A stretch of 64,000 bases of DNA from Anaerolineaceae bacterium oral taxon 439 (GTDB lineage: Bacteria > Chloroflexota > Anaerolineae > Anaerolineales > Anaerolineaceae), in NCBI GenBank assembly GCA_001717545.1, contig CP017039.1:248001-312000 (forward strand), given 5' to 3'. How positions within the stretch are numbered: the first letter of the stretch is position 1; each line of letters opens with the position of its first letter. Shown here piece after piece: positions 1 to 64,000 of the stretch. The notes beneath the pieces were generated by a model that saw only the letters and a list, made by a program, of their open reading frames with translations, was not told the DNA's origin and did no database searches. Made by a program: the position numbers and the translations under genes.

Positions 1-813
1 ATTGGACAAATATACGGCAAACGTTGGGAAGCGATTCTCCGGGTTCTTTGCCAGGGCCCGGTCTAAAAAAAGCTTGACCGATTTGCTGAGGCCATGAACG
101 AGTTTTCGAGGATCAGGAATTGGGTCATTTATTTGTTTGATGATGACTTCAATCGGCGTCGTTCCGCGATAGGGTTTTTCTCCGGTGATCAGTTCATAAA
201 AGACGACTGTCAGCGAATACGCGTCGGCTCGTTCGTCGACGGTTTTCCCATTTGCTTGCTCCGGAGCCATGTATTCGGGTGTTCCGATTCCAACGCCAGT
301 TTCGGTCAGAGCTGCACGCCCTCCTTCGCTCCCGGTCGATTTCGCAATTCCAAAATCCGTCAGGACAACCCGTTTGTCCCTGGTGAGCATGATATTCGAG
401 GACTTTACGTCCCGATGCAGCAATCCATGCTGATGAACGTAGTCAAGCGCTTTAGCGATGGGGCGGATCAGGCCGATCGCCGCAGAAACGCTGATCGGTT
501 TTTGGATGTCTTTCAGCGTAATACCGTCTAAGTATTCCATGACCAGATATGGGGCGCCTTCATGCTCGCCATAATCATAAATATTTACGATATTAGGATG
601 ATTGAGCTTCGCTAACGCTTTCGCTTCACGCCGAAACCGCTCCATCATCATATCTGACCGTTCAAACGAGAAGGGCTGTTTCCGAATAAGCTTAAGCGCC
701 GCAACCCGATCCAATTGTGAATCGCGGACGAGATAGACAACCGCCATTCCGCCGTAACCGAGTTCTCGGATAATTTCGTACCGCCCGATCTTCTTTTTAT
801 TTATTTCGTCCAT
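1..813 (-). CDS. Serine/threonine protein kinase, 3' end outside the window
   Basis: Reading the minus strand from the ATG at 813 gives an uncut Hanks-type kinase domain that runs off the left edge of the window. Visible motifs in order are a Gly-rich loop (GYGGMAVVY), the ATP-binding Lys in ALKLIRK, HRDVKSSNIM (catalytic loop), DFGIAKS, and GTPEYMAPEQ (activation segment and P+1 loop). About 271 residues are visible. Family members phosphorylate Ser/Thr in signalling and often carry a C-terminal membrane helix and sensor; that part lies beyond position 1. A second in-frame ATG at 828 is possible; neither start has a strong ribosome binding site. The kinase family assignment is firm; the role is not known. 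Confidence 0.93.
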   Translation of the reverse strand, partial: MDEINKKKIGRYEIIRELGYGGMAVVYLVRDSQLDRVAALKLIRKQPFSFERSDMMMERFRREAKALAKLNHPNIVNIYDYGEHEGAPYLVMEYLDGITLKDIQKPISVSAAIGLIRPIAKALDYVHQHGLLHRDVKSSNIMLTRDKRVVLTDFGIAKSTGSEGGRAALTETGVGIGTPEYMAPEQANGKTVDERADAYSLTVVFYELITGEKPYRGTTPIEVIIKQINDPIPDPRKLVHGLSKSVKLFLDRALAKNPENRFPTFAVYLSN

Positions 814-1047
814 GACGCTTATCACCATTTTTGTTTAGCGCGAGATTCGACAAAGAGAACGATTTGATACAAAAATGATCTGCTGTTTTATCGGCTGATC
901 TGGACGTAGCCGCAACCTTAACCGACAGCGCCAATCCGGGATCAAAATCATGAAAACTAAACGATCGTCGAATGGTATTTCAGGGAAAACGGACACATTG
1001 AAGAATTTGATACATATCGCTGATCGAATGGATTTCCGATCTTTCAG

Positions 1048-1131
1048 TAGCGCGAGTGGGGGTCGAACCCACACGATCTTGCGATCGACAGATTTTAAGT
1101 CTGTTGCGTCTGCCTGTTCCGCCATCGCGCC
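1048..1131 (-). tRNA. tRNA-Leu(UAA)
   Basis: The minus strand folds as a class II tRNA. Acceptor stem GGCGCGA (1125-1131) pairs with TCGCGCT (1049-1055) and the discriminator is A. The anticodon arm is ACAGA/TCTGT around loop CTTAAAA, giving anticodon UAA. A long variable arm and a T arm with loop TTCGACC are present. The CCA end is not encoded (CTG follows). The gene stands alone between the kinase and an accessory region. Confidence 0.95.
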
Positions 1132-1285
1132 ATGTTAATATCAGTAAAATTATAAGCGATCCATGACAACTGTCAAGGGCGCCTACTCCGCGTCAATGTG
1201 GCTGTGTGAAAAGTCTGTGATATTGTCTCATAGAAGTTTTTTGGAAATTGTCCTGTCGTCTGTCATGAGAAAGGTGATATCACAA

Positions 1286-1483
1286 ATGAACGAGGAACAA
1301 AAATATCAGGTTATTAAAGTATTGATGGATCATGGCGGTAATAAACAGCGTGTTGCGTTGAAATCAGGCGTGTCGATGCTTGTTTGTTGCAGATCACGAA
1401 CAGGCGGAGCAAACGCTGTCTATCCGTGTCCTGATCCTGGCTCATTTATTCACGCGCCACTTCAGACTTTGCTTCCGATGTGA
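1286..1483 (+). pseudogene. Transposase N-terminal remnant (IS1202/ISNCY-like)
   Basis: From the ATG at 1286 about 30 codons read MNEEQKYQVIKVLMDHGGNK and onward. This resembles the helix-turn-helix N-terminus of IS1202-group transposases, which typically begin with a 'NEKEKYEVIK...NKQRAALKLG' pattern (recalled from the family). After roughly residue 30 the similarity ends, and only a short unrelated tail follows before the stop at 1483. The catalytic domain is absent. The end of the remnant overlaps the end of the convergent MFS gene. This is a decayed insertion sequence; no terminal repeats were found. Confidence 0.55.
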
Positions 1484-2651
1484 AATTTAGCTTTCGGAAA
1501 ACAAGATTGATAGCAAGAATGAAAAAGAAAGAAATGGCAATGAGGAGCATCATCGCCTGCCGCATCTCATATTTATCTGATATGAGTCCAAACAAGGGTT
1601 GTGAAACAGACGCTAAAAGAGCGAGCAGTATCGATTTGAATGAAATCACTGTGACGCGAAAGGTCGAAGAAATATTGACTTGAAAAAGTTTTGAACTGAC
1701 AGGATTCGATAAGCAAAATGCCGCTAAACCTGAAAAATACATGGAAATCGCAAGCACAGGATTTTCACTCAATGCAAACAAGAAAAACGCAATCATCATA
1801 AAAACAGGCCCCATACGAACCAGGATATTTTCATTTATACGTTGACTTAGCTTGCTGCTATATAGGCCTAAAAAGCTCACTATAATGAACTGAACGCTGA
1901 TCACAATGCCGACCCTGGATAAAGGAAAGCCAAAATGTTCATGCAGATAATTGTTATAGAACTTATCAACAGGGACCATCGACCATGCCGCCGCCGCTTC
2001 AACAAGTGAAAAATAAAATATGATGGGATTTTGAAAAATATATCTGATAGCTTCCTGGGGACGAATCTGTTTTTTCTTAGAGAGATGTGCACTTTCATCC
2101 TCAATAAAAAAAATGCAAAGGAATGCCAATGCTAACGATACAATACTTATCCCAAACACGAGTTCATATCCAACTTCTAACAGGAATCCAACGGCCAGCG
2201 CCGCCACACCATAACACGTGTAAAAAAGAACGCGTGAAACAGCATTCAGCTGTGTTAGTTCATCCTTTCTGTCTGCCTGAATCAATCGGTTTGTAATGAT
2301 AGCCGTTGCGCAACCTGTCATTAAGGTATAGCTGATCGCCAGCAGGAATAAAATGCAAATCATTGCCGAAAATGAATGAATCAGAGCCATCAGCAGGTAT
2401 CCTGACATCTGCAGCGCGAGAGAGAGCAACAAACTCGAACGATTTCCGTATCGATCTGCAATAAATCCTGTTGGAATCTCAAAAACCATCTTACAAATCT
2501 GCAAAAAGCCAAATAGTATACCGATTTGCGTAAAGCTGAATCCAAGATGCTTAAAATAAAGGTTCGTAACCATAGAAACCATCGACAGGTTCATAAAAAC
2601 AACATAGAAGTAATACAGTAATTTCTGCTTGTCTTTTTTAATATCAGACAT
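1446..2651 (-). CDS. Major facilitator superfamily (MFS) transporter
   Basis: This is a 401-residue polytopic membrane protein with about 12 hydrophobic helices. A typical MFS loop-2 motif lies after helix 2 (GFIADRYGNRSS). The family exports or imports small solutes by proton coupling; the substrate cannot be read from the sequence, and a drug or peptide efflux role is only a guess. Start chosen at the ATG at 2651, which has GGAG about 8 nt upstream; an in-frame GTG at 2657 is the alternative. Base composition is clearly more AT-rich than the flanking housekeeping genes, and a transposase remnant touches its 3' end, so it was probably acquired horizontally. Confidence 0.88.
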   Translation of the reverse strand: MSDIKKDKQKLLYYFYVVFMNLSMVSMVTNLYFKHLGFSFTQIGILFGFLQICKMVFEIPTGFIADRYGNRSSLLLSLALQMSGYLLMALIHSFSAMICILFLLAISYTLMTGCATAIITNRLIQADRKDELTQLNAVSRVLFYTCYGVAALAVGFLLEVGYELVFGISIVSLALAFLCIFFIEDESAHLSKKKQIRPQEAIRYIFQNPIIFYFSLVEAAAAWSMVPVDKFYNNYLHEHFGFPLSRVGIVISVQFIIVSFLGLYSSKLSQRINENILVRMGPVFMMIAFFLFALSENPVLAISMYFSGLAAFCLSNPVSSKLFQVNISSTFRVTVISFKSILLALLASVSQPLFGLISDKYEMRQAMMLLIAISFFFILAINLVFRKLNFTSEAKSEVARE

Positions 2652-2972
2652 ATTCACGCTCCAAAAGGTGTGAGGCGATCAGGGAAGCCGCTCTTTCCTG
2701 ATCATCTCTGTAACAGATTGTTTGCCTATTCATTTTGTTATCGAAACGTTTTATCGAACATCCTCCGCTGAAAACTGGAATCCGGATGAAATCTCGATAA
2801 AAATAGTCAATTGCCAAAGTAAACACTATCGCGCTTCAACTTCCTGCCGCCCCGGCTGCATTTACTTTTTCAACCTACACGGAAATTTGAAACGCAGTCT
2901 GACATGACGTTCAGGAGAACTATTCCATGATAATTGCAGTATACTTCGAATATTGCAGGGAGGAGAGGCCAG
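2652..2972. other. Intergenic stretch, nothing recognised
   Basis: This 321-base gap separates the divergent MFS gene and the small Cys-rich gene, so it must hold both promoters. I could not pick convincing -35/-10 pairs. The only clear signal is the GGGAGGAGAGG ribosome binding site at about 2958-2968 for the downstream gene. Confidence 0.5.
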
Positions 2973-3407
2973 ATGTGCATCGAATGTTATGCGAATGAAA
3001 ACAGGATAACCCCATTATTAAATCCGTTGGATTGTTTGAAAGAGCACAAGCAATATATTTGTGGAACCTGCGGACGATGCATCTGTATTGAGCATGACCC
3101 GAATCGTGGCCTGCAGCGTTGGAATTTTCCTTTTAAATCGTTAGACATTGCAAAATTATATTTACGGACCGCCGATTATTGCAGGAAAAAGCCATGCGGC
3201 ATTTATGAAATAAAAAGCGAAAACGGCCGGCTTTCCTATAAAATTTTTGCCGACATCGCGGACTTACAGGTATACTTGAAAACGAATAAAGGAAAAACGT
3301 GCCAGGGGGTCCCTGTTTTCATGGTTAAAGAATTCAGGGAATACCCAAATACGCAGGTGCGAAAATTAACGCCTGATGAAATAGAAAAATACATGTCGGA
3401 GAGATAA
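2973..3407 (+). CDS. Small Cys-rich protein, probable zinc-binding N-terminus, unknown function
   Basis: The product has 144 residues. The ATG at 2973 follows a strong GGAGGAGAGG site, so an upstream in-frame start at 2934 is unlikely. The N-terminal third is rich in paired cysteines (MCIECYANEN at the start, then CGTCGRCICIEHD), a pattern typical of zinc ribbons. The rest is a soluble mixed region ending in a basic and acidic tail (EIEKYMSER). I recognise no named family. It lies in the AT-rich accessory patch beside an MFS transporter on the opposite strand. A regulatory or nucleic-acid-binding role is possible but is inference only. Confidence 0.7.
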   Translation: MCIECYANENRITPLLNPLDCLKEHKQYICGTCGRCICIEHDPNRGLQRWNFPFKSLDIAKLYLRTADYCRKKPCGIYEIKSENGRLSYKIFADIADLQVYLKTNKGKTCQGVPVFMVKEFREYPNTQVRKLTPDEIEKYMSER

Positions 3408-3880
3408 AAATAAATTGTTGACGAAAATGACCGCCTCGTTTGTTTCAGGAAAAGCAGCGATTGCCTCGTGATCAGGGCTTTTGACGGCCAGATCTTCGCT
3501 CCCGCAGGATGATCGTCTTCGTCCGGATCTGATTTCCCTGCTCCGCCAGTGAACACCCCCTGGCGCTATTCTTCTTTTATCTTGGCCCAGGATCAAGCCC
3601 ATCGCCGCTTCGGGATTTCTTAATCTGCCGATGGCCTTTTTTCCCGCTGACGTTCTCCTTTTTTTTTGTCATTTCCCCTTAATTCCGAAAGAATAGACCT
3701 GCTTCGCGGTTTTCGCGGGCCCCATGGCGCATTCACCCGCTTCTCAGGCGGTTCGGGCCTTCAAATTTACATCGAATTAACAGATTTTATTTTGCGGTAC
3801 TTTGATATGATTAAGGAGATCATCCCGGAGGTTCCGGGTGCATTCCAATTTAACAGGTTTACAGCGAACGGAGCGGAAAG
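3408..3880. other. Intergenic stretch, no convincing gene
   Basis: These 473 bases contain only short open frames on both strands with no recognisable protein similarity. There is an AT-rich section at about 3780-3815 just upstream of the DUF6273 gene that could hold its promoter, but no clear -35/-10 pair was found. The region may be decayed accessory DNA. Confidence 0.5.
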
Positions 3881-4673
3881 ATGGCGAAACGGAGGAGAGA
3901 ATGGCTGATCAGGGCGCTGGCGGTACTGGCGATGATCGTGGGGGCGATCGGAATCCGGCCGGGGCTGGCGACGGCCGCAACAACGCGGATGAATGCTGCC
4001 ATTGAGACGGAGCAGGCCGTCGCGCAGATCACAGCTACTGAAACGACGCAGGCTAAAGCGCAGAACCCATACGCGGACGTACAGGTGGTGGACATGATCG
4101 AGTTCGGATCATATGAACAGGATAATAACGAAGCGAACGGGCCGGAGCCGATCGAGTGGCGGGTCTTGGAGGTGAACGGCGGGAGCGCGCTGATCGTCAG
4201 CGAGTACGCGCTGGACGCAATGGCATACAACGAAGTATATGAATCGGTAACGTGGGAAACGAGTACGTTGCGGGGATGGTTGAATCAAAAATTTTACGAT
4301 ATGGCATTTGGAACTAAGGAAAAGGATTTGATTATAACCATAAATACCAGAAATGAACGCAACCCGAATTATGGCACGGGCAATGGAAAAAAATACGGAG
4401 GACCGTCTGTTTCTATTGAGTATTAATAAGTTGGAGATGTATTTTGTAGATGACGAAGATCGGCAGGCTTTCCCGACAAAGTATGCGATTGCAAAAAATG
4501 TATACGTGAATGATGATCTAAAAACGACGTGGTGGTGGCTCCGTTCATCCGGCAGCATTGGTAGATATGCTGCGGAAATCTATCCCGACGGTTCGATCTA
4601 CTATTTTGGAGACTACGTCTACAACGGAAGGGTAGCCGTCCGTCCCGCTCTCCGGCTTAGAATCACGCCGTAG
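3881..4673 (+). pseudogene. Secreted DUF6273-domain protein, split by a frameshift at an A7 run
   Basis: The first frame (3881-4426) gives a basic, hydrophobic signal peptide (about residues 1-33), then IEFGSYEQ, EPIEWRVLEV and TSTLRGWLNQKFYD, which is the start of a DUF6273 domain. The frame is lost at seven As at about 4386-4392. Shifting by one base enters the frame that ends at 4673 and supplies the C-terminal half with WWLRSSGSIGRYAAEIYPDG and VAVRPALRL, both hallmark DUF6273 motifs. One extra A explains the break. It could be a sequencing error, a true mutation, or slippage-based expression. Function of the family is unknown; members are typically exported surface proteins. Confidence 0.8.
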
Positions 4674-4735
4674 TTGACAGCCAGCGCAAACCAAAAAAGA
4701 GGCAGGCCGCGATTCCCAACCGGCTTCTCATCGCC

Positions 4736-5161
4736 TCAGGTAACCCAGATCGGATTCGAGACCAGGACCGGAAGCGGCGGCAGCCCGGGGATCAGCGCCC
4801 GATAGATTTCGGCGCGTACGAAACCGGGCGCGTCGACCGGGAAATCAATTTCCGCCGAGCCGGCGCTCCCGGCGGTCAGCGCTTCCATTTCTCCCGCCGG
4901 CGTCAGGATCAGAACCTTGACTTTCATCGCAATAAAATTTTCAACCTGCGAAATCTGCGTCGAAGCGTTTCCAGCTGCGTCAGCTATCTGAACCTCGATT
5001 CCATCAGCAGCCGCGAGCTCTTTAACCGACGTCGAAAGCCAACTGATAAACGGGTTCGTTGTATCCGGGACCGCGTAACCAACCTCAACGCCGGAAGCGA
5101 AAACCGAACCCGAAAGCGCGAGAATGCATACTGAAACAACAAGAACGATAAACTTCTTCAT
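4736..5161 (-). pseudogene. Truncated RbsB-like sugar-binding protein fused to an unrelated C-terminal tail
   Basis: The ATG at 5161 follows GGAGGGA. The product has 141 residues with a signal peptide (MKKFIVLVVSVCILALSG). It then resembles the N-terminal lobe of periplasmic ribose-type binding proteins: VGYAVPDTTNPFISWLS, and QISQVENFIAMKVKVLILTP. After about residue 100 this fold stops. The last ~40 residues (PGFVRAEIYRAL, LVSNPIWVT) look like the very end of a CehA/McbA-type PHP metallohydrolase, where 'VRAE...SNPIW' is common. A deletion joining two genes would explain this. No permease or ATPase genes are adjacent, so it is unlikely to work in transport. Confidence 0.65.
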
Positions 5162-5365
5162 GATCTTTCCCTCCTTTTTTGAATAATGACCGAGGGAACG
5201 ACCTGCCCCGCCCAATTTACCCTCGTCATGGAATGCGATTGAAACGGAGCTGGTCAATCCTGTCTTTTACCCTTAAAATCATAAAGTTGTTTTATCGTAC
5301 GAACAATTCGATTTCAGTCTCGACTTATTCCGAAAAAGGATAATTTAAGCGCCCCGCGAAGCGTT

Positions 5366-7351
5366 TTATCCGTTTCCGCGCGCAGGGTCGCTGACGCGCT
5401 GCTTAATCCGGCCCTGCCGAAACGCGCTCAGCAGCTTCTTCAAATCCTGCGTCTTCCGTTCGAGCCGTTTTCCGACGTCGGAATCCCCAACCTTCAGCCG
5501 GTCCTGCGGAGCGTCGAAGACCTCCTCCTGCGACAGGATATCGCTGTTATTCGAGATCGCCGCCTCCAGCCCCGGGAACGGTTCATGCGCGGCGATTCGC
5601 ATCCCGTAGGAATCAAAAATGAGCGTGTACCCGGCGATCCCGGTTTTCGGCTGATACGCCTTGCAGAACCCGCCGTCGATAACGATGACCTTTCCGCCGC
5701 CTTTGATCGGCGATTCGCCCTTTTGAGCCGCGACCGGAACGTGGCCGTTGATAATATGCCCTACGGTCGGATCGAGGTCAAACTCCCGGAGCAGGACGTC
5801 GGCGAAACCGGGATCGTTAATCATCGCATAATATGGATTATCGTCCTCTTTCCAGGTCGCCTTATCCTCGATAAAAAGTCGCTCGAACGTCGTGATATGA
5901 TCGCGGCCGAAAAGCGGAGAATTCCGTCCGCACCATAAAAACCAGAGGAAGTCCATCCCGTTCGCCTTTTCCTCCGATCCCGGGACCCCGTAATACCCCT
6001 GCCGGACGAGCGTATCGGCGGCGTCGAATAACGCGCGCCCCGAGACGGGTTCCTGATTGATTTCCAGCTCCATGAAGCTCCCATCCTCGTTCATCGGAAC
6101 GCAGCCATGGAACAGGAGGTTTCCATTGAAAACGAGATAAAGCGACCCGACGCCATACAGGAAACGGATATGCTCCTGGAGCTTATAGCTGTTCGTAAAC
6201 GAGGTCACGAGCCGGTCGACAATCGACGCTTCCGTCGGCGTCAGTTCGTACGGCGCTTTCGGATCGACGGTTTTCAGGTCGTCCAGATCGATCGGATAGA
6301 CCGCGTCGCCGATCCGGATCGTCTTAGCCGCGAAATCGATCCGTTCGAGGAGCCGCCGATCGTCCATCTTATATTCAGGATGACGAAGGAGGAGCTGGCC
6401 TTCGAGTTTAAACAGCAGGATAGCGACCGCCTGATACATTTTTGACAGCAGCGTCAAATCCTTCGACGATGGAACGGACTCCTGCGGCTTGAGCGCAAAA
6501 CGCGGCGAGGCATCGTAAGTTTCCTGTGCGAAAATCGCGAGCGGACGCAGGTTGATCCCATAAGCCGTCTCAAGGCTGTCCAGATTTCCATATTTAATCG
6601 CGTTGAACAAAACGGCGGCGATACAGGCGGACGACCCCGCCGCCGCGCCCATCCATAAAACGTCATGGTTGCCCCATTGGATATCGACCGCGTGATGTTC
6701 CATGAGGCTTTCGATGATAATATCGGGACGCTGGCCGCGGTCGAAAAGGTCGCCGACGATATGGAGCTGGTCAACGATGAGCCGCTTAATCACGGTCGCA
6801 AGCGTGATAATCATGTCCTCGGCGCTCCCGACCTCGATCATCGTCTGGATCAGCTGCTCGTAGTATTCCTCACGCTGCGTGTCCTCCGCGTTGATCAGCT
6901 CATTCAGGATAAAGTTGTATTCCTCCGGTATCGCTCGGCTGACCTTCTTCCGCGAATATTTAACCGAAACCAGGCGGCAGACTTCAATCAGCTGGTGCAG
7001 CGTGACCATGTACCATTCATTAATGTTCTCGATCCCCTTTTCTTTCAGCTCGCGGAGCTTCTTTTCCGGATAGTAAATCAGGGTTGACAGCTGCGCCCGT
7101 TCGGTCGAATTCAGGATCTTTCCGTAGAGCTTGTCTACCTTCTGCCGGATTTCGCCGGAAGCGTTATTCAATATATGGGTAAACGCCTCGTGCTCGCCAT
7201 GCAGGTCGGACATGAAATGTTCGGTGCCTTTGGGAAGCTGCCGAAGCGCTTCATAGTTGATAATCTCGGTCACGGCCGACCGAATCGTCGGATATTTCTC
7301 CGCTAAAAGTTCGAGATACTTCGTCTCTTCGTTGAGTTTCTGTTGGTTCAT
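5366..7351 (-). CDS. fbp: Fructose-1,6-bisphosphatase, class III
   Basis: The protein has 661 residues from the ATG at 7351, which is preceded by GAAGGAA; an upstream in-frame ATG at 7378 lacks such a site. Class III enzymes hydrolyse fructose 1,6-bisphosphate in gluconeogenesis and have a metallophosphatase fold. Visible metal-site motifs are HFMSDLHGEHEAF near the N-terminus, VGDLFDRGQRPD, QWGNHDVLWMG, and later NGHVPV. Length and motifs match the Firmicutes-type Fbp family. It is a single-gene unit, divergent from rplS. A cytoplasmic Mn2+-dependent enzyme is expected from the family. Confidence 0.95.
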   Translation of the reverse strand: MNQQKLNEETKYLELLAEKYPTIRSAVTEIINYEALRQLPKGTEHFMSDLHGEHEAFTHILNNASGEIRQKVDKLYGKILNSTERAQLSTLIYYPEKKLRELKEKGIENINEWYMVTLHQLIEVCRLVSVKYSRKKVSRAIPEEYNFILNELINAEDTQREEYYEQLIQTMIEVGSAEDMIITLATVIKRLIVDQLHIVGDLFDRGQRPDIIIESLMEHHAVDIQWGNHDVLWMGAAAGSSACIAAVLFNAIKYGNLDSLETAYGINLRPLAIFAQETYDASPRFALKPQESVPSSKDLTLLSKMYQAVAILLFKLEGQLLLRHPEYKMDDRRLLERIDFAAKTIRIGDAVYPIDLDDLKTVDPKAPYELTPTEASIVDRLVTSFTNSYKLQEHIRFLYGVGSLYLVFNGNLLFHGCVPMNEDGSFMELEINQEPVSGRALFDAADTLVRQGYYGVPGSEEKANGMDFLWFLWCGRNSPLFGRDHITTFERLFIEDKATWKEDDNPYYAMINDPGFADVLLREFDLDPTVGHIINGHVPVAAQKGESPIKGGGKVIVIDGGFCKAYQPKTGIAGYTLIFDSYGMRIAAHEPFPGLEAAISNNSDILSQEEVFDAPQDRLKVGDSDVGKRLERKTQDLKKLLSAFRQGRIKQRVSDPARGNG

Positions 7352-7563
7352 GAGGTTATTCCTTCTTTTCATTTCCAATTCATACCTGTTGTCCGTCCCG
7401 GATGCGGAACGGACTGCGTTTTTTCGCGTCGTTTCCTCTATACCCTAATTCTACTTCCCCGGGCCGGATTTTCCGTTCTGACTTCGCGTGGGAAAGCATG
7501 GTATGATATACGTTCAATCGGCCGGTTCGGTTCCCGTCCCCATCCTCAGGATCTCCCCCGTTT

Positions 7564-7592
7564 TTGACATGCAAAAGAGCTTATGATATAAT
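7564..7592 (+). promoter_or_regulatory. Consensus sigma-70-type promoter of rplS
   Basis: TTGACA at 7564-7569 and TATAAT at 7587-7592 are separated by exactly 17 bases. This is a full match to the vegetative promoter consensus, fitting a highly expressed ribosomal protein gene. The predicted leader is about 55 bases before the rplS start. Confidence 0.85.
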
Positions 7593-7653
7593 TCGTTCTC
7601 GCGTTAGTTATACGTAAAAAGAGAAGCAGCCCTGTAAGGATTAGGTAAGAACT

Positions 7654-7998
7654 ATGACGGATATTTTACGAACAGTCGAATCGCCGGTCAACGAGAACGT
7701 CCCGGAATTATTCCCGGGAGATCAGGTATCGGTTCATGTCAAAATCAAAGAAGGCAACCGCGAACGGATTCAGGAGTTCAAAGGCGTTGTCCTGTTTACC
7801 CATAACAACGGCAATACCTCCACGTTCACCGTTCGCCGCGTCGCGTCCAACGGAGTCGGCGTTGAACGAACTTTCTTAACCCGTTCGCCGCGGATCGCGA
7901 AGGTCGTCGTCGAGCGCCATAGTCAGGTTCGCCGCGCCCGCCTTTTCTATCTCCGCTCACGCAGCGGCAAGAGCGCAAGGCTAAAGCAGAAGTTTTAA
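7654..7998 (+). CDS. rplS: Ribosomal protein bL19
   Basis: This 114-residue protein matches the bL19 family along its whole length: PELFPGDQVSVHVKIKEGNR, GVVLFTHNN, TFTVRRVASNGVGVERTF, SPRIAKVVVERH and RRARLFYLRSRSGKSAR. bL19 sits at the interface of the two ribosomal subunits. The usual partners trmD, rimM and rpsP are not adjacent; the gene is monocistronic between a consensus promoter and a strong terminator. The start is preceded by AAGGATTAGG. Confidence 0.98.
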   Translation: MTDILRTVESPVNENVPELFPGDQVSVHVKIKEGNRERIQEFKGVVLFTHNNGNTSTFTVRRVASNGVGVERTFLTRSPRIAKVVVERHSQVRRARLFYLRSRSGKSARLKQKF

Positions 7999-8031
7999 TC
8001 GCTTTCATGGGCTGTAACACGCGGTAAAATC

Positions 8032-8064
8032 AAATCAGGGGTTTTCTTTGCCCCTGATTTTTTT
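8032..8064 (+). terminator. Rho-independent terminator after rplS
   Basis: Perfect 10-bp stem AAATCAGGGG (8032-8041) and CCCCTGATTT (8051-8060) around a 9-base loop, continuing into a T run. It lies about 35 bases after the rplS stop. Confidence 0.93.
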
Positions 8065-8125
8065 CAATTCCAGACAGGCGCGGTTGAAAAATATTCCGCC
8101 GCCGTTTTGACGAAGGATAGAAAAT

Positions 8126-8914
8126 ATGGACCCATCGCCGATGAACAAACCCGCCGCCATTTTCCGCCCCGTTATTGGAATCGTCTGCGCGGAGAACGAT
8201 CCGACGCCGCCCGGCGAAAGCCGGAAGAATCAGGCCGGCGTCCGCTACGTCGAAGCGGTCCGCAGCGCGGGCGGGCTCCCGCTCCTGATCCCGCTTCAAT
8301 ATCCGACCGGCGAAATCGAACGGCTGACCCGGCTTTTCGACGGGATCCTGATTATCGGTGGGAACGACGTCGATCCGAAATGGTATAACGGCGTTCCCGA
8401 TCCCTCCGTCTCCGCGCCCAACCCGGAACGCGACGCGTTGGAAATCGCGATCGTGCGGCTGGCGGCGGAACAGGACCTGCCGCTGTTCGGTATCTGCCGC
8501 GGGGAACAGGTTATGAACATTGCCATGGGTGGAACGCTTTATACCGACCTCCCATCGCAGTTTCCAACCGTCCTCCGCCATCAGCAAAGCGACGATACGC
8601 CGGTTTCAAAGCTGACGCAGCGCGTCAGAATCGATCCGGCGTCCAGACTGTACGCAATCGTCGGAGCCGAAACGATCTGGACAAATACGTTCCATCATCA
8701 GGCCGTCCAACGGCTCGGGAACGGATTCCGCGTCGCGGCGGCGGCGACCGACGGCGTCGTCGAAGCGATCGAGATCCCCGAACGAAGCTTCTTCATCGGG
8801 GTGCAGTGGCATCCCGAAGGGCTCCAGGACCACGCTGAGGAAGCGCGCCTTTTCAAAGCGTTCGTCGCCGCCGCGGCGGCGCGCGCCGAAAATCGGGAAG
8901 CGGAGGCGAAATGA
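8126..8914 (+). CDS. Gamma-glutamyl-gamma-aminobutyrate hydrolase family protein (peptidase C26)
   Basis: This 262-residue class I glutamine amidotransferase-like hydrolase has the nucleophile in GICRGEQVMNIAMGG, the HHQAV segment and the catalytic His/Glu in GVQWHPEG. The N-terminal RPVIGIVC strand and IIGGNDVDPKWY are typical of the PuuD/C26 group, which cleaves gamma-glutamyl bonds such as gamma-Glu-GABA. The start at 8126 has GAAGGAT upstream; an in-frame ATG at 8141 is possible. Its stop overlaps the folKP start by 4 bases (ATGA), so the two are translationally coupled. No putrescine pathway genes are nearby, so the substrate is open. Confidence 0.9.
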   Translation: MDPSPMNKPAAIFRPVIGIVCAENDPTPPGESRKNQAGVRYVEAVRSAGGLPLLIPLQYPTGEIERLTRLFDGILIIGGNDVDPKWYNGVPDPSVSAPNPERDALEIAIVRLAAEQDLPLFGICRGEQVMNIAMGGTLYTDLPSQFPTVLRHQQSDDTPVSKLTQRVRIDPASRLYAIVGAETIWTNTFHHQAVQRLGNGFRVAAAATDGVVEAIEIPERSFFIGVQWHPEGLQDHAEEARLFKAFVAAAAARAENREAEAK

Positions 8915-10218
8915 ACGTTACGTTAGGGCTCGGATCGAATCTCGGAGACCGCGCGGAAAACCTTCGCCTCGCGATCCAGCTCCTCGCGCCGACCGTCGCC
9001 GTCAGAAAAATTTCGTCGATCTACGAAACCGCTCCCTGGGGATTCGCCGACCAGCCCGCTTTCTATAATCTCGCGCTGATCGGAGAGACCGAGCTCGGGC
9101 CGCAGGATCTTCTATCCTTCGTAAAGCATGTCGAAGCGCGCATGGGACGGAAAAAGACGTTCCGCTACGGACCGCGCCAGATCGATATCGATATCCTGTT
9201 TTACGAAAATGAAGCGGTGCGAACCGAATCGCTAACCATTCCGCACCCGCGTTATAAGGAGCGCCGCTTTGTCCTGGAGCCGCTTTGCGAAATCGCGCCG
9301 GACGGAGCCGATCCGGTCAGCGGCGAACCGTTCGCGGCGCTGCACAGCGCCGCCCCGCCGGACGAAGCGCGCCGCTTAGACCTGCCGGCGTCGGTGAAAC
9401 GGCCAATCCTGCGTTTCGGAGTACGAACGTACGCAATGGGGATCCTCAACCTGACCCCGGACAGCTTTTCCCGGGACGGCGTCTACGCGGAGCTTCCCCA
9501 GAGCGACGCCGCGATCCGCCGGGCGCTCGCGCAGGCGGAGGGATTTCTCCGCGCCGGGGCGGATATCCTCGACCTGGGCGCGGAATCGACCCGCCCCGGA
9601 TACCGTCCGGTCCCGGAAGCGGAAGAAATCTCAAGGCTCCTCCCGGTTCTCAGCGCGATCCGCGAACGCTTTCCGGAAGCGATCCTGTCGGTCGATACGA
9701 TGAAAGCGGCGACAGCGGAAGCCGCGCTTCGGACCGGCGCGGACTGGATCAACGACGTCAGCGGCGGGGATCATGACCCGCGCATGCGCCCGCTCGCCGC
9801 GGAACATGGATGCTTCTTCGTCGCGATGCGCTGGGAGGCTTTCCAGCCGGACGCGGAGCCGGTCGCCGATCAGGCCGCCCGCCAGTTGAAGGAATCAGCT
9901 GAAAAGGCGCTTTCCGCCGGAATCCGAAAGGACCGGCTGATCCTCGATCCGGGAATCGGGTTCGGAACGGGCGTCTGGGATAACGTCGAACTCATGCGCG
10001 CGCTCCCGCGCTTCAGCGCGATCGGATTTCCGATCCTGATCGGGCCAAGCCGGAAATCCGTCGTCGGGAAAACGCTGCGCAGGCCGCCGGAAGACCGCCT
10101 CGGAGGGACCGCCGCGCTTGCTGCGGCCGGGGTCGCCGCCGGCGTCGACATCGTCCGTGTTCATGACGTCGACTGCATGACGCAGGTTATGCGCATCGGC
10201 GACCTGATCTGGCGTTAA
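8911..10218 (+). CDS. folKP: Bifunctional HPPK-dihydropteroate synthase (folate synthesis)
   Basis: One 435-residue chain carries two consecutive folate enzymes. Residues 1 to ~150 are 6-hydroxymethyl-7,8-dihydropterin pyrophosphokinase: LGLGSNLGDRAENL, YETAPWGFADQP, RYGPRQIDIDILF and IPHPRYKERRFVLEPL. Residues ~170-435 are dihydropteroate synthase: MGILNLTPDSFSRDG, DLGAESTRPGY, DPGIGFG and GPSRKS. The chain therefore makes the pyrophosphate ester and joins it to p-aminobenzoate. Separate genes are usual in bacteria; this fusion orders the domains K then P. It overlaps the preceding C26 hydrolase gene by 4 bases. Confidence 0.96.
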   Translation: MNVTLGLGSNLGDRAENLRLAIQLLAPTVAVRKISSIYETAPWGFADQPAFYNLALIGETELGPQDLLSFVKHVEARMGRKKTFRYGPRQIDIDILFYENEAVRTESLTIPHPRYKERRFVLEPLCEIAPDGADPVSGEPFAALHSAAPPDEARRLDLPASVKRPILRFGVRTYAMGILNLTPDSFSRDGVYAELPQSDAAIRRALAQAEGFLRAGADILDLGAESTRPGYRPVPEAEEISRLLPVLSAIRERFPEAILSVDTMKAATAEAALRTGADWINDVSGGDHDPRMRPLAAEHGCFFVAMRWEAFQPDAEPVADQAARQLKESAEKALSAGIRKDRLILDPGIGFGTGVWDNVELMRALPRFSAIGFPILIGPSRKSVVGKTLRRPPEDRLGGTAALAAAGVAAGVDIVRVHDVDCMTQVMRIGDLIWR

Positions 10219-10243
10219 CCGGAAAGTTTCGAAGGAGGACGTA

Positions 10244-10273
10244 TTGAAAACCGCCGGTCATTTCGATTAGAAT
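10244..10273 (+). promoter_or_regulatory. Probable promoter of the ROK kinase gene
   Basis: TTGAAA (10244-10249) and TAGAAT (10268-10273) with an 18-base spacer sit about 70 bases before the kinase start. The match is good but not perfect. Confidence 0.5.
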
Positions 10274-10344
10274 TAATTCAGTTCATCTTTCAATAAAACC
10301 GCCCGATTCCACGGCGGAAGAAAAAGCAGGAGGACGCAAAGCTT

Positions 10345-11337
10345 ATGGCATATTATATCGGTTGCGATTTAGGCGGAACGAACATGCGCGCGGCGATCGT
10401 CAATTCTGAAAGCGGCGCCGTTTCAAACCTGGAAATTGTCCCGACGCTGGGGCGGGAAGGACCGGACGGCGTTTTACCGAGAATGGTCAATCTTTTCGCA
10501 ACAATCATCGGGAAAGCAAAGCTGTCGATGGCCGAGGTTCAGGGAATCGGGATCGGGTTCCCCGGCATGATCGATACGGAACGCGGGATTACGCGTTTTA
10601 TTACCAACCTCCCGGGGCATTGGATCGACGTCCCGGCAGCGGCGTTTATCGAGAAAGAAACCGGAATCCCGACGTTCCTGCTGAACGACGTTCGCGCGAT
10701 TACCTGGGGCGAAATGATATTCGGCGCGGGGAAAGGCTGTTCCTCGATGGTGATGTACGCGCTGGGGACGGGCGTCGGCGGCGGGATCGTGATCAACGGC
10801 GAGCTGCTGTTAGGGAACTCCGGTCAGGCGGGCGAGCTCGGCCATATTACCGTCGACCCGGTCGGACCGCTCTGCAACTGCGGCAACCGCGGCTGCCTTG
10901 AACAGTATTCTTCCGGCCCGGCGATCGTCGCCGCGGCGCTGAAAGCGATCGCGCACGGCGGAACGACGATTTTAGGCGAGTTGGTCGAATACGACATGAA
11001 TAAAATGACGCCGGAAATCGTCGCAAAGGCAGCGCTGGCGGGCGATAAAAACGCGAAAAACATTTTTGAACAAGCGGGTATACATTTAGGCATCGCGATC
11101 GCCGATTCGCTCGTCCATATCGAACCCGAGCGCGTCGTCATCGGCGGCGGAATCTCCCGCGCCGGCGAACTGATCCTCGAACCGGTACGGAGAACGGTCC
11201 GGGAACGCGTTTTCCTGATCCCGCTGAACAAGGTTCAAATTACGCTGTCTGAGCTTGGGAACGATGCCGGCGTGATCGGAACGTCCATGTGGGCGGCGCA
11301 CCAGATCAACAAGCTTCGGAAAAAAGCGGACGGATAA
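10345..11337 (+). CDS. ROK-family sugar kinase (glucokinase type)
   Basis: The 330-residue protein opens with the phosphate-binding loop GCDLGGTNMRAA, has the catalytic Asp in LLND (Asp115), GTGVGGGIV, then the ROK zinc site: His167 in ELGH and Cys187, Cys189 and Cys194 in CNCGNRGCLEQ. The family phosphorylates glucose, mannose, N-acetylated hexosamines or fructose with ATP; bacterial members of this length with these motifs are usually glucokinases, but the sugar is not certain. There is no helix-turn-helix domain, so it is an enzyme and not a ROK repressor. Convergent with the TetR gene downstream. Confidence 0.92.
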   Translation: MAYYIGCDLGGTNMRAAIVNSESGAVSNLEIVPTLGREGPDGVLPRMVNLFATIIGKAKLSMAEVQGIGIGFPGMIDTERGITRFITNLPGHWIDVPAAAFIEKETGIPTFLLNDVRAITWGEMIFGAGKGCSSMVMYALGTGVGGGIVINGELLLGNSGQAGELGHITVDPVGPLCNCGNRGCLEQYSSGPAIVAAALKAIAHGGTTILGELVEYDMNKMTPEIVAKAALAGDKNAKNIFEQAGIHLGIAIADSLVHIEPERVVIGGGISRAGELILEPVRRTVRERVFLIPLNKVQITLSELGNDAGVIGTSMWAAHQINKLRKKADG

Positions 11338-11343
11338 ACCGAT

Positions 11344-11952
11344 TCATCTCAGCGCCTGATAAGGACGAACCGAAAGCGTTCCGTCCTTATCAGGGGGTTC
11401 CGAATCGGAAGAATCGGTTTCCGGCTGGAACCGCCCACACAAGTTAATCAGGACCGACCGCGTATTTTTCAGGAACGCTGCCGGGCGCATGATCTTTTCA
11501 TCGGCGATCCACTTGCAGATCATCGCCGCGACAGCGTCGCCGCAGTACACCGCGAAAAATTCCGCCGTTTCCTGATCCGGGAAGGCGCTTTCGCTCAACT
11601 TACGAGCGTAGGCGGCGATAGACTGCGCCAGGTAGCCGCGCAGCGCGGGCCCGACAGCGCTTTCGAAGCACTTTCGATAAAACTCATTCTCCCGATAAAG
11701 ATAGGAACAGAGGAGTCCGAAAACCTGCCAGGCGTCCGCTTCCGACTGCGGCGGGATCTGGTCGATGAACTCATGCTGAAGGATCCAGGCGACGAGCGAG
11801 AACTTATCCGCGAAATGATAATAGAAGCCCTTTCGCGACAGTCCGCACTCGACGCAGATATCGGTGACGCTGATCTTCGTAAAGTCCCGGGTTTTCGACA
11901 GCGCTTTCAGCGCCGCGGCATACTTTCGCTTTGACAAAATAGATTTTCGCAT
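11344..11952 (-). CDS. TetR-family transcriptional regulator
   Basis: This 202-residue protein has an N-terminal helix-turn-helix of TetR type (KISVTDICVECGLSRKGFYYHF) and an all-helical C-terminal ligand domain resembling the TetR_C_8/DhaS-like group. The start is set at the ATG at 11952, preceded by GAGG at 7-10 nt; an upstream in-frame start at 11994 is unlikely. It has no divergent partner, so its targets are unknown; the feo operon lies upstream on the same strand but ends in its own terminator. Confidence 0.85.
   Translation of the reverse strand: MRKSILSKRKYAAALKALSKTRDFTKISVTDICVECGLSRKGFYYHFADKFSLVAWILQHEFIDQIPPQSEADAWQVFGLLCSYLYRENEFYRKCFESAVGPALRGYLAQSIAAYARKLSESAFPDQETAEFFAVYCGDAVAAMICKWIADEKIMRPAAFLKNTRSVLINLCGRFQPETDSSDSEPPDKDGTLSVRPYQALR
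11355..11394. repeat. Perfect 13-bp inverted repeat at the convergent ROK/TetR ends
   Basis: CCTGATAAGGACG (11355-11367) is exactly complementary to CGTCCTTATCAGG (11382-11394). It lies inside the last codons of the TetR gene and just after the ROK stop. No T run follows on either strand, so it may be a weak bidirectional terminator or an mRNA-stabilising hairpin. Confidence 0.6.
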
Positions 11953-12160
11953 TTTCGTACCTCGCGTTCCATAGAACAAAATAAATCGAAGCACCCTTTT
12001 GGAGAGGAAATACTATTCAGGAATCGAGTCAGATAACTTCGAAGGGCTATATATGTCTATAAGTTATTTTACGCGTTGAAGACGAATGATGCAAGTAAAA
12101 AATCTGAAAATTGAAAAAAGCAAGCTGGATCCTGTCTGACGTCCGAATTTTGCAGTTCTT

Positions 12161-12202
12161 AAAAAAGGCGGCGCCTCGTTAAAACAGCGAGGCGCCGCCT
12201 TT
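12161..12202 (-). terminator. Rho-independent terminator of the feo operon
   Basis: On the minus strand a perfect 15-bp stem (12188-12202 with 12164-12178, AAAGGCGGCGCCTCG type) with a 9-base loop ends in a run of six Ts. It sits immediately after the HMA-domain gene, closing the feoA-feoB-feoC-HMA unit. Confidence 0.93.
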
Positions 12203-12213
12203 CAGATCTCCCT

Positions 12214-12585
12214 TTATCCGGCGTTCGAAACCGAGGTTACCATGAACCCCGCGGAGGCGATCGCCAGCTTGACCGCCTCAACGTCCGGCGCGTCCTGATA
12301 GCTGACGACGGCTTCGCGCCGCGCTAAATCGACTTTGGCCGCGTGCCCCGGAACCGCGTTGATCGCCCGCGTCACGTTTTCCTGGCAGCGGGCGCAATGC
12401 ATTCCGGAAATCCGGATGATAAACGTTCCGGAAACGCGGGTCAGCTTCTTCGCCGGTACCCGTTTCGCCGCCCCTTCGCAGCAGCTCTTTTTCCCGCTCA
12501 GGCGCCGCAGAAACGAGACCAGACAAAGCGCGGCCAGCGCCGCCAGAGCCAGGACGACCAGAACCGTAACCCATCCGTCTTTCAT
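12214..12585 (-). CDS. Membrane-anchored heavy-metal-associated (HMA) protein of the feo operon
   Basis: The protein has 123 residues from the ATG at 12585 (GGGAGGTGG upstream). The N-terminus is one membrane helix (WVTVLVVLALAALAALCLVSF) followed by a KKSCCEG patch, like the small FeoB-associated Cys-rich membrane proteins. The C-terminal ~70 residues are an HMA domain with the metal motif GMHCARC. It is the last gene of the feo operon and overlaps the FeoC-like gene by 4 bases. The combination suggests a metal chaperone or sensor at the membrane beside FeoB. That role is inference; HMA domains usually bind Cu+, Zn2+ or similar ions. Confidence 0.82.
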   Translation of the reverse strand: MKDGWVTVLVVLALAALAALCLVSFLRRLSGKKSCCEGAAKRVPAKKLTRVSGTFIIRISGMHCARCQENVTRAINAVPGHAAKVDLARREAVVSYQDAPDVEAVKLAIASAGFMVTSVSNAG

Positions 12586-12827
12586 CTCTGAACCACCTCC
12601 CAGAATACGATCGGACGGGAGATCCGCCCGCCGCCGGCGCACCCACGGCACTTATCGCATCCGCAGGCGCAGTCAGCCGCGTCAAAAACGGTTTTTTTTA
12701 CATACCCGAAGCGCGCGTAATACTCTAATCGCGCCTCGATCATCTCCGTCGAGAGCGACGTCCGCCGGACCAGCTCCGGCGTCGATATCGTTCCACAGCT
12801 TCGCAGCGTCTCCAACAGCGATTCCAT
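12582..12827 (-). CDS. FeoC-like winged-helix regulator
   Basis: This is an 81-residue protein with an N-terminal winged helix (LLETLRSCGTISTPELVRRT) and a Cys cluster CACGCDKCRGC typical of FeoC-type proteins, which may bind an Fe-S cluster and modulate FeoB. The start is set at the ATG at 12827, just after the feoB stop; an in-frame ATG at 12869 would overlap feoB by 23 bases. It overlaps the HMA gene at its 3' end. Confidence 0.8.
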   Translation of the reverse strand: MESLLETLRSCGTISTPELVRRTSLSTEMIEARLEYYARFGYVKKTVFDAADCACGCDKCRGCAGGGRISRPIVFWEVVQR

Positions 12828-12846
12828 CGTCCATTCGCCTTTCAGC

Positions 12847-14868
12847 TCAGAAAAACAGCCCCGCGACATGATACGTTATCATCGACAAAATCAACGCGGT
12901 CGCGATATAGTACAGCGCAATTTTCAGCGTCCAGCCCAGCGAATGGGTTTCCTGATACGTCGACGACAGCGCCATGACGCAGGGGACGTTAAACGTCACC
13001 GCGACCATAAACGCCAGCGCTTCCGGCTTCGAAATCGCGCTGCTTACGAGCGAACTGAGGTTGGCGTCCTTCGCCGCGGTCCCGACCGTCGAAGCGAAAA
13101 TACTTCCCGACCCGGCGAAAATCGCGCTGAGGACGCCGAGGACGGCTTCTTTCGAAACCATCGACGCGACGAACGCAAGGAACGTCTGCCACCCCAGCCC
13201 AAAGATCCGGGTAACCGGTTCGATCGCCTTCCCGATCAGGTACAGGAAGCTGCCTTCGACGTTTCCGTCCGACGAATACGACATGAAGTAGAAAATGACC
13301 GAGACGATAAAGACGACAGCGAACGCCTTCTTGAAAACCTCCCAGACGCGGTTCAGCGTCATCCGGAACATCGCGCCCCAACGCGGCTTATGATACGGGG
13401 GGAGCTCCATGATCAGGCCGGTCCGCTCTTTAACCGGGTTCAGCGTCCGCCCGAAGATTTTCGCGGTAATGAAAATATGAACGAACATGATCGCAAACAG
13501 CAGGAGCATAACAAGAATACTCCCCCAGCCGAAGAACGCTGACGCCAGCGTCGGAATGACCGCGAACGTCGCGCCGCAGGGGACGGCCCAGACCAGCGCG
13601 ATCGTCAGGATCCGCTGGCCCCAGGAGTCGACGACCCGCGTTCCCGCCGCCCCGCCGATCGTGCAGCCGACGCTGATCAGCATCGGCATTACCGATTTAC
13701 CCTGAAGCCCAAGCTTATACATCGCGTTGTCAAAGACGTAAGAGACCCGCGCCATGTAGCCGATTTCCTCGATCAACCCGAAAACGAGATTGACTCCGAA
13801 TACGAACCCCAGCATGGAAAGCGTCCAGGAGAGGGACAACACGAGCGTGCTCTTGATGAAAGAAATCAGGCTCTCGGCAACGCCAAGACCGGCCAATTTT
13901 TCGACGAGACCGCCTAAGAGCGGAGGAATCAGCGCCGAAAGCCCCATAATCGGCGCGGCAACGATCATCGACCCGATCAGGCCGAGAATAATCAGTCCGA
14001 TCGCGATCGGCTTCCCCCAGAACGGATGAATCGCGGCGCGGTCAAACCGGGTCAGCAGCCGCGACGGTTCTTTCGTCTTAACGATCACGCCGTCCAGGAC
14101 CGACTCGATCCAGGCAAATTTACAATCCCCCGCGTACAGCGGGCCGTCCTTCGCAGATTCGATCAGCGCGCGCACCGCTTCGTTCCCGGCCTTGACCGCG
14201 ATTTTCGCAGCGACGACTTCGTCCTGTTCAAGGAGTTTTATCGCCAGCCATTCCTTCGAGAACCGGTCCATCCCGCCGTCCGGCGCGAGGGCGAGCGCTT
14301 TCTCATAGAGCCCCTTCGACGATCCTTCGGCGAAAAACCGGTACAGGCTCTTCGCATCGAGCGTGACCGGACGGTCCAGCGCGGCGTCGAGCTTCTCGAA
14401 AAAATCCTGGTACGTTCCCTTGTCAGGGGCGACGATCGCGGCGACCGGGATATTCAGCCGCTTCGAAAGCAGCTCAACGTCGATCTTCTTCCCCTGATCC
14501 GCGGCGACATCGATCATCGTCAGAACAAGCAGGACCGGCGTCCGGATCCCGGCGATATCGGCGAGCATGAACAGATTTCTTTCCAGCTGGGAAGCGTCGG
14601 CCAGGACGCAGACCAGATCCGCGCCGCCGCCGGCGATCGTATCCCGGGTAATGATTTCTTCATCGGAGTTCGCGGAAAGGCTGTACGAGCCGGGAAGATC
14701 GGAAACGAGGTACCGCCTTGAACCTCGGGAGAAAGAACCTTCTTTCTTCTCGACCGTCTTTCCCGGCCAGTTGCCGACGTGCTGATGCGCCCCGGTCAGC
14801 GTATTAAACAGCGTCGATTTTCCCGAATTCGGCTGGCCCAATAACGCGATCTGAATCTCATTTGCCAT
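12847..14868 (-). CDS. feoB: Ferrous iron transporter FeoB
   Basis: The 673-residue protein has an N-terminal G-protein domain: GQPNSGKSTLFNTLTG (G1), DLPGSYSLS (G3) and TMID (G4). A helical GDI-like region is followed by two Gate-type membrane modules, with conserved GCTIGGAAGTRVVDSWGQR, AVPCGATFAVIPT and VTFNVPCVMAL segments. Conserved Cys residues in these pore segments fit FeoB. It imports Fe2+ at the inner membrane. It follows feoA with a 1-base gap and precedes the FeoC-like gene. Confidence 0.97.
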   Translation of the reverse strand: MANEIQIALLGQPNSGKSTLFNTLTGAHQHVGNWPGKTVEKKEGSFSRGSRRYLVSDLPGSYSLSANSDEEIITRDTIAGGGADLVCVLADASQLERNLFMLADIAGIRTPVLLVLTMIDVAADQGKKIDVELLSKRLNIPVAAIVAPDKGTYQDFFEKLDAALDRPVTLDAKSLYRFFAEGSSKGLYEKALALAPDGGMDRFSKEWLAIKLLEQDEVVAAKIAVKAGNEAVRALIESAKDGPLYAGDCKFAWIESVLDGVIVKTKEPSRLLTRFDRAAIHPFWGKPIAIGLIILGLIGSMIVAAPIMGLSALIPPLLGGLVEKLAGLGVAESLISFIKSTLVLSLSWTLSMLGFVFGVNLVFGLIEEIGYMARVSYVFDNAMYKLGLQGKSVMPMLISVGCTIGGAAGTRVVDSWGQRILTIALVWAVPCGATFAVIPTLASAFFGWGSILVMLLLFAIMFVHIFITAKIFGRTLNPVKERTGLIMELPPYHKPRWGAMFRMTLNRVWEVFKKAFAVVFIVSVIFYFMSYSSDGNVEGSFLYLIGKAIEPVTRIFGLGWQTFLAFVASMVSKEAVLGVLSAIFAGSGSIFASTVGTAAKDANLSSLVSSAISKPEALAFMVAVTFNVPCVMALSSTYQETHSLGWTLKIALYYIATALILSMITYHVAGLFF

Positions 14869-14869
14869 T

Positions 14870-15094
14870 TTACAATACCTCCACCAGGATATGATCCGAT
14901 TCCGCGCGGTTCAACGCGATCATCGTGTCGCGGCCATAAACGAGGAGCGGACAGGATTTCACATTCTGCATCATTTCAATTTCACAGCCTACGTTCAATC
15001 CGATCGAAGTAATCCGCGAAAGATAGCGTCTTTCGCCGGACAGCTCCGCGATCCTGGCTTTTCCGCCGGTTTCCAATTTTGTCAAAGGTATCAT
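14870..15094 (-). CDS. feoA: Ferrous iron transport protein FeoA
   Basis: This 74-residue SH3-like protein starts at the ATG at 15094 (MIPLTKLETGGKARIAELSG) and shows the family pattern SRITSIGLNVGCEIEMMQN and ALNRAESDHILVEVL. FeoA supports FeoB-driven ferrous iron uptake from the cytoplasmic side. It is the first gene of the operon. The AAGGA site is further upstream than usual (about 13 nt), so translation may be weak or the start may differ. Confidence 0.9.
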   Translation of the reverse strand: MIPLTKLETGGKARIAELSGERRYLSRITSIGLNVGCEIEMMQNVKSCPLLVYGRDTMIALNRAESDHILVEVL

Positions 15095-15349
15095 ATATCG
15101 TCTTTTATCCTTTCCTATGCCCTGGTTCCCGGGCAAATCGGGAATTTAATTCCTGAACGTCATGGGAGCGCGAATAAAAACCCTCCGAAGGAACGATCGG
15201 ACGCGTCAACGGCGTTCCAACCGGCATCCTTGAGTTAGCCATAACTACGCCCGTTAAATATACCACCATTCAGATATTCCGGCAGTATATTCATTTACAG
15301 AAGTCAAAACATGGAAAAATAGCGGGACGAAATCGCTCGTCCGCTTCGC

Positions 15350-16480
15350 TTACTCCGCCCGGTACAGCTCGTCCAGCCGGGAGACCATGCGGTCGATCGA
15401 ATAAAAATTCTGGATCCGCGTCCGAGCGGCCGTTCCGACCGCCGTGCGCTCCTTGGCCGGGAGCGCGAGAACGCGGCGGAGCGCGTCCGAAAGATTTTCC
15501 CCGTCGCGAACGATCTCTCCGCCGTATTGAACGAGCTCAGCGCAGTCGCCGACGTCCGTCGCGATACAGGCGCAGCCGCAGCTCATCGCTTCGCCGAGCG
15601 CCAGCGGAAAAGCTTCGCTGATCGAAGGCAGCACGAAGATATCGATTCCGTTCAGGATTGCGGCGACATCCCGCTGTTCGCCGAGGAGGATCAGCCGCGA
15701 TTCGATTCCCGCCTCGCGGACCCAGCCCATCAGGACGTCGTTCCCCGCGTCCATTCTCCGCCCGGCCAGAAGCAGCCTGACATCCGGCCGATCCGCCGCT
15801 GCGTCTCGGAACGCACGGATAAGGCCCTGATGGTTCTTCTGCGGATCGAAGCGGGCGACGTTCCCGATAATCAGGTCGCTTTCGCTGATTCCATGCGCTT
15901 CGCGAAAGCGCTTCCGCTTTTCCGCGTCCGGGGCGAAAACGGCCGTATCGAATCCGTTCGGGACGAAGGCGATTTTATCGGCGCGATAGCCGCGCTGAAC
16001 GTGAAGCGCCGCCGCGGTCCGGGAACAGGATAATATTTTCCGGGGAAGCCGCCCTGATAAAAACGCGAGCGCGCGAACGACGATCCGGGTCGAAGCCTTC
16101 GCCTCAGGGCTGAATTCGGAGTTATGCAGGCTCCAATAAATCGGGACATGCGTCCGGATCGCGGCCAGCGACGCAAGAAAATCGGCATGGTAGAGCCAGC
16201 TATGGATCAAGTCAGGCTGAAACGCGTCCACGCAGCCAATCAGCCGCGCCAGAGCGGAAAAACTGAACCGCCCCGGACGCATGTTCAGGCAGACGACATT
16301 AAAACCACCGGCACGGAGCGTTTCAACGAGCGGGCCACCCCCGCTTAAACAGACGACCTCGGACGTAACCTGATACAGCGCGAGTTTAGGGAGAACCCGG
16401 GTCAGCATGACTTCAGCGCCGCCAACGTCAAGATCGGTAATTACATGCATCACGCGAAGAGGTGCGTTCGGTTCGTTCAT
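15350..16480 (-). CDS. Glycosyltransferase family 4 (GT-B fold)
   Basis: The 376-residue protein has the N-terminal acceptor lobe (VITDLDVGGAEVMLTRVLPKL) and a C-terminal nucleotide-sugar lobe with VARFDPQKNHQGLIRAF, LLLAGRR and the E-x7-E motif in PSISEAFPLALGEAMSCG. This is the retaining GT4 signature. It is last in a minus-strand block after rfbD and is likely to add a sugar to a rhamnose-containing surface polysaccharide. The donor and acceptor cannot be told. Confidence 0.92.
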   Translation of the reverse strand: MNEPNAPLRVMHVITDLDVGGAEVMLTRVLPKLALYQVTSEVVCLSGGGPLVETLRAGGFNVVCLNMRPGRFSFSALARLIGCVDAFQPDLIHSWLYHADFLASLAAIRTHVPIYWSLHNSEFSPEAKASTRIVVRALAFLSGRLPRKILSCSRTAAALHVQRGYRADKIAFVPNGFDTAVFAPDAEKRKRFREAHGISESDLIIGNVARFDPQKNHQGLIRAFRDAAADRPDVRLLLAGRRMDAGNDVLMGWVREAGIESRLILLGEQRDVAAILNGIDIFVLPSISEAFPLALGEAMSCGCACIATDVGDCAELVQYGGEIVRDGENLSDALRRVLALPAKERTAVGTAARTRIQNFYSIDRMVSRLDELYRAE

Positions 16481-16525
16481 ATTCCAATTATAGCCGCGCC
16501 GCGGAAGAGAAGGCAGGGCGGGCTG

Positions 16526-17422
16526 TCAATCTTCCAAAGCGGACGCGAGCTGTTCCCGCCAATCCGGGATCCGGAGCCCGAACGCGCGCTGAATTTTATC
16601 GGTATTCAGCGCGGAATACGCCGGACGGACCGCCGGCGTCCGGAAATCGGCCGTCCGCGCCCGTTCAATCCGGACGGAACGTCTTACGCTGAGGGGGGCC
16701 CGCTGAAAGACAGCCTGCGCCCATTCGTAGCGCGACGCCGCCCCGGCGGAAGACAGGTGGAAAACGCCATGATATCGCTTCGCCCAATCGGCGAGCCGTT
16801 CCTCCGGATATTCGAGCCCGGCCTTCGCCAGAAGCTGCGCCAGCGCGTCGGCGACGAACCGGCTCCAGGTCGGGTTCCCCACCTGATCGTCAACCACGCG
16901 GACAACGTCGTGCGTTTCCATCCATGAACGCAGCTTTAAGACAAAGTTATTTCCACGATCGGAATACAGCCAGGCTAAACGGAATACGATCGACGCTTCG
17001 GATTCGCATAAAACGTTTTCCTCGCCGCGAAGCTTGGACGCACCGTACCGGTTCACGGGGTTGGGCCGGTCCGTCTCCAGATACGGCTCGCGTTTCTCTC
17101 CGTCGAAAACGAAATCGGTCGAAAAATGGATCATGCCGATTCCCCGCGCGGCGCATTCCGCCGAAAGCATTCCCGGCCCATCCGCGTTGACCGCGAACGC
17201 CGCCGGCGTTTCGCTCTCGGCCCGGTCGACGTCGGTATACGCGGCGGCATTGATCACGAACGAAGGCTGAACGCTGTCGAGCGTCTTTTGGATACACGTC
17301 CGATCCGTAATATCCAGCGCCGGATACTCGGCCGCCGTTATCGGACAAAACGAAATCAGGCTGCGGCGAAGCTCATAAGCGAGCTGGCCGGATCGACCAA
17401 CGATCAGGATCGGTTTCCCCAT
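16526..17422 (-). CDS. rfbD: dTDP-4-dehydrorhamnose reductase
   Basis: This 298-residue short-chain dehydrogenase has the GRSGQLAYELRRSL nucleotide loop, VINAAAYTDVDRAE and the active-site segment STDFVFDGEKREPY with NRYGASKLRGE (YxxxK). It reduces dTDP-4-keto-L-rhamnose to dTDP-L-rhamnose with NAD(P)H, the last step of the pathway encoded by the three upstream genes. Its ATG overlaps the rfbA stop by 1 base. Confidence 0.95.
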   Translation of the reverse strand: MGKPILIVGRSGQLAYELRRSLISFCPITAAEYPALDITDRTCIQKTLDSVQPSFVINAAAYTDVDRAESETPAAFAVNADGPGMLSAECAARGIGMIHFSTDFVFDGEKREPYLETDRPNPVNRYGASKLRGEENVLCESEASIVFRLAWLYSDRGNNFVLKLRSWMETHDVVRVVDDQVGNPTWSRFVADALAQLLAKAGLEYPEERLADWAKRYHGVFHLSSAGAASRYEWAQAVFQRAPLSVRRSVRIERARTADFRTPAVRPAYSALNTDKIQRAFGLRIPDWREQLASALED

Positions 17423-18297
17423 CAGCTATTCTCGTTCCCCGCGACTTTCTCCAGGTAGGACCGGAAAGATAAATCGACCGTTTTCCCGGCTAATTCGAGG
17501 AGCTTCGCACGATCGATAAAGCGCATCCTGAACGCGATTTCCTCAGGACAGCTGATCCGCATCCCCTGCCTGGATTCGATCGCCTGAACGAAAAGCCCGG
17601 CCTGAAGAAGGCTGTCGTACGTTCCAGCGTCCAGCCACGCGATCCCGCGCCCCATGACTTCGACCGAGAGCGATCCGTTCTCTAAATAGATTCGATTTAA
17701 ATCGGTAATCTCGAGCTCGCCGCGCGCCGACGGCTTCAGTCCGCGCGCGAACGCGCAGACGCGATGGTCATAAAAATAAATTCCTGGAATCGCGTAATTC
17801 GACTTCGGATTCTCCGGCTTCTCCTCAAGCGACGTCGCCCGTCCGGCCTGATCAAAGCTGACGATTCCGTACCGTTTCGGATCGGAAACCTCGTAAGCGA
17901 AGATCCGCGCGCCGGACGTCAGCTTCGCCGCCGAACGCATCCGTTCCGGCAGCGTCGTCCCATAAAAGATATTGTCGCCGAGAACCAGCGCGGCGCTCCC
18001 GCCGTTCAGGAACGCTTCGCCGATGATAAACGCCTGCGCCAGTCCGGCCGGCTCGGCCTGTTCCGCGTATTCGAACGTCATCCCCCATTGCGAACCGTCG
18101 CCCAGCAGTTTTTTAAACAGCGGCAGGTCCTCCGGCGTGCTGATGACCAGGACTTCACGAATCCCCGCAAGCATCAACATCGAGAGCGGATAATAAATCA
18201 TCGGTTTATCGTAAACCGGAAGAAGCTGCTTGCTGACCGACAGCGTCAGCGGATACAGCCGGGTCCCTCTTCCGCCGGCAAGGACGATACCTTTCAT
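17422..18297 (-). CDS. rfbA: Glucose-1-phosphate thymidylyltransferase
   Basis: The 291-residue protein begins [18 protein letters not shown], the nucleotidyltransferase signature, followed by [19 protein letters not shown]. It activates glucose 1-phosphate with dTTP, step one of dTDP-rhamnose synthesis. The start at 18297 overlaps the rfbB stop in an ATGA, which rules out the longer upstream reading frame (to 18471) inside rfbB. Confidence 0.96.
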
Positions 18298-19409
18298 CGC
18301 TGCGGCCCTGCCTCTTCGGGTTCCCTCGCGCCCGTTTCCGCGGCGTTCCCGCGCCCGGAATAGTTCCGCTCGACCCAATCCGAATAGGCCTTCCCGGAGA
18401 GAATCCCGCTGAGCCAGGCGCTGTTGGAGATATACCAGTCTACCGTTGCGGCAAGGCCTTCTTCGAGACAATGTTTCTGCGTCCAGCCTAACGTCCGCCT
18501 GATCTTCCCGCTGTCGATATCGTAGCGGAAATCGTGGCCGGGACGGTCCTGGACGAAAGTAATTAAATCAGCGTAGGAAGCCCCGTTCGCGCGCGGACGC
18601 TTCCGATCCAGAATCGAACAAATCGATTCAACGATCGACAGGTTGGTCGGCTGGTTATCGCCGCCGATACAGTACGTCTCGCCGGGCGTCCCCTGATCCG
18701 CGATCCGATAGATCGCGTCGCAATGATCCCCGACATACAGCCAGTCGCGGATCTGATCCCCTTTCCCGTAAACCGGGAGCGGTTTTCCAGCCAGCGCGTT
18801 GACGATGACCAGCGGAATCAGCTTCTCCGGAAATTGATACGGCCCGTAATTATTGCTGCAATTGCTGATCGTTATCGGGAGGCCATACGTCGTCCAGTAA
18901 GCACGAACGAGATGATCCGACGAGGCCTTCGAAGCGGAGTAGGGCGAGCGCGGCGCGTAAGGCGTCGCTTCATTAAACGCCGGATCGCCGGGCGCCAACG
19001 CGCCAAAAACCTCGTCCGTTGAAACGTGATGGAACCGGATTGCCTGTCCGGTCTCGTTAATGACGGCGCGAAGCGATTCGAGCAGCGTAAACGTTCCGAC
19101 AATGTTCGTCTGAATAAACAGGTCCGGATTTTTAATCCCGCGGTCCACGTGCGATTCTGCAGCGAAATGCACGACGGTATCGATCGAGTATTCGCGAAGG
19201 AGCTTTTCAACCAGATCGCGGCTGCAAATATTGCCATGCGCGAAAATCCAGTTAAAATCCATGGGCAGCCGGTTCAGGTTTTCTTTCCGCCCCGCGTAGG
19301 TCAGCGAATCTAAAACGACAACCCGCAAGGCCGGGTCCTTCTTCGCCAGATCATACACAAAATTCGTTCCGATAAAACCGGCTCCGCCGGTAACCAGGAC
19401 ATTTTTCAT
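18294..19409 (-). CDS. rfbB: dTDP-glucose 4,6-dehydratase
   Basis: This 371-residue extended SDR enzyme has [14 protein letters not shown] (NAD-binding), [21 protein letters not shown] and [15 protein letters not shown] (YxxxK). It makes dTDP-4-keto-6-deoxyglucose, step two of the dTDP-rhamnose pathway. The C-terminal ~25 residues are a charged extension beyond the usual family end. It overlaps rfbC by 4 bases upstream and rfbA downstream. Confidence 0.96.
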
Positions 19410-19951
19410 TCGAACACCTCCGACTCCTTAAACCCGGGCGCTTCCCGATCCTTCGGCGACAGGATCGGTTCGGGAAGCTCGCCCCAATCGACGCCAATCT
19501 CCGGGTCGTCATAGCGAATCGTCCGTTCGAACCGCGGCGCGTAAGTATCCGTCGCCTTATAGAGAATTTCGGCGCTCTCGCTTAAAACGAGAAACCCATG
19601 CGCAAATTTCGGCGGGATCCAGAGCGACTTCGCGTCCGCGGAGTTGAGGACGACGCCGACCCATTTTCCAAAGAATTCGGACGAGCGGCGGAGATCGACC
19701 GCAACGTCCAGAATCTCCCCGGAAAGGACCCGGATAAGCTTCCCCTGCGGCTGCTGAATCTGATAGTGCAGCCCGCGTAAAACGTTCCTGACGGATTTCG
19801 ACTGATTTTCCTGAACGAACTCCGCGGATATTCCAGCCTGCTGAAAAACTTCCTTTCGCCAGCTCTCAAAGAAAAAGCCCCGATCGTCCAGAAAGACCTT
19901 CGGCTCGATCAGGATCACGTCAGGAATCGATAAAGGCGTAAATATCATCAA
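19406..19951 (-). CDS. rfbC: dTDP-4-dehydrorhamnose 3,5-epimerase
   Basis: This 181-residue cupin enzyme shows EPKVFLDDRGFFFESW, VQENQSKSVRNVLRGLHYQ (with the catalytic His), and IPPKFAHGFLVLSE. It epimerises C3 and C5 of the 4-keto sugar, step three of dTDP-rhamnose synthesis. It leads the C-B-A-D order and overlaps rfbB. Confidence 0.96.
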   Translation of the reverse strand: MMIFTPLSIPDVILIEPKVFLDDRGFFFESWRKEVFQQAGISAEFVQENQSKSVRNVLRGLHYQIQQPQGKLIRVLSGEILDVAVDLRRSSEFFGKWVGVVLNSADAKSLWIPPKFAHGFLVLSESAEILYKATDTYAPRFERTIRYDDPEIGVDWGELPEPILSPKDREAPGFKESEVFE

Positions 19952-19961
19952 AAAAAACCTG

Positions 19962-21539
19962 CTACGTTATTTTTTCAAAATACATCTGATCAAAGGTCAG
20001 CCGCGGCGAATAAAAAGGATCCGGCCTCCGATAAATTTCCGGGTACCGGCCGATCAGCCTCCGGAAATCGCGTCGGATCGTTTCCAGCTCCGCCTCGGTC
20101 AGCGTTTTCCCGCGAGACGCGGATTCATAATGAACGAGGCGCGCGAACGGCGTAAACAGGTTCGTTTTTCCGCGCGCGAACGCGGCAAAGCATATCTCGA
20201 TATCATTATACACGATCGGGAGATCGGCCGGAAATCGCCCGATCTCGTCGAACAGCGCGCGCCGCATCATCAGGCACGCGCCGGTCACGGCCAACGCGGG
20301 GGTCAGCTTGCGCGTCGCGCCGTGATACGACGGCGCGGTCTCCGCCAGCCCTTCGTACACGTGAAAAAGCCAACGTTCCCCGAACGAACCGAAGCTGACG
20401 CCCGCGTGCTGAATTTTCCGATCGGGAAAAAGGAGCTTCGCCCCGACCGCGCCGACGTCCTCCCGGATCGCCAGAGAGACCATTTCCTCCAGCCAATTCG
20501 GACTCAGAACTTCGGTATCGTTATTCAAAAACAGCAACAGCTCCCCCTTCGACCGCTCGACGCCCCAGTTATTAATCAGCGAAAAATTAAACCGGCCGGG
20601 ATAGCGGATAACTTTTCCAGGAAACGCCGGATCCGCTTCAAGCTCTCGATAATAAGCCTCGATTTCCGGCGTCACGCTGTTATTCTCGATAATCAGGATT
20701 TCGTAGTTCGGGTACGTCGTCCGTTCCCGGATCGACGCGACGCAGCGCGCCAGCAGCTCGCGCTGATCCTTGTTGGGGATCAGGATCGAAACGAGCGGAG
20801 CGGAGCGGAGCGCGTAACGGACGCGCCGGCAGGGGAGCGCGCGGAGCGGATAAATCCGCGCGTCGATCCGCGTCCGATTGAGATGGGCGCGGAGGGCTTC
20901 GTTTTCGAGCGCGAGGACAGCGGCGCCGGCGGGGTCATGCTCCGCCGTCCAGTGCGTCAGGATTTCGGGACAATGATCCACGCGGGAGGCGGCTTCCACA
21001 AGACGGAAGGTCAGCTCGGGCCAGCTGATCGCTGCGCCCGGCGCGGCGGCGCGAAGGAGAAGCTCCCGGCGCGCGACGCAGAGCGGCCGCAGCAGGTTTT
21101 CCTGGCGAAAGGCGTAGATATTAAAATCCGGCTTGAACCAAGGCTCGGTCCGCCTCCCGGAAGCGGTAAGCCGGTCCGTATCGCCGTAGATCAGTTCGGC
21201 GTCCGCCGAATCCAGGATCGCCCGCCGGACCGCCGGGATTCCCCGTTCGCTGAATACCGCGCCGTCCTCGATCAGCGCGAACCAGCCCGCCTTCGGAAAC
21301 GCCTCCATCAGCGCGCCGGCTTCGACGGTTATTTCTTTCGCGCCCTGGATCATAAAACGTCCGTCGGGCATGACCCGGACTGGGACGACCTCGGGCGCGT
21401 CCGCCGGAAGCGGAGGGAACGCCGGCTCGTTTCGAAAAATCCAATACCGGTATGAATTAAGAACCTTTCGAACCGTCGCGTTGTAAACCGGAAGGAGGAG
21501 CGAACGGAGCGCGCGAATCCGCTTCAGCGTTTCAAACAT
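19962..21539 (-). CDS. Glycosyltransferase family 2, rhamnosyltransferase-like
   Basis: The 525-residue protein has a weakly conserved N-terminal ~240 residues, then a GT2 domain: VSILIPNKDQRELLARC, LIIENNSVTPEIE, LLLFLNNDTEVLSPNW (the DxD-like NND site), and GACLMMRRALFDEIG. It lies directly upstream of rfbC, so transfer of rhamnose to an envelope glycan is likely (inference from context). The gene overlaps the end of miaA by 8 bases. Confidence 0.88.
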   Translation of the reverse strand: MFETLKRIRALRSLLLPVYNATVRKVLNSYRYWIFRNEPAFPPLPADAPEVVPVRVMPDGRFMIQGAKEITVEAGALMEAFPKAGWFALIEDGAVFSERGIPAVRRAILDSADAELIYGDTDRLTASGRRTEPWFKPDFNIYAFRQENLLRPLCVARRELLLRAAAPGAAISWPELTFRLVEAASRVDHCPEILTHWTAEHDPAGAAVLALENEALRAHLNRTRIDARIYPLRALPCRRVRYALRSAPLVSILIPNKDQRELLARCVASIRERTTYPNYEILIIENNSVTPEIEAYYRELEADPAFPGKVIRYPGRFNFSLINNWGVERSKGELLLFLNNDTEVLSPNWLEEMVSLAIREDVGAVGAKLLFPDRKIQHAGVSFGSFGERWLFHVYEGLAETAPSYHGATRKLTPALAVTGACLMMRRALFDEIGRFPADLPIVYNDIEICFAAFARGKTNLFTPFARLVHYESASRGKTLTEAELETIRRDFRRLIGRYPEIYRRPDPFYSPRLTFDQMYFEKIT

Positions 21540-22434
21540 GATCGGCGCTTCCTTCGGATAAATGGAGCCAGTGAATCGCGGGATCGGTCAGCTTGAACCA
21601 GTTCGCCTGACGTCGGACGTAAGTCCGCGTCGCCTTCCGGATCGATAAAACCGCGTCTTCGAGCGTCGCCGTCCCGTCGATCACCGCGGCGAGCTGCGGA
21701 TAGCCGATCGCGGAAAGCGACGGCAGCGACGGCGAATATCCCTGATTGAGAAGCCCCCTGACCTCGTCGAGAAAACCGTCGCGGATCATCCGGTCGATCC
21801 GCCGGTCGATCCGCGCGTAGAGCTCGGCGCGATCGCGGATCAGGCCGAGAATTGTCGCCCGATAAGGCGATTCAACCTGACGCCGCTGATCGGAAAAACG
21901 GCGGCCGGTCGAAAAGGCGACTTCGAGCGCGCGGATCGTCCGGCGCATGTTCTGATATTCGATCCGCGCCGCGGCGGCCGGATCCAAAATCGCCAGCTTT
22001 TCATGCAGCGCCTTCGCGCCGATTTCTTTTCCATACCGCTCTAAAACGGAGCGAAGCTTCTCGTCCGCGTTCAGCTCCGGCGGAACCCAGCCTTCCAGCA
22101 ACGCGCGGACATACTGACCCGTCCCGCCGACGACGATAACGTTCTTCCCGCGCCCGGCGATATCCCGGATCGCGGCGTCGGCTTCGCGCTGGAACCGCGC
22201 GAGGCTCCAACGTTCGTCCGGGTCGGATACGTCGATGAGATGATGCCGGACGCCGTCCATCTCGCCGCTCGTCGGTTTCGCCGTCCCGATCGTCATCCCT
22301 CGATAAAAATAACGCGAATCGGCCGAAACGATTTCGGCGTTGGACGCCTTCGCCAGCGCGATCGAAAAGGCGGTCTTTCCGACCGCCGTCGGCCCGACGA
22401 TCACGAGAATCGGTATCCGTTCCGTCGCGCTCAT
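21532..22434 (-). CDS. miaA: tRNA dimethylallyltransferase
   Basis: The 300-residue protein has the P-loop VGPTAVGKTAFSIALA, SADSRYFYRGMTIGTAKPT, HHLIDVSDPDE and GGTGQYVRALLEG. It adds the isopentenyl group to A37 of tRNAs that read UNN codons, including the tRNA-Leu(UAA) seen in this window. The start at 22434 fits the family N-terminus. Confidence 0.97.
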   Translation of the reverse strand: MSATERIPILVIVGPTAVGKTAFSIALAKASNAEIVSADSRYFYRGMTIGTAKPTSGEMDGVRHHLIDVSDPDERWSLARFQREADAAIRDIAGRGKNVIVVGGTGQYVRALLEGWVPPELNADEKLRSVLERYGKEIGAKALHEKLAILDPAAAARIEYQNMRRTIRALEVAFSTGRRFSDQRRQVESPYRATILGLIRDRAELYARIDRRIDRMIRDGFLDEVRGLLNQGYSPSLPSLSAIGYPQLAAVIDGTATLEDAVLSIRKATRTYVRRQANWFKLTDPAIHWLHLSEGSADHV

Positions 22435-22470
22435 CTTCCTTCAGCAGCTTTCGTTCCGGTCATGATCCGC

Positions 22471-23478
22471 TCAGGCCAGGCGGGCCGCGCCGACGAAGCT
22501 GTCGCGCAGGTGCGGAACGGAAAGGACGTCGTCGATATAAACGCCGTTCTTCGCCTGGGAAGAATGAATCATTTTCCAGCCGCCCAGACTCATTCCGACA
22601 TGATCGATCGAGCCTTTTTTATCGCCGAAAAACAGCGCGTCCCCGGCGACAAAAGGATGCTTGATTTCATGCCCCTGATCGAATTGCATATGCGCATCGC
22701 GCCGCAGCTCGATCCCGCTGCAGCGGTAAACCAGCTGGACCAGACCGGAGCAATCGATCCCGAACGCGCTTGACCCGCCCCATAAATAAGGTACGCCGAT
22801 CAGCTTCCACGCGCTTTCACAGAGATCCCGGCGCAGCGCGTCGCCGGGCTTCGGGAAATCGTTGAACGCGCGAAGCGATTCCTTTTCAACCCAGCCGATC
22901 TCCGGCGCGTAGATCAGCGCGCGGCTGCCCGACTCGTCAAGGATCGACGTATATGTCCCGGCTAAAACGCGGGTCAGGATTTCGTCCCCGCTCGAAGCCG
23001 CGTAGACGAGCGCCGAGGGCGCGCTGACGATATGCGTCGCGGGGGGGAGGGTAAACGTTTCGAGATATTTTTTATACGTGTAGCTCAAATAGCCGTCGCG
23101 GAGATTGCAGCCGTAAACCCAATCGCCCTCGTCGCGGATAACGGCGACCTCGTCGCCATAGAAGAGCTGCGTCGTCATCTCGCTGAGAAATGAGACGCCG
23201 GCGTGCATCGAGGTAATATTCTTCGCGACGCGATAGATTTCCGTCTCCCCGGTCAGCAGGACCTTAACCGCGCTGGTATCGACTTCCTGAACGCCTTCCA
23301 GCTCGGCGAAAGCTTCCTTCCTGAAATCCGATAACGTCTTTTCGCGGAGGACCTCGCCGCCAAGGATCAGCTTCCCTTCCTCGAACGACAGGAGCGAAAG
23401 GGCGACGATCGCCAGATTCTTCTCAGCGCCATATTTCTGGTTAAATTTTCGGACATAAGTTTTTGCGTTTTTCTTCAT
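22471..23478 (-). CDS. NlpC/P60-family peptidoglycan endopeptidase with SH3-like modules
   Basis: The 335-residue protein has an N-terminal region without a signal peptide, two SH3-like segments in the middle (GDEVAVIRDEGDWVYG and a second around IYAPEIGWVEKESL), and a C-terminal NlpC/P60 domain. That domain has catalytic Cys in FGIDCSGLVQLVYRC and His in IDHVGMSLGGWKMIHS. The family cuts gamma-D-Glu-diaminoacid bonds in cell-wall peptides. It overlaps the dipeptide epimerase gene by 4 bases. The pair looks like a muropeptide salvage unit: this enzyme releases L-Ala-D-Glu and the epimerase converts it. It resembles cytoplasmic YkfC. Confidence 0.9.
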   Translation of the reverse strand: MKKNAKTYVRKFNQKYGAEKNLAIVALSLLSFEEGKLILGGEVLREKTLSDFRKEAFAELEGVQEVDTSAVKVLLTGETEIYRVAKNITSMHAGVSFLSEMTTQLFYGDEVAVIRDEGDWVYGCNLRDGYLSYTYKKYLETFTLPPATHIVSAPSALVYAASSGDEILTRVLAGTYTSILDESGSRALIYAPEIGWVEKESLRAFNDFPKPGDALRRDLCESAWKLIGVPYLWGGSSAFGIDCSGLVQLVYRCSGIELRRDAHMQFDQGHEIKHPFVAGDALFFGDKKGSIDHVGMSLGGWKMIHSSQAKNGVYIDDVLSVPHLRDSFVGAARLA

Positions 23479-24566
23479 ATTTCCTCCTTTCGCGGATCCG
23501 TCCCCAACGCGGACCCGCCGAACAGGCCCCGCGCTTCCTTCTTCAGCGCGACGCCCAGCCCGAACCCTGCCGTCGGAAGGAGCGAACCTTTTTCATCATA
23601 CGATAATCCCTCGAACGGGTCGTTCGCGGTTAACAGCGGCGTATCCAGGTCGATCCAATCCGCCAGGCTGACGAGCGCGGCCATCGCCGATACGCCCGCG
23701 GACGTTTCAACCATGCATCCGAGCATAACGCCCATTCCGTATTCCTTCGCGCGCCGGGCGATCGCGACCGCCGGCGCGATCCCGCCGCATTTCATCAGTT
23801 TCACGTTAACACCGCGCACCCCGGCTTCATGAAGCCGATCGATATCCGCCAGCGTCCGGACCGATTCATCGGCGACAACCGGCAGCCCGGTCGCTTTCTG
23901 AACCCGTCCCATTCCAGCGATATCGTCCGCCGCCGTCGGCTGTTCCACGAGTTCCAGATCGTATTTTTCCAGCCGCCGGATCAGCGCGATCGCCCCTTCC
24001 GCGTCCCAGGCCGCGTTCGCGTCGACACGGATCCGCGCGTCGGGACGGGCGGCGCGGATCGCTCGGATCCGCTCTTCGTCGAGCGATTCCTTTCCCGGGG
24101 TTCCGAGCTTGACCTTCAGGAACGGGAAGCTTTTCACGCGCAGCGCCGCCTCCGCCATGACTTCCGGACGATCGAGGCTGATCGTATAGGACGTTGGAAC
24201 CGGGGCTGGGCGCGCCAATCCTATCAGCGCATACAGCCCGACGCCGAGCTTCCGCGCCAGACGGTCATGATAGGCGATATCGAGCGCAGCGGCGGCCGGC
24301 GCCGGAATTCCCGGCTCGATCGCCGCTGGGATCTCGTCGACCGTCTCGGGGAAGGATTTTCCAGCCGCGCGCCCCCAGGCCGCAGTCATCGCCGCGAACG
24401 GGATCCCATAATAAAACGGGATCGTCCCCTCGCCAAATCCGCCGTCGTCCGTTCGGATCAGGAACGCGGTCCGCGTCGAAGACGAGCCGTAGGATACGGT
24501 AAACGGCGTCTTCAAAACCAGCTCGTATTGAACCCATTCTATTTTCTTCCGCATCTTCTCCCCCAT
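23475..24566 (-). CDS. Dipeptide epimerase (L-Ala-D/L-Glu epimerase type), enolase superfamily
   Basis: The 363-residue protein shows the muconate-lactonizing subgroup layout: capping domain, then a barrel with KVKLGTPG (catalytic Lys), VDANAAWD, LVEQPTAADD, VADESV as metal and catalytic positions, and VNVKLMKCGG (second Lys). The usual activity of this group is L-Ala-D-Glu to L-Ala-L-Glu. Its overlap with the NlpC/P60 gene supports murein peptide recycling. An in-frame ATG at 24554, preceded by GGGGGAG, may be the true start. Confidence 0.9.
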   Translation of the reverse strand: MGEKMRKKIEWVQYELVLKTPFTVSYGSSSTRTAFLIRTDDGGFGEGTIPFYYGIPFAAMTAAWGRAAGKSFPETVDEIPAAIEPGIPAPAAAALDIAYHDRLARKLGVGLYALIGLARPAPVPTSYTISLDRPEVMAEAALRVKSFPFLKVKLGTPGKESLDEERIRAIRAARPDARIRVDANAAWDAEGAIALIRRLEKYDLELVEQPTAADDIAGMGRVQKATGLPVVADESVRTLADIDRLHEAGVRGVNVKLMKCGGIAPAVAIARRAKEYGMGVMLGCMVETSAGVSAMAALVSLADWIDLDTPLLTANDPFEGLSYDEKGSLLPTAGFGLGVALKKEARGLFGGSALGTDPRKEEI

Positions 24567-24571
24567 TCCGA

Positions 24572-25483
24572 TTAAATTTCCGGATCCCCGAACCGCATTC
24601 TTAAGTACGATTCATAGCGCCCGGAATCGATCGTCCCCGCCGCGACCGCCTCGCGGACGGCGCAATCGACCTCGCTTTCGTCATGCGTACAGTCCGAATA
24701 AAAACAGCGCGAGACCAGCGGGCGGATCTCGGGAAAATACCCGTCGAGCTCTTCCGGCTGAATATCCCATAGGCCGAGCGTCTTGATTCCCGGGAGGTCG
24801 GCGATAAAACCGCCTTCCTTCAGCGGGAACATCTCGCGGACGACGGTCGTATGCCGCCCTTTGCGGTTGAAATCGCTGATCTCGCCGGTCTTCAGGTCGA
24901 GCGTATCGTCCACGCAGTTCAGCAGCGTACTTTTCCCCACGCCCGACGGGCCGAGCAGCCCGCTGATCTTTCCGACGACGCGTTCCCGGAGGAGCGCGCC
25001 GGTCCGCTCGTCCTTCGCCGATACGAAAACCGTTTCATAGCCCAGCCGGGCGTACGCAGCAAAGCGCGCCTTCGTTTCCGCCTCGTCGACGAGGTCCAGT
25101 TTATTAATCACGATCAGCGGATGAATCCGCTGCCGTTCGCAGATGACCAGAAAACGGTCAAGCATCCGCAGCCTCGGTTCCGGATCCGCGGCTGCGAAGA
25201 CGATCAGGACCTGATCCAGATTCGCGATCAGAACCTGCCTGTACGGAACCTTCGTCCCAGTCATCATCCGAACCCATTCGGACGTCCGCGGGAGCACGTC
25301 GGTAATCATTCCCGAGCCATCCGGGAGCGGTTCGAAGGTCACAAAATCTCCGATCGCAATGATATCGGTATGCTGCGCCCTGGATTTTATCTTCCCGCGG
25401 GCTTTACAGGTCACCAGCCGACCGTTCGCGAAAACGTAGAAAAAATCCGACGCAAAACGCAGCACGCGCCCCTGGTCCGCCAT
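24572..25483 (-). CDS. rsgA: Ribosome small-subunit-dependent GTPase RsgA
   Basis: The 303-residue protein is a circularly permuted GTPase: an N-terminal OB domain, then VINKLDLVD (G4), GLLGPSGVGKSTLLN (G1), DLPGIKTLGL (G3) and a C-terminal zinc finger CFYSDCTHDESEVDC. It checks late 30S subunit assembly. It is translated just upstream of the epimerase gene. Confidence 0.96.
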   Translation of the reverse strand: MADQGRVLRFASDFFYVFANGRLVTCKARGKIKSRAQHTDIIAIGDFVTFEPLPDGSGMITDVLPRTSEWVRMMTGTKVPYRQVLIANLDQVLIVFAAADPEPRLRMLDRFLVICERQRIHPLIVINKLDLVDEAETKARFAAYARLGYETVFVSAKDERTGALLRERVVGKISGLLGPSGVGKSTLLNCVDDTLDLKTGEISDFNRKGRHTTVVREMFPLKEGGFIADLPGIKTLGLWDIQPEELDGYFPEIRPLVSRCFYSDCTHDESEVDCAVREAVAAGTIDSGRYESYLRMRFGDPEI

Positions 25484-25526
25484 ATCAGGCCTGTTTCTTC
25501 GCGCTGAGCGAATCCATCCGGCCCCT

Positions 25527-27797
25527 TTACGGCTCGGGGGTTTCGGTCGGCGGCGTTTCCCACGGCGCGCGCGTCGGGACCGGCGTCTTCGTCGGCGTCG
25601 CCGTCGGGGTCGGCGTCTTCGTCACGTAAACCGCCGCTTCCCAGGGATACAGGAGCGTCGCCTGCCCATCGAAGTACAGCTCGATCACGCGGCGGAAAAT
25701 CGGCGCGGCGTAATCGGAGCCTTCGCCGATATTTTCGACGAGGACCGCGACCGCGATATCCGGTTTATCCGGATTATTTTCGTCGGTGAACCCGGCGAAC
25801 CAGGCATGCGGCTTGACGCCCGGGCCTGTCTGAGCCGAGCCGGTTTTTCCCCAGACCGGATAACGCAGACTGCGGAAGACATGCGCGGCGGTTCCGCGCG
25901 GATTCGACGTCACCATCGACAGCGCTTCACGGATAATCTGGAGCGTCTGGGCGGAAACCGGGAGTTTCCCCTGCTCCTCGGGCTCAAACGCGTATACAAC
26001 TTCGTCATCCGGGCCGATAATCTGTTCGACGACCTGCGGACGGTAGAGCGTCCCGCCGTTCGCGATCGCCGCCATGAAGCGCGCGACCTGAAGCGGGGTC
26101 ACCAGGACGGTCCACTGACCGATCCCCATCTGAACCGAGGATAATTCTTCTCGCGGCGTCTCGATTTTTCCCGGCGCTTCTTCGATTTCGCCGACTTCTG
26201 TCAGCGATCCCAGCCCGAATCCGCGCGCCATGCTCGGGAGATAATCCTGGCCCATTTTCCGATACAGCTGCAGTCCCAGTTCGTAATACCAGGGATTGCA
26301 CGAGCGCATCAGCGATTCCTGCAGGTTCAGCCGTCCGGATGGCGAAATTTCATGTTCCTTCGTCCAGTCGTACAGCGTGATCCCTTCGAGCCCCGTCCAT
26401 TCATACGGGCAGTCCATTTCCGATTCGACCGTATACAGGCCGGATTCCAACGCCGCCGCCATCACGATCGTCTTGAAGACCGATCCGAGCGGATATTGAC
26501 CCTGGCTCGCGCGGTTATACATCGGGCGCTCCGGCCCGTACAACGCGTCCGCGGAATAAGAGGAGTTGTAATTGACGTAGTCCAGCAGGTTCGGATCGAA
26601 CGTCGGCGACGAAGCCAGGCCCAGAATCCTGCCAGTGTCGACTTCCAGGACGACGATCGCGGCGTTGAACCCATGAATCGCGCGCTGCAGGTCGTATTGA
26701 AAATCTTCGTTAAACGTCGTATAAATCGAATTCGCCTGGGTCGGTTCGATCCGCTGAAGACGGGTTATCGCGTTTCCGTCGGCGTCGGTTACGTACATGG
26801 AAACGCCGCGCTTTCCGGTCAGCATGTCCTGACCCCATTTTTCGATCCCGAGGCGGCCGACGCGCTCGTTAATCGCGTACCCCTCGCGGCGCATCTCGTC
26901 AACCTCTTCCACGCCGATCGGCTGAACGTAGCCGACGATATGGGGCGCGGAACCGCCGAAATAATAGAAACGCGACGCGTCGTAGCGGCTGCTGAAAAGG
27001 CCGGTATACTGCGACAGGCTGGAAATCCGGTCCTCGATATCCGCCGCCGGGACTTCGCCGACCGGAACGTAATCGTACGCGTTCGCCTCGGTCAGGATCT
27101 GGTTGATAATCTGAGGCGTTTTCCCGGTCAGCCGGGACAGCTCGCTGACGAGCCCTTTCCAGGCCGATTCCCCGACGCTCGCGGGGACGACTCCGAGCGC
27201 GTACGCTGCGGTTTCCGCCGCCATCGGAACGCCCTCGATATCGTAAATAATCCCGCGCGACGGGACCGTCGTATCGAGCTTGATCTGGTTCCCGCCGCGA
27301 AGCTCGGGCATCAGCATCCCGTCTTCCCATTGGATCTTCCAGGCGTCGCCTTCGTAGACCATGTTCATTTCCATATCCCGCTCGAACGATCCGGCGACCT
27401 TCGTATCGTAGACGGTATGGTAACCGACCTGCGCGCTCGTCGGGTTCGTCAGCAGCGCGGTAATCGACGTCGTCAGCTTGTCCAGCGTCAGATTGATCGA
27501 CGTCGACGTATAACGTTCAGTAAAAGCGTCATATGAAATCGCATCCCGGGAAACCTGCGAAAGCAGGTTATACATCCCAATATAGTCCTCGTTTTCCCAG
27601 GCCTTCAGGAACGCTTCGGCCGCCTCGCGCGAACTCGGGACGGACGTCACGTGGATCACGGGATCGGGCAGCGGGGTCGGCGTTTCCGTGTCAACCGCGA
27701 CCGTCGGCGACGCCGTCGGCTCCGACGTGGGAATCAGGCCGCATCCGGAAGAAGCAGCCATGGAAATCAGCAGGACCAGCATCAACGCTTTCTTCAT
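25527..27797 (-). CDS. Class B penicillin-binding protein, lipoprotein, MecA-N type
   Basis: The product has 756 residues from the ATG at 27797. A signal peptide ends in a lipobox (MAASSGC), then an NTF2-like MecA_N domain (AFLKAWENEDYIGMYNLLSQ), a dimerisation domain, and the transpeptidase domain with SVFK (catalytic Ser), SCN and KTGSAQTG. A Thr/Pro-rich tail of ~45 residues (TPTPTATPTKTP) ends the protein. It cross-links peptidoglycan outside the membrane. The lipid anchor replaces the usual N-terminal membrane helix, and MecA_N-type proteins can have low beta-lactam affinity (family knowledge, not tested here). It starts 4 bases after the maf stop. Confidence 0.93.
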   Translation of the reverse strand: MKKALMLVLLISMAASSGCGLIPTSEPTASPTVAVDTETPTPLPDPVIHVTSVPSSREAAEAFLKAWENEDYIGMYNLLSQVSRDAISYDAFTERYTSTSINLTLDKLTTSITALLTNPTSAQVGYHTVYDTKVAGSFERDMEMNMVYEGDAWKIQWEDGMLMPELRGGNQIKLDTTVPSRGIIYDIEGVPMAAETAAYALGVVPASVGESAWKGLVSELSRLTGKTPQIINQILTEANAYDYVPVGEVPAADIEDRISSLSQYTGLFSSRYDASRFYYFGGSAPHIVGYVQPIGVEEVDEMRREGYAINERVGRLGIEKWGQDMLTGKRGVSMYVTDADGNAITRLQRIEPTQANSIYTTFNEDFQYDLQRAIHGFNAAIVVLEVDTGRILGLASSPTFDPNLLDYVNYNSSYSADALYGPERPMYNRASQGQYPLGSVFKTIVMAAALESGLYTVESEMDCPYEWTGLEGITLYDWTKEHEISPSGRLNLQESLMRSCNPWYYELGLQLYRKMGQDYLPSMARGFGLGSLTEVGEIEEAPGKIETPREELSSVQMGIGQWTVLVTPLQVARFMAAIANGGTLYRPQVVEQIIGPDDEVVYAFEPEEQGKLPVSAQTLQIIREALSMVTSNPRGTAAHVFRSLRYPVWGKTGSAQTGPGVKPHAWFAGFTDENNPDKPDIAVAVLVENIGEGSDYAAPIFRRVIELYFDGQATLLYPWEAAVYVTKTPTPTATPTKTPVPTRAPWETPPTETPEP

Positions 27798-27801
27798 CTT
27801 T

Positions 27802-28569
27802 CTACCTCTGTACTTCATTCAATACGCTTTCTTTTTTTATATTTCTTACCGGCGCGGCCGCCGATACCGTTTCACGTGAAACCGGCATGCCGCGTTTCAG
27901 CGCCGCGCAGTCCAGATCGCAGTACCCCTCCAGCCGATACCGGCAGCTCTTTTCCGCCGTTTCGGCCGGCGCAGCGTGCATTCTTCTCAGCAGCGCGTCC
28001 AGATGACAAATCGGGAGGCCGACAACCGACGCGTAGCAGCCGGCAAACGACGAAACGAGACGGAAATCCGGATTTTGAATCGCGTAGCCGCCCGCTTTTC
28101 CGAACGGATCGCCGCTTTCAACGTACGCCGAGATCAGGTCCTCCGATAACAGCGCCATGTTGACGGTCGTATCCGTCGCCGTCGCGGTCAACGAGAATCC
28201 GCCGGATGTCTTCATCCCAACCACGAGCGCAGTATGGACCACATGGGCCCGTCCGCTTAAAGCGCGGAGCATCCGGAACGCATCCTCCCGGGAAACCGGC
28301 TTTCCAAAACGGACCCGTTCCAGCGCGACAATCGTATCCGCGGCGATCAGGATTTCTCCAGGACGGACGCTTTGCCGCGCCGCGACCGCGAGCCATTTTT
28401 CGCGCGCGACCCGGTCGCAGTACGCGAATACGTCTTCGCCCGGAAAAATCGACTCGTCGATCTCCGCCGGCAGAACCCGGAATGAAAGGCCGTACCGCCG
28501 CAATATTTCGATCCGGCGCGGCGACCCGGAAGCCAGAACCATGCCGATGTTCTCTGAACCGGTTGTCAT
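27802..28569 (-). CDS. maf: Maf-family nucleotide pyrophosphatase with Cys-containing C-terminal extension
   Basis: Residues 1 to ~200 are a Maf domain: LASGSPRRIEILRRYGLSF, ADTIVAL, FGKPVSREDAFRML and FGKAGGYAIQ. The family hydrolyses non-canonical or canonical NTPs. The last ~55 residues are not part of the standard fold and contain CRYRLEGYCDLDC, a possible metal site, followed by a tail. A parS-like palindrome lies inside this extension, encoding VSRET. It is the first gene before the PBP gene. Confidence 0.92.
   Translation of the reverse strand: MTTGSENIGMVLASGSPRRIEILRRYGLSFRVLPAEIDESIFPGEDVFAYCDRVAREKWLAVAARQSVRPGEILIAADTIVALERVRFGKPVSREDAFRMLRALSGRAHVVHTALVVGMKTSGGFSLTATATDTTVNMALLSEDLISAYVESGDPFGKAGGYAIQNPDFRLVSSFAGCYASVVGLPICHLDALLRRMHAAPAETAEKSCRYRLEGYCDLDCAALKRGMPVSRETVSAAAPVRNIKKESVLNEVQR
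27869..27882. promoter_or_regulatory. parS-like palindrome inside maf
   Basis: GTTTCACGTGAAAC is the full 14-base core of the ParB binding site; only the outermost base on each side differs from the 16-base consensus (C and C instead of T and A). It is about 20 kb from the two perfect sites at 48.3 kb. Confidence 0.75.
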
Positions 28570-28830
28570 AGGATAATTCTATCAGATTCTCCTGACCGAC
28601 CGCTTTTCCCGCCCGATCGATCGTCGCGCGGTTCCCTGAAGCGCCAAAGAGGGGCGGGCCGATCGCCCCATCGGAAAGCGAAATCGACCGCTTACAAAAT
28701 CCCATTCCGGGGTTCCTGTTTCAGATAAAGGAAAATTTCTTCCTGAATCTGAACTGCACATCCGATCATAGTACAATTGGTTTTAGAAGAGCAGTATTTT
28801 AAATTTAAAATCAAAAACAGGATTGCACAC

Positions 28831-30090
28831 ATGCAGATTCAACGGGATCAATACCTGAACCGGCTTCTCGAGGATCGAGGCAATCGCCGGATCAAAATCG
28901 TCACCGGCGTGCGCCGCTGTGGAAAGTCGTATCTTCTTTTTAAGCTGTTCAAGGACCGACTGATCCGCGAGGGCGTCGCGGAGGACCACATTATTGAAAT
29001 TGCTTTTGACGATCGGAAGTTTAAAGATCTCCGCGACCCGGACGAATGCTACCGCTATGTTACGGGACGAATCGATGAAAACGATCCGAATCCAACTTAT
29101 GTCCTGCTGGACGAGGTTCAACTGATGAAAGAGTTTGAAGACGTGTTAAACGGATTTCTTCATCTTAACAACGCCGACGTTTTCGTAACCGGGAGCAACT
29201 CAAAATTTCTTTCGACCGATATCCTTACGCAATTCCGCGGACGGGGCGATGAAATTCGCATGTACCCGCTCACGTTCAGCGAATTCAGTTCAGCCTGCTC
29301 CGGAAGCTGGGATGAAGTCTGGGAACAATATTATACTTTCGGCGGGCTCCCATACATCTTAACGCTTTCGTCGGTCGCGAAAAAAGCGGAATACCTTCAA
29401 TCCCTTTTCGAGGAAGTCTACCTGCGGGATATTCTCGATCGGAATCAAATCCGGGGAGATTCAGAATTTCGGATATTAATTGACGTTATCTCCTCGGCGA
29501 TCGGTTCGCTCACCAATCCGCAAAAATTATCCGCCGCGTTTAAAAGCGCGGGAAAGACGGATATTTCCCCATCGACGGTCGCCCAGTACCTTCATTATCT
29601 CGAGGAAGCGTTTTTAATTAAGTCCGCGGCGCGATATGACGTCAAAGGGAAAAAATATATCTCAACGCCGAAAAAAATCTACTTCGAGGATGTCGGGCTG
29701 CGGAACGCGCGGCTGAACTTCCGCCAGAACGAAGAGAACCATATCATGGAGAATATTATTTTTAACGAGCTCCGATACCGTGGGTTTTCGGTCGACGTCG
29801 GCGTCGTCGAAGTCAGCGAGAAAAGCGAAAGCGGCGCCTATCGCAGGAAGCAGACGGAAATCGACTTCGTCGCGAACCGCGGGAACCAACGGTATTACCT
29901 GCAATCGGCGTTCACGCTCCAGACGGAAGAAAAAAAGAATCAGGAGAAACGCCCGCTCCTGAACGTCAGGGACTCGTTCCGGAAAATCCTGATCGTACGG
30001 GACCCGATCCTGCTCCGGAGAGATGAAAACGGGCTGGTCACGATGGGGATTAAGGAATTCCTGAGCGACGAAGGCAGCCTCGACCGATAA
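28831..30090 (+). CDS. AAA ATPase with DUF4143 C-terminal domain
   Basis: The 419-residue protein starts at the ATG at 28831 (MQIQRDQYLNRLL). The P-loop is GVRRCGKSYLLFKLF, the Walker B region is YVLLDEVQL, and VTGSNSKFLS is sensor-1 like. The C-terminal part is the DUF4143 nuclease-like fold with TEIDFVAN as a probable active-site strand. These ATPases are abundant in anaerobes and of unknown role; some resemble the ATPase half of mobile or defence loci. Its 3' 345 bases recur at 43062 at the far end of the island, so this gene marks the island's left border. Confidence 0.88.
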   Translation: MQIQRDQYLNRLLEDRGNRRIKIVTGVRRCGKSYLLFKLFKDRLIREGVAEDHIIEIAFDDRKFKDLRDPDECYRYVTGRIDENDPNPTYVLLDEVQLMKEFEDVLNGFLHLNNADVFVTGSNSKFLSTDILTQFRGRGDEIRMYPLTFSEFSSACSGSWDEVWEQYYTFGGLPYILTLSSVAKKAEYLQSLFEEVYLRDILDRNQIRGDSEFRILIDVISSAIGSLTNPQKLSAAFKSAGKTDISPSTVAQYLHYLEEAFLIKSAARYDVKGKKYISTPKKIYFEDVGLRNARLNFRQNEENHIMENIIFNELRYRGFSVDVGVVEVSEKSESGAYRRKQTEIDFVANRGNQRYYLQSAFTLQTEEKKNQEKRPLLNVRDSFRKILIVRDPILLRRDENGLVTMGIKEFLSDEGSLDR

Positions 30091-30174
30091 CCGCGCGATT
30101 TCCCGCCCCGGCCAGAAAAAGCCGGCCATATCCCGGATTCACGAAGTTTAACGCCCGACATGGAAATCAAGCGC
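29746..30174 (+). repeat. Left copy of the ~430-bp direct repeat bracketing the island
   Basis: The last 345 bases of the ATPase gene plus about 84 bases downstream match 43062-43492 in the same orientation. I count nine mismatches in the coding part; the first ~95 bases are identical. Similarity on the right ends around AAATCAAGCGC. The two copies bound a 12.9 kb segment (30175-43061). Confidence 0.92.
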
Positions 30175-30292
30175 TTTAACGATCAATGAGATTTATCTAT
30201 TCGCTGTCTTTTTCCTTACAACTTGTAACGCATCTATGGTAATCCTACAATACCAGGAGTGATCCTGTGAATGGTAACCGCTGCAGAACGAC

Positions 30293-30706
30293 TCAAAAGA
30301 CTTTCCGTATTTTAGCCGAAAGCTCCGCCAGTTCTTCTCCGGAAAGGGTTTCCAAATGCTCTAACTGATCCAGAATTTCCGCTATGGAGGCCTTGTATTT
30401 TATGGATACCATGTCATTATAAAAGGCCACGATGACCCCGGTGACCAGACCGACGATCAGTATGGTATATAACGTGATCAGGACAGAGAGAATCCTTCCC
30501 AGGATCGTGACAGCCACCAGATCCCCAAATCCCGCAGTGGAAAAGACCGAATAACAGTACCAGAGCGCATCTCGGTAATTCGTGATCCCCGGCTCTGCCA
30601 GCAGGATAAGGAAAGCATCCAGAAAAAAGAATATAACAAAGCCCGCAATCAGCCTGTACGCATGCGTCTTTTTCAATATCCCGTTTAAAATCCGTAACCG
30701 TTTCAT
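30293..30706 (-). CDS. Two-helix potassium-type ion channel
   Basis: This 137-residue protein has the minimal Ion_trans_2 layout: helix 1 (LIAGFVIFFFLDAFLILLA), a pore loop with the filter-like STAGFGDL, and helix 2 (LSVLITLYTILIVGLVTGVI), then a short coiled-coil-like cytoplasmic tail. The canonical filter is TVGYGD; TAGFGD is a tolerated-looking variant. The start has GAGGG at a good distance. It is the last gene on the minus strand of the RiPP island. Whether it belongs to the peptide system (for example self-protection) is speculation. Confidence 0.82.
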   Translation of the reverse strand: MKRLRILNGILKKTHAYRLIAGFVIFFFLDAFLILLAEPGITNYRDALWYCYSVFSTAGFGDLVAVTILGRILSVLITLYTILIVGLVTGVIVAFYNDMVSIKYKASIAEILDQLEHLETLSGEELAELSAKIRKVF

Positions 30707-30784
30707 CTATATACCCTCTTAACCGCCACTTTTCAGCCGCTGAATCTGGCTCTGAATACAACACAGCCCTTCTCATGTGGGAGT

Positions 30785-32122
30785 CTATGCGTTTTCGGAC
30801 TGCTTCGCATGGACCTGACGCAGCTTTCTCTCATAATGAAGCTCCAGCAGCTGTTCCAGGTTTCCTTTGAAATATGTACATGGGCTGTGCCGCCGGTCCG
30901 GATCCGCATGCAGGTTTTTCTGTCGGATCCGATGGCAGCCACCGGTGCAGATCGGGAAATAAAAGCACTCTTTGCATTCCTGGGAATCCAGGTAAGAACA
31001 GCCCACCATGCCTTCTGCGATGATCCCCAGATTCCAATTATCAAAGCGGTCGATGCTTCCAACCACCTTGTCCCGAAGCCCCACATCGTCCCAGCACTTG
31101 TACAGCTCTCCGTCCGGGCCTACCACGAAGGCGTTCCTCTTCGTCAGCGTACAGCCGCCGAACTGCCTGCGCGGATAGACACTCAAAGGGCTGATCCCAT
31201 GCTCATTCATCATTTTAATGAGAAATTCGCCCTGGGCCTCCGGCTCGAAGAAACAGCTGACGTCCGGATGGTCGTCCCCCTTCACGAATCCCGGATAAAC
31301 CGTAACCCGTTTTCCAAACGTTTCCGGATAGCGGCTGGAGATCATGTGGTAAACATCGTAGAATTCTTCCTCGTTCCGGGCATCCACATTCACCCGGATA
31401 TGGACCATCCCTTTGAAATCCGAAGACATGACCTTATCTACATTCTCCAGGATGCGGTCATAGGTCGGCGCCCCGTTCTTTAAATACCTTCTTCCATCAT
31501 GCGTTTCTTTTTTTCCATCCAGAGTGATCTGAAGATAAGAAACTCCCAGCTCATTCAGGCGCGCTATCTTCTCCTCGTTCAGGAGATATCCGTTGGTGAT
31601 CAGCGATGCGTGGACCCGCTTTCCCATCTTGCGGATCCTGGAATTGATCATCAGCATCCTGTCAAACGCCAGAAGCGGCTCTCCACCGTACCAGATCAGG
31701 TAGACATTTTTTGTCCTGTAGTGTTCGATGAAACGGAGAAGCTTTTCCGCCACTGCTTCCGACATGGGTCTTCCAGTGCGGTTTCCCTCAAAGCAGTAAC
31801 TGCAGTCGAAATTACATGCCCTGGTAATCGCGATTGTCAGCATGAGGGAACTGGTGGCATACTGGTTGGTGAGCGCGCGCATTTTGGTTATATTGTAAAA
31901 AGCATCATCCTGAGAATCCTCCACCAGAAAGCCAAGCGAACGCAGCTGGATATAGAGCAGAGCTGCATCGGAATAATCATATCCCTCCGGATCCTTCATG
32001 ATTTCGCGCACCATATCCAGTTCCTCCGGCTCCACCTTCAGAAAATTGCGGGAAACGCCATTGAAGAGAAGCCAGCCGTTGCGCCGCGACTCAAAAAGAA
32101 TACTATACTTGGACCACTTCAT
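30785..32122 (-). CDS. Radical SAM/SPASM peptide-modifying enzyme
   Basis: The 445-residue enzyme has an N-terminal ~85-residue domain resembling a peptide-recognition module (YSILFESRRNGWLLFNGVSR). The radical SAM site is CNFDCSYC followed by IWYGGEPLL. A C-terminal SPASM domain contains FGGCTLTKRN, DGELYKCWDD, and CSYLDSQECKECFYFPIC with TGGCHR, enough cysteines for two auxiliary Fe-S clusters. Such enzymes form thioether or related cross-links in ranthi- and sactipeptides. It directly follows the Cys-repeat precursor gene, which is its probable substrate. Start has GAGGTGG upstream. Product chemistry is inferred. Confidence 0.9.
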   Translation of the reverse strand: MKWSKYSILFESRRNGWLLFNGVSRNFLKVEPEELDMVREIMKDPEGYDYSDAALLYIQLRSLGFLVEDSQDDAFYNITKMRALTNQYATSSLMLTIAITRACNFDCSYCFEGNRTGRPMSEAVAEKLLRFIEHYRTKNVYLIWYGGEPLLAFDRMLMINSRIRKMGKRVHASLITNGYLLNEEKIARLNELGVSYLQITLDGKKETHDGRRYLKNGAPTYDRILENVDKVMSSDFKGMVHIRVNVDARNEEEFYDVYHMISSRYPETFGKRVTVYPGFVKGDDHPDVSCFFEPEAQGEFLIKMMNEHGISPLSVYPRRQFGGCTLTKRNAFVVGPDGELYKCWDDVGLRDKVVGSIDRFDNWNLGIIAEGMVGCSYLDSQECKECFYFPICTGGCHRIRQKNLHADPDRRHSPCTYFKGNLEQLLELHYERKLRQVHAKQSENA

Positions 32123-32200
32123 CTTTGCAGACCACCTCGTACACCTTCTATTTTGTAAGCTACAGCTATGCGCTCGATTGCCGAATTACTCCTCCGCTTC

Positions 32201-32980
32201 CTACGATTCAGTAACGGCATCGCAGACATTGGCATTGCAGTCGCCGTAAGCATAGCATGCGTCTCCTTCGCAGGCATTGGCTACGCATCCGCCCAAGGCT
32301 GCGCAGGCATCTCCGGCACAGGCATCACCTACGCATCCGCCCAAGGCTGCGCAGGCGTCTCCGGCACAGGCATCTCCTACGCATCCGCCCAAGGCTGCGC
32401 AGGCATCTCCGGCACAGGCATCTCCTACGCATCCGCCCAAGGCTGCACAGGCATCTCCTGCACAAACATCTCCGGCACAGACGCCATCGGCACCGCAGAC
32501 AGCCGCGCCACAGGCCTCCCCCGCACAGACGGCTGCCGCCCCGCAGGCAGCCGCGCCACAGGCTTGTGCCGCACAGGCTGCCGCCGCCCCACAGGCATCC
32601 GCGCCACAGGCCGCCACGCTTATCGCCACCGCACAGGCGGAAATGATCAGAACAAAAGATAACTCGAGATTGTTCGAATCCACCTCGTCCGATCCCCCGT
32701 CTGACTGCCCCGGATCCTCTCCCGCGCCGCCGGTCACTTTCTCCAGAGCTCGGATATCCAGCTCGTCCGAAATATAATCCGGCTGCACGAAGGTTCCCGC
32801 ATAGTTCGGATCCCTCTCAATGAACTTCAGCCACACCTCTCCAGGCAGATCCTCCCCGGCAATCTCCGCGAGCGCAGAGGCGGAATCTGCCTGCAGCTTC
32901 TTGCGGAATGCTTCATCGGTCTTAGAGCGTTTCATCGCCTTCCTGTAAATCTCCTCCAGCTTCTTCTGTGACCACTTCAT
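32201..32980 (-). CDS. RiPP precursor: nitrile-hydratase-like leader and 26-Cys periodic core
   Basis: The 259-residue peptide has a leader of residues 1-85 matching the NHLP family: YRKAMKRSKTDEAFRKKLQA, then ALAEIAGEDLPGEVW, ending ELDIRALEKVTGG, a double-Gly cleavage site at 84-85. The core (86-259) has an acidic spacer, a hydrophobic stretch (about 106-124), then 25 cysteines from C125 to C253 spaced 5,6,5,5,6,5 without exception, plus C116. The repeating unit is CAGDACAALGGCVGDA. Twelve cysteines have Asp or Glu at +3. GGAG precedes the ATG. It is flanked by exporters upstream and the SPASM enzyme downstream. NHLP leaders define proteusin-type RiPPs; this core is unlike those I know. Confidence 0.9.
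   Translation of the reverse strand: MKWSQKKLEEIYRKAMKRSKTDEAFRKKLQADSASALAEIAGEDLPGEVWLKFIERDPNYAGTFVQPDYISDELDIRALEKVTGGAGEDPGQSDGGSDEVDSNNLELSFVLIISACAVAISVAACGADACGAAAACAAQACGAAACGAAAVCAGEACGAAVCGADGVCAGDVCAGDACAALGGCVGDACAGDACAALGGCVGDACAGDACAALGGCVGDACAGDACAALGGCVANACEGDACYAYGDCNANVCDAVTES
32283..32474 (-). repeat. Four tandem 48-bp repeats within the RiPP core
   Basis: Units begin at 32283, 32331, 32379 and 32427. Units 1-3 differ from one another at no more than two positions; unit 4 has a few more changes. 48 bases equal 16 codons, so the peptide frame is kept. The near identity at synonymous sites indicates recent expansion by slippage or unequal exchange. Confidence 0.95.
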
Positions 32981-33075
32981 AATTTCTCCATTCTCCTCCG
33001 CAAAAGAGGTTCACAAATATAAGTGTATATTTTCAGCATCCCGAATTCGGAATGTCTGCATCCGGTTTTCTTCCT

Positions 33076-35310
33076 TCACAGCACCTGATTCCTTACAAGC
33101 TCGTAGAACATGCCTCTCTTTTCCATCAGCTCTCCGTACGTCCCCATTTCCGAAAAGACTCCTTTGTCAAGCACCACGATACGGTCGCAGTCCCGCACCG
33201 TGGAAAGCCTGTGAGCAACCACGATGCGCGTTGCGTTCATCTGGGCAATGTGGGCACTTATTTTTGCCTGCGTCTCATTGTCCAGGGCGCTGGTCGCCTC
33301 ATCGAAGATTAGCACCTTCGGTTTTTTCGCAAGAGCCCGTGCAATGAGGATCCTCTGCTTCTGTCCGCCCGATACCCCGCCCGCGGTCTCCATGACCGGC
33401 GTCATCACGCCCAACGGCATCTCGTTCAACGCCGGCTCCAATTCCGAAGCTTTCAATGCAAACGCGATATCCTCCTCCGAAGCGTCCGGAGCGGTTCCCT
33501 TGATATTGCTGTAGATGGAGCCGTTGAAAAGACCGCCGTCCTGCAGCACCACTCCAAGATGCCGCCGAAGCTGCACCGGATTCAGCGTCTCCAGGTTGAT
33601 CCCATCGTATGCAATCTGACCCCGCATGGGCTTTTCAAATCCCAAAAGCAGCCGGAGAAGCGTGGACTTGCCACAGCCGCTTCTTCCTACGATGCCTACA
33701 TATTCTCCCGGACGAATGGACAGACTCACGTCCCTGAGGACCGGCTCTTCCCAGCTGTCATAAGCAAAGGTGACATGGGAAAGATCGATCCTTCCCTCCA
33801 GGCCGGAGATCAGGACGCCCCTGGAAGCGGATTCCGGAGGCGTTTTCAGAATGTCTGATGAATTCCTCAGTACCGGCAGCATCCTGAAGATCATCATGAC
33901 GCTGCCGGAAACCTGTCCGAAGGCGGCGGAAAACGCACTGAATACCGACACGAAACCCATGAATGCGCCGATGCTCATGCTGACGGCGCCCGCACCCATC
34001 AGAGAATAGATCAGGATTGTGGAAACCGCCCCAACGCCCATGGAAGCTGCGGCCGATATCTTCTGGCAGCTGTCATATTCATAAGTCAAGGAACCGCACT
34101 CCGAAGCCTTCTTCACATACTCATGAAGGACGAAATCCTCCGCACCCGCGGTCCGCACCGCTTCGATTCCATAAAAGGCCTGGTAAAGGTACGCCCGGAT
34201 CCTGCCCTTCAGGCGGGAACGCCTGCTCTGCAGATTCTGCAGCAAAAGTCCCGTGGCTGCGGTGAGGAGGGCGCTGCAGGAGGAAAGCAGGAGACCGAGA
34301 AGCCCAAGCTGCGCTGAATAGGACATCATCCTTCGGAAATAGAACATGCTGAATACAAGCTGAAGGATCACGGTCATGATGCTGGTGAAAACCGAAATAT
34401 AGCAGCTGGGCAAGGTTCCGGCGCGCCAAGCCAGCTCGGCGGAATCCCGGCTGCGGTAAAAGCTTTCCTTCATCCGGAAGATCCTGCCGTAAATAGAAGC
34501 CTGCAGGCTGTATTTGAGCTTGCTGCTGACCCGGAAGGACGCAAGGGACTGCAGAATGCCAAAAAAGAGGCTGGCCGCCATGAAGGACATCAGGATGCCG
34601 CCATAAGCGAGGAGGTTGCGGATATCGCCCTGGGGGATGATCCGATTGTACATCCTCTCATTCAGCCTGCTAAGCGAAAGGGATACGAAGGTCACGAGGC
34701 TCATTCCCAGAAGGATAAATGCGAAGTCGCCTGCAGAAAGCTCCTGCATCGCATAATGGAAAAACTTCTTTCCCGTAAAGGCCCCGTCTCCCAGAGGGCG
34801 GTAAATCTGACAGACCATCCTTCCGAGTCCAGCCGCCTTTTCCGGATCCAGCCGTTCAAGACTCCCGATCTCCGGGTCGAAATAGTATTTATGCCTCCCC
34901 CGCTTGTTCGTAATCGCGACAGGCTTTCCCTCCTCTCCCATGAAAGCCAGCACCGGTCCGATATCTGCGGATGCGATGTCCTCCGGCGTCTCCACCCTGC
35001 GAATGTCAAAATCGGAAAGTCTCGCAATATCCTCCACCGTATAGGTGTGCATGGCGCTTCGCAGGGTTTCATATGCCACGATAGGAATCTTCAGATAATC
35101 GCAAAGGAAACTCAAAGAAGAGTAAAGGGCATCGGCATGCGCCGCCCTTCTCGCGCTTTTGCGCTCCTTCGTCAGGACGAAAGACGACCGGATCTCCTGT
35201 GCGTTTTCCCGCCTCAGCGCCTGCCTCTTCTCTTTATTCCTGCGGATTCTCTCCCGCCTCTGCGCTTCCCTGAAAGAGAGATTCTGTTCCCTCTCAATTC
35301 TTTCTGCCAT
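33076..35310 (-). CDS. NHLM-type ABC transporter, membrane and ATP-binding protein without peptidase
   Basis: From the ATG at 35310 the protein has 744 residues. The N-terminal ~190 residues are a charged, soluble cap (FREAQRRERIRRNKEKRQ and onward). A six-helix exporter domain follows, then an ABC domain: GRSGCGKSTLLRLLLG (Walker A), GVSGGQKQRILIARAL (signature), VLIFDEATSAL (Walker B). This layout matches the second ATPase of NHLM-type RiPP export loci, which lacks the C39 peptidase. It starts 7 bases after the C39 exporter gene stop and probably pairs with that protein. Confidence 0.9.
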   Translation of the reverse strand: MAERIEREQNLSFREAQRRERIRRNKEKRQALRRENAQEIRSSFVLTKERKSARRAAHADALYSSLSFLCDYLKIPIVAYETLRSAMHTYTVEDIARLSDFDIRRVETPEDIASADIGPVLAFMGEEGKPVAITNKRGRHKYYFDPEIGSLERLDPEKAAGLGRMVCQIYRPLGDGAFTGKKFFHYAMQELSAGDFAFILLGMSLVTFVSLSLSRLNERMYNRIIPQGDIRNLLAYGGILMSFMAASLFFGILQSLASFRVSSKLKYSLQASIYGRIFRMKESFYRSRDSAELAWRAGTLPSCYISVFTSIMTVILQLVFSMFYFRRMMSYSAQLGLLGLLLSSCSALLTAATGLLLQNLQSRRSRLKGRIRAYLYQAFYGIEAVRTAGAEDFVLHEYVKKASECGSLTYEYDSCQKISAAASMGVGAVSTILIYSLMGAGAVSMSIGAFMGFVSVFSAFSAAFGQVSGSVMMIFRMLPVLRNSSDILKTPPESASRGVLISGLEGRIDLSHVTFAYDSWEEPVLRDVSLSIRPGEYVGIVGRSGCGKSTLLRLLLGFEKPMRGQIAYDGINLETLNPVQLRRHLGVVLQDGGLFNGSIYSNIKGTAPDASEEDIAFALKASELEPALNEMPLGVMTPVMETAGGVSGGQKQRILIARALAKKPKVLIFDEATSALDNETQAKISAHIAQMNATRIVVAHRLSTVRDCDRIVVLDKGVFSEMGTYGELMEKRGMFYELVRNQVL

Positions 35311-35317
35311 CCTGCTT

Positions 35318-37519
35318 TTACTCCACAAGTTTTGCGTAAATTCCGTTTTTTTCCAAAAGCGCCTCATGGGTGCCCCATTCCGCGATCCTTCCGCCCGCAA
35401 GCACGACGATCATGTCACAGTCCCGGATTGCCGAAAGGCGGTGCGCCGCAAGGATGCAGGTGCACCCGCGCTTCTTCAGGTTCTCCATGATTTTCTTTTC
35501 GGAAATGGCATCAAGGGCGGCCGTCGCCTCGTCCAGAATGAGGATGGCCGGATCCCTGTATAATGCCCTCGCGATCTCAAGCCGTTGCCGCTGTCCTCCG
35601 GAAAGGTTTCCCCCGCCCTCGGTAAGCCGATGTTCCAGGCCATAGGGAAGCTTTCGGATCATTTCGTCCGCTTCCGCATCCCGGATCGCCTCCATAAGGC
35701 ATTCTTCGGAATAATCCTCGTTGAAAAACGTAAGGTTTTCCCGAACGCTCCCAGAGAAAAAGAAGGGACTCTGCCCCACCATGGCTATGCCCTCGGTCAG
35801 GATATCGCAGGGTATCGAGCGGATATCCATTCCATCGAAACGCACGGTCCCGCTCCAAGGCTCCAGGATGCCGGACAGGAGCTTCAGAGCAGTACTCTTT
35901 CCGCAGCCCGACCCGCCCACGATTGCCACCCTCATTCCCGGCGCGATTCCCATGGAGATTTCATTCAGGAGCGGTTTTCGGTTCCGGTTGTACCCGAAGA
36001 CCAGGTCCTTCACGTCCACACACCCGGAAAGAGGCCGGATCTTATGTCCTCGTTCCTCTTTTACATGATACCTCGGATCCTCTTTCGCATTCTCGACATC
36101 CTCTACCCTGGCAAGTCCCGCCTTCATGTCCTGTACGTCCCTCGACATGGAGATCAGTTCCTTCACGGGATTCATAAGGAATCCCAGGAGCATGGTGAAT
36201 GCCGTGAGCATACCGGTAGTAAAGTCGCCTTTTATAATTAAGATCGCACCGGCAGTCAGCACGGCAAGGTTCGTTATACCGAAAACCATGCCCGGAAGGG
36301 CAGAAAGGGTCTGGGATACCTGTCCCAGTCTCTGGTCGGACTGCGTGATTTCCGCATAGCCTCCGATCATCTCTGCGGCATACTCGCTCTCGATTCCGCT
36401 GGCCTTGATGGTGGAACTGATGGAAAATCCCGCGCAGAGCCTCGCGTTCAGATGCCCCGTGTCCTGTTTTAGCTTCAGGTTCATGGCGGCGACGGGACGC
36501 AGGATGAGAAAACTGGAAAGAATATTCAGTCCAATCCCTGCCGCCCCGATCAGCGACAGCAACGGGCTGTACCAGACCATCAGGAGAAAAAAGAATACCG
36601 ATTCCATGATATCCAGAAGCACGGAAGACAGCCCTCCGGCCAGGAACGCATGGACTTCATCATTATTGTCAAGCCTCGTGGACAGATCCCCGATATACCG
36701 CTGGGAAAAAAACGAAGTCTTAAGGCGAAGCATATGCTCTGCCAGACTGCATCCTGTGACGAGGGTGAGCTTCAGCTTCAGCTTCGCAAGAATCGTCTGC
36801 CGGATCCATGTAAAGAAGATCTGGAAAGCGTAGGAAAACCCTATGACAGCCAGGATCTTCGAAATCCAGAAAGCCGTCTCTTTCAAGAGGACATGATCCA
36901 CGAACATCTGGGTCATCACCGAAAGGGCAAGTCCGGCCAGGATCAGCAAAAGACCGGTCAGAAGCAGGGCCGTGACCGCCGGAACATTCAGGACCGCCCT
37001 CTTCCAGATAAAACGGAAGAAGGAATCCGGTTCGGATTCCCTGTGGAAGCCGTCCCCCGGAGCAAAATACAGCGCCACCCCGGTAAAGCTCCTCTCCAGA
37101 TCCTCCATGGAGATCTTCCTTCTACCGGATTTCGGATCGTTCAGGTAGGCGCAGTCTCCCCGGATGCCCTCCAGAACGACGAAATGGTTAAATTCCCAGT
37201 GGATGATGCATGGAAACGGCGTGTCCCTCAGGGCCTTCGCATTCTTTCTCCAGGCTTTGGCCGTAAGCCCGTAAAGCTCCCCCGCCCGGACTAAATCGGC
37301 CGCCGTGCTTCCGTCCCGGGAAACACCGCACTCGTCCCTCAGCGTCTCCATCGGTACCGGGCAGCGGTAATAACGCAGGATCATTGAAAGGCATGCCGCG
37401 CCGCACTCACAGGCCTCGATTTGGAAAACGGTGGGAACCCGCCTTCTGCGGCTCCCTTGAGAAAAGCCGAACCTGGTCTTTTTGTCATTTGCCGAATTTT
37501 TATCCGTTTCCCGCCGCAT
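35318..37519 (-). CDS. NHLM-type peptidase-containing ABC exporter (C39 peptidase)
   Basis: The 733-residue protein has an N-terminal C39 peptidase: catalytic Cys in EACECGAACLSMIL, His in HWEFNHFVVLEG and Asp in LNDPKSGRR. This domain cuts leaders after Gly-Gly, matching the VTGG end of the precursor leader. A six-helix membrane domain and an ABC domain follow (GGSGCGKSTALKLLSG; NLSGGQRQRLEIARAL; LILDEATAALD). It would mature and export the modified peptide. The first codon region is followed by a basic stretch (FSQGSRRRRVPTVFQIE), as in other C39 exporters. Confidence 0.94.
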   Translation of the reverse strand: MRRETDKNSANDKKTRFGFSQGSRRRRVPTVFQIEACECGAACLSMILRYYRCPVPMETLRDECGVSRDGSTAADLVRAGELYGLTAKAWRKNAKALRDTPFPCIIHWEFNHFVVLEGIRGDCAYLNDPKSGRRKISMEDLERSFTGVALYFAPGDGFHRESEPDSFFRFIWKRAVLNVPAVTALLLTGLLLILAGLALSVMTQMFVDHVLLKETAFWISKILAVIGFSYAFQIFFTWIRQTILAKLKLKLTLVTGCSLAEHMLRLKTSFFSQRYIGDLSTRLDNNDEVHAFLAGGLSSVLLDIMESVFFFLLMVWYSPLLSLIGAAGIGLNILSSFLILRPVAAMNLKLKQDTGHLNARLCAGFSISSTIKASGIESEYAAEMIGGYAEITQSDQRLGQVSQTLSALPGMVFGITNLAVLTAGAILIIKGDFTTGMLTAFTMLLGFLMNPVKELISMSRDVQDMKAGLARVEDVENAKEDPRYHVKEERGHKIRPLSGCVDVKDLVFGYNRNRKPLLNEISMGIAPGMRVAIVGGSGCGKSTALKLLSGILEPWSGTVRFDGMDIRSIPCDILTEGIAMVGQSPFFFSGSVRENLTFFNEDYSEECLMEAIRDAEADEMIRKLPYGLEHRLTEGGGNLSGGQRQRLEIARALYRDPAILILDEATAALDAISEKKIMENLKKRGCTCILAAHRLSAIRDCDMIVVLAGGRIAEWGTHEALLEKNGIYAKLVE

Positions 37520-37552
37520 CGCCCTTTTTGCTTCTCCTCAAAACTTCTCTCG

Positions 37553-38149
37553 TCAAAACTCCGGATAGAACACCTTGAGCGGTTGCTGGACGGATGTTAC
37601 GATAGACACCGAGGCCCATGTCCCGTCCTTTACGTTTACTGACTTTCCGCGTTCATTGTTCCAGAAATACCCGTTTTCGGACGATTCATCTTCCTCAAGC
37701 TTCAGGACTACCAGCACCACCGGTCCTCTCTGGGTAAACATGCTTGTCATCAGGTCATCACCCAGAAGGCTTTGCATCTCGGAAACGGATGATACATACG
37801 GATCCACCCAAGTCACCTCAGCATCCATATGCCCGTATTGCTGCTGGTCATAGCCGGACAGGGATACGCTTGCGCGCATTCCGGGATCAATCTTCTTCCC
37901 GGCGGAGATGGGCATGAAGCACAGGATTTCCCCATACGAGGCAGCGCCCGGATGGTACAGCCCCGTGGCGGAAGACGTGATGGTGATCACTCCCAGGAAA
38001 ACCCAGCAGAGGATGGCTGCGGCGATGATGAGTCCTCCGGCCAGCGCCAGAGAATACCTGCGCGGCACTACCCGGATCATCTGTTCCATGCGGTCTGCAT
38101 CATTCTCTTCGGGTTTATTCTCCCTGATGAATATCTTCTTCTCTCCCAT
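37553..38149 (-). CDS. Short HlyD-family export accessory protein
   Basis: The 198-residue protein starts at the ATG at 38149 (GGAGGAAG upstream). One membrane helix (LALAGGLIIAAAILCWVFLG) is followed by a short periplasmic/extracytoplasmic beta region (LSGYDQQQYGHMDAEVTWVDPY). The position before the C39 exporter and the layout fit the NHLM secretion protein, but that protein is normally about twice as long; the helical hairpin and lipoyl half-motifs appear to be missing. In a cell with no outer-membrane TolC partner a shortened adaptor would make sense. This is inference. Confidence 0.72.
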   Translation of the reverse strand: MGEKKIFIRENKPEENDADRMEQMIRVVPRRYSLALAGGLIIAAAILCWVFLGVITITSSATGLYHPGAASYGEILCFMPISAGKKIDPGMRASVSLSGYDQQQYGHMDAEVTWVDPYVSSVSEMQSLLGDDLMTSMFTQRGPVVLVVLKLEEDESSENGYFWNNERGKSVNVKDGTWASVSIVTSVQQPLKVFYPEF

Positions 38150-38212
38150 TACGCTTCCTCCTCCCAGGCGGCTCTGCCGCTGTACCACCTTGGCAGCGAC
38201 AAAAACAGGATT

Positions 38213-39559
38213 TCATCCTTCATCCGGATCACGTACCGCCTTCCCGGAGAGAGTTATGAACCCTTTCTCAAACAATGTCTCCATGGCTCCCAGCAACCGT
38301 CCGGCCGCCAGAACGTTCACCTCGCCGGACGCGACCGCCTCGGAAACCGATATGCCGTCTCCCTGAAGGTGGAGAAGCATCGCTTCCATGTTGGAATCAA
38401 TGCGGAGTCTGATTCCGCCTGCTTTTCCAATGAGGAGCCCGTTTACCGCATCCTCGCGGCTAAAGAGGACGCGCGGCGTCAGGCGCAGCCTTGTATCCGC
38501 ATGGATCCGGTCAATCGCCCACTTTTCGATTAGAAACGATGCCTTTTCACGGAAGTCCTCCGCCGAGCGGAAGCTAAGCGTTTCAAACGTCTGAACGCCC
38601 GTCGGGTACTCCGGGGAGGGATTGACCGGCTCCATGAAGGAGACCTCCCTGTCGGGAAGCCGAACCATGAGCCCGGCAATACAGGAAATCGGATACCGGA
38701 TTCCCTCTTTCCCAACCATCCTTCCCGATGCGGAATATCGGTTGACAGATTCGGGATTGTTTGCGATAAGTTCGATATCCTCCAGCTCCTCAGCGGTATA
38801 CATCCGCATCAACCGGTAAAACTCCTTCAGGGAACAGACCGATATTCGCATGCCCGCTTCACGCAGCCCATCTTCGCCAAGAAACGACAAAAGTGCCCTG
38901 AATCTTTCCGGCTCCCTTAGCGCAGCGGCGGTCGTTGTCTGGGGAACGGTCCCCAGGATCTCGCGGTAACCCGCCATGAAGCGCTCATAATCCGGGTTGT
39001 CGAACGGCTCCGTAGCAAAATAACAAGGTCCCATGCCGGCCGCAGGGCCTATAATTTCCAAAACCGCGGCAAGTATGCCGTGCCAAAGGAGGCGGTTTTC
39101 TTCATAACGGGCGACGCCAGCCAGCCGGGACGCGGCAAGGCCGCAAAAAGGACACTGAACACTGCAGCCTTTTGAAAGTTCGAAGGCCACGGGATAATAC
39201 AGGACATTGTCGTGGCCGCAAAATTCCCGGTTCGTGAGGAAGATGCGGTTTCGCACAATGTTTATATAGCGGTACATCTTTTCCGAGGCAAATTGCTCAC
39301 GGGAAGCCCTCTGCCGGATCAGTTTTTCCACCGCCAGTACCCGGTCCCGGTATAACGCAAGATACGGGTTCTTCTCCCAGCTCTGCGTACAAAGACCGTC
39401 CAGCATAACGAGAGCCTCATCGGTTCTCACCACATCCTCGCCGACTCCGATCTCCCGGAGGGTTTCAGAAGGATCATCCCGCAGCCTTGTCGGAAATTGC
39501 AACGGATCCGCACTGCAGCATTCATAAAGTCTTTTCAGGGCGCTGTACCTTCTATCCAT
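38213..39559 (-). CDS. PoyD-like radical SAM peptide epimerase
   Basis: The 448-residue enzyme has the radical SAM site CSVQCPFCGLA inside FELSKGCSVQCPFC, then ATEPFDNPDYERFM, the PQTTTAAALREPERFRALL block, and ELIANNPESVNRYSASGR. This order matches the PoyD family of RiPP maturation epimerases, which turn L- into D-residues in proteusin cores. The C-terminal ~90 residues look like a winged-helix peptide-binding module (LRIDSNMEAMLLHLQGDG). It is the first biosynthetic gene of the locus. The start at 39559 is in frame with an upstream TTG at 39586. Confidence 0.88.
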   Translation of the reverse strand: MDRRYSALKRLYECCSADPLQFPTRLRDDPSETLREIGVGEDVVRTDEALVMLDGLCTQSWEKNPYLALYRDRVLAVEKLIRQRASREQFASEKMYRYINIVRNRIFLTNREFCGHDNVLYYPVAFELSKGCSVQCPFCGLAASRLAGVARYEENRLLWHGILAAVLEIIGPAAGMGPCYFATEPFDNPDYERFMAGYREILGTVPQTTTAAALREPERFRALLSFLGEDGLREAGMRISVCSLKEFYRLMRMYTAEELEDIELIANNPESVNRYSASGRMVGKEGIRYPISCIAGLMVRLPDREVSFMEPVNPSPEYPTGVQTFETLSFRSAEDFREKASFLIEKWAIDRIHADTRLRLTPRVLFSREDAVNGLLIGKAGGIRLRIDSNMEAMLLHLQGDGISVSEAVASGEVNVLAAGRLLGAMETLFEKGFITLSGKAVRDPDEG

Positions 39560-39640
39560 GCCCTCCTCTACCCTTTTACATCTCAAGGTTTCCGGCTACC
39601 ATACTTATCTCCTTACAATGACCGAATCTGTTCATTCTAT

Positions 39641-40156
39641 TTATTCGTTTTTTATAGAATCTATCGCTGTTGCAAGCACGATCATATTCAGTCCGGTTTC
39701 AATCAAATAGATACCGATCAGCATGCCAATTGCAAATACAGATACCATAGGATGAGCAAACGAGTAGATACCAAGGATAAGACCCAGGATACCCAGTATC
39801 AGGCCCCAATACCATCCTTTCTTATATGGCTTTGCTTTAATAGAGACATAAATAGAGACGGCGCCCTGAGCCATAAACCATGCCGCAACAAGATAAAGGA
39901 TCACAGCGTCAAAAGCCAGAGTTGTTCCCGGTCTGAAAAACGCAATGATTCCGATGATGATTGCAGGTATATGCACGACCAGTTCTATTGCCTGAGCCCT
40001 TTTACGTATCACATTAGCAATTCCAATAATTCCATATACAAATAGCAGGATCGCGATAAAATAACCGGTCTCCAGAAAAGCTGCGGCAGGATGAAACAGA
40101 CACCGAAAGCCGCCAAACATCAACAAAATTCCCAAAATCACAGACAGAATCAACAT
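39641..40156 (-). CDS. DUF308/HdeD-type membrane protein
   Basis: The 171-residue protein has six hydrophobic helices arranged as pairs, with a central AWFMAQGAVSIYVSI segment and Gly-rich helices (GLILGILGLILGIYSF) typical of DUF308/HdeD. HdeD proteins are linked to acid stress in enterics, but the biochemical role is unknown. It sits between the RiPP genes and the two-component system on the same strand, with more AT-rich composition than the host genes. A self-protection role is possible but unsupported. Confidence 0.82.
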   Translation of the reverse strand: MLILSVILGILLMFGGFRCLFHPAAAFLETGYFIAILLFVYGIIGIANVIRKRAQAIELVVHIPAIIIGIIAFFRPGTTLAFDAVILYLVAAWFMAQGAVSIYVSIKAKPYKKGWYWGLILGILGLILGIYSFAHPMVSVFAIGMLIGIYLIETGLNMIVLATAIDSIKNE

Positions 40157-40206
40157 TATTTTTATCTCCTTAGATTTAACTTTCTTAAATTTACACGTTC
40201 ACGCCA

Positions 40207-40430
40207 TCATAAAGAACAGGGTATCCCAATCCTCATGGAGGAACCCGATACATCAATGTCTGCTGCATTGACCCCTGTTTCTTCAATAGCCTGCTCTGCG
40301 GCTACTTCCGCTTTTTTCCTGTGCACCCTCATCAAATCCGCAGGCTGCCACAGGAAAAGAAATCGCCGTCATCGTCAGCAATCCCAGAGCTGTTCCGACG
40401 ATATATTTTCTCCCTTTTTGTTCTCCTTTC
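40207..40430 (-). pseudogene. Broken small lipoprotein gene
   Basis: The minus strand after AAAGGAG (about 40423-40430) reads GRKYIVGTALGLLTMTAISF, then a lipobox VAAC and GFDEGAQEK. That frame stops at ...SRRAGY. A one-base shift continues as AEVAAEQAIEETGVNAADID and ends at a TGA at 40207-40209. This resembles a lipoprotein with a PepSY-like repeat interrupted by a frameshift, and no good start codon remains in the first frame. It lies between the HdeD-type gene and the sensor kinase. Family assignment is weak. Confidence 0.45.
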
Positions 40431-40616
40431 CTGTAATTTCTTCACAGCAAAAAAGACAGCCGTAAAGAAAAGATATTATGTACGAAACAGTGATTTTTTG
40501 ATTACCGCCAATCGTCATCCCAATACCAGTCATCTGCAACCCAGTTAATTAAACATAAAATCTCAGGCCGTTTCAATAAAACAGGCACGAGATGCAGTCA
40601 AAGCGGCACGAGATGC

Positions 40617-41930
40617 CTAGTATAACGGAATGGCTATATTCGCAAGAAACTCTTTCCCCTCATTGGAAAATTCGGCTGTTCCGCCATATGATGATACGAT
40701 CGTCGCTATGGATGAAAGGCCGAGTCCGGTATGGTTTCTTCCGACGGAAAAATATGCCCCGTTTCTCATATCCACATGCCCGTCAAAACTGTTGGTCGAG
40801 ACAATGTAAAGCCACCCGCCTCTCCCGGTTACGGTCAGCTGGATAAAGTGTTCCTTTGCATCGGATTTTTTGCATGCGTTTACCGCGTTTTCCATAAGGT
40901 TTCCTATGATACTGCACAGATCCACATCGGAAATATTCAGGTTTTCTGAAAGCGTAACAGCGAAATCAAAAACCGTTTCCGAAGCCCTCGCGCTTTCGGC
41001 GTAATAGTTAAGGATCGCATTTACCGCCCTGTTTTCACAGAAATCCCTTATTTCATTTTCGGGAAAAGACTCCATATAGGCCTTAAGGTAACCGCGTATT
41101 TCATCCGCATCGCCGCTCTTCGCCATATTATAAAGAGTACGGACAGTCTGTCTGAAATCATGGCGGGCCCTGGCAGTTTCATCCATATATTTTTGAACGG
41201 TCTGGTATTGTATTTCCTGCATTTCAAGAATTTTCAGCCGCTGCTCCGCTTTTGCCGCGTCCAGTATGCCTTTCGCGATCAGATAAAACGTAATGTTCGA
41301 CAGCACCCATGCAAAAAACATCGCTGTAAGGGAAAACGCGGCCACCCAGCCTATCCGGTTCACGTGGAGCGTCTCATATTTCAATGGCCGGATGAACACA
41401 TTTATAAGAAGGATGCACATGGAAAACGGAACCGTCATGCACCATACTTTAGGCAGATCCAGTTCATCCATGAGAGTGCTGCCATACTTGTAAAAAAATA
41501 TCGCAAGCACCGCGGTCAAGATCACTCCCGCCGCCAGCTGAAAAAGGATATAGTCTGAAGTAGAGGAGTTGATTCCAAGCCGGGGATGACGCGCGGCGTC
41601 AAAGCACGCGGCAGAATTTGAAATTATGGCATACAGGGCGCACATATTCATGAACGCCGCAAGAGCCTTGCTGATATGGGCATTTATGCACATAACATAG
41701 ATGACAAAGCATATCATAATGACAGCGAAAAACATGATGTTTCCATCTATGGCGAAACGGACGGTGATCCAGGAACCGATCATGCTCAACAGGGCATATG
41801 CCGGGAAAAACCTTAGAAAGACGGAGCCTTTAGGATATTTCATCTGATTTCTCATCGGGAGAATACAGAGCAATGCCGCGGGTATTATTATGATGTAGGA
41901 AAGCAGTTCATTTAAAAATAAATCCATCAT
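40617..41930 (-). CDS. Agr-type GHKL sensor histidine kinase
   Basis: The 437-residue protein starts at the ATG at 41930, whose ATGA overlaps the response regulator stop; a longer frame to 41990 is inside that gene. About six N-terminal membrane helices are followed by ARARHDFRQTVRTLYNM (phospho-acceptor His) and a GHKL ATPase with NLMENAVNACKK (N box) and GLGLSSIATIVSSYGG (G box). This is the AgrC class, which senses small secreted peptides. It is transcribed after the response regulator and upstream of the RiPP genes on the same strand, so quorum control of the peptide locus is plausible. Confidence 0.9.
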   Translation of the reverse strand: MMDLFLNELLSYIIIIPAALLCILPMRNQMKYPKGSVFLRFFPAYALLSMIGSWITVRFAIDGNIMFFAVIMICFVIYVMCINAHISKALAAFMNMCALYAIISNSAACFDAARHPRLGINSSTSDYILFQLAAGVILTAVLAIFFYKYGSTLMDELDLPKVWCMTVPFSMCILLINVFIRPLKYETLHVNRIGWVAAFSLTAMFFAWVLSNITFYLIAKGILDAAKAEQRLKILEMQEIQYQTVQKYMDETARARHDFRQTVRTLYNMAKSGDADEIRGYLKAYMESFPENEIRDFCENRAVNAILNYYAESARASETVFDFAVTLSENLNISDVDLCSIIGNLMENAVNACKKSDAKEHFIQLTVTGRGGWLYIVSTNSFDGHVDMRNGAYFSVGRNHTGLGLSSIATIVSSYGGTAEFSNEGKEFLANIAIPLY

Positions 41931-42679
41931 CCGTGTTTTCTTCTTTCCCTCGCCTCGTTTCTCAGCGTGGTAAAAATATGGTTTTTCCATGTCTCAATCA
42001 GCTGCTCCTGTTTCATCAGGCTGCAGGGAAAGATCTTCCCATAGATCTTTACGGCTCCTCCCTCTATGCCCTGAATGTAATCCATGTTCACACATACTCC
42101 CCGAATGATGAGAAGAAACCGGCTGTCCTTAAAAAGTTCCCCGGATACAGAAGCAAAGGAACGGCGCTGTCTATATACATAATTATCCTTATCAAGGATT
42201 TCGATATTATGAGCCGAAGCTGTAACGGAAACAATATCAGCATAAGGCAGGAGCAATTCCTTCCTGCCGCAGGAAAGCTTAAGGCAGGGCGAAGGGACTG
42301 ATATTTTCCGACATATGTCGTCCATCACCCTGTATATTTTATCCGGAGCAGCGGGCTTTTCAATATAATCAAAAGCATGGGTGTGAAAAGCCTTTAAATA
42401 ATGTTCTCTGCTCGTGGTGAGAAAAACCATGAACGTATCCTTGTCCTTCCCCCTGATATTTTCTGCCGCCGTCACTCCATCCGTCCCATCCATATAGATG
42501 TCGAGAAAGATCACAGTGTAGCGCAGCGGCCAATAGCCTTTTAGCAGTTCCTGCGCACTTTCAAACGGATGGATGCGTATGTCCATCCCGTTTACCGCGG
42601 CGTATTCCTTTAATATAGATGACAATGCGTCCCTGTCGCCCACACTATCATCAGCTATGGCGATGTTCATTCTTATCAC
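41927..42679 (-). CDS. LytTR-family response regulator
   Basis: The 250-residue protein has a receiver domain with IAIADDSVGDRDAL, the phospho-acceptor Asp in FLDIYMDG and DYIEKPAA, then a C-terminal LytTR DNA-binding domain (YRQRRSFASVSGELF, RGVCVNMDYIQGIEGG). It is the AgrA class. The start may be the GTG at 42679 (AAGGA 4 nt upstream) or the ATG at 42670. It overlaps the kinase by 4 bases. LytTR regulators bind pairs of ~9-base direct repeats; I could not identify such repeats near the RiPP genes. Confidence 0.9.
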   Translation of the reverse strand: MIRMNIAIADDSVGDRDALSSILKEYAAVNGMDIRIHPFESAQELLKGYWPLRYTVIFLDIYMDGTDGVTAAENIRGKDKDTFMVFLTTSREHYLKAFHTHAFDYIEKPAAPDKIYRVMDDICRKISVPSPCLKLSCGRKELLLPYADIVSVTASAHNIEILDKDNYVYRQRRSFASVSGELFKDSRFLLIIRGVCVNMDYIQGIEGGAVKIYGKIFPCSLMKQEQLIETWKNHIFTTLRNEARERRKHG

Positions 42680-42766
42680 AAGTTCCTTTCAGATTTTAGC
42701 CGCCTTTTCGATTGGACTTGTATCATTAAAAACAGAGTCGATAAACGCACCCATCAGGCGCTGCAA

Positions 42767-43061
42767 TTAAATGTATATGCTCTCATCTGATTGCAGAAGT
42801 ATCGGAAGGACGGCTCCCACCGTTCCAAGCGCCGGACAAATACAGCCATTTACAACAAGTACGATCTTCTTAACTCTCATTTTCCTTTTCAAGTCTGCGT
42901 TTTCTTTTTCTACTTTATTATAAGATATCTCAAGAAATCCGACCGCCTTCCATAGACAGGAATTCATCTGCGATCCGCATTGTGGATTCTCTGTGAGATA
43001 CCAACAGGACCGGCATTTGAAAGCCTTATATTTCAAGCCCTGATTTACTTCTACTTCGTAA
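42767..43061 (-). pseudogene. 5'-truncated gene at the island's right border; small Cys peptide frame
   Basis: On the minus strand an open frame comes out of the repeat junction at 43061 and reads IYEVEVNQGLKYKAFKCRSC, with CxxC pairs, and ends after a hydrophobic segment VNGCICPALGTVGAVLPILL at 42767. The only starts are a TTG at 43036 and internal ATGs (one at 42880). The gene seems cut by the duplicated ATPase segment. The last 37 residues (MRVKKIVLVV..) could alternatively be a stand-alone small peptide next to an Agr-type system. No family recognised. Confidence 0.5.
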
Positions 43062-43406
43062 ATGGAGAATATTATTTTTAACGAGCTCCGATACCGTGGG
43101 TTTTCGGTCGACGTCGGCGTCGTCGAAGTCAGCGAGAAAAGCGAAAGCAGCGGCTATCGCAGGCAGCAGACGGAAATCGACTTCGTCGCGAACCGCGGGA
43201 ACCAACGGTATTACCTGCAATCGGCGTTCACGCTCCGGACGGAAGAAAAAAAGAATCAGGAAAAACGACCGCTCCTGAACGTCAGGGACTCGTTCCGGAA
43301 AATCCTGATCGTACGGGACCCGATCCTGCTCCGGAGAGACGAAAACGGGCTGGTCACGATGGGGATTAAGGAATTCCTGAGCGACGAAGCCAGCCTCGAT
43401 CGATAA
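43062..43406 (+). pseudogene. Duplicated C-terminal fragment of the DUF4143 ATPase
   Basis: The frame from the ATG at 43062 gives 114 residues nearly identical to the end of the ATPase at 28831-30090 (same TEIDFVAN and ..MGIKEFLSDE.. ends; differences at a handful of positions). The ATPase core with the P-loop is absent, so this cannot act as an ATPase. It is the right arm of the direct repeat around the RiPP island. Confidence 0.9.
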
Positions 43407-43492
43407 CCGCGCGATTTCCCTCCGCAGCCAGAAAAAGCCGGCCATTTCCCGGATTCAACGAAGTTTAACGCCCGACTCAGAAATCAAGCGCC
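43062..43492 (+). repeat. Right copy of the ~430-bp direct repeat
   Basis: Matches 29746-30174 in the same orientation, about 97% identical in the coding part and continuing ~85 bases past the stop, including a CCAGAAAAAGCCGGCCAT stretch, then diverging after AAATCAAGCGC. The left edge is sharp: identity begins exactly at ATGGAGAATATT. Confidence 0.92.
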
Positions 43493-43535
43493 TCATTTTA
43501 TTTAAATCTAAGTAAAATAGGAATAGAGGAAACGC

Positions 43536-44567
43536 ATGAGACTGACGCGGGAACGGCTGTTGAACCTGACGAATTCGTACCTGACGAAGATCGTTCGAAA
43601 AGATCCGAATATTATCTGTATTTATCTGACCGGGTCGATGCTGAACGAGGATCCGTTTATCGGCGGAACGACGGACGTCGATCTCGTCATCGTGCATAAT
43701 CACCCGCGCGATATCCCGCGCCAGATCGTCCCGATTACCGAAGAGGCGACGCTGGATATTCATTTCTTCCAGCAGGCCTATTACACGCCGCAGCGGAAAA
43801 TTCGCCTCGATCCATGGGTCGGACCGGCGCTCTGTTTCAATCCGGTCCTTCTTTACGGGAAAGGTCACTGGTTCGAATTCACGCAGGCCGCGATCTCAGC
43901 CGGCTTTTTTCAACCAGGCTGCGTCCTCCAGCGTTCGCGGATCTTTTTCGCCAAAGCGTTCGAGAGCTACCGCGAGCTGCGCCAGAACCGGTCGATGACG
44001 CAGTCCCGCTACATCCTGACAACGCTGCAGACGATCGAGAACGTCTGCAACTCGGTCGCATCGCTGAACGGTCATCCGTTAACCGACCGGCGCATCCTGA
44101 AATCGTTTAAGGATGTCTGCGATGCGGTGAAATTAGAGGAAGCGGTCCCGCTCCTGAACCAGCTTTTCCTGAGCGAAAACGACCTCAAGCCGCATCGCGA
44201 CTACTTCCTTCAATCCTGGACGTACTACCTGGAGCAGTTCGGCAAAAGCGACCTTGCCAGGAGCATTCCAAAATATCATGCGTTCCGGCTTAAATACTAT
44301 ACCGCCGCCGTCGAAACGTACTGGGACGAGCACCTGATTTCAGCGCTGTGGCTGATGCTGAAAACCTGGAGCGTCGTGGTGGAGTGGTGCTCGCTGCAGG
44401 GCAATCCGCATTACGATGGGTTCCTGAACGCGCTTCAGGCCGGGCTTCCGTTCCATGAAACGCGAGAGAGCCAGCTCAGCGATTTTATCGACTGCGTCGA
44501 CGAGGGGATCGAGCGCTGGGGGAACGAAAACGGCTTCAGCGCGCAGGAATCGGACTTTATCCAGTAA
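43536..44567 (+). CDS. Nucleotidyltransferase-fold protein, unknown substrate
   Basis: The 343-residue protein has an N-terminal nucleotidyltransferase (Pol beta-like) core: IYLTGSML (helix-turn with Ser), GGTTDVDLVIVH (metal-binding DxD) and TLDIHFF (third acidic residue). The remaining ~230 residues are helical, with RILKSFKDVCDAVKLEEA. Antibiotic nucleotidyltransferases and other small-molecule transferases share this layout, but the family is unnamed to me. It starts 44 bases after the right repeat and has host-like base composition. Confidence 0.75.
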   Translation: MRLTRERLLNLTNSYLTKIVRKDPNIICIYLTGSMLNEDPFIGGTTDVDLVIVHNHPRDIPRQIVPITEEATLDIHFFQQAYYTPQRKIRLDPWVGPALCFNPVLLYGKGHWFEFTQAAISAGFFQPGCVLQRSRIFFAKAFESYRELRQNRSMTQSRYILTTLQTIENVCNSVASLNGHPLTDRRILKSFKDVCDAVKLEEAVPLLNQLFLSENDLKPHRDYFLQSWTYYLEQFGKSDLARSIPKYHAFRLKYYTAAVETYWDEHLISALWLMLKTWSVVVEWCSLQGNPHYDGFLNALQAGLPFHETRESQLSDFIDCVDEGIERWGNENGFSAQESDFIQ

Positions 44568-44575
44568 GCTTTCGG

Positions 44576-44620
44576 ATAACGTTTTTTAAGATGAAGATCA
44601 TAAAAAAGACGTTATAAAAA
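44576..44620 (+). terminator. Probable terminator after the nucleotidyltransferase-fold gene
   Basis: ATAACGTTTTTTA (from 44576) can pair with TAAAAAAGACGTTAT (44601-44615) with one bulged base, closely following the stop at 44567. The stem is AT-rich and no long T run follows, so strength is uncertain. Confidence 0.45.
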
Positions 44621-44624
44621 CAAC

Positions 44625-44654
44625 TTGACTTTTCCAATATACGCATATTAGACT
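44625..44654 (+). promoter_or_regulatory. Possible promoter of the twin secreted-protein genes
   Basis: TTGACT (44625-44630) and TAGACT (44649-44654) with an 18-base spacer lie about 85 bases before the first of the twin genes. The -10 match is partial. Confidence 0.35.
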
Positions 44655-44737
44655 CGTTTTTAAAAGATATAGGTTCGAGGGGCAGATTTGAATCATTTCT
44701 GTGTCCGTTTCGGTTTTCTTTTACAGGGAGGCAAGAC

Positions 44738-45757
44738 ATGAAAAGCATCTTTTATTCCAAAAAAACGGGATTTTTAATCCTGATCCTTTTATCCGCGGCG
44801 CTCTGCCGGTTTAACGGCGCGGCGGCGTACCCCGGCGAGACGGAAAGCCGGATCGACGCGCTCGACCGCTTCGAGATGAAGCTGAGCGAGCTGGCCGTCG
44901 ACCCGGAGGAGATTCGGTTCACGCTGACGCTGAGCGGGAACGGGGTTGAATCGGAAGAGGACTGCGAAGAGAGGTACGTCGAAGGCATCCGCGAAGAGAA
45001 TGAAGACGGTGAAGCGCGGCTCTGCCGGACCGTCCGGCAGGCGTTCACGTATTCTAACGGCGGCGTCATTCCCGCCGATGCGGAAATCGTCAAAACGACG
45101 CTGTCGTTCGACGACGAAAATTTCTTCCAGATCCACCCACCGGATTTTTTCCAGGGGGAGCCGGAAGCTTTCTGGAAAAAAGGCGGATTTAAATATAACG
45201 TCTGCTTCTATAATCCGGAGGCCGTCAAAGTTACGGATCAGAACGAGGAATCTACGGAGTTCATGATTCGGGGCTACCGAACGAAAGAAAGGTTCGGAAT
45301 CTATCTATCCGCCGTACAGTGGGGCGTCAATCAATTTGCTTTTGCAATGACGTATCGTTCAGATTTCTTTAATCCAAAGCTCGCGTTTCTGCCGATCCTT
45401 TCCGCTGGCGACGATTTTCGGCATGATTTATCCGGATTCCCAATCGTTGACGGGAAGGCCGGATTCCAGGGTCAACCGACCGTCGCGGAATTAATCGAGC
45501 AGGGGCATACAGATATTTCAGAGGCGATGCCTGACGATCCTGTCTCTGACCAACATGTTGTCTACGCTTATAACGATCCGGGCTTTGGAAATGGCGCCGA
45601 ATACGATCGCTCGATGGTAGAACCGCTGCGGATCGACCTCGTTCTCCTTCCATCAAAAGTGACGGTCACCTACCGAACGAGGCAGGGCGGCGTCGGCCAC
45701 TGGATCGGAAGAGTCATGAATCGCTACAGAATCCAATACACAAGTACAATCCAATAA
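44738..45757 (+). CDS. Secreted protein of unknown function, twin copy A
   Basis: The 339-residue protein has a signal peptide (FLILILLSAALCRFNGAAA) after GGGAGGCAAGAC. The mature N-terminus (about residues 30-125) is nearly identical to the next gene, including RIDALDRFEMKLSEL and GVESEEDCEERYVEG. The middle (about 130-300) differs strongly, and the end is again shared (TYRTRQGGVGHWIG). It has no recognisable domain. The exported, duplicated and mosaic nature suggests a surface or secreted protein under diversifying pressure. Confidence 0.72.
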   Translation: MKSIFYSKKTGFLILILLSAALCRFNGAAAYPGETESRIDALDRFEMKLSELAVDPEEIRFTLTLSGNGVESEEDCEERYVEGIREENEDGEARLCRTVRQAFTYSNGGVIPADAEIVKTTLSFDDENFFQIHPPDFFQGEPEAFWKKGGFKYNVCFYNPEAVKVTDQNEESTEFMIRGYRTKERFGIYLSAVQWGVNQFAFAMTYRSDFFNPKLAFLPILSAGDDFRHDLSGFPIVDGKAGFQGQPTVAELIEQGHTDISEAMPDDPVSDQHVVYAYNDPGFGNGAEYDRSMVEPLRIDLVLLPSKVTVTYRTRQGGVGHWIGRVMNRYRIQYTSTIQ

Positions 45758-45824
45758 TGGAACGCCATTTACCACAGAAGAATCGATCTGTTTTCACACC
45801 TTTATCAGAGCAGGGAGGCAAGAC

Positions 45825-46850
45825 ATGAAAAGCATCTTTTATTCCACAAAAAAAGGAATTCTGATCCTGATCCTTTTATCCGCGGCGCTCTGCCGGTTTA
45901 ACGGCGCGGCGGCGTATCCCGGCGAGACGGAAAGCCGGATCGACGCGCTCGACCGCTTCGAGATGAAGCTGAGCGAGCTGACCGTCGACCCGGAGAAGAT
46001 CCGTTTCACGCTGACGCTGAGCGGGAACGGGGTCGAATCGGAAGAGGACTGCGAAGAGAGGTACGTCGAAGGCGTCCGCGAAGATAATGGAGACGGAGAA
46101 GCGCGGCTCTGCCGGACCGTCCGGCAGGAGTTCGCGTATTTCAACGGCGGCGTCATTCCCGCCGACGCGGAAATCGTCAAAACGACGCTGTCGTTCGACG
46201 GTTACAACTATTTTCAAATTGATCCAGAAGGCCAGGAATCCGGGAAGCCGGATCCGATCTGGACCCAGTACGGATACAAAGTGAAGATCAATTTTTATCG
46301 TCCAGACGCGGTCCAGTTCGACGAATACGGTCATGAAAAAACCGATTCCGACCTGCTGCGCGGGTACCCGACGAACGAATCGTTCGGAATTTATCTCGCG
46401 GATTTTGAATGGGGGATTTATCAAATCGCAATCGCGCTGAATTACCGGGCCGACTACTTTAATCCTCATTTCGCTACGATCCCGGTAAAATCCACCGATG
46501 ACGATTACTTTCATGGGTTTGGCGGCGCAGAGGCCATCGATGGAAAGCCAGTATCCGTCAGCGGCGGTCCGACGGTCGCCGATCTAATCGAGAACGGAGA
46601 ATTCGACCCTCAAACAGACCTGCCGGAGAATCCCGTTGTGGACGCGCTCGTTATTTACGCCTACAGGGATCCCCGATTCAAAAACGGTCATCGCTCGACG
46701 TCATGGCGGGTGCATCCGGTTCGCATCCATGCAGGCTTCTCCGGCCCCAACGTAATTCTTACCTACCGAACGAAGCAGGGCGGCATCGGGCACTGGATCG
46801 GCAGCACCCAGAATCAGCTGCGCATCCAGTACGTTTACAAAGCAGAATGA
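45825..46850 (+). CDS. Secreted protein of unknown function, twin copy B
   Basis: The 341-residue paralogue of the preceding gene, 67 bases downstream with the same GGGAGGCAAGACATG start context. The first ~125 residues, including the signal peptide, are almost the same; the central region (for example around NFYRPDAVQFDEYG) is different; the end TYRTKQGGIGHWIG is conserved. The shared ends and variable centre point to tandem duplication followed by divergence or recombination. Function unknown. Confidence 0.72.
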   Translation: MKSIFYSTKKGILILILLSAALCRFNGAAAYPGETESRIDALDRFEMKLSELTVDPEKIRFTLTLSGNGVESEEDCEERYVEGVREDNGDGEARLCRTVRQEFAYFNGGVIPADAEIVKTTLSFDGYNYFQIDPEGQESGKPDPIWTQYGYKVKINFYRPDAVQFDEYGHEKTDSDLLRGYPTNESFGIYLADFEWGIYQIAIALNYRADYFNPHFATIPVKSTDDDYFHGFGGAEAIDGKPVSVSGGPTVADLIENGEFDPQTDLPENPVVDALVIYAYRDPRFKNGHRSTSWRVHPVRIHAGFSGPNVILTYRTKQGGIGHWIGSTQNQLRIQYVYKAE

Positions 46851-46929
46851 CGCCCCAACATCGCGGAATCCAACTATCCGGAAATTCCGGATAGTTCAAA
46901 CCAAAGGTTTCTTTCAGGTAAAACGACGC

Positions 46930-47240
46930 TTCAACCTTCAAATCGAAAATCTGTCCACGCTGTCCACAGCTTATAACCAGGAGAATCGCGTGGATAGATT
47001 TTTTAATGTGGAAAGAAACGGCGGTGGGGCGGGATAAGCGGGTTATCCCATGGACGGAGTTGGATAACCCGGGATAACTTTTCTTTAAGCTTCAAGCGAG
47101 CTCCTGAGGAAAAAGCGGAAATTTCGAAACTGTATCCGACTTATCCACACTGTCCACAGCCTATATTAAAGAATATTACCTCCTCCCTTAAAAACTCATA
47201 GGAAAGAAGAGAATAGAGAAATCATCCATAAAATAAAGCG
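46930..47240. other. Putative replication origin region with a DnaA-box cluster
   Basis: This gene-free stretch holds TTATCCACA (47141-47149, full consensus), CTGTCCACA (46960-46968 and 47150-47158), CTGTCCACG (46951-46959), the reverse boxes GTGGATAG (46990-46997) and TGTGGAAAG (47008-47016), and four TTATCC/GGATAA elements between 47031 and 47077 (TTATCCCA at 47043). An AT-rich segment follows (about 47160-47180). Together with two parS sites 1.1 kb away this looks like oriC. No dnaA or dnaN gene is adjacent, so the call is tentative. Confidence 0.55.
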
Positions 47241-47373
47241 CTAACTATTGTCCGAGGGAATTCCTCACCCGCCGGATCAGCTTTTTCATACGGTTGAATT
47301 ATTGCAAGAATCGGGCTAAAAAGAGATACCTTTCACAGCTGATAGGTTTTCCCAAAAAAAGCGGAATACCGGA

Positions 47374-47408
47374 GAAAAAGAAAAGCCCATCAGAGATTTC
47401 TGACGGGC
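47374..47408 (-). terminator. Rho-independent terminator of the ferredoxin gene
   Basis: On the minus strand the stem GCCCGTCAGA/TCTGATGGGC (one G-T pair, loop AATC) is followed by a T-rich tail. It starts about 26 bases after the ferredoxin stop. Confidence 0.88.
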
Positions 47409-47434
47409 CTTCCGTTGACCTTCGTTTGATACGC

Positions 47435-47605
47435 TTATTCGGTCGGAGCCGGAGCGCCAACCGGGCAAACATTTGCGCAGTTTCCACAATCGATGCAGGT
47501 TGATTCGTCGATGACGTAAATATCGCCTTCGGAAATCGCTTCAACCGGGCATTCCGCGGCGCAGGCGCCGCACGCAATACAAGCATCTGAAATTCTGTAA
47601 GCCAT
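47435..47605 (-). CDS. 2[4Fe-4S] ferredoxin
   Basis: This 56-residue protein has two classic cluster motifs, CIACGACAAECP and CIDCGNCANVCP, in a clostridial-type ferredoxin. It begins MAYRISDACIACG and ends PVGAPAPTE. The start has GGGAG upstream. It carries electrons at low potential in anaerobic metabolism and may also feed radical SAM enzymes such as those in this window (general knowledge). It is monocistronic with its own terminator. Confidence 0.96.
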   Translation of the reverse strand: MAYRISDACIACGACAAECPVEAISEGDIYVIDESTCIDCGNCANVCPVGAPAPTE

Positions 47606-47716
47606 TTTCAATCTCCCATTCCTGAAAATCTGTATTTTGCATATAGAGCTTCCCTGTTTCTCTATATAGCTTTATTGTATCACGCTGTTTGGAAGATGAA
47701 AAGTCGAAAGAAAACT

Positions 47717-48232
47717 TTAACTTTTTTCTTCGATAATTTCGATAGAAATCAATTTTCCCGCTTTCGTCTGATAGCGCGGATCCCGTTCCGGAATGGATAA
47801 CACAACATCCATTCCTTCTGTGACCTCGCCGAAAACTGTGTGCTTATTGTCAAGCCAGGGCGTGGGGACGAATGTGATGAAGAACTGGGATCCGTTGGTA
47901 TTGGGACCGGCGTTTGCCATGGAAAGGACTCCAGGTTTATCGTGACGCAGCTTCGCGTTGAATTCGTCGCGAAACTGATACCCCGGTCCGCCTCTGCCGG
48001 TTCCGGTTGGATCGCCGCCCTGCGCCATGAAGTCTTTGATGACTCGGTGGAAGATGGTTCCGTTGTAAAAACCTTCCCTCGAAAGGAAGACAAAGTTATT
48101 AACCGTTGTTGGAACAAGATCGGCGAAAAGTCTGACCTTGATATCGCCGAGGTCGGTGTGGAGGATTGCGGTATAGGTTGATTTCAGGTCGAGACTGAAA
48201 TCTGGCTGTTTTGAATATTTCTTTTCTGTCAT
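47717..48232 (-). CDS. Peptidyl-prolyl cis-trans isomerase, cyclophilin type
   Basis: The 171-residue protein starts at the ATG at 48232 (AGGAG upstream). Cyclophilin motifs: [53 protein letters not shown] and [14 protein letters not shown]. It has no signal peptide, so it acts in the cytoplasm on proline bonds. A longer in-frame start at 48259 is unlikely. Confidence 0.96.
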
Positions 48233-48301
48233 ACGGTTCTCCTGATGTGGAATGATCAATTAATACCACAGTTTGACGCTGAATGGTTCCGCTCATAGGA
48301 T

Positions 48302-48325
48302 TATATGTTTCACGTGAAACATATA
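48302..48325. promoter_or_regulatory. parS site 1 within a perfect 24-bp palindrome
   Basis: The 16-base core TGTTTCACGTGAAACA (48306-48321) matches the ParB binding consensus exactly and is extended symmetrically by TATA on each side to a 24-bp palindrome. It lies between the cyclophilin and ABC-F genes. parS sites load ParB and SMC near the origin. Confidence 0.95.
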
Positions 48326-48352
48326 AAAATCAGGTCGATGGATCGATCGCGA

Positions 48353-48368
48353 TGTTTCACGTGAAACA
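48353..48368. promoter_or_regulatory. parS site 2
   Basis: A second exact TGTTTCACGTGAAACA, 47 bases from the start of the first core. Close pairs of parS sites are typical of origin-proximal centromere regions. Confidence 0.95.
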
Positions 48369-48477
48369 TTTTGCCAGTGCGAGAATGAAAGCCTTCGGTA
48401 TCGGCGGAAGAACGGAACGCGCACGGCGTGCCTGGGAAGGGATAGGACTGATGGTATACTATGCAGCGGTAAAAACT

Positions 48478-50382
48478 ATGTCGCTGATCGTCGCAAAAAA
48501 CATTTCAAAATCGTTCGGCGCCGAAGATATTTTTTCTGGCGTGTCGCTGGCGGTTCCACCGCGGGCCCGGATCGGCATCGTTGGTCAGAATGGCTCGGGA
48601 AAAACGACGCTGATCCAAATCCTGATCGGCGAGCTGTCTCCGGACGAAGGAACGATTCGGCGTGGAAAGAGCTTGAAAATCGGCTACCTTCCGCAGCAGA
48701 TTACGTCCATCTTTGACGGCACGGCGCTCGAAGCCTGCCGCGGCGTGTTTGCTGATCTGTTGGATATGAAGGCGCAGCTGGAGAAGCTCGAAGGCGAGCT
48801 TCAGCGAGATCCGGACCCGGAGCGGGTCGAGGCCTATGGAAGGCTGCTGACGCGGTTCGAAACGGTGGGCGGTTTTACGATCGAATCGCGGATCCGGCAG
48901 GTCCTTCAAGGCCTCGGACTGACCGGTGGAGAGGAGAACCGTCCCTGGCGTCAGCTCTCCGGCGGTCAGAAAACGCGCGCGTATCTGGCGAGACTGCTGC
49001 TGATGGATCCGGATTTGCTCGTGCTCGACGAGCCGACGAATCACCTGGATATCGAATCGGTCGAATTCCTCGAAAGCTACCTTCAGTCTTTCCCAGGCGC
49101 GGTCCTGATCGTATCGCATGACCGCTATTTCCTCGATCAGGTCGTGAATATGATCTTTGAGCTGTCGGCGGACCTGGAGGAATACGCAGGAAATTACAGC
49201 GCCTACCTGACGCAGCGCGGCGAGCGGTATGAGCGGCGGATTAAAGAATACGAAGCGCAGCAAGAGTTTATCGCGAAGGAAGAAGCGTATATCCGACGGA
49301 ATATCGAAGGCGTCAACACGCGTCAAGCGCAGGGGCGGCGCAAACGATTGGAACGGCTGCTGCGGGATCGCGAGCTGGTCCGGCCGCAGTCTCTCGAACC
49401 GATCCGGCTGCGCTTACGGACGGACCTTCGGTCCGGGGACCTGACGCTGCGGACCCAAGGCGTTGAAATCGGCTACCCGGACGATCGGGTGACGCTGATC
49501 CGGATGCCGGACGTGACGCTGATGCGCGGGGAATGCGCCGCGATCATCGGGCCGAACGGAACCGGAAAGAGCACGCTCGTTAAAACGATCCTGGGGCAAT
49601 TAGCTCCGCTTCATGGCGAAGTCGTGATGGGCGCGAATACCCGGCTTGGCTATTTCGCGCAGGTGCATGAGTCGCTCCATCCTGAATGGACCGTTTACGA
49701 CGAAATCGCCGAAGCCGCGCCGGCGTTGACTCCCGGCGAAGTCAGAGGCTTCGCGGCTCGCTTCCTTTTTCGCGGCGACGACGCGTATAAGCGAGTTTCG
49801 GCGCTGTCGGGCGGGGAGCGGGGACGGTTGGCGATTGCGCTCCTGTCGCTTCAGGATGCGAATCTGCTGTTGCTCGACGAGCCTATGAACCATCTCGACG
49901 TCTCCGCGCAGGAGACGCTTCAGTCGGTCCTGAAGGCCTTTAATGGAACGATCCTGCTGATTTCGCATGACCGCTACCTGATTAACGCGATCGCGACGCA
50001 GCTTTGGATTGTGCGCCCTGAGCAGCGGACGATCGAGGTTTTCGCTGGAACGTACAGCGCGTATATGGGCGCGAAGCGGAGTGAGAAAAGTCGTCCCCAG
50101 CCGGTAAAAAATGGGGCGGACGGCGAAAAGCGCCTGACTCCTGCGGTCTCTGGGGATGGGAAACCGGTTCGTTCGAACAATGAGCAGCTGCGGCTGGAAA
50201 AACGGGCGCGGGCGCTCGAAGAGCGGATTACGGCGCTGGAAACCGACCTGGCTCAGCTTGGCGAGGCGCTGAACCGCGCGGGTGGATCGTTCACTGAGTT
50301 TACGCGCCTGAGCGAGCGGTATAATATGATTGAATCTGAACTGAACGCGGCGATGGACGAATGGTCGTCGCTGGATTTATGA
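48478..50382 (+). CDS. ABC-F family ATPase (ribosome-associated)
   Basis: The 634-residue protein starts at the ATG at 48478 (MSLIVAKNISKSFG) just after TATACT (48455-48460), a likely -10 element, which argues against the longer frame to 48283. Two ABC domains: GQNGSGKTTLIQIL with LSGGQKTRAYLARLL, and GPNGTGKSTLVKTIL with LSGGERGRLAIALLS. They are joined by a basic linker (QAQGRRKRLERLL), with a C-terminal coiled coil (KRARALEERITALETDLAQL). There are no membrane helices. Members act on stalled or drug-bound ribosomes; the subtype is not clear (Uup/YdiF-like by length). Confidence 0.93.
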   Translation: MSLIVAKNISKSFGAEDIFSGVSLAVPPRARIGIVGQNGSGKTTLIQILIGELSPDEGTIRRGKSLKIGYLPQQITSIFDGTALEACRGVFADLLDMKAQLEKLEGELQRDPDPERVEAYGRLLTRFETVGGFTIESRIRQVLQGLGLTGGEENRPWRQLSGGQKTRAYLARLLLMDPDLLVLDEPTNHLDIESVEFLESYLQSFPGAVLIVSHDRYFLDQVVNMIFELSADLEEYAGNYSAYLTQRGERYERRIKEYEAQQEFIAKEEAYIRRNIEGVNTRQAQGRRKRLERLLRDRELVRPQSLEPIRLRLRTDLRSGDLTLRTQGVEIGYPDDRVTLIRMPDVTLMRGECAAIIGPNGTGKSTLVKTILGQLAPLHGEVVMGANTRLGYFAQVHESLHPEWTVYDEIAEAAPALTPGEVRGFAARFLFRGDDAYKRVSALSGGERGRLAIALLSLQDANLLLLDEPMNHLDVSAQETLQSVLKAFNGTILLISHDRYLINAIATQLWIVRPEQRTIEVFAGTYSAYMGAKRSEKSRPQPVKNGADGEKRLTPAVSGDGKPVRSNNEQLRLEKRARALEERITALETDLAQLGEALNRAGGSFTEFTRLSERYNMIESELNAAMDEWSSLDL

Positions 50383-50397
50383 TGGAAAGGCTGCCGC

Positions 50398-51366
50398 ATG
50401 TACTTATCCGTTATCTCTCCGATTTATAACGAATACGAAAATATTCCGCTCCTGTATAACGCCGTCGTGAAGGCGCTCGCCGGGATAGAGGATTGGGAAC
50501 TGGTTCTTGTTGACGATGGATCCGGCGATCGATCTTTTGAAACGCTGGCGGAGCTGGCGGATCGGGATCCGGATCATGTCCGCGTCATCCAGCTGCGCCG
50601 CAACTTCGGACAGACCGCGGCGATCGCCGCTGGCGTTGATTTCGCGAAGGGCGACCTGATTGCGTTGATCGACGCTGACATGCAGAACGATCCTGCCGAT
50701 ATTCCGATGATGATCGAGAAGCTGAACGAGGGTTACGACGTCGTCAGCGGGTGGCGGAAGTCGCGGAAGGATAACGCTTCCCGGAGGCTGCCGTCGAAAA
50801 TCGCGAACTGGCTGATCGGGAAGGTTACCGGCGTCCCGCTGCATGACTATGGCTGCACGCTGAAGATTTATCGCCGCGAGGTGCTGACCGGCTTCCGGCT
50901 TTATGGCGAAATGCACCGGTTCATTCCCGCGTTCGCCAATTCGGTCGGCGCGAAGATTGTCGAAGTCGTCGTCCTTCATCATCCGCGACGATTCGGAAAA
51001 CCGAAATACGGGCTGGAACGGACGCTGAAAGTCGTTCTCGATTTATTCACGGTGAAGTTCCTGACGTCGTTTTCCGCGAAACCGATTTACCTGTTCGGCG
51101 GTCTGGGAATTTCGCTGATGCTGATCGGGCTGGCTGCGTTCCTGATCTTAGCGATCCGTCGGCTGGGCTGGGGCGTTTCGGTCGTCGCTTCTCCGCTTTT
51201 CTCGATCAGTATCATGATTTTTATTTTGGGCGTGATTTCGGTTTTTATGGGACTGATCGCCGAGCTCCTGACGCGCGCGTACTATGAGTCGCAGGATAAG
51301 AAGACGTACACGATTCGCGAGACGCGGAATATCGGGAATGGTTCGTCTGGATCGTGCCGCGGATGA
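50398..51366 (+). CDS. Membrane-anchored glycosyltransferase family 2 (polyprenyl-phosphate type)
   Basis: The 322-residue protein has a GT2 domain typical of dolichol/polyprenyl-phosphate sugar transferases: VISPIYNEYENIPLLYNAV, LVDDGSGDRSFE, LIDADMQNDPADIPMMIEK (DxD), and HHPRRFGKPKYGLERTLKV. Two C-terminal membrane helices follow. The group moves a sugar to undecaprenyl phosphate at the inner face. It overlaps the next GT4 gene by 4 bases. Confidence 0.9.
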   Translation: MYLSVISPIYNEYENIPLLYNAVVKALAGIEDWELVLVDDGSGDRSFETLAELADRDPDHVRVIQLRRNFGQTAAIAAGVDFAKGDLIALIDADMQNDPADIPMMIEKLNEGYDVVSGWRKSRKDNASRRLPSKIANWLIGKVTGVPLHDYGCTLKIYRREVLTGFRLYGEMHRFIPAFANSVGAKIVEVVVLHHPRRFGKPKYGLERTLKVVLDLFTVKFLTSFSAKPIYLFGGLGISLMLIGLAAFLILAIRRLGWGVSVVASPLFSISIMIFILGVISVFMGLIAELLTRAYYESQDKKTYTIRETRNIGNGSSGSCRG

Positions 51367-52520
51367 AGCTCCTGGTCCTGATCCATGAGTTTCCGCCGAT
51401 CGGCGGCGGCGGCGGAATGATCGCGCGCGACCTCGTCGGTTCGCTCGCGCGCCGGGGCCATCAGCTTCGCGTTCTGACCTCCGGTTTTGGAGAGCTTCCA
51501 AAACGGGAAACGCTGCCTGAATCCGTGACAACTCCCGGAACCGTTGAAATCGTCCGCCTGAACGTCGGGAGGAAGGAAATGTTCCGCGCGGACTTCAGGT
51601 CGATGCTGGCGTTCGTGTCAGCATCGACTCGCTTCGGTCTTTTTTCAGGTAAGGATTTTCGCCCGGACCTGATCCACGCGCATTTCGCCGTTCCGGCGGG
51701 AGCGGCGGCCTTTGCGATATCGCGGCTGAAACGGATCCCTTACGTGATAACGGTTCATCTTGGGGACATCCCCGGCGCGTCGCCCGAGAAGACCGGCGCA
51801 TGGTTCAAGCGCATCTATCCTTTTACGCTGCCGATTTGGAACAAGGCGTCGAAAATGATTGCGGTCAGCCAGTTTTCCCGGTCGCTCGCGCTTCAAAGCT
51901 ACCGCGTTCCGATCGACGTCATTCCGAACGGGATCGACCGAACGAAGGTCAGGGCGAAGCTTCCGATCGCGGCGAACGATCCGGTCCGAATCGTTTTCGC
52001 CGGTCGTTTCGTTCCGCAGAAAAACCTGCCCCAGCTGTTGCGGACCCTGGATGCGCTGCGGGATGAATCCTGGAATTGTGTCCTGATCGGGGACGGGGAG
52101 GAGCGGGCCGGGCTCAACGAGAAGATTCGCGATATCGGTCTTTCCGACCGGATTCGGATGACCGGGTGGATCGAGCCGGAGCGGGTGATTGAGATTTTCC
52201 GGACGAGCGATATTCTGTTTTTGCCTTCGAAAGCGGAGGGACTTCCGATCGTCGGGATTCAGGCGTTAGCGACCGGACTGGCGCTCGTGCTGTCCAACGC
52301 CGGGGGAAATACGGATGTCGTCCTCCCCGGGCGGAACGGATACGTTTTCGATCCGGAGGATACCCCGGGGTTCGCAGGCGCGATCCGCGAATTGATTGCG
52401 GAACCCGCGAAGCTCCGCGCGTTTAAGGCCGCGAGCTACGAGCTGAGCGAAAGCTTTGATATCGAGACCGTAACCGACGCGTACGAAAACGCGTTCCGGG
52501 AGGTCCTTCGCGGCAGCTGA
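51363..52520 (+). CDS. Glycosyltransferase family 4
   Basis: The 385-residue protein starts at the ATG at 51363 (ATGA overlap with the GT2 stop). A Gly-rich acceptor loop (PPIGGGGGMIARDLVGSL) begins the protein; the donor lobe has VFAGRFVPQKNLPQLLRTL, IGDGEERAGL and the E-x7-E type motif in PSKAEGLPIVGIQALATG. It is likely to extend a lipid-linked glycan begun by the neighbouring enzymes; the specific sugar is unknown. Confidence 0.9.
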   Translation: MKLLVLIHEFPPIGGGGGMIARDLVGSLARRGHQLRVLTSGFGELPKRETLPESVTTPGTVEIVRLNVGRKEMFRADFRSMLAFVSASTRFGLFSGKDFRPDLIHAHFAVPAGAAAFAISRLKRIPYVITVHLGDIPGASPEKTGAWFKRIYPFTLPIWNKASKMIAVSQFSRSLALQSYRVPIDVIPNGIDRTKVRAKLPIAANDPVRIVFAGRFVPQKNLPQLLRTLDALRDESWNCVLIGDGEERAGLNEKIRDIGLSDRIRMTGWIEPERVIEIFRTSDILFLPSKAEGLPIVGIQALATGLALVLSNAGGNTDVVLPGRNGYVFDPEDTPGFAGAIRELIAEPAKLRAFKAASYELSESFDIETVTDAYENAFREVLRGS

Positions 52521-52581
52521 GATCAGGCTGCCGCGGATAATTTATCTTTGGGTTTATAAAGCGAATTCAGCGAATTCAAAT

Positions 52582-55362
52582 TTAATAGCACTGATTCGTT
52601 TCCGGACAGATCGGTTCCCGAACCGGACATCCGATTTCCGGCATTGGATCGCGCCGATAGACCGTGACCGCTTTTTCTCCGCCGGTTTTTACCAGCAGCA
52701 GCGCGTCAAGATAGGCGTTTCCCGGTTCCATGCAGCCGAAGACAGTGACGGCGTCCCCGGCGGTCAGCCCTTCCGGAACCTCGCGCATCGGGATCATCAC
52801 ATCAGCGGCAGAGCCGGTCCCCATGACGCGGAGCGTCAGGCGCGAATAGGGCTTGTTACGGAAGAGCGGGTCGGCCCCATGCTCGCCGGTTTGATAAAAA
52901 TAAAAGCGCGGATAAACGGCGGTTCCCTGAAAACGGCGGATTTCGCCGGATTCAACGCGCGACAGAAGTTCGTTCCAATCGATCAGCGGATCGGCTTCGA
53001 AAAACGAGTTCGTCGAAATCTCGGGAAGCGGGGCGGGAGCGGAATTCTTTTCATAAATCGTCATTGCCCAAAACGATAAACCGAAGAAAACCGCGATACC
53101 AAAAAAAGCGACGTTCTGGGCCGGTCGGACAGAAGAATCATGACATTTCCCGCGATCAAAAAAGCGCTTCAAATCGATTCTGACGTTTCGATTTTCGCTT
53201 TTTCCCCGGGCTTTTTCGCTTTCAAAAATTGCCTTAAACGCCGTCGAAAGTCCAATCGCGAAGGTCAGCGCTCCAATCCAATTCATCGGCACGACATACC
53301 GGCCGCCGCTGGTCCGCGAAATCCCCAGCGCGGCGCTGTATACCGCGGCCCAGTAGAGCGGCGCGATTCCAGCCAGACCGTCGGTCCGGATCATCGTGCC
53401 CAGGCCGACGGAGATCAGCAGGAGGTTGATCAGCAGGCAGAATCCGGCTTCGAACGAAAGTTCGCCGTTCCAGTCTTTCAGCCATGGCGACTGGTCCTTA
53501 GTGAATAAATTTTCTAAGTCATTAAATTCGATCGAGGTTGGAGGAATAAAAATCAATGCGTATAGATTATGGAACGTGTGGTTCAGGACGATTTCCGCGA
53601 CGGAGGGCAGGACGCCGGACGAAGAAGGATGGTTTTTTTTATCTGTAATTCCTTTGACTGCCTGCGGGGTTGGGCCTGCCAGCGATGGGAGATCGGAAAG
53701 CAGAGCATTTTCAATCTCGGGTCTCTTTTCAGCGGCATGGGCTGGGACAGCGCTCCATGTCTTCAGGACGCGCATGGCGCCCGGCATGATCTCGTTTGGA
53801 TGTGGTGAACCGTTCCCGGCGTCCGGGGCCGTCCCGGTTTCGTCCGGAACGCCCGGTTCTTCCTCGATATCAGGCGGATCGACCGGAGCGAAGTCGCTGA
53901 AGCGCTGCTGAACGACGACCGCCTGGAAGGTTCCGAATACCTCCGGGAGAATCTCATGCGTATTTTTCCATGAGCGGACGATCCAGGGCGAGATCGTCAG
54001 CGCCGCCGCCACGATCAGCGTCAGCGCGTTCATCAGCGCACGGCGTTTTTCTCGGAAAAGCGTCGCCGCGAGCCAGAGGAGCGCGGCGGGAAGGAGCGCG
54101 AAGAAGTTGGCGCGCGTGTAGATCGCGGCGCCTGAAACGGCGCCGGCCGCGACCGCCGCGGGGAGGCCAGTCCTTTCGCCCGGCTTCGTGATCCGGTACA
54201 TCAGGTACGCAAACAGGATGAAGACGATTTCCCCGACCCATTCGCTCATCTCCAGCCGGGAATGGACCGTCAGGATGGCCTGAGCCCGCTGAGCGTTCAG
54301 CTCCTGAAAAACGCGGAGCGCGGCGGCGATCGTACCGGCGCCGGGTCCGGCGGCGTCGCCGGCGAACAGGAAGAGGAGCGCGGGAACGACCCCGAACAGC
54401 GCGCTTTGCAGCAGCTGAAGAAGATTGACGTTGTAGCCGCTGAGGAGCTGGAGAAGGAAGGTTATCCAGGTTGGGAACGGCTTCATGACCGCGCCGCCAT
54501 AGGAAAATCCGCAGCCCGAGAGGGCAGCGCGGGCGGAAAAATCGTTGAAGACGGCGTCCGAATAGGGATAAAAGCGGAAATCCGGCGGATACGGGCCCGG
54601 CGCGAAGAAGTGCGGCTGGGTTGGGAGCGCGCAAAACGCCGCCGCTGAAACCGCCCAGATGATCAGGAACTGCTGCGTCCGCGAGATCCGGACGGTTGGG
54701 AGCGAACGCGCGAACGCGGCGAGGATCAGCCCGGCGGCGCAGAGCAGGTAAAGCTGCTCCGGGAGGACCGGGACCGCGGCCTCGTACCAGGATTCGCTTC
54801 CGGGCCGGATCCCCAATCCGGTCAGCCGGACAAAGACGGCGATCAGCGCGAAACCCATGGCGAAGACGGGAAAAGCTGATTTTGCCAGCGTCCGGCTCCA
54901 GCGGTGGGCTGCGTTTTCGATCCGTCCCCCGGAGAAGGCGATCGTTCCGGTCACTCCCCATCCGGTCAGGAGGAGCAGGATCGCTTTCAGTCGTTCGTAA
55001 ATCGCGCCGTACGCGCCCAGCCGTCCGGACGGAAGGAGCAGCCCAGCCAAAAAGATGAGCGCGGCAGAGAGATGCGCGACGAAAAGCGGCTCTGAAGCGC
55101 GCCGCTTCGGAACCTCAGCGGAACGGGAGGAATAGGATGAACGGGAGGCGAAAAAAAAGATCAGCGCCGCGATCGCGGCGGCGCAGGGAATCATGAACAG
55201 CGCAAAGCGCGCTTTCGTCAACCCGATCAGGAAGACGTCGCTTCCGGCGGAGCCTTCAAGAAGGATCGACAGCGCGGAAAGAAGCGCCGACGCGAAAACG
55301 CCGGCGCAATAAAACTCATTCGTTGCTCGGCGGCTGACCCGGTCGTTTGAAAATCGGTTCAA
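52582..55362 (-). CDS. Large polytopic membrane protein, GT-C glycosyltransferase-like
   Basis: The frame gives 926 residues with at least ten membrane helices and a C-terminal ~150-residue soluble region outside (for example FQGTAVYPRFYFYQTGEHGAD). Size and topology resemble GT-C enzymes that use polyprenyl-phosphate sugars; a luminal loop between early helices contains SRLEMSEW and a Pro-rich insert (DPPDIEEEPGVPDETG). The first codon is a TTG at 55362 after GAAAGG, overlapping the upstream gene by 47 bases. Substrate unknown. It fits the neighbouring polyprenyl sugar enzymes. Confidence 0.7.
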   Translation of the reverse strand: MNRFSNDRVSRRATNEFYCAGVFASALLSALSILLEGSAGSDVFLIGLTKARFALFMIPCAAAIAALIFFFASRSSYSSRSAEVPKRRASEPLFVAHLSAALIFLAGLLLPSGRLGAYGAIYERLKAILLLLTGWGVTGTIAFSGGRIENAAHRWSRTLAKSAFPVFAMGFALIAVFVRLTGLGIRPGSESWYEAAVPVLPEQLYLLCAAGLILAAFARSLPTVRISRTQQFLIIWAVSAAAFCALPTQPHFFAPGPYPPDFRFYPYSDAVFNDFSARAALSGCGFSYGGAVMKPFPTWITFLLQLLSGYNVNLLQLLQSALFGVVPALLFLFAGDAAGPGAGTIAAALRVFQELNAQRAQAILTVHSRLEMSEWVGEIVFILFAYLMYRITKPGERTGLPAAVAAGAVSGAAIYTRANFFALLPAALLWLAATLFREKRRALMNALTLIVAAALTISPWIVRSWKNTHEILPEVFGTFQAVVVQQRFSDFAPVDPPDIEEEPGVPDETGTAPDAGNGSPHPNEIMPGAMRVLKTWSAVPAHAAEKRPEIENALLSDLPSLAGPTPQAVKGITDKKNHPSSSGVLPSVAEIVLNHTFHNLYALIFIPPTSIEFNDLENLFTKDQSPWLKDWNGELSFEAGFCLLINLLLISVGLGTMIRTDGLAGIAPLYWAAVYSAALGISRTSGGRYVVPMNWIGALTFAIGLSTAFKAIFESEKARGKSENRNVRIDLKRFFDRGKCHDSSVRPAQNVAFFGIAVFFGLSFWAMTIYEKNSAPAPLPEISTNSFFEADPLIDWNELLSRVESGEIRRFQGTAVYPRFYFYQTGEHGADPLFRNKPYSRLTLRVMGTGSAADVMIPMREVPEGLTAGDAVTVFGCMEPGNAYLDALLLVKTGGEKAVTVYRRDPMPEIGCPVREPICPETNQCY

Positions 55363-56416
55363 GGATACCTTTCCCTTCGGTAAGGAGGAGGATCAGGGCG
55401 ACGCCGGCGGCCGCAATCAGGAAAAACAGGATATTGGCGAAGAGCGGATCTTTTGACGTCAGGAACAGCGCGAAGACCTGCAGCCCGGTCGCCGCCAGCT
55501 GAATCAGCGCGACGGCCTGCGCCGGGGAAAAACGCAGCGCTACGAGACGGTGATACGTGTGGTCCGTTCCGCTGGAGTAGAACATCAGCTTCCGCCGCCA
55601 GCGTGAATAGGTCACGAGGACGGTATCGAAAATCGGGATCCCCAGCATCAGGATCGGGACAAACCAGGTGCTCGCCTGCGTTTTAACCGGCGGGTTATAC
55701 AGGATCGCGATCACGCCGAGGAAAAAACCGATCAGCTGCGCCCCTGAGTCGCCCAGAAAGAGTTTCGCCGGCGACGCGTTGAAAAACGAAATCACGATTC
55801 CGCCCCCGAGCAGGATTCCGCAGAGGTAAACGATCTCCCATTGTCCGGTATCCATCGTCAGCAGGATGCAGAAAATCATGGTTACGTTGCTGATCCCGAT
55901 CGCGAGGCTGTCTGCGCTGTCGATCAGGTTGACGGCGTTAATAATGAATACCATCCAGAATACCGTCACCAGGATATCGAGCGTCTTCGGGAGCCAGGAA
56001 AGCGTCCCGCTCAGCGGAAAAAACGATTCGAAAACATGTACCTGCGTTCCGAGGAGGATCAGGACGATGGTTGCGCAGGCCTGCGCGACGGCTTTATGCT
56101 TCGGGCGGATCGGACGGTAATCGTCGAAAAGACCGAAGGCGAAAACGATCGACGCGGGGATCAGCAGCTTTCTCGTCTCGTCGCTGAATTGATCGTTGAG
56201 CATGCCGAACGTCAGCAGGACCGTCGCGAACAGCGCAATCCCGCCCGCGATGGGAACCGGGCGCGTGTGCTTTTTATGCGGTTCGGCGTTGGGAATATCG
56301 ATGAGCCCGGTTCTTTTCGCGGCCCAAAGCGCGAGCGGCGTTATCAGGAACGCTATGACGAACGCGTAGAGAACAGCGAGAAGAAGCGGATCGGTTTGAC
56401 GGAGCGTAAAGATCAT
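55316..56416 (-). CDS. WecA/TagO-like undecaprenyl-phosphate sugar-1-phosphate transferase
   Basis: The 366-residue polytopic protein belongs to the MraY/WecA family: FGLFDDYRPIRPK (metal-binding DDY), NAVNLIDSADSLAIGI, GDSGAQLIGFFLGV, and a C-terminal loop with TDHTYHRLVALRFS (His motif). It starts glycan synthesis by moving a sugar 1-phosphate onto undecaprenyl phosphate. It heads the block of envelope genes on the minus strand. Confidence 0.93.
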   Translation of the reverse strand: MIFTLRQTDPLLLAVLYAFVIAFLITPLALWAAKRTGLIDIPNAEPHKKHTRPVPIAGGIALFATVLLTFGMLNDQFSDETRKLLIPASIVFAFGLFDDYRPIRPKHKAVAQACATIVLILLGTQVHVFESFFPLSGTLSWLPKTLDILVTVFWMVFIINAVNLIDSADSLAIGISNVTMIFCILLTMDTGQWEIVYLCGILLGGGIVISFFNASPAKLFLGDSGAQLIGFFLGVIAILYNPPVKTQASTWFVPILMLGIPIFDTVLVTYSRWRRKLMFYSSGTDHTYHRLVALRFSPAQAVALIQLAATGLQVFALFLTSKDPLFANILFFLIAAAGVALILLLTEGKGILEPIFKRPGQPPSNE

Positions 56417-56523
56417 GGCTTTTTTCCAACCTTACGATCATTTCAATTTTGCGGACGGGCTTAAACTGTCGCGGCGACTTTCGCTGACGCTCGGGTCAGC
56501 CGCCTCTGTTCGCGCTTCCCGGA

Positions 56524-57645
56524 TCAGCGTCCGCCCTGTTCGAGAAGCGCGTATACCGCGTACGTTTTAACGTTGACGATCGCTGAGGCGAATTTCTCCT
56601 CGACCATCTTCCTTCCGGCGATCCCCATCCGGCGGCAGAGCTCCCGGTCAAGGATCAACTTTTCGAGCGCGTCGGCTAACGCTTCGGCGCTGCGCGCGGG
56701 AACGAGAAAACCGTTGACCCCGTCCCGGACGATTTCACGGCAGCCGGCGACGTCGGTCGCGACGATCGGCCGTCCGCAGGACGCCGCTTCCAGCAGGATT
56801 TTAGGCAGTCCTTCGCGGTAGGAAGGGAGACAGACGACGTTGGAAATGGTAAAAACGGTGAAGATGTCCTCCTGCCAGCCCCAGATTTCGACGATCCCTT
56901 CCTTTTGCCATTGTGTCAGCCGTTCGAAGGGGACGGACGCCGGGTTCCCGTCGTCGACTTTGCCGACCAGCGCGAAGCGCGCCTTTATCCCTTTCCCATG
57001 CAAGATTTTTGCCGCGGCGACGAATTCATGGACGCCCTTGTCCCAGAGCATTCGCGCAGGGAGGATAACGACCGGCGTATTTTCCGGAAGCGAAATGAGT
57101 CGGAACCGGTTGAGGTTGACGCCGGTTCCAAGGATGACATGCGATTGGTCTGTCGTGACGAGGCCGCGGTCGATAAAGATTTTCTGGTCGTCTGGATTTT
57201 CGAAGAGGACCTGCGTTCCTTTCAGCGCTTTCCGGTACAGCCGGAGCACGATTTCCCGGATCAGGAACGCGAGCGGCGTCCGTCCCAGGAAGGAATATCC
57301 CAGCCCGGTAATCGAATTGACGATTTTGCTGATTCCAAGGTTTTTCGCGGCGATCGATCCGTAAATGACGCATTTGACCGTGTAATTCTGAACCAGATCC
57401 GGCTTCTCGCGCGCGAGGACGGACTGGATCCGCGCAATCGTATCGGATTCAATGAACGGATTGATCCCCTTTCGGGAAAGGCTGAACGGGATGACGCGGA
57501 ACCCCTCGTCGATCAGCAGGCTTTCATAGCCGCCCGTCGGAGAGACGAAAACGACTTCCCAGCCCTTCGACCGCAGGAATTTTGCATAATCCAGTCGAAA
57601 ATTATATAAGTACCAGTCTGTATTCGCGAAAAAAACGGCTTTCAA
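56524..57645 (-). CDS. Glycosyltransferase family 4
   Basis: The 373-residue protein probably starts at a TTG at 57645 (KAVFFANTDWYLYNFRL follows, with GGCGAGG upstream); a longer frame reaches 57705. It is a GT-B retaining enzyme: VILPARMLWDKGVHEFVAAAK, LVGKVDDGNPASVPF and the E-x7-E type segment in PSYREGLPKILLEAASCG. It resembles the PglA/amylovoran-type GT4 group in its TDWYLYNFR opening. It follows the WecA-like gene region and likely adds the second sugar of the lipid-linked unit. Confidence 0.9.
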   Translation of the reverse strand: MKAVFFANTDWYLYNFRLDYAKFLRSKGWEVVFVSPTGGYESLLIDEGFRVIPFSLSRKGINPFIESDTIARIQSVLAREKPDLVQNYTVKCVIYGSIAAKNLGISKIVNSITGLGYSFLGRTPLAFLIREIVLRLYRKALKGTQVLFENPDDQKIFIDRGLVTTDQSHVILGTGVNLNRFRLISLPENTPVVILPARMLWDKGVHEFVAAAKILHGKGIKARFALVGKVDDGNPASVPFERLTQWQKEGIVEIWGWQEDIFTVFTISNVVCLPSYREGLPKILLEAASCGRPIVATDVAGCREIVRDGVNGFLVPARSAEALADALEKLILDRELCRRMGIAGRKMVEEKFASAIVNVKTYAVYALLEQGGR

Positions 57646-57895
57646 TGCGCCTCGCCTGTAAGGATAAAGTCTGTCGCCGGAAGGAAAACGGCAGCGGCCG
57701 CTCAATTCCGATCCGATTATAAATAATTATACATGCTTCGCGTAGCGTTGGGTCAGATCGAGGCGGTCCGATCGGAAAAAATCCGGAAAACGAGCCTCGG
57801 CCCGTCCGAACCCGGCCAGCGGCGCAGGCAGGACCGGAAACCGCGCGATGGGGGAACTGACTCCGCCCTTTGGAAGGTCCGGACGCAAGCCCCGC

Positions 57896-58624
57896 TCAGA
57901 AGAGCGACAGCTGGCTCGGTTCAGGCGGCTCGCCTTCGCTCTGGTTCCCGGCTGAATCCGACGCATTCGCGGCGAATGGGGGCGGATCCGGAAAGGCGGC
58001 TTCTTCGGCGAACCACGGCGGTTCCGGAATGTCTTCTTCCTCTTCTTCCCCGAATTTCCTTCTTCGCGCCTCTTCGAGGATACCCGGAAGCTTTCGGAAG
58101 TCTTCGAGAATAAAATCCTTCAGCGCGGGCTGATGCAGCGCGGCGGCAGGGTGGAACATCGGGATGACCATGCGCCCGTCGATCCAATGCGCCTTGCCGT
58201 GGATCGCGGAAATTTTTTTGAATGGGAAATAATTCGCCATAGAGACCCGCCCCAGCGTGATCACGACGAGCGGATCGATAATCTCCAGCTGCCGCTTGAG
58301 ATACCCGCCGCATTGGAACAATTCTTCCGGGAGCGGGTCGCGGTTCCCCGGCGGGCGGCATTTGACGACGTTGGTAATATAAACGTCCTTTCGTTCGAGT
58401 CCGGCCGCGTGGATCAGTTCGTCGAGGAATTTCCCTGCCGCGCCGACGAACGGGCGCCCGGTCCGGTTTTCGTTCGCGCCCGGGCCTTCTCCGATAAAAA
58501 GGATCTCGCTGTGGAGATTGCCTTCTCCCGGAACGGAGAGCTCGCGCGTCCTGGATAAAACGCAGCGCTGACAAGCGCGGATTTCTTCGACGATAGCGGC
58601 GATTTGCTGTTCCCGATGACTCAT
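57896..58624 (-). CDS. Uracil-DNA glycosylase, type 4 (Fe-S)
   Basis: The 242-residue protein has the family-4 pattern: Cys18 and Cys21 (RACQRC), Cys89 and Cys105 as [4Fe-4S] ligands, FIGEGPGANENRTGRPFVG (catalytic loop), and VIPMFHPAAAL. It removes uracil from DNA. The last ~45 residues are an acidic and Pro-rich extension (EEEEEDIPEPPW) beyond the normal fold. It overlaps rimI by 4 bases and ends the tsaE-tsaB-rimI operon. Confidence 0.94.
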   Translation of the reverse strand: MSHREQQIAAIVEEIRACQRCVLSRTRELSVPGEGNLHSEILFIGEGPGANENRTGRPFVGAAGKFLDELIHAAGLERKDVYITNVVKCRPPGNRDPLPEELFQCGGYLKRQLEIIDPLVVITLGRVSMANYFPFKKISAIHGKAHWIDGRMVIPMFHPAAALHQPALKDFILEDFRKLPGILEEARRRKFGEEEEEDIPEPPWFAEEAAFPDPPPFAANASDSAGNQSEGEPPEPSQLSLF

Positions 58625-59109
58625 GTCTGCTGGGTCTCCCTTTCGATAAAAGCCTGATACTGCGCTGGAAATAAATTCATGTTCAGCGCGTCTTCGTTAT
58701 TATCGCGGTAATAGCCTTTCCGGATCGAGACCGTTTCATAGCCGATTTTCTCGTACAGTTCGATCGCTGGTCGGTTGCTGATCCGGACTTCTAAAAACGA
58801 TTGCCTGGCGTTGTCGCGGTTCGCGGCGATCAGCCCCTGCCGCATCAGCGCGTACCCAATCCCCAGCCGGCGGAACGGCGTGTCGACGGCGATATTGGCG
58901 ACATGAAACTCGTCGACGATCAGCCAGGCCATCAGGAACCCGAGGATCAGTCCGTCCCGCGATCTGGCGACGGTAGCGCGTCCGGCGAGGTTGTGCCTGA
59001 CCTCATATTCGTACGATGAGAGCGGCCATGGCAGCGCCGCCGAACGTGAATCGATTTCCCTGACCGCGCGGACGTCGTCCCCGGTCATTTTTTCGATCGT
59101 ATAGTTCAT
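58621..59109 (-). CDS. rimI: Ribosomal-protein-alanine acetyltransferase-like GNAT
   Basis: The 162-residue GNAT protein has the acetyl-CoA site RRLGIGYALM, VANIAVDTPF, and NRPAIELYEKIGYETVSIRKGYYRDNNEDALNM, the typical RimI end. RimI acetylates the N-terminus of bS18 in enterics and is often linked to the tsa genes, as here (overlap of 4 bases with tsaB). Confidence 0.94.
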   Translation of the reverse strand: MNYTIEKMTGDDVRAVREIDSRSAALPWPLSSYEYEVRHNLAGRATVARSRDGLILGFLMAWLIVDEFHVANIAVDTPFRRLGIGYALMRQGLIAANRDNARQSFLEVRISNRPAIELYEKIGYETVSIRKGYYRDNNEDALNMNLFPAQYQAFIERETQQT

Positions 59110-59786
59110 GCCCCGGCGCGGATGGCAGGCCCGTTCGTATGCAGGTAAATCGGCGTCAGTCCGTCGCCGCTTTCATACGCGCCCTTCCTGAACAGTTTCC
59201 ATGCCTGGACCGCTAAGAATCCGGCGCGTCGGAGCTCGAAGCCCGGCGAAGAGAAACGGATATTGCGGTTCTGGCTCCGCCGCAGCGCGGTCCGCATTTC
59301 GCCCGTGACTTCGCCGGTAATTACCGTCGGCGCGACGATGACCGCCGATAAAGACTCGATCGTATGCACGTCGATTTCCGAAATCGCGGCGCATCCGTTC
59401 GCCTTGTTTTCAAAAAACTGCGTCGCGTATTTTTCCCGTCCGGCGGTCAACACGGCGCAGATCGTCGCGCGCGACGTTTGCTGCGACGCGGCGAAATAGG
59501 AGAGCGTCGGGACGCCGACGATCGGGATATTCAGCGCTGCGTTGATTCCTTTCGCGAACGCCAGCCCGATCCGCAGGCTCGTAAACGAGCCGGGCCCCAG
59601 CGCGACCGCCAACGCAGATAAATCGCTGAAGTGGACGCCGGTTTTCCGGAAGAGGCTCCCGACAGCGGGGGCGAGGACGGTTGAATGACGGTTCGGGCTT
59701 TTCCAGGTGAACTCGCCGAGGATTGTCGATCCGTCGTAAAGCGCAACGCTGATCATCGCCGTCGAGGTATCTATCGCTAATATCAT
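59106..59786 (-). CDS. tsaB: tRNA threonylcarbamoyladenosine synthesis protein TsaB
   Basis: The 226-residue ASKHA-fold protein begins MILAIDTSTAMISVALYD and has ALAVALGPGSFTSLRIGLAFAKG. TsaB partners TsaD and TsaE to make t6A37 in tRNAs. It lies between tsaE and rimI; tsaD is not in the window. Confidence 0.95.
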   Translation of the reverse strand: MILAIDTSTAMISVALYDGSTILGEFTWKSPNRHSTVLAPAVGSLFRKTGVHFSDLSALAVALGPGSFTSLRIGLAFAKGINAALNIPIVGVPTLSYFAASQQTSRATICAVLTAGREKYATQFFENKANGCAAISEIDVHTIESLSAVIVAPTVITGEVTGEMRTALRRSQNRNIRFSSPGFELRRAGFLAVQAWKLFRKGAYESGDGLTPIYLHTNGPAIRAGA

Positions 59787-59790
59787 TTCG

Positions 59791-60285
59791 CTAAACTCCG
59801 AACGATCGTTTTCGGAAAAGGTCGACCGTTTTTCGATATTTTTCGCCGGAAGGAACGAACGTTATCCGCCTCGTTTCTTCGGAAATGGTTTTCATGTCGA
59901 TCAGGAGCCGGTCAGCGGGGAGAACGGCCTCGATCCGCTCGGACCATTCCACCAGCAGCGCGCCTCCCGTCCAGAGGCGTTCGAGATCTAAATCCTCCGC
60001 TTCGTAAACGCTCCCGATCCGATAAGCGTCCATATGAAAGAGAAGGTTCCCGTCCGCGCGGCGGTATTCGTTGATCAGGACGAAAGTCGGACTGCTGACC
60101 GGGTCGAGACTTCCCCATCCCTGCGCGATTCCCTGAATAAACGTCGTTTTTCCCGCGCCGAGACCGCCATGAAAGCAGACGACGTCCCCCGGCTCGATCA
60201 GCGCGCCAAAACGCATTCCGAACCGGCGCGTCTGGTCGGGGTTGCGGCTGAAAAGTTCAAGACTGAACGGGTCAAGAATCGGCAT
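59791..60285 (-). CDS. tsaE: tRNA threonylcarbamoyladenosine synthesis ATPase TsaE
   Basis: The 164-residue P-loop protein has GGLGAGKTTFIQGIAQGWG, SPTFVLINEYRR and HMDAYRIGSVYEAEDLDLE, the TsaE signatures. Its ATPase activity cycles the TsaBD complex. It is separated from tsaB by 4 bases. Confidence 0.96.
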   Translation of the reverse strand: MPILDPFSLELFSRNPDQTRRFGMRFGALIEPGDVVCFHGGLGAGKTTFIQGIAQGWGSLDPVSSPTFVLINEYRRADGNLLFHMDAYRIGSVYEAEDLDLERLWTGGALLVEWSERIEAVLPADRLLIDMKTISEETRRITFVPSGEKYRKTVDLFRKRSFGV

Positions 60286-60289
60286 TCGG

Positions 60290-60517
60290 CTAACGATCTC
60301 CCGCTGCGTCGGCGGATTGCGGCTGGTCGGATTTCCGGACGAGCTTTTTCGTCCGCCGTCCGAGCTCGCGGCGCGTCAGCAGGACGCGCCTCCCGCATCC
60401 GCGGCATTCCAGCCCGATATCCGCGCCTAAGCGGACGACGACCCAGTCCGCCGATCCGCAAGGGTGCGCTTTCTTTAAGGTTACGCTGTCGCCGATTTCG
60501 TAGATTTCCGGTTCCAT
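60290..60517 (-). CDS. DUF951 small zinc-ribbon-like protein
   Basis: The 75-residue protein starts at the ATG at 60517 (MEPEIYEIGDSVTLKKAHPC). The pattern KKAHPCGSADWVVVRLGADIGLECRGCGRRVLLTRREL is the DUF951 family, with CRGC and an upstream Cys as probable zinc ligands. Function unknown; it is widespread in Firmicutes and Chloroflexota and is here the first gene of the tsaE operon. Confidence 0.92.
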   Translation of the reverse strand: MEPEIYEIGDSVTLKKAHPCGSADWVVVRLGADIGLECRGCGRRVLLTRRELGRRTKKLVRKSDQPQSADAAGDR

Positions 60518-60637
60518 GACTATTATCATACCGCAGTTTTTCGTCCCCGAAGCGCGGAGCGGCGGGGAAATCAGCGCGATTTTGAGGGAAAATCCAGATT
60601 CTTATCATGGTTTTGGCTGGGTTCGCCAGCTTTTACG

Positions 60638-60655
60638 TACCGTTCGGTATATAAT
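60638..60655 (+). promoter_or_regulatory. Putative TetR operator overlapping a -10 element
   Basis: The inverted repeat TACCG-TT-CGGTA (60638-60649) abuts TATAAT (60650-60655), only 6 bases before the TetR start. This arrangement suggests autorepression and a nearly leaderless mRNA. No good -35 element was seen. Confidence 0.55.
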
Positions 60656-60661
60656 CGCGAT

Positions 60662-61258
60662 ATGAAAAATACGAACAGTCGCGAAACGATTCTGAATTGC
60701 GCGCTGGAGCTCTTTTCTGCGAAGGGGTATGCGTCGGTCGGGATCAGCGAGATCGTCGATCTCGCCGGGATTACCAGGCCGACGCTCTACTATTTTTTCG
60801 GCAGCAAAGAAGGCCTGTTTAACGAGCTGCTGAAGACGAATTATGAACTCCTGAACCAAAGGCTTACCGAAGCGCGCGTATATCGACCGAACCAGGCGAA
60901 TTATTTTGAGGACGTGTTTCCCGTTTTACGGGCGATCGCGCGCGCGTACTTCGATTTCGCAAAGCAGCGTTCGACGTTTTATCAGATGTCGCTGGCGTTG
61001 ACCTTCGCCCCGCCGACGTCCGACGCGGCGCGTCTTTCCGAACCGTATCGTCAGTTCCAATACGACGAGATCGAAAAAACCTTCCTTGATATTTCTGAGG
61101 CGCATGGCAATTTGCGCGGGAGGGAGCGCGCCTGCGGCCGGTACTTTCTGGCGCTGGTCAACGCGCAGATCGGCTTATGGATCCGGGGAAAAGGCGCGTT
61201 GGAAAATACCGATGCGGAAGCGCTGGTTAAATTGTTCATGCACGGAATTTTTTCGTAA
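60662..61258 (+). CDS. TetR-family transcriptional regulator
   Basis: The 198-residue protein has a TetR helix-turn-helix (YASVGISEIVDLAGITRPTLYYFFGSKEGLF) followed by a helical ligand domain. The start at 60662 follows the -10 element directly, so leaderless translation is likely. It lies 104 bases upstream of the amylase gene on the same strand and may control it. Confidence 0.88.
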   Translation: MKNTNSRETILNCALELFSAKGYASVGISEIVDLAGITRPTLYYFFGSKEGLFNELLKTNYELLNQRLTEARVYRPNQANYFEDVFPVLRAIARAYFDFAKQRSTFYQMSLALTFAPPTSDAARLSEPYRQFQYDEIEKTFLDISEAHGNLRGRERACGRYFLALVNAQIGLWIRGKGALENTDAEALVKLFMHGIFS

Positions 61259-61362
61259 AGAGAGGCTTTTTTCAGAGGAAACCTGAACCGAAGCGTTTGA
61301 GAGCGAACGCTTTACCTGAAAGTCTTTTATTTTTTAAGCAGGATCGAAAGGAGACACGAAAG

Positions 61363-62709
61363 ATGGCATGGTACGACGAGGCGATTTTTTACCATATTTA
61401 TCCGTTGGGGCTGACCGGCGCGCCGGCCCGGAACGACGGTTCGGCGGCAGGGCGCCGGCTGAATACGCTGGTCCCATGGATCGCGCATCTGCGTACGCTT
61501 GGCTGCAGCGCGCTGTATATCGGACCGCTTTTTGAATCGGTCGGGCATGGATACGAGACGACGGATTACCGGAAGCTGGATTCGCGGCTGGGGACGAACG
61601 AGGACCTGAAAGCGTTTGTGGCGGAATGTCATTCGCAGCGGGTGCGCGTCGTCTTCGACGGCGTCTTCAATCATACCGGGCGCGAATTCTTCGCCTTCCG
61701 CGATATCCTGGCGAACCGGGAGAACTCGCCGTACCGGGACTGGTACGGCGGCGTCGATTTCAACGGGAATAACGGATTTGGCGACGGGTTTTCCTGTGAG
61801 AATTGGGGCGGGGACGACGCGTTACCCAAACTGAATCACCGCAATCCGCAGGTTCGGTCTTACCTGCTGGACGCGGTCCGGTTCTGGGTTGAGGCGTTCG
61901 ATGTCGACGGGATTCGGCTGGACGCTGCCGACGTGCTCGATTTTGGCTTCATGCGCGAGCTTCGGCGGCTGTCCGACGCGGTGAAACCGGATTTCTGGCT
62001 TATGGGCGAGGTCATCCATGGGAACTACGGCGAATGGGTAAACGGAACCACGCTGCATTCCGTAACCAACTATCAGCTGTATAAAGCGTTGTATTCCGGT
62101 CATAACGACCGCAACTATTTTGAGATCGCGCATACGGTCCGATCGCTGATCCAGCGGCTTGGCGAAACGGCGTATCGTCTATATAACTTTGTCGATAATC
62201 ATGACGTCGAGCGGATTTATACGAGGCTCGCCGATAAGAAAAATTTTAAACCGGTCCATCTTCTCTTATATTCTCTTCCCGGAATTCCTTCAATTTATTA
62301 CGGATCGGAGTTCGGGATCGAAGGGCGGAAGGAACGGTTTTCCGACGAAAGCCTGCGTCCCGCGCTGGACCTTTCGGAAGCGTCGGCCGCGGCGAAGGCG
62401 AGCGGCTCCATGGCGCTGATCCAGGCGCTGGGAAGTATCAGGCGCAGTACGCCGGCCCTGCGGGACGGGGCGTATACGGAACTGCTGCTGACGAACCGGC
62501 AGTACGCTTTTTCGCGCGCCAACGGGGACGAGACGGCGCTGATCGCGGTCAACAACGACGATCAGCCGGCGCGCGTCGAAGTCGCGGCGTCCGGCCGTTT
62601 TATCGAAGCGCTGACTGGCGAAATCCGGGAAGCTTCGGACGGGCGGCTGCCGCTGGACCTTGGAGGGAACGATGGTCAGATCTGGATCAGGAGCAGAGCC
62701 GGATCGTAA
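61363..62709 (+). CDS. Alpha-amylase-family glycoside hydrolase (GH13)
   Basis: The 448-residue protein starts at the ATG at 61363 (AAAGGAG upstream). GH13 conserved regions appear in order: DGVFNHTG, GIRLDAADVL (catalytic Asp nucleophile), GEVIHG (acid-base Glu) and FVDNHDVERI. There is no signal peptide, so it works on intracellular alpha-glucans or maltooligosaccharides. A C-terminal beta domain follows. The exact specificity is not readable. Confidence 0.92.
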   Translation: MAWYDEAIFYHIYPLGLTGAPARNDGSAAGRRLNTLVPWIAHLRTLGCSALYIGPLFESVGHGYETTDYRKLDSRLGTNEDLKAFVAECHSQRVRVVFDGVFNHTGREFFAFRDILANRENSPYRDWYGGVDFNGNNGFGDGFSCENWGGDDALPKLNHRNPQVRSYLLDAVRFWVEAFDVDGIRLDAADVLDFGFMRELRRLSDAVKPDFWLMGEVIHGNYGEWVNGTTLHSVTNYQLYKALYSGHNDRNYFEIAHTVRSLIQRLGETAYRLYNFVDNHDVERIYTRLADKKNFKPVHLLLYSLPGIPSIYYGSEFGIEGRKERFSDESLRPALDLSEASAAAKASGSMALIQALGSIRRSTPALRDGAYTELLLTNRQYAFSRANGDETALIAVNNDDQPARVEVAASGRFIEALTGEIREASDGRLPLDLGGNDGQIWIRSRAGS

Positions 62710-62830
62710 GAAAAAGCGCAAGAAAAACGGTCTCCGGACGACGCAGCGCGTTATTAAGACCACGCCGGTCATTCGGGGACCATTTTCACTTGTAAAAGGG
62801 GCGACGCTTCCTGATAATACGGCGCTGAGG

Positions 62831-63109
62831 CTATGCGATTACGTCCCCGACCTTTTCCCTGTTCTTCTCGAACCAGGCGGCCGCGAAGGAGCAGGTCGGT
62901 TTGATTTTTGCGCCTTCTTCCCGCGCCGCGTCGACGACAGCCTCCATCAACCTGTCCCCGACGCCTTTCCCGCGCAGCGACGGGTCGACAAATGTATGAT
63001 CCAGGACCCAGACGCCATTCTCGTCCTTTGGAAACGTCGCTTCGGCTAATTTTCCGCCTAAATCATAATCAAAGTAAACCAGTGATTGACCATCTCGATT
63101 GAACTTCAT
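62831..63109 (-). CDS. Small GNAT-family N-acetyltransferase (YjdJ type)
   Basis: The 92-residue protein fits the compact Gcn5-related family: LDHTFVDPSLRGKGVGDRLMEAVVDAAREEGAKIKPTCSFA, with the RGKGVG acetyl-CoA loop and the ending KIKPTCSFAAAWFEKN. Family role is unclear. The downstream end is convergent with the amylase gene. Confidence 0.92.
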   Translation of the reverse strand: MKFNRDGQSLVYFDYDLGGKLAEATFPKDENGVWVLDHTFVDPSLRGKGVGDRLMEAVVDAAREEGAKIKPTCSFAAAWFEKNREKVGDVIA

Positions 63110-63175
63110 GGAAACCCCTCCTGATAAGTTATGAAAACGAACCTTTCCGACCGCGCGGCGCGCGCATTCATGTAT

Positions 63176-63210
63176 AAAAAAACGCGCCGGTTACTCCGGC
63201 AGCGTTTTAT
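63176..63210 (-). terminator. Terminator of the YitT-family gene
   Basis: On the minus strand, GCCGG/CCGGC extended by ACGC/GCGT with one bulged base forms a stem that includes the stop codon region and is followed by a T run (GCGTTTTTTT). Confidence 0.85.
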
Positions 63211-64000
63211 AAGGCTGGAACCCTTCCCCCAGGACTTCGGCCGCGTGACCGACGACCATAAACGCGTTTGGATCGGCTTTATGAATGATCCGCTTGAGCA
63301 GGTTGACTTCGGATCGGCCGATTACGACGTAAACGATCTTCTTTTTCTGACCCGAGTAAGCCCCGGTTCCGTCTAAAAAAGTTACGCCATGACTCATCCG
63401 CGTCATCACTGTTTCCGCGATTGCGTCCGCTTCTTCGCTGATGACGATGACTGAGCGGAAGACAGCCGATCCGACCGTGATCATTTCGGCCGCCTCGCCG
63501 GAGACGTAAATCGCGATGATCCCGTACAGCGCTAAATCCCAGCCAAACGCGATCCCGCCGAGGATCACGGAAATCGAGTCGACGACGAGGTAGGACTGCG
63601 TAAGCGGAACGCCCAGGCGCTGGTTCAGGATCCGTCCGACAATATCGGTTCCGCCGCTGGTTCCCGATCCGCGATAAACGAGCCCGAAGCCGACCCCGAG
63701 AATCGACGCGCCGAAGAGCGAATTCAGGAGCAGGTCATGCGTCAGGGCGACCGGGCCGATCGTCTCCGTCAGGAGATCGGTAAACAGCGAAAACAAGGCG
63801 ACCGCGAAAACGGTTCGCAGCGCAAATTTCCGTCCGCCTAAATAACGCCAGCCCAGAATAAACAGCGGGATATTCCCGATCAGCGTCATCGTCCCAATCG
63901 GGAGCGCCGTGTAATGATTAATAACCTGCGCCAGGCCGGAAATCCCGCCGCTGATCAGCCGTGCCGGGATCAGAAAGTAAACCATGCCCAGCGCCTGGAT
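63191..64000 (-). CDS. YitT/DUF2179 membrane protein, 5' end outside the window
   Basis: The visible part is about 270 residues and continues past position 64000 (codons for IQALGMVYFLIP are open at the edge, so the ATG at 63985 is not needed as a start). It has five hydrophobic helices, with VPARLISGGISG-like opening (IPARLISGGISGL), GSGTSGGTDIVGRIL, and a C-terminal DUF2179 domain (MSHGVTFLDGTGAYSGQKKK). Family role unknown. Confidence 0.9.
   Translation of the reverse strand: MQALGMVYFLIPARLISGGISGLAQVINHYTALPIGTMTLIGNIPLFILGWRYLGGRKFALRTVFAVALFSLFTDLLTETIGPVALTHDLLLNSLFGASILGVGFGLVYRGSGTSGGTDIVGRILNQRLGVPLTQSYLVVDSISVILGGIAFGWDLALYGIIAIYVSGEAAEMITVGSAVFRSVIVISEEADAIAETVMTRMSHGVTFLDGTGAYSGQKKKIVYVVIGRSEVNLLKRIIHKADPNAFMVVGHAAEVLGEGFQPYKTLPE

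Follow-up and report, generated by a model that had tools for sequence, protein, structure and literature searches.

A SPASM radical SAM enzyme, a PoyD-type epimerase and a Cys-ladder precursor in one locus of Anaerolineaceae bacterium oral taxon 439: a candidate RiPP pathway with a proposed division of its substrate

Together with NHLP precursors, the spliceotide locus of Pleurocapsa (PlpX/PlpY/PlpD) encodes a PoyD-type epimerase and, next to it, a further radical SAM maturase. This maturase excises tyramine, and the locus is not known to have a Cys ladder. Epimerization by PoyD follows a 1,3 pattern, the residues epimerized in PlpA are Val and Ile, and the thioether acceptor in freyrasin and NxxcA is Asp or Asn (PMC8326336, accessible portion). 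PapB accepts Cys-Xn-Asp motifs with n = 0-6 and also accepts D-residues (PMC9413430, accessible portion). For nostatin A, the only D-residue that accompanies its PoyD-like epimerase is a modified Pro (PMC11583998, accessible portion); thus, the presence of an epimerase does not tell the number of residues that are flipped.

The window is the 64,000-nucleotide stretch of DNA analyzed here. Its minus strand carries a run of six genes (30785-39586): a PoyD-type epimerase, a short HlyD, a C39 peptidase/ABC protein, a second ABC protein, an NHLP-type precursor, and a SPASM radical SAM enzyme (Table 1). An earlier sequence-only reading had described six adjacent minus-strand genes; all lie at the positions it gave, and that description holds. 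ABC1, ABC2, and HlyD score under their NCBIfam cut-offs, although each model is still the best for its protein. The best match of the short HlyD is confined to the C-terminal part of TIGR03794, and the listed TTG start of ABC2 overlaps ABC1, so its true start may lie inside the listed ORF. Both features of double-glycine processing are present, a C39 peptidase domain in ABC1 (PF03412, 2.9e-36) and a Gly-Gly leader end in the precursor. A promoter and terminator scan gave 11 promoter-like signals against 6.2 (sd 2.7) expected and 11 terminator-like signals against 10.5 expected, and was left unused as evidence.

Table 1. Features of the six-gene run, in window coordinates (scores in bits, followed by the model cut-off)
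Feature	Coordinates	Strand	Evidence and remarks
PoyD-type radical SAM peptide epimerase	38213..39586	-	start ATG 39559 or TTG 39586; TIGR04517 429.5, cut-off 325
Short HlyD-like export adaptor	37553..38188	-	TIGR03794 89.1, cut-off 156.2; best stretch profile 295-417 of 421
C39 peptidase/ABC exporter (NHLM ABC1)	35318..37519	-	TIGR03796 828.8, cut-off 853.3; PF03412, PF00664, PF00005
Second NHLM ABC protein (ABC2)	33076..35400	-	TIGR03797 608.1, cut-off 709.4
Precursor peptide, 259 aa	32201..32980	-	NHLP leader TIGR03793 34.1, cut-off 50.9; CefA NF038108 25.1, cut-off 30
NHLP leader ending in Gly-Gly, residues 1-85	32726..32980	-	TIGR03793; AlphaFold2 block means 70-91 for residues 1-70
Hydrophobic module LSFVLIISACAVAISVAAC, residues 107-125, proposed PoyD target	32606..32662	-	module profile 42.3 (stretch is one of the profile's seeds)
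Cys ladder, 26 Cys, spacing 9 then repeating 5-5-6	32204..32635	-	
SPASM radical SAM enzyme, proposed Cys cross-linking maturase	30785..32122	-	CefB 215.7, cut-off 600; TIGR04463 204.1, cut-off 525; Clo7bot 195.4, cut-off 600; PF04055; 5wgg 2.7e-28

We consider a division of labor somewhat probable, in which PoyD would act on the hydrophobic module and the SPASM enzyme on the ladder, with the two substrates fused in the window precursor. The PoyD-type enzyme would epimerize the hydrophobic stretch of the core, and the SPASM enzyme would likely cross-link the 5-5-6 Cys ladder, probably through thioethers that join each Cys to a nearby residue. The C39 exporter would then cut after Gly-Gly and secrete the peptide. 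What we observe are the six genes, the Cys repeat, a conserved module, and the co-occurrence of module and PoyD; every chemical step is our inference.

As had been proposed, the leader ends in Gly-Gly (...KVTGG, residues 84-85), and it may be of the nitrile-hydratase-like kind. Its match to TIGR03793 (E 1.8e-8) lies under the cut-off, and the precursor is the only match to this model in the genome at E 0.01. The core contains 26 Cys, spread over a ladder of 144 residues. Counted from the first of them, the spacings are 9,5,6,5,5,6,5,5,6,5,5,6,5,5,6,5,5,6,5,5,6,5,5,6,5; 24 of these 25 are 5 or 6, whereas 20000 shuffles gave 3.8 such spacings on average and at most 12. The core had been called strictly periodic with a 5-6-5 pattern; the periodicity stands, but 5-5-6 is the better name.

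Three consecutive 16-residue units of the ladder are identical in protein and agree at 46-47 of 48 positions in DNA, and part of the ladder's regularity is recent duplication. These units would suit a ladder of little function that arose mostly through recent expansion of a DNA repeat, which is nonetheless very improbable, since the remaining neighboring unit pairs match at just 7-14 of 16 residues with the frame kept, and the frame also holds in 12 other long-ladder precursors. Where individual Cys are missing, spacings of 10, 11, and 15 occur and the 5-or-6-residue frame persists, which suggests that selection probably acts on a repeating fold rather than only on the cysteines. AlphaFold2 models of the window precursor and of the L030 precursor, which has a very regular ladder, contain no confident core fold: pLDDT is <50 for residues 83-259 of the former and for most of the core of the latter, with short strands every few residues within these low-confidence cores.

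The five-residue units point to a candidate acceptor. In 13 long-ladder precursors, hand-picked from 33 module loci with L029 omitted as identical to the precursor of L003, a polar residue (DENQKRHSTY) occupies position +3 in 161 of 200 units, compared with 19, 11, and 10 at +1, +2, and +4. The best acceptor candidate would therefore be the polar residue three on from Cys (Cys-small-small-polar-small), mostly Asp or Asn. Across 17 precursors, four of them without the module, 124 of 216 units have D/N at +3 and 36 have Ala there, so the +3 residue cannot be the sole acceptor.

A survey took in 82 loci that have a related SPASM enzyme, the window included; of 445 loci, the genome scan retained 80, and the leader search covered first 45 of 81 loci and then all 82 including the window. 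A PoyD homolog is present in 38 loci, an NHLP-leader ORF in 40, and both in 36 (Fisher 3e-16, kinship uncorrected). The loci are non-independent: at 90% SPASM identity, the 33 module loci form 25 clusters, the 38 PoyD loci 28, and the 40 NHLP loci 32. The search for the precursor family and its neighborhoods that the original proposal had suggested shows the gene set again in some two dozen other bacteria. It upholds the view that epimerase and SPASM enzyme serve the same locus, and their pairing is conserved in many loci. Judged from record titles, hosts of module loci include Lachnospiraceae, other Clostridia (several from rumen or gut), Lactobacillales/Streptococcaceae, and a Treponema. A rumen bacteriocin survey counted 2 proteusins, and the accessible portion of its text does not use the word epimerase (PMC13289728). 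In samples from the window's order and phylum, which show rarity only, the two radical SAM enzymes are rare: at 1e-80, the SPASM profile matches 2 genomes among 400 from the order, and the TIGR04517 cut-off is exceeded in 1 of 400 phylum-sample genomes, the window's own, with one further weak match.

The hydrophobic module co-occurs with PoyD. Exactly one precursor with both module and Cys occurs in 33 of the 36 loci with PoyD and NHLP, even among 2-5 NHLP precursors, whereas the module is present in 0 of 4 NHLP loci without PoyD, a small contrast in which L052 and L054 come from the same assembly, L057 ends ~0.8 kb past the SPASM gene, and L060 stands alone. In Victivallis vadensis and two other bacteria (L055, L058, L059), a separate hydrophobic NHLP peptide with a Cys-free core adjoins PoyD, and the Cys peptides lack the module. 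Two PoyD loci without NHLP (L022, L041) lie on contigs of about 3 kb, flank lengths differing between loci. A hydrophobic stretch positioned after the leader could also be a membrane or export segment, with PoyD acting elsewhere, or on another peptide at some loci. Nif11-like peptide genes, recognized by eye, lie close to PoyD in L034 and L035, where PoyD may have another substrate. We regard this reading as unlikely given the 33 of 36 against 0 of 4 distribution of the module and the single NHLP precursor found in the window genome.

Module counts depend on the method. The profile was made from 8 stretches out of these same loci, so 9 of the 33 (window, L003, L025, L028, L029, L030, L043, L046, L065) are bound to match it. 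A search by regular expression gave 26; an initial profile scan, with bias correction on, gave 27 NHLP precursors and passed over some that are visible. The final scan was run with bias correction off at a limit of 8 bits, set after L034 was seen at 9.1, and one non-NHLP ORF in L045 also exceeds this limit (11.1 bits).

The two radical SAM genes often lie close together. SPASM and PoyD ORFs overlap or lie <=45 bases apart in 21 of the 34 pairs measured, with an overlap of 4 bases in seven loci (L022, L023, L024, L030, L033, L041, L046); the other 13 pairs are 0.6-6.1 kb apart, the window's pair being the most distant. SPASM distances correlate with PoyD distances (r 0.92; 34 pairs; 0 of 2000 permutations; species kinship uncontrolled). 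Within module precursors, the distance between the first two core Cys is 9 residues in 20 of 33, 13 in 8, 12 in 4, and 10 in 1, and Cys content ranges from only 2 (L047-L050) to 34 (L027).

D-residues and Cys links had been proposed for one strictly periodic core; the evidence points to two zones in that core rather than to both chemistries over the ladder. That both enzymes work along the whole ladder, so that every repeat gains a thioether and D-residues, is improbable in our view. One precursor, the genome's sole NHLP-leader match, does serve both enzymes, and PapB tolerates D-residues at and between linked positions (PMC9413430, accessible portion). However, steps of five would put successive Cys on opposite parity, unlike unbroken 1,3 epimerization with uniform Cys configuration, and module and PoyD co-occur even where the module precursor has just two Cys (L047-L050).

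The epimerase carries a CxxxCxxC motif at residues 141/145/148 and one further Cys, Cys302, all invariant in the 36 of 36 aligned PoyD ORFs >350 aa (two shorter ones of the 38 were left out). We infer that Cys302 equals PoyD Cys372. Among solved structures, the PoyD-type epimerase has no significant relative (best E 0.35). The SPASM enzyme is nearest to the NCBIfam models 'Cys-every-fifth' CefB, TIGR04463, and Clo7bot and lies below every named equivalog cut-off; 0 of 10 relatives' SPASM enzymes scanned reach the CefB cut-off. Its closest solved structure is 5wgg (2.7e-28, profile A1), which we take to be CteB, a thioether-forming SCIFF maturase. A subfamily that fits no named equivalog, beside a core so rich in Cys, might instead indicate a ladder that is not carbon-linked but binds metal or iron-sulfur, or forms disulfides after export, the SPASM enzyme catalyzing another reaction. 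The 5wgg relationship speaks against this minor possibility, as does the repeated adjacency of related SPASM genes to NHLP peptides with Cys-x4-Cys motifs.

If the division of labor is correct, the locus is a natural case of an epimerase and a cross-linker, both of them radical enzymes, working on separable zones of a single substrate. Natural ladder-length variants, together with the split versions, would make the division of substrate between the enzymes testable, and the product would offer a stapled peptide scaffold of genetically tunable length. A rather doubtful extension pictures a two-domain core, with a hydrophobic, epimerized, membrane-entering segment fused to a thioether-stapled solenoid of 16-residue coils, as a new RiPP class with a dedicated SPASM-PoyD pair and a length that evolves by repeat duplication from 2 to >30 Cys.

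A new RiPP class, as first suggested, cannot be claimed before the product is seen. In its favor, the literature searched, mostly outside subscription journals, yielded no published description or product of this family and no paper describing the pairing; against it, NCBIfam already catalogs the CefA/CefB (NF038108/NF038107) RiPPs. These have Cys at every fifth position by name, and among named models CefB comes closest to the window SPASM enzyme, but precursor (matching CefA in 3 stretches) and enzyme both fall under the cut-offs. Ranthipeptides (freyrasin/PapB, SCIFF, NxxcA) share a SPASM maturase and a Cys-containing core, whereas the window enzyme is under the PapB (114.5/340 bits) and SCIFF (98.8/425 bits) cut-offs. 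We know of no epimerase and no NHLP leader in these systems. Nostatin A, an NHLP-leader RiPP, combines a PoyD-like epimerase with a thioether of the sactionine type, so a proteusin with both has a precedent; it differs in its azoles and dehydration and in a thioether proposed to form on dehydrated Ser, without a SPASM enzyme (PMC11583998, accessible portion). The PoyD-type proteusins (polytheonamide, landornamide, PlpA) share with the window a TIGR04517 epimerase above cut-off, a hydrophobic stretch after the leader, and probably the NHLP type of that leader; the window, with C-methyltransferase absent from its six genes, adds a SPASM enzyme and a Cys ladder.

The six minus-strand genes of the sequence-only reading (a precursor, two radical SAM enzymes, and an exporter set) are borne out as one run, with the genes for the PoyD-type radical SAM epimerase (PoyD) and the SPASM radical SAM enzyme at its opposite ends. 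Following run order in the ORF list, gaps of 24 and 33 bases are succeeded by two ABC ORFs that overlap as listed, then by gaps of 95 and 78 bases. PoyD exceeds its curated cut-off in the NCBIfam scan (TIGR04517, 429.5/325); the best models for the remaining five proteins fit, with scores under those models' NCBIfam cut-offs. At E 0.01, the 2.9 Mb genome has a single match to the nitrile-hydratase-like leader (NHLP, TIGR03793), which lies in the precursor. The kinase and response regulator upstream could, by analogy with quorum sensing, control the run.

Features of the window and of related loci (L-handles, loci carrying a relative of the window SPASM enzyme)
Location	Strand	Feature
39586 to 30785	-	Six-gene run: PoyD-type epimerase, short HlyD, C39 peptidase/ABC, second ABC, precursor, SPASM enzyme
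40617-42679	-	GHKL sensor kinase (PF14501) and response regulator (PF00072), upstream of run
39641-40156	-	HdeD-like membrane protein (DUF308), just upstream of PoyD
30293-30706	-	Small ion-channel-like protein (PF07885), immediately downstream of SPASM gene
28777-30090	+	AAA_14/DUF4143 ATPase, strand opposite to run
L049:2542-7083		One SPASM-PoyD pair, five NHLP precursors around it, hydrophobic module in just one
L034:7180-7422, L035:18981-19253		Peptides with Nif11-like leaders (by eye), close to PoyD
L034:443-2263, L035:7313-9133		606-residue ORF adjoining Cys precursors
L033:9480-9980		Second NHLP precursor of locus, Cys spacings 6 and 7 rather than 5 and 6, without module

SPASM enzyme homologues number 1777 at E 1e-20 in a protein search; the 120 listed, the window's own among them, span 51-100% identity and 83-100% query cover. 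The best 80 of 445 relatives from a genome scan, together with the window and a same-genus locus, form a set of 82 loci. PoyD homologues occur in 38 and NHLP-leader ORFs in 40, with both in 36, NHLP only in four, and neither in 40, which are for the most part Bacteroidales-type. The two loci with PoyD and no NHLP ORF (L022 and L041) lie on contigs of ~3 kb. SPASM and PoyD genes overlap or lie <=45 bases apart in 21 of 34 measured pairs, and 0.6-6.1 kb apart in the other 13, including the window pair. The Nif11-like peptides are possible alternative PoyD substrates, and the 606-residue ORF resembles, by eye, a B12-type radical SAM RiPP methyltransferase.

Of the 36 loci that have both PoyD and NHLP, 33 contain exactly one NHLP precursor bearing a hydrophobic module; nine of these 33 are bound to match, since the seeds of the profile were drawn from them. 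The module opens the Cys region and follows, with some variation, the pattern (I/L/V)S-x3-(I/V/L)-x-S-x-C-A-x-A. In the three exceptions (L055, L058, and L059, Victivallis vadensis), the Cys peptides beside SPASM are short and module-less, and a separate NHLP peptide adjoins PoyD; the C-terminal region of this NHLP peptide is hydrophobic and lacks Cys, its lone Cys being in the leader. It ends 15 bases ahead of the PoyD ORF in L055 and 19 in L059; in L058, the PoyD ORF as called extends back across it. The module is found in none of the four NHLP loci without PoyD, which are weak controls since two share one assembly and one contig stops early. Among NHLP loci, association of module and PoyD gives a Fisher value of 3.8e-4, with ancestry ignored.

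According to excerpts of PMC8326336, PoyD-family enzymes abstract the alpha hydrogen, with a protein Cys as the likely hydrogen donor; PoyD itself epimerises in a 1,3 pattern. The window enzyme carries CxxxCxxC and one further Cys, invariant in all 36 aligned PoyD homologues, which makes its predicted epimerase activity plausible. The apparent partner of PoyD in the split loci would be the hydrophobic peptide, and the corresponding segment where one precursor holds both parts would be the module.

The Cys-periodic core proposed earlier is real, but its repeat order is 5-5-6, not 5-6-5. The window precursor has 26 Cys within 144 residues, counted from the first core Cys, and 24 of 25 intervals are 5 or 6 (20000 shuffles: mean 3.8, maximum 12). 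Three units, at 184, 200, and 216, have the same protein sequence and match at 46-47/48 DNA positions, which indicates recent array growth; other adjacent units share only 7-14/16 residues and nonetheless keep the frame. In 13 module-bearing long-ladder precursors, an initial interval of 9 is followed mostly by intervals of 5, 6, 10, 11, or 15, so the frame runs on across positions without Cys. The five-residue consensus is Cys-small-small-polar-small, with a polar residue at +3 in 161 of 200 units versus 19, 11, and 10 at +1, +2, and +4. In a separate 17-precursor set, +3 is Asp or Asn in 124/216 and Ala in 36/216. In AlphaFold2 models of the window precursor and one other, the core comes out without a confident fold. 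In the precursors of L025, L026, and L051, the ladder is followed by a long C-terminal tail, acidic and rich in Gly/Ser or His; the window precursor has no such tail.

In the family alignment of the SPASM enzyme, 11 Cys are invariant, in a CX2CX5CX3C pattern characteristic of two auxiliary clusters. Among the matches listed, 8/10 relatives score above cut-off for TIGR04085, the SPASM domain model, and the nearest solved relative is 5wgg, presumably CteB. On these grounds, a thioether ladder is the likeliest predicted product. Excerpts of PMC9413430 describe PapB, a distant relative, as accepting Cys-Xn-Asp (n = 0-6), so a candidate cross-link from Cys to the polar residue at +3 is chemically reasonable. 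Candidate roles of the peptide product are bacteriocin, signal, or surface peptide.

Every cut-off tested for CefA/CefB, PapB, and SCIFF is missed, and the window locus is therefore not filed under any of them. The 25 models listed for each of ten SPASM enzymes across loci (four from module loci: L033, L046, L050, and L053) include none whose equivalog cut-off is reached. The locus is predicted to combine the workings of a proteusin epimerase pathway with those of a thioether pathway. The earlier view that this is not a known type is partly supported: the published proteusin nostatin A, in excerpts of PMC11583998, already has a PoyD-like epimerase and a thioether, and Cys-every-fifth is covered by CefA/CefB. 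There is a real chance of a new RiPP class, depending on the product; for now, given nostatin A and CefA/CefB, the locus is an extension of known kinds.
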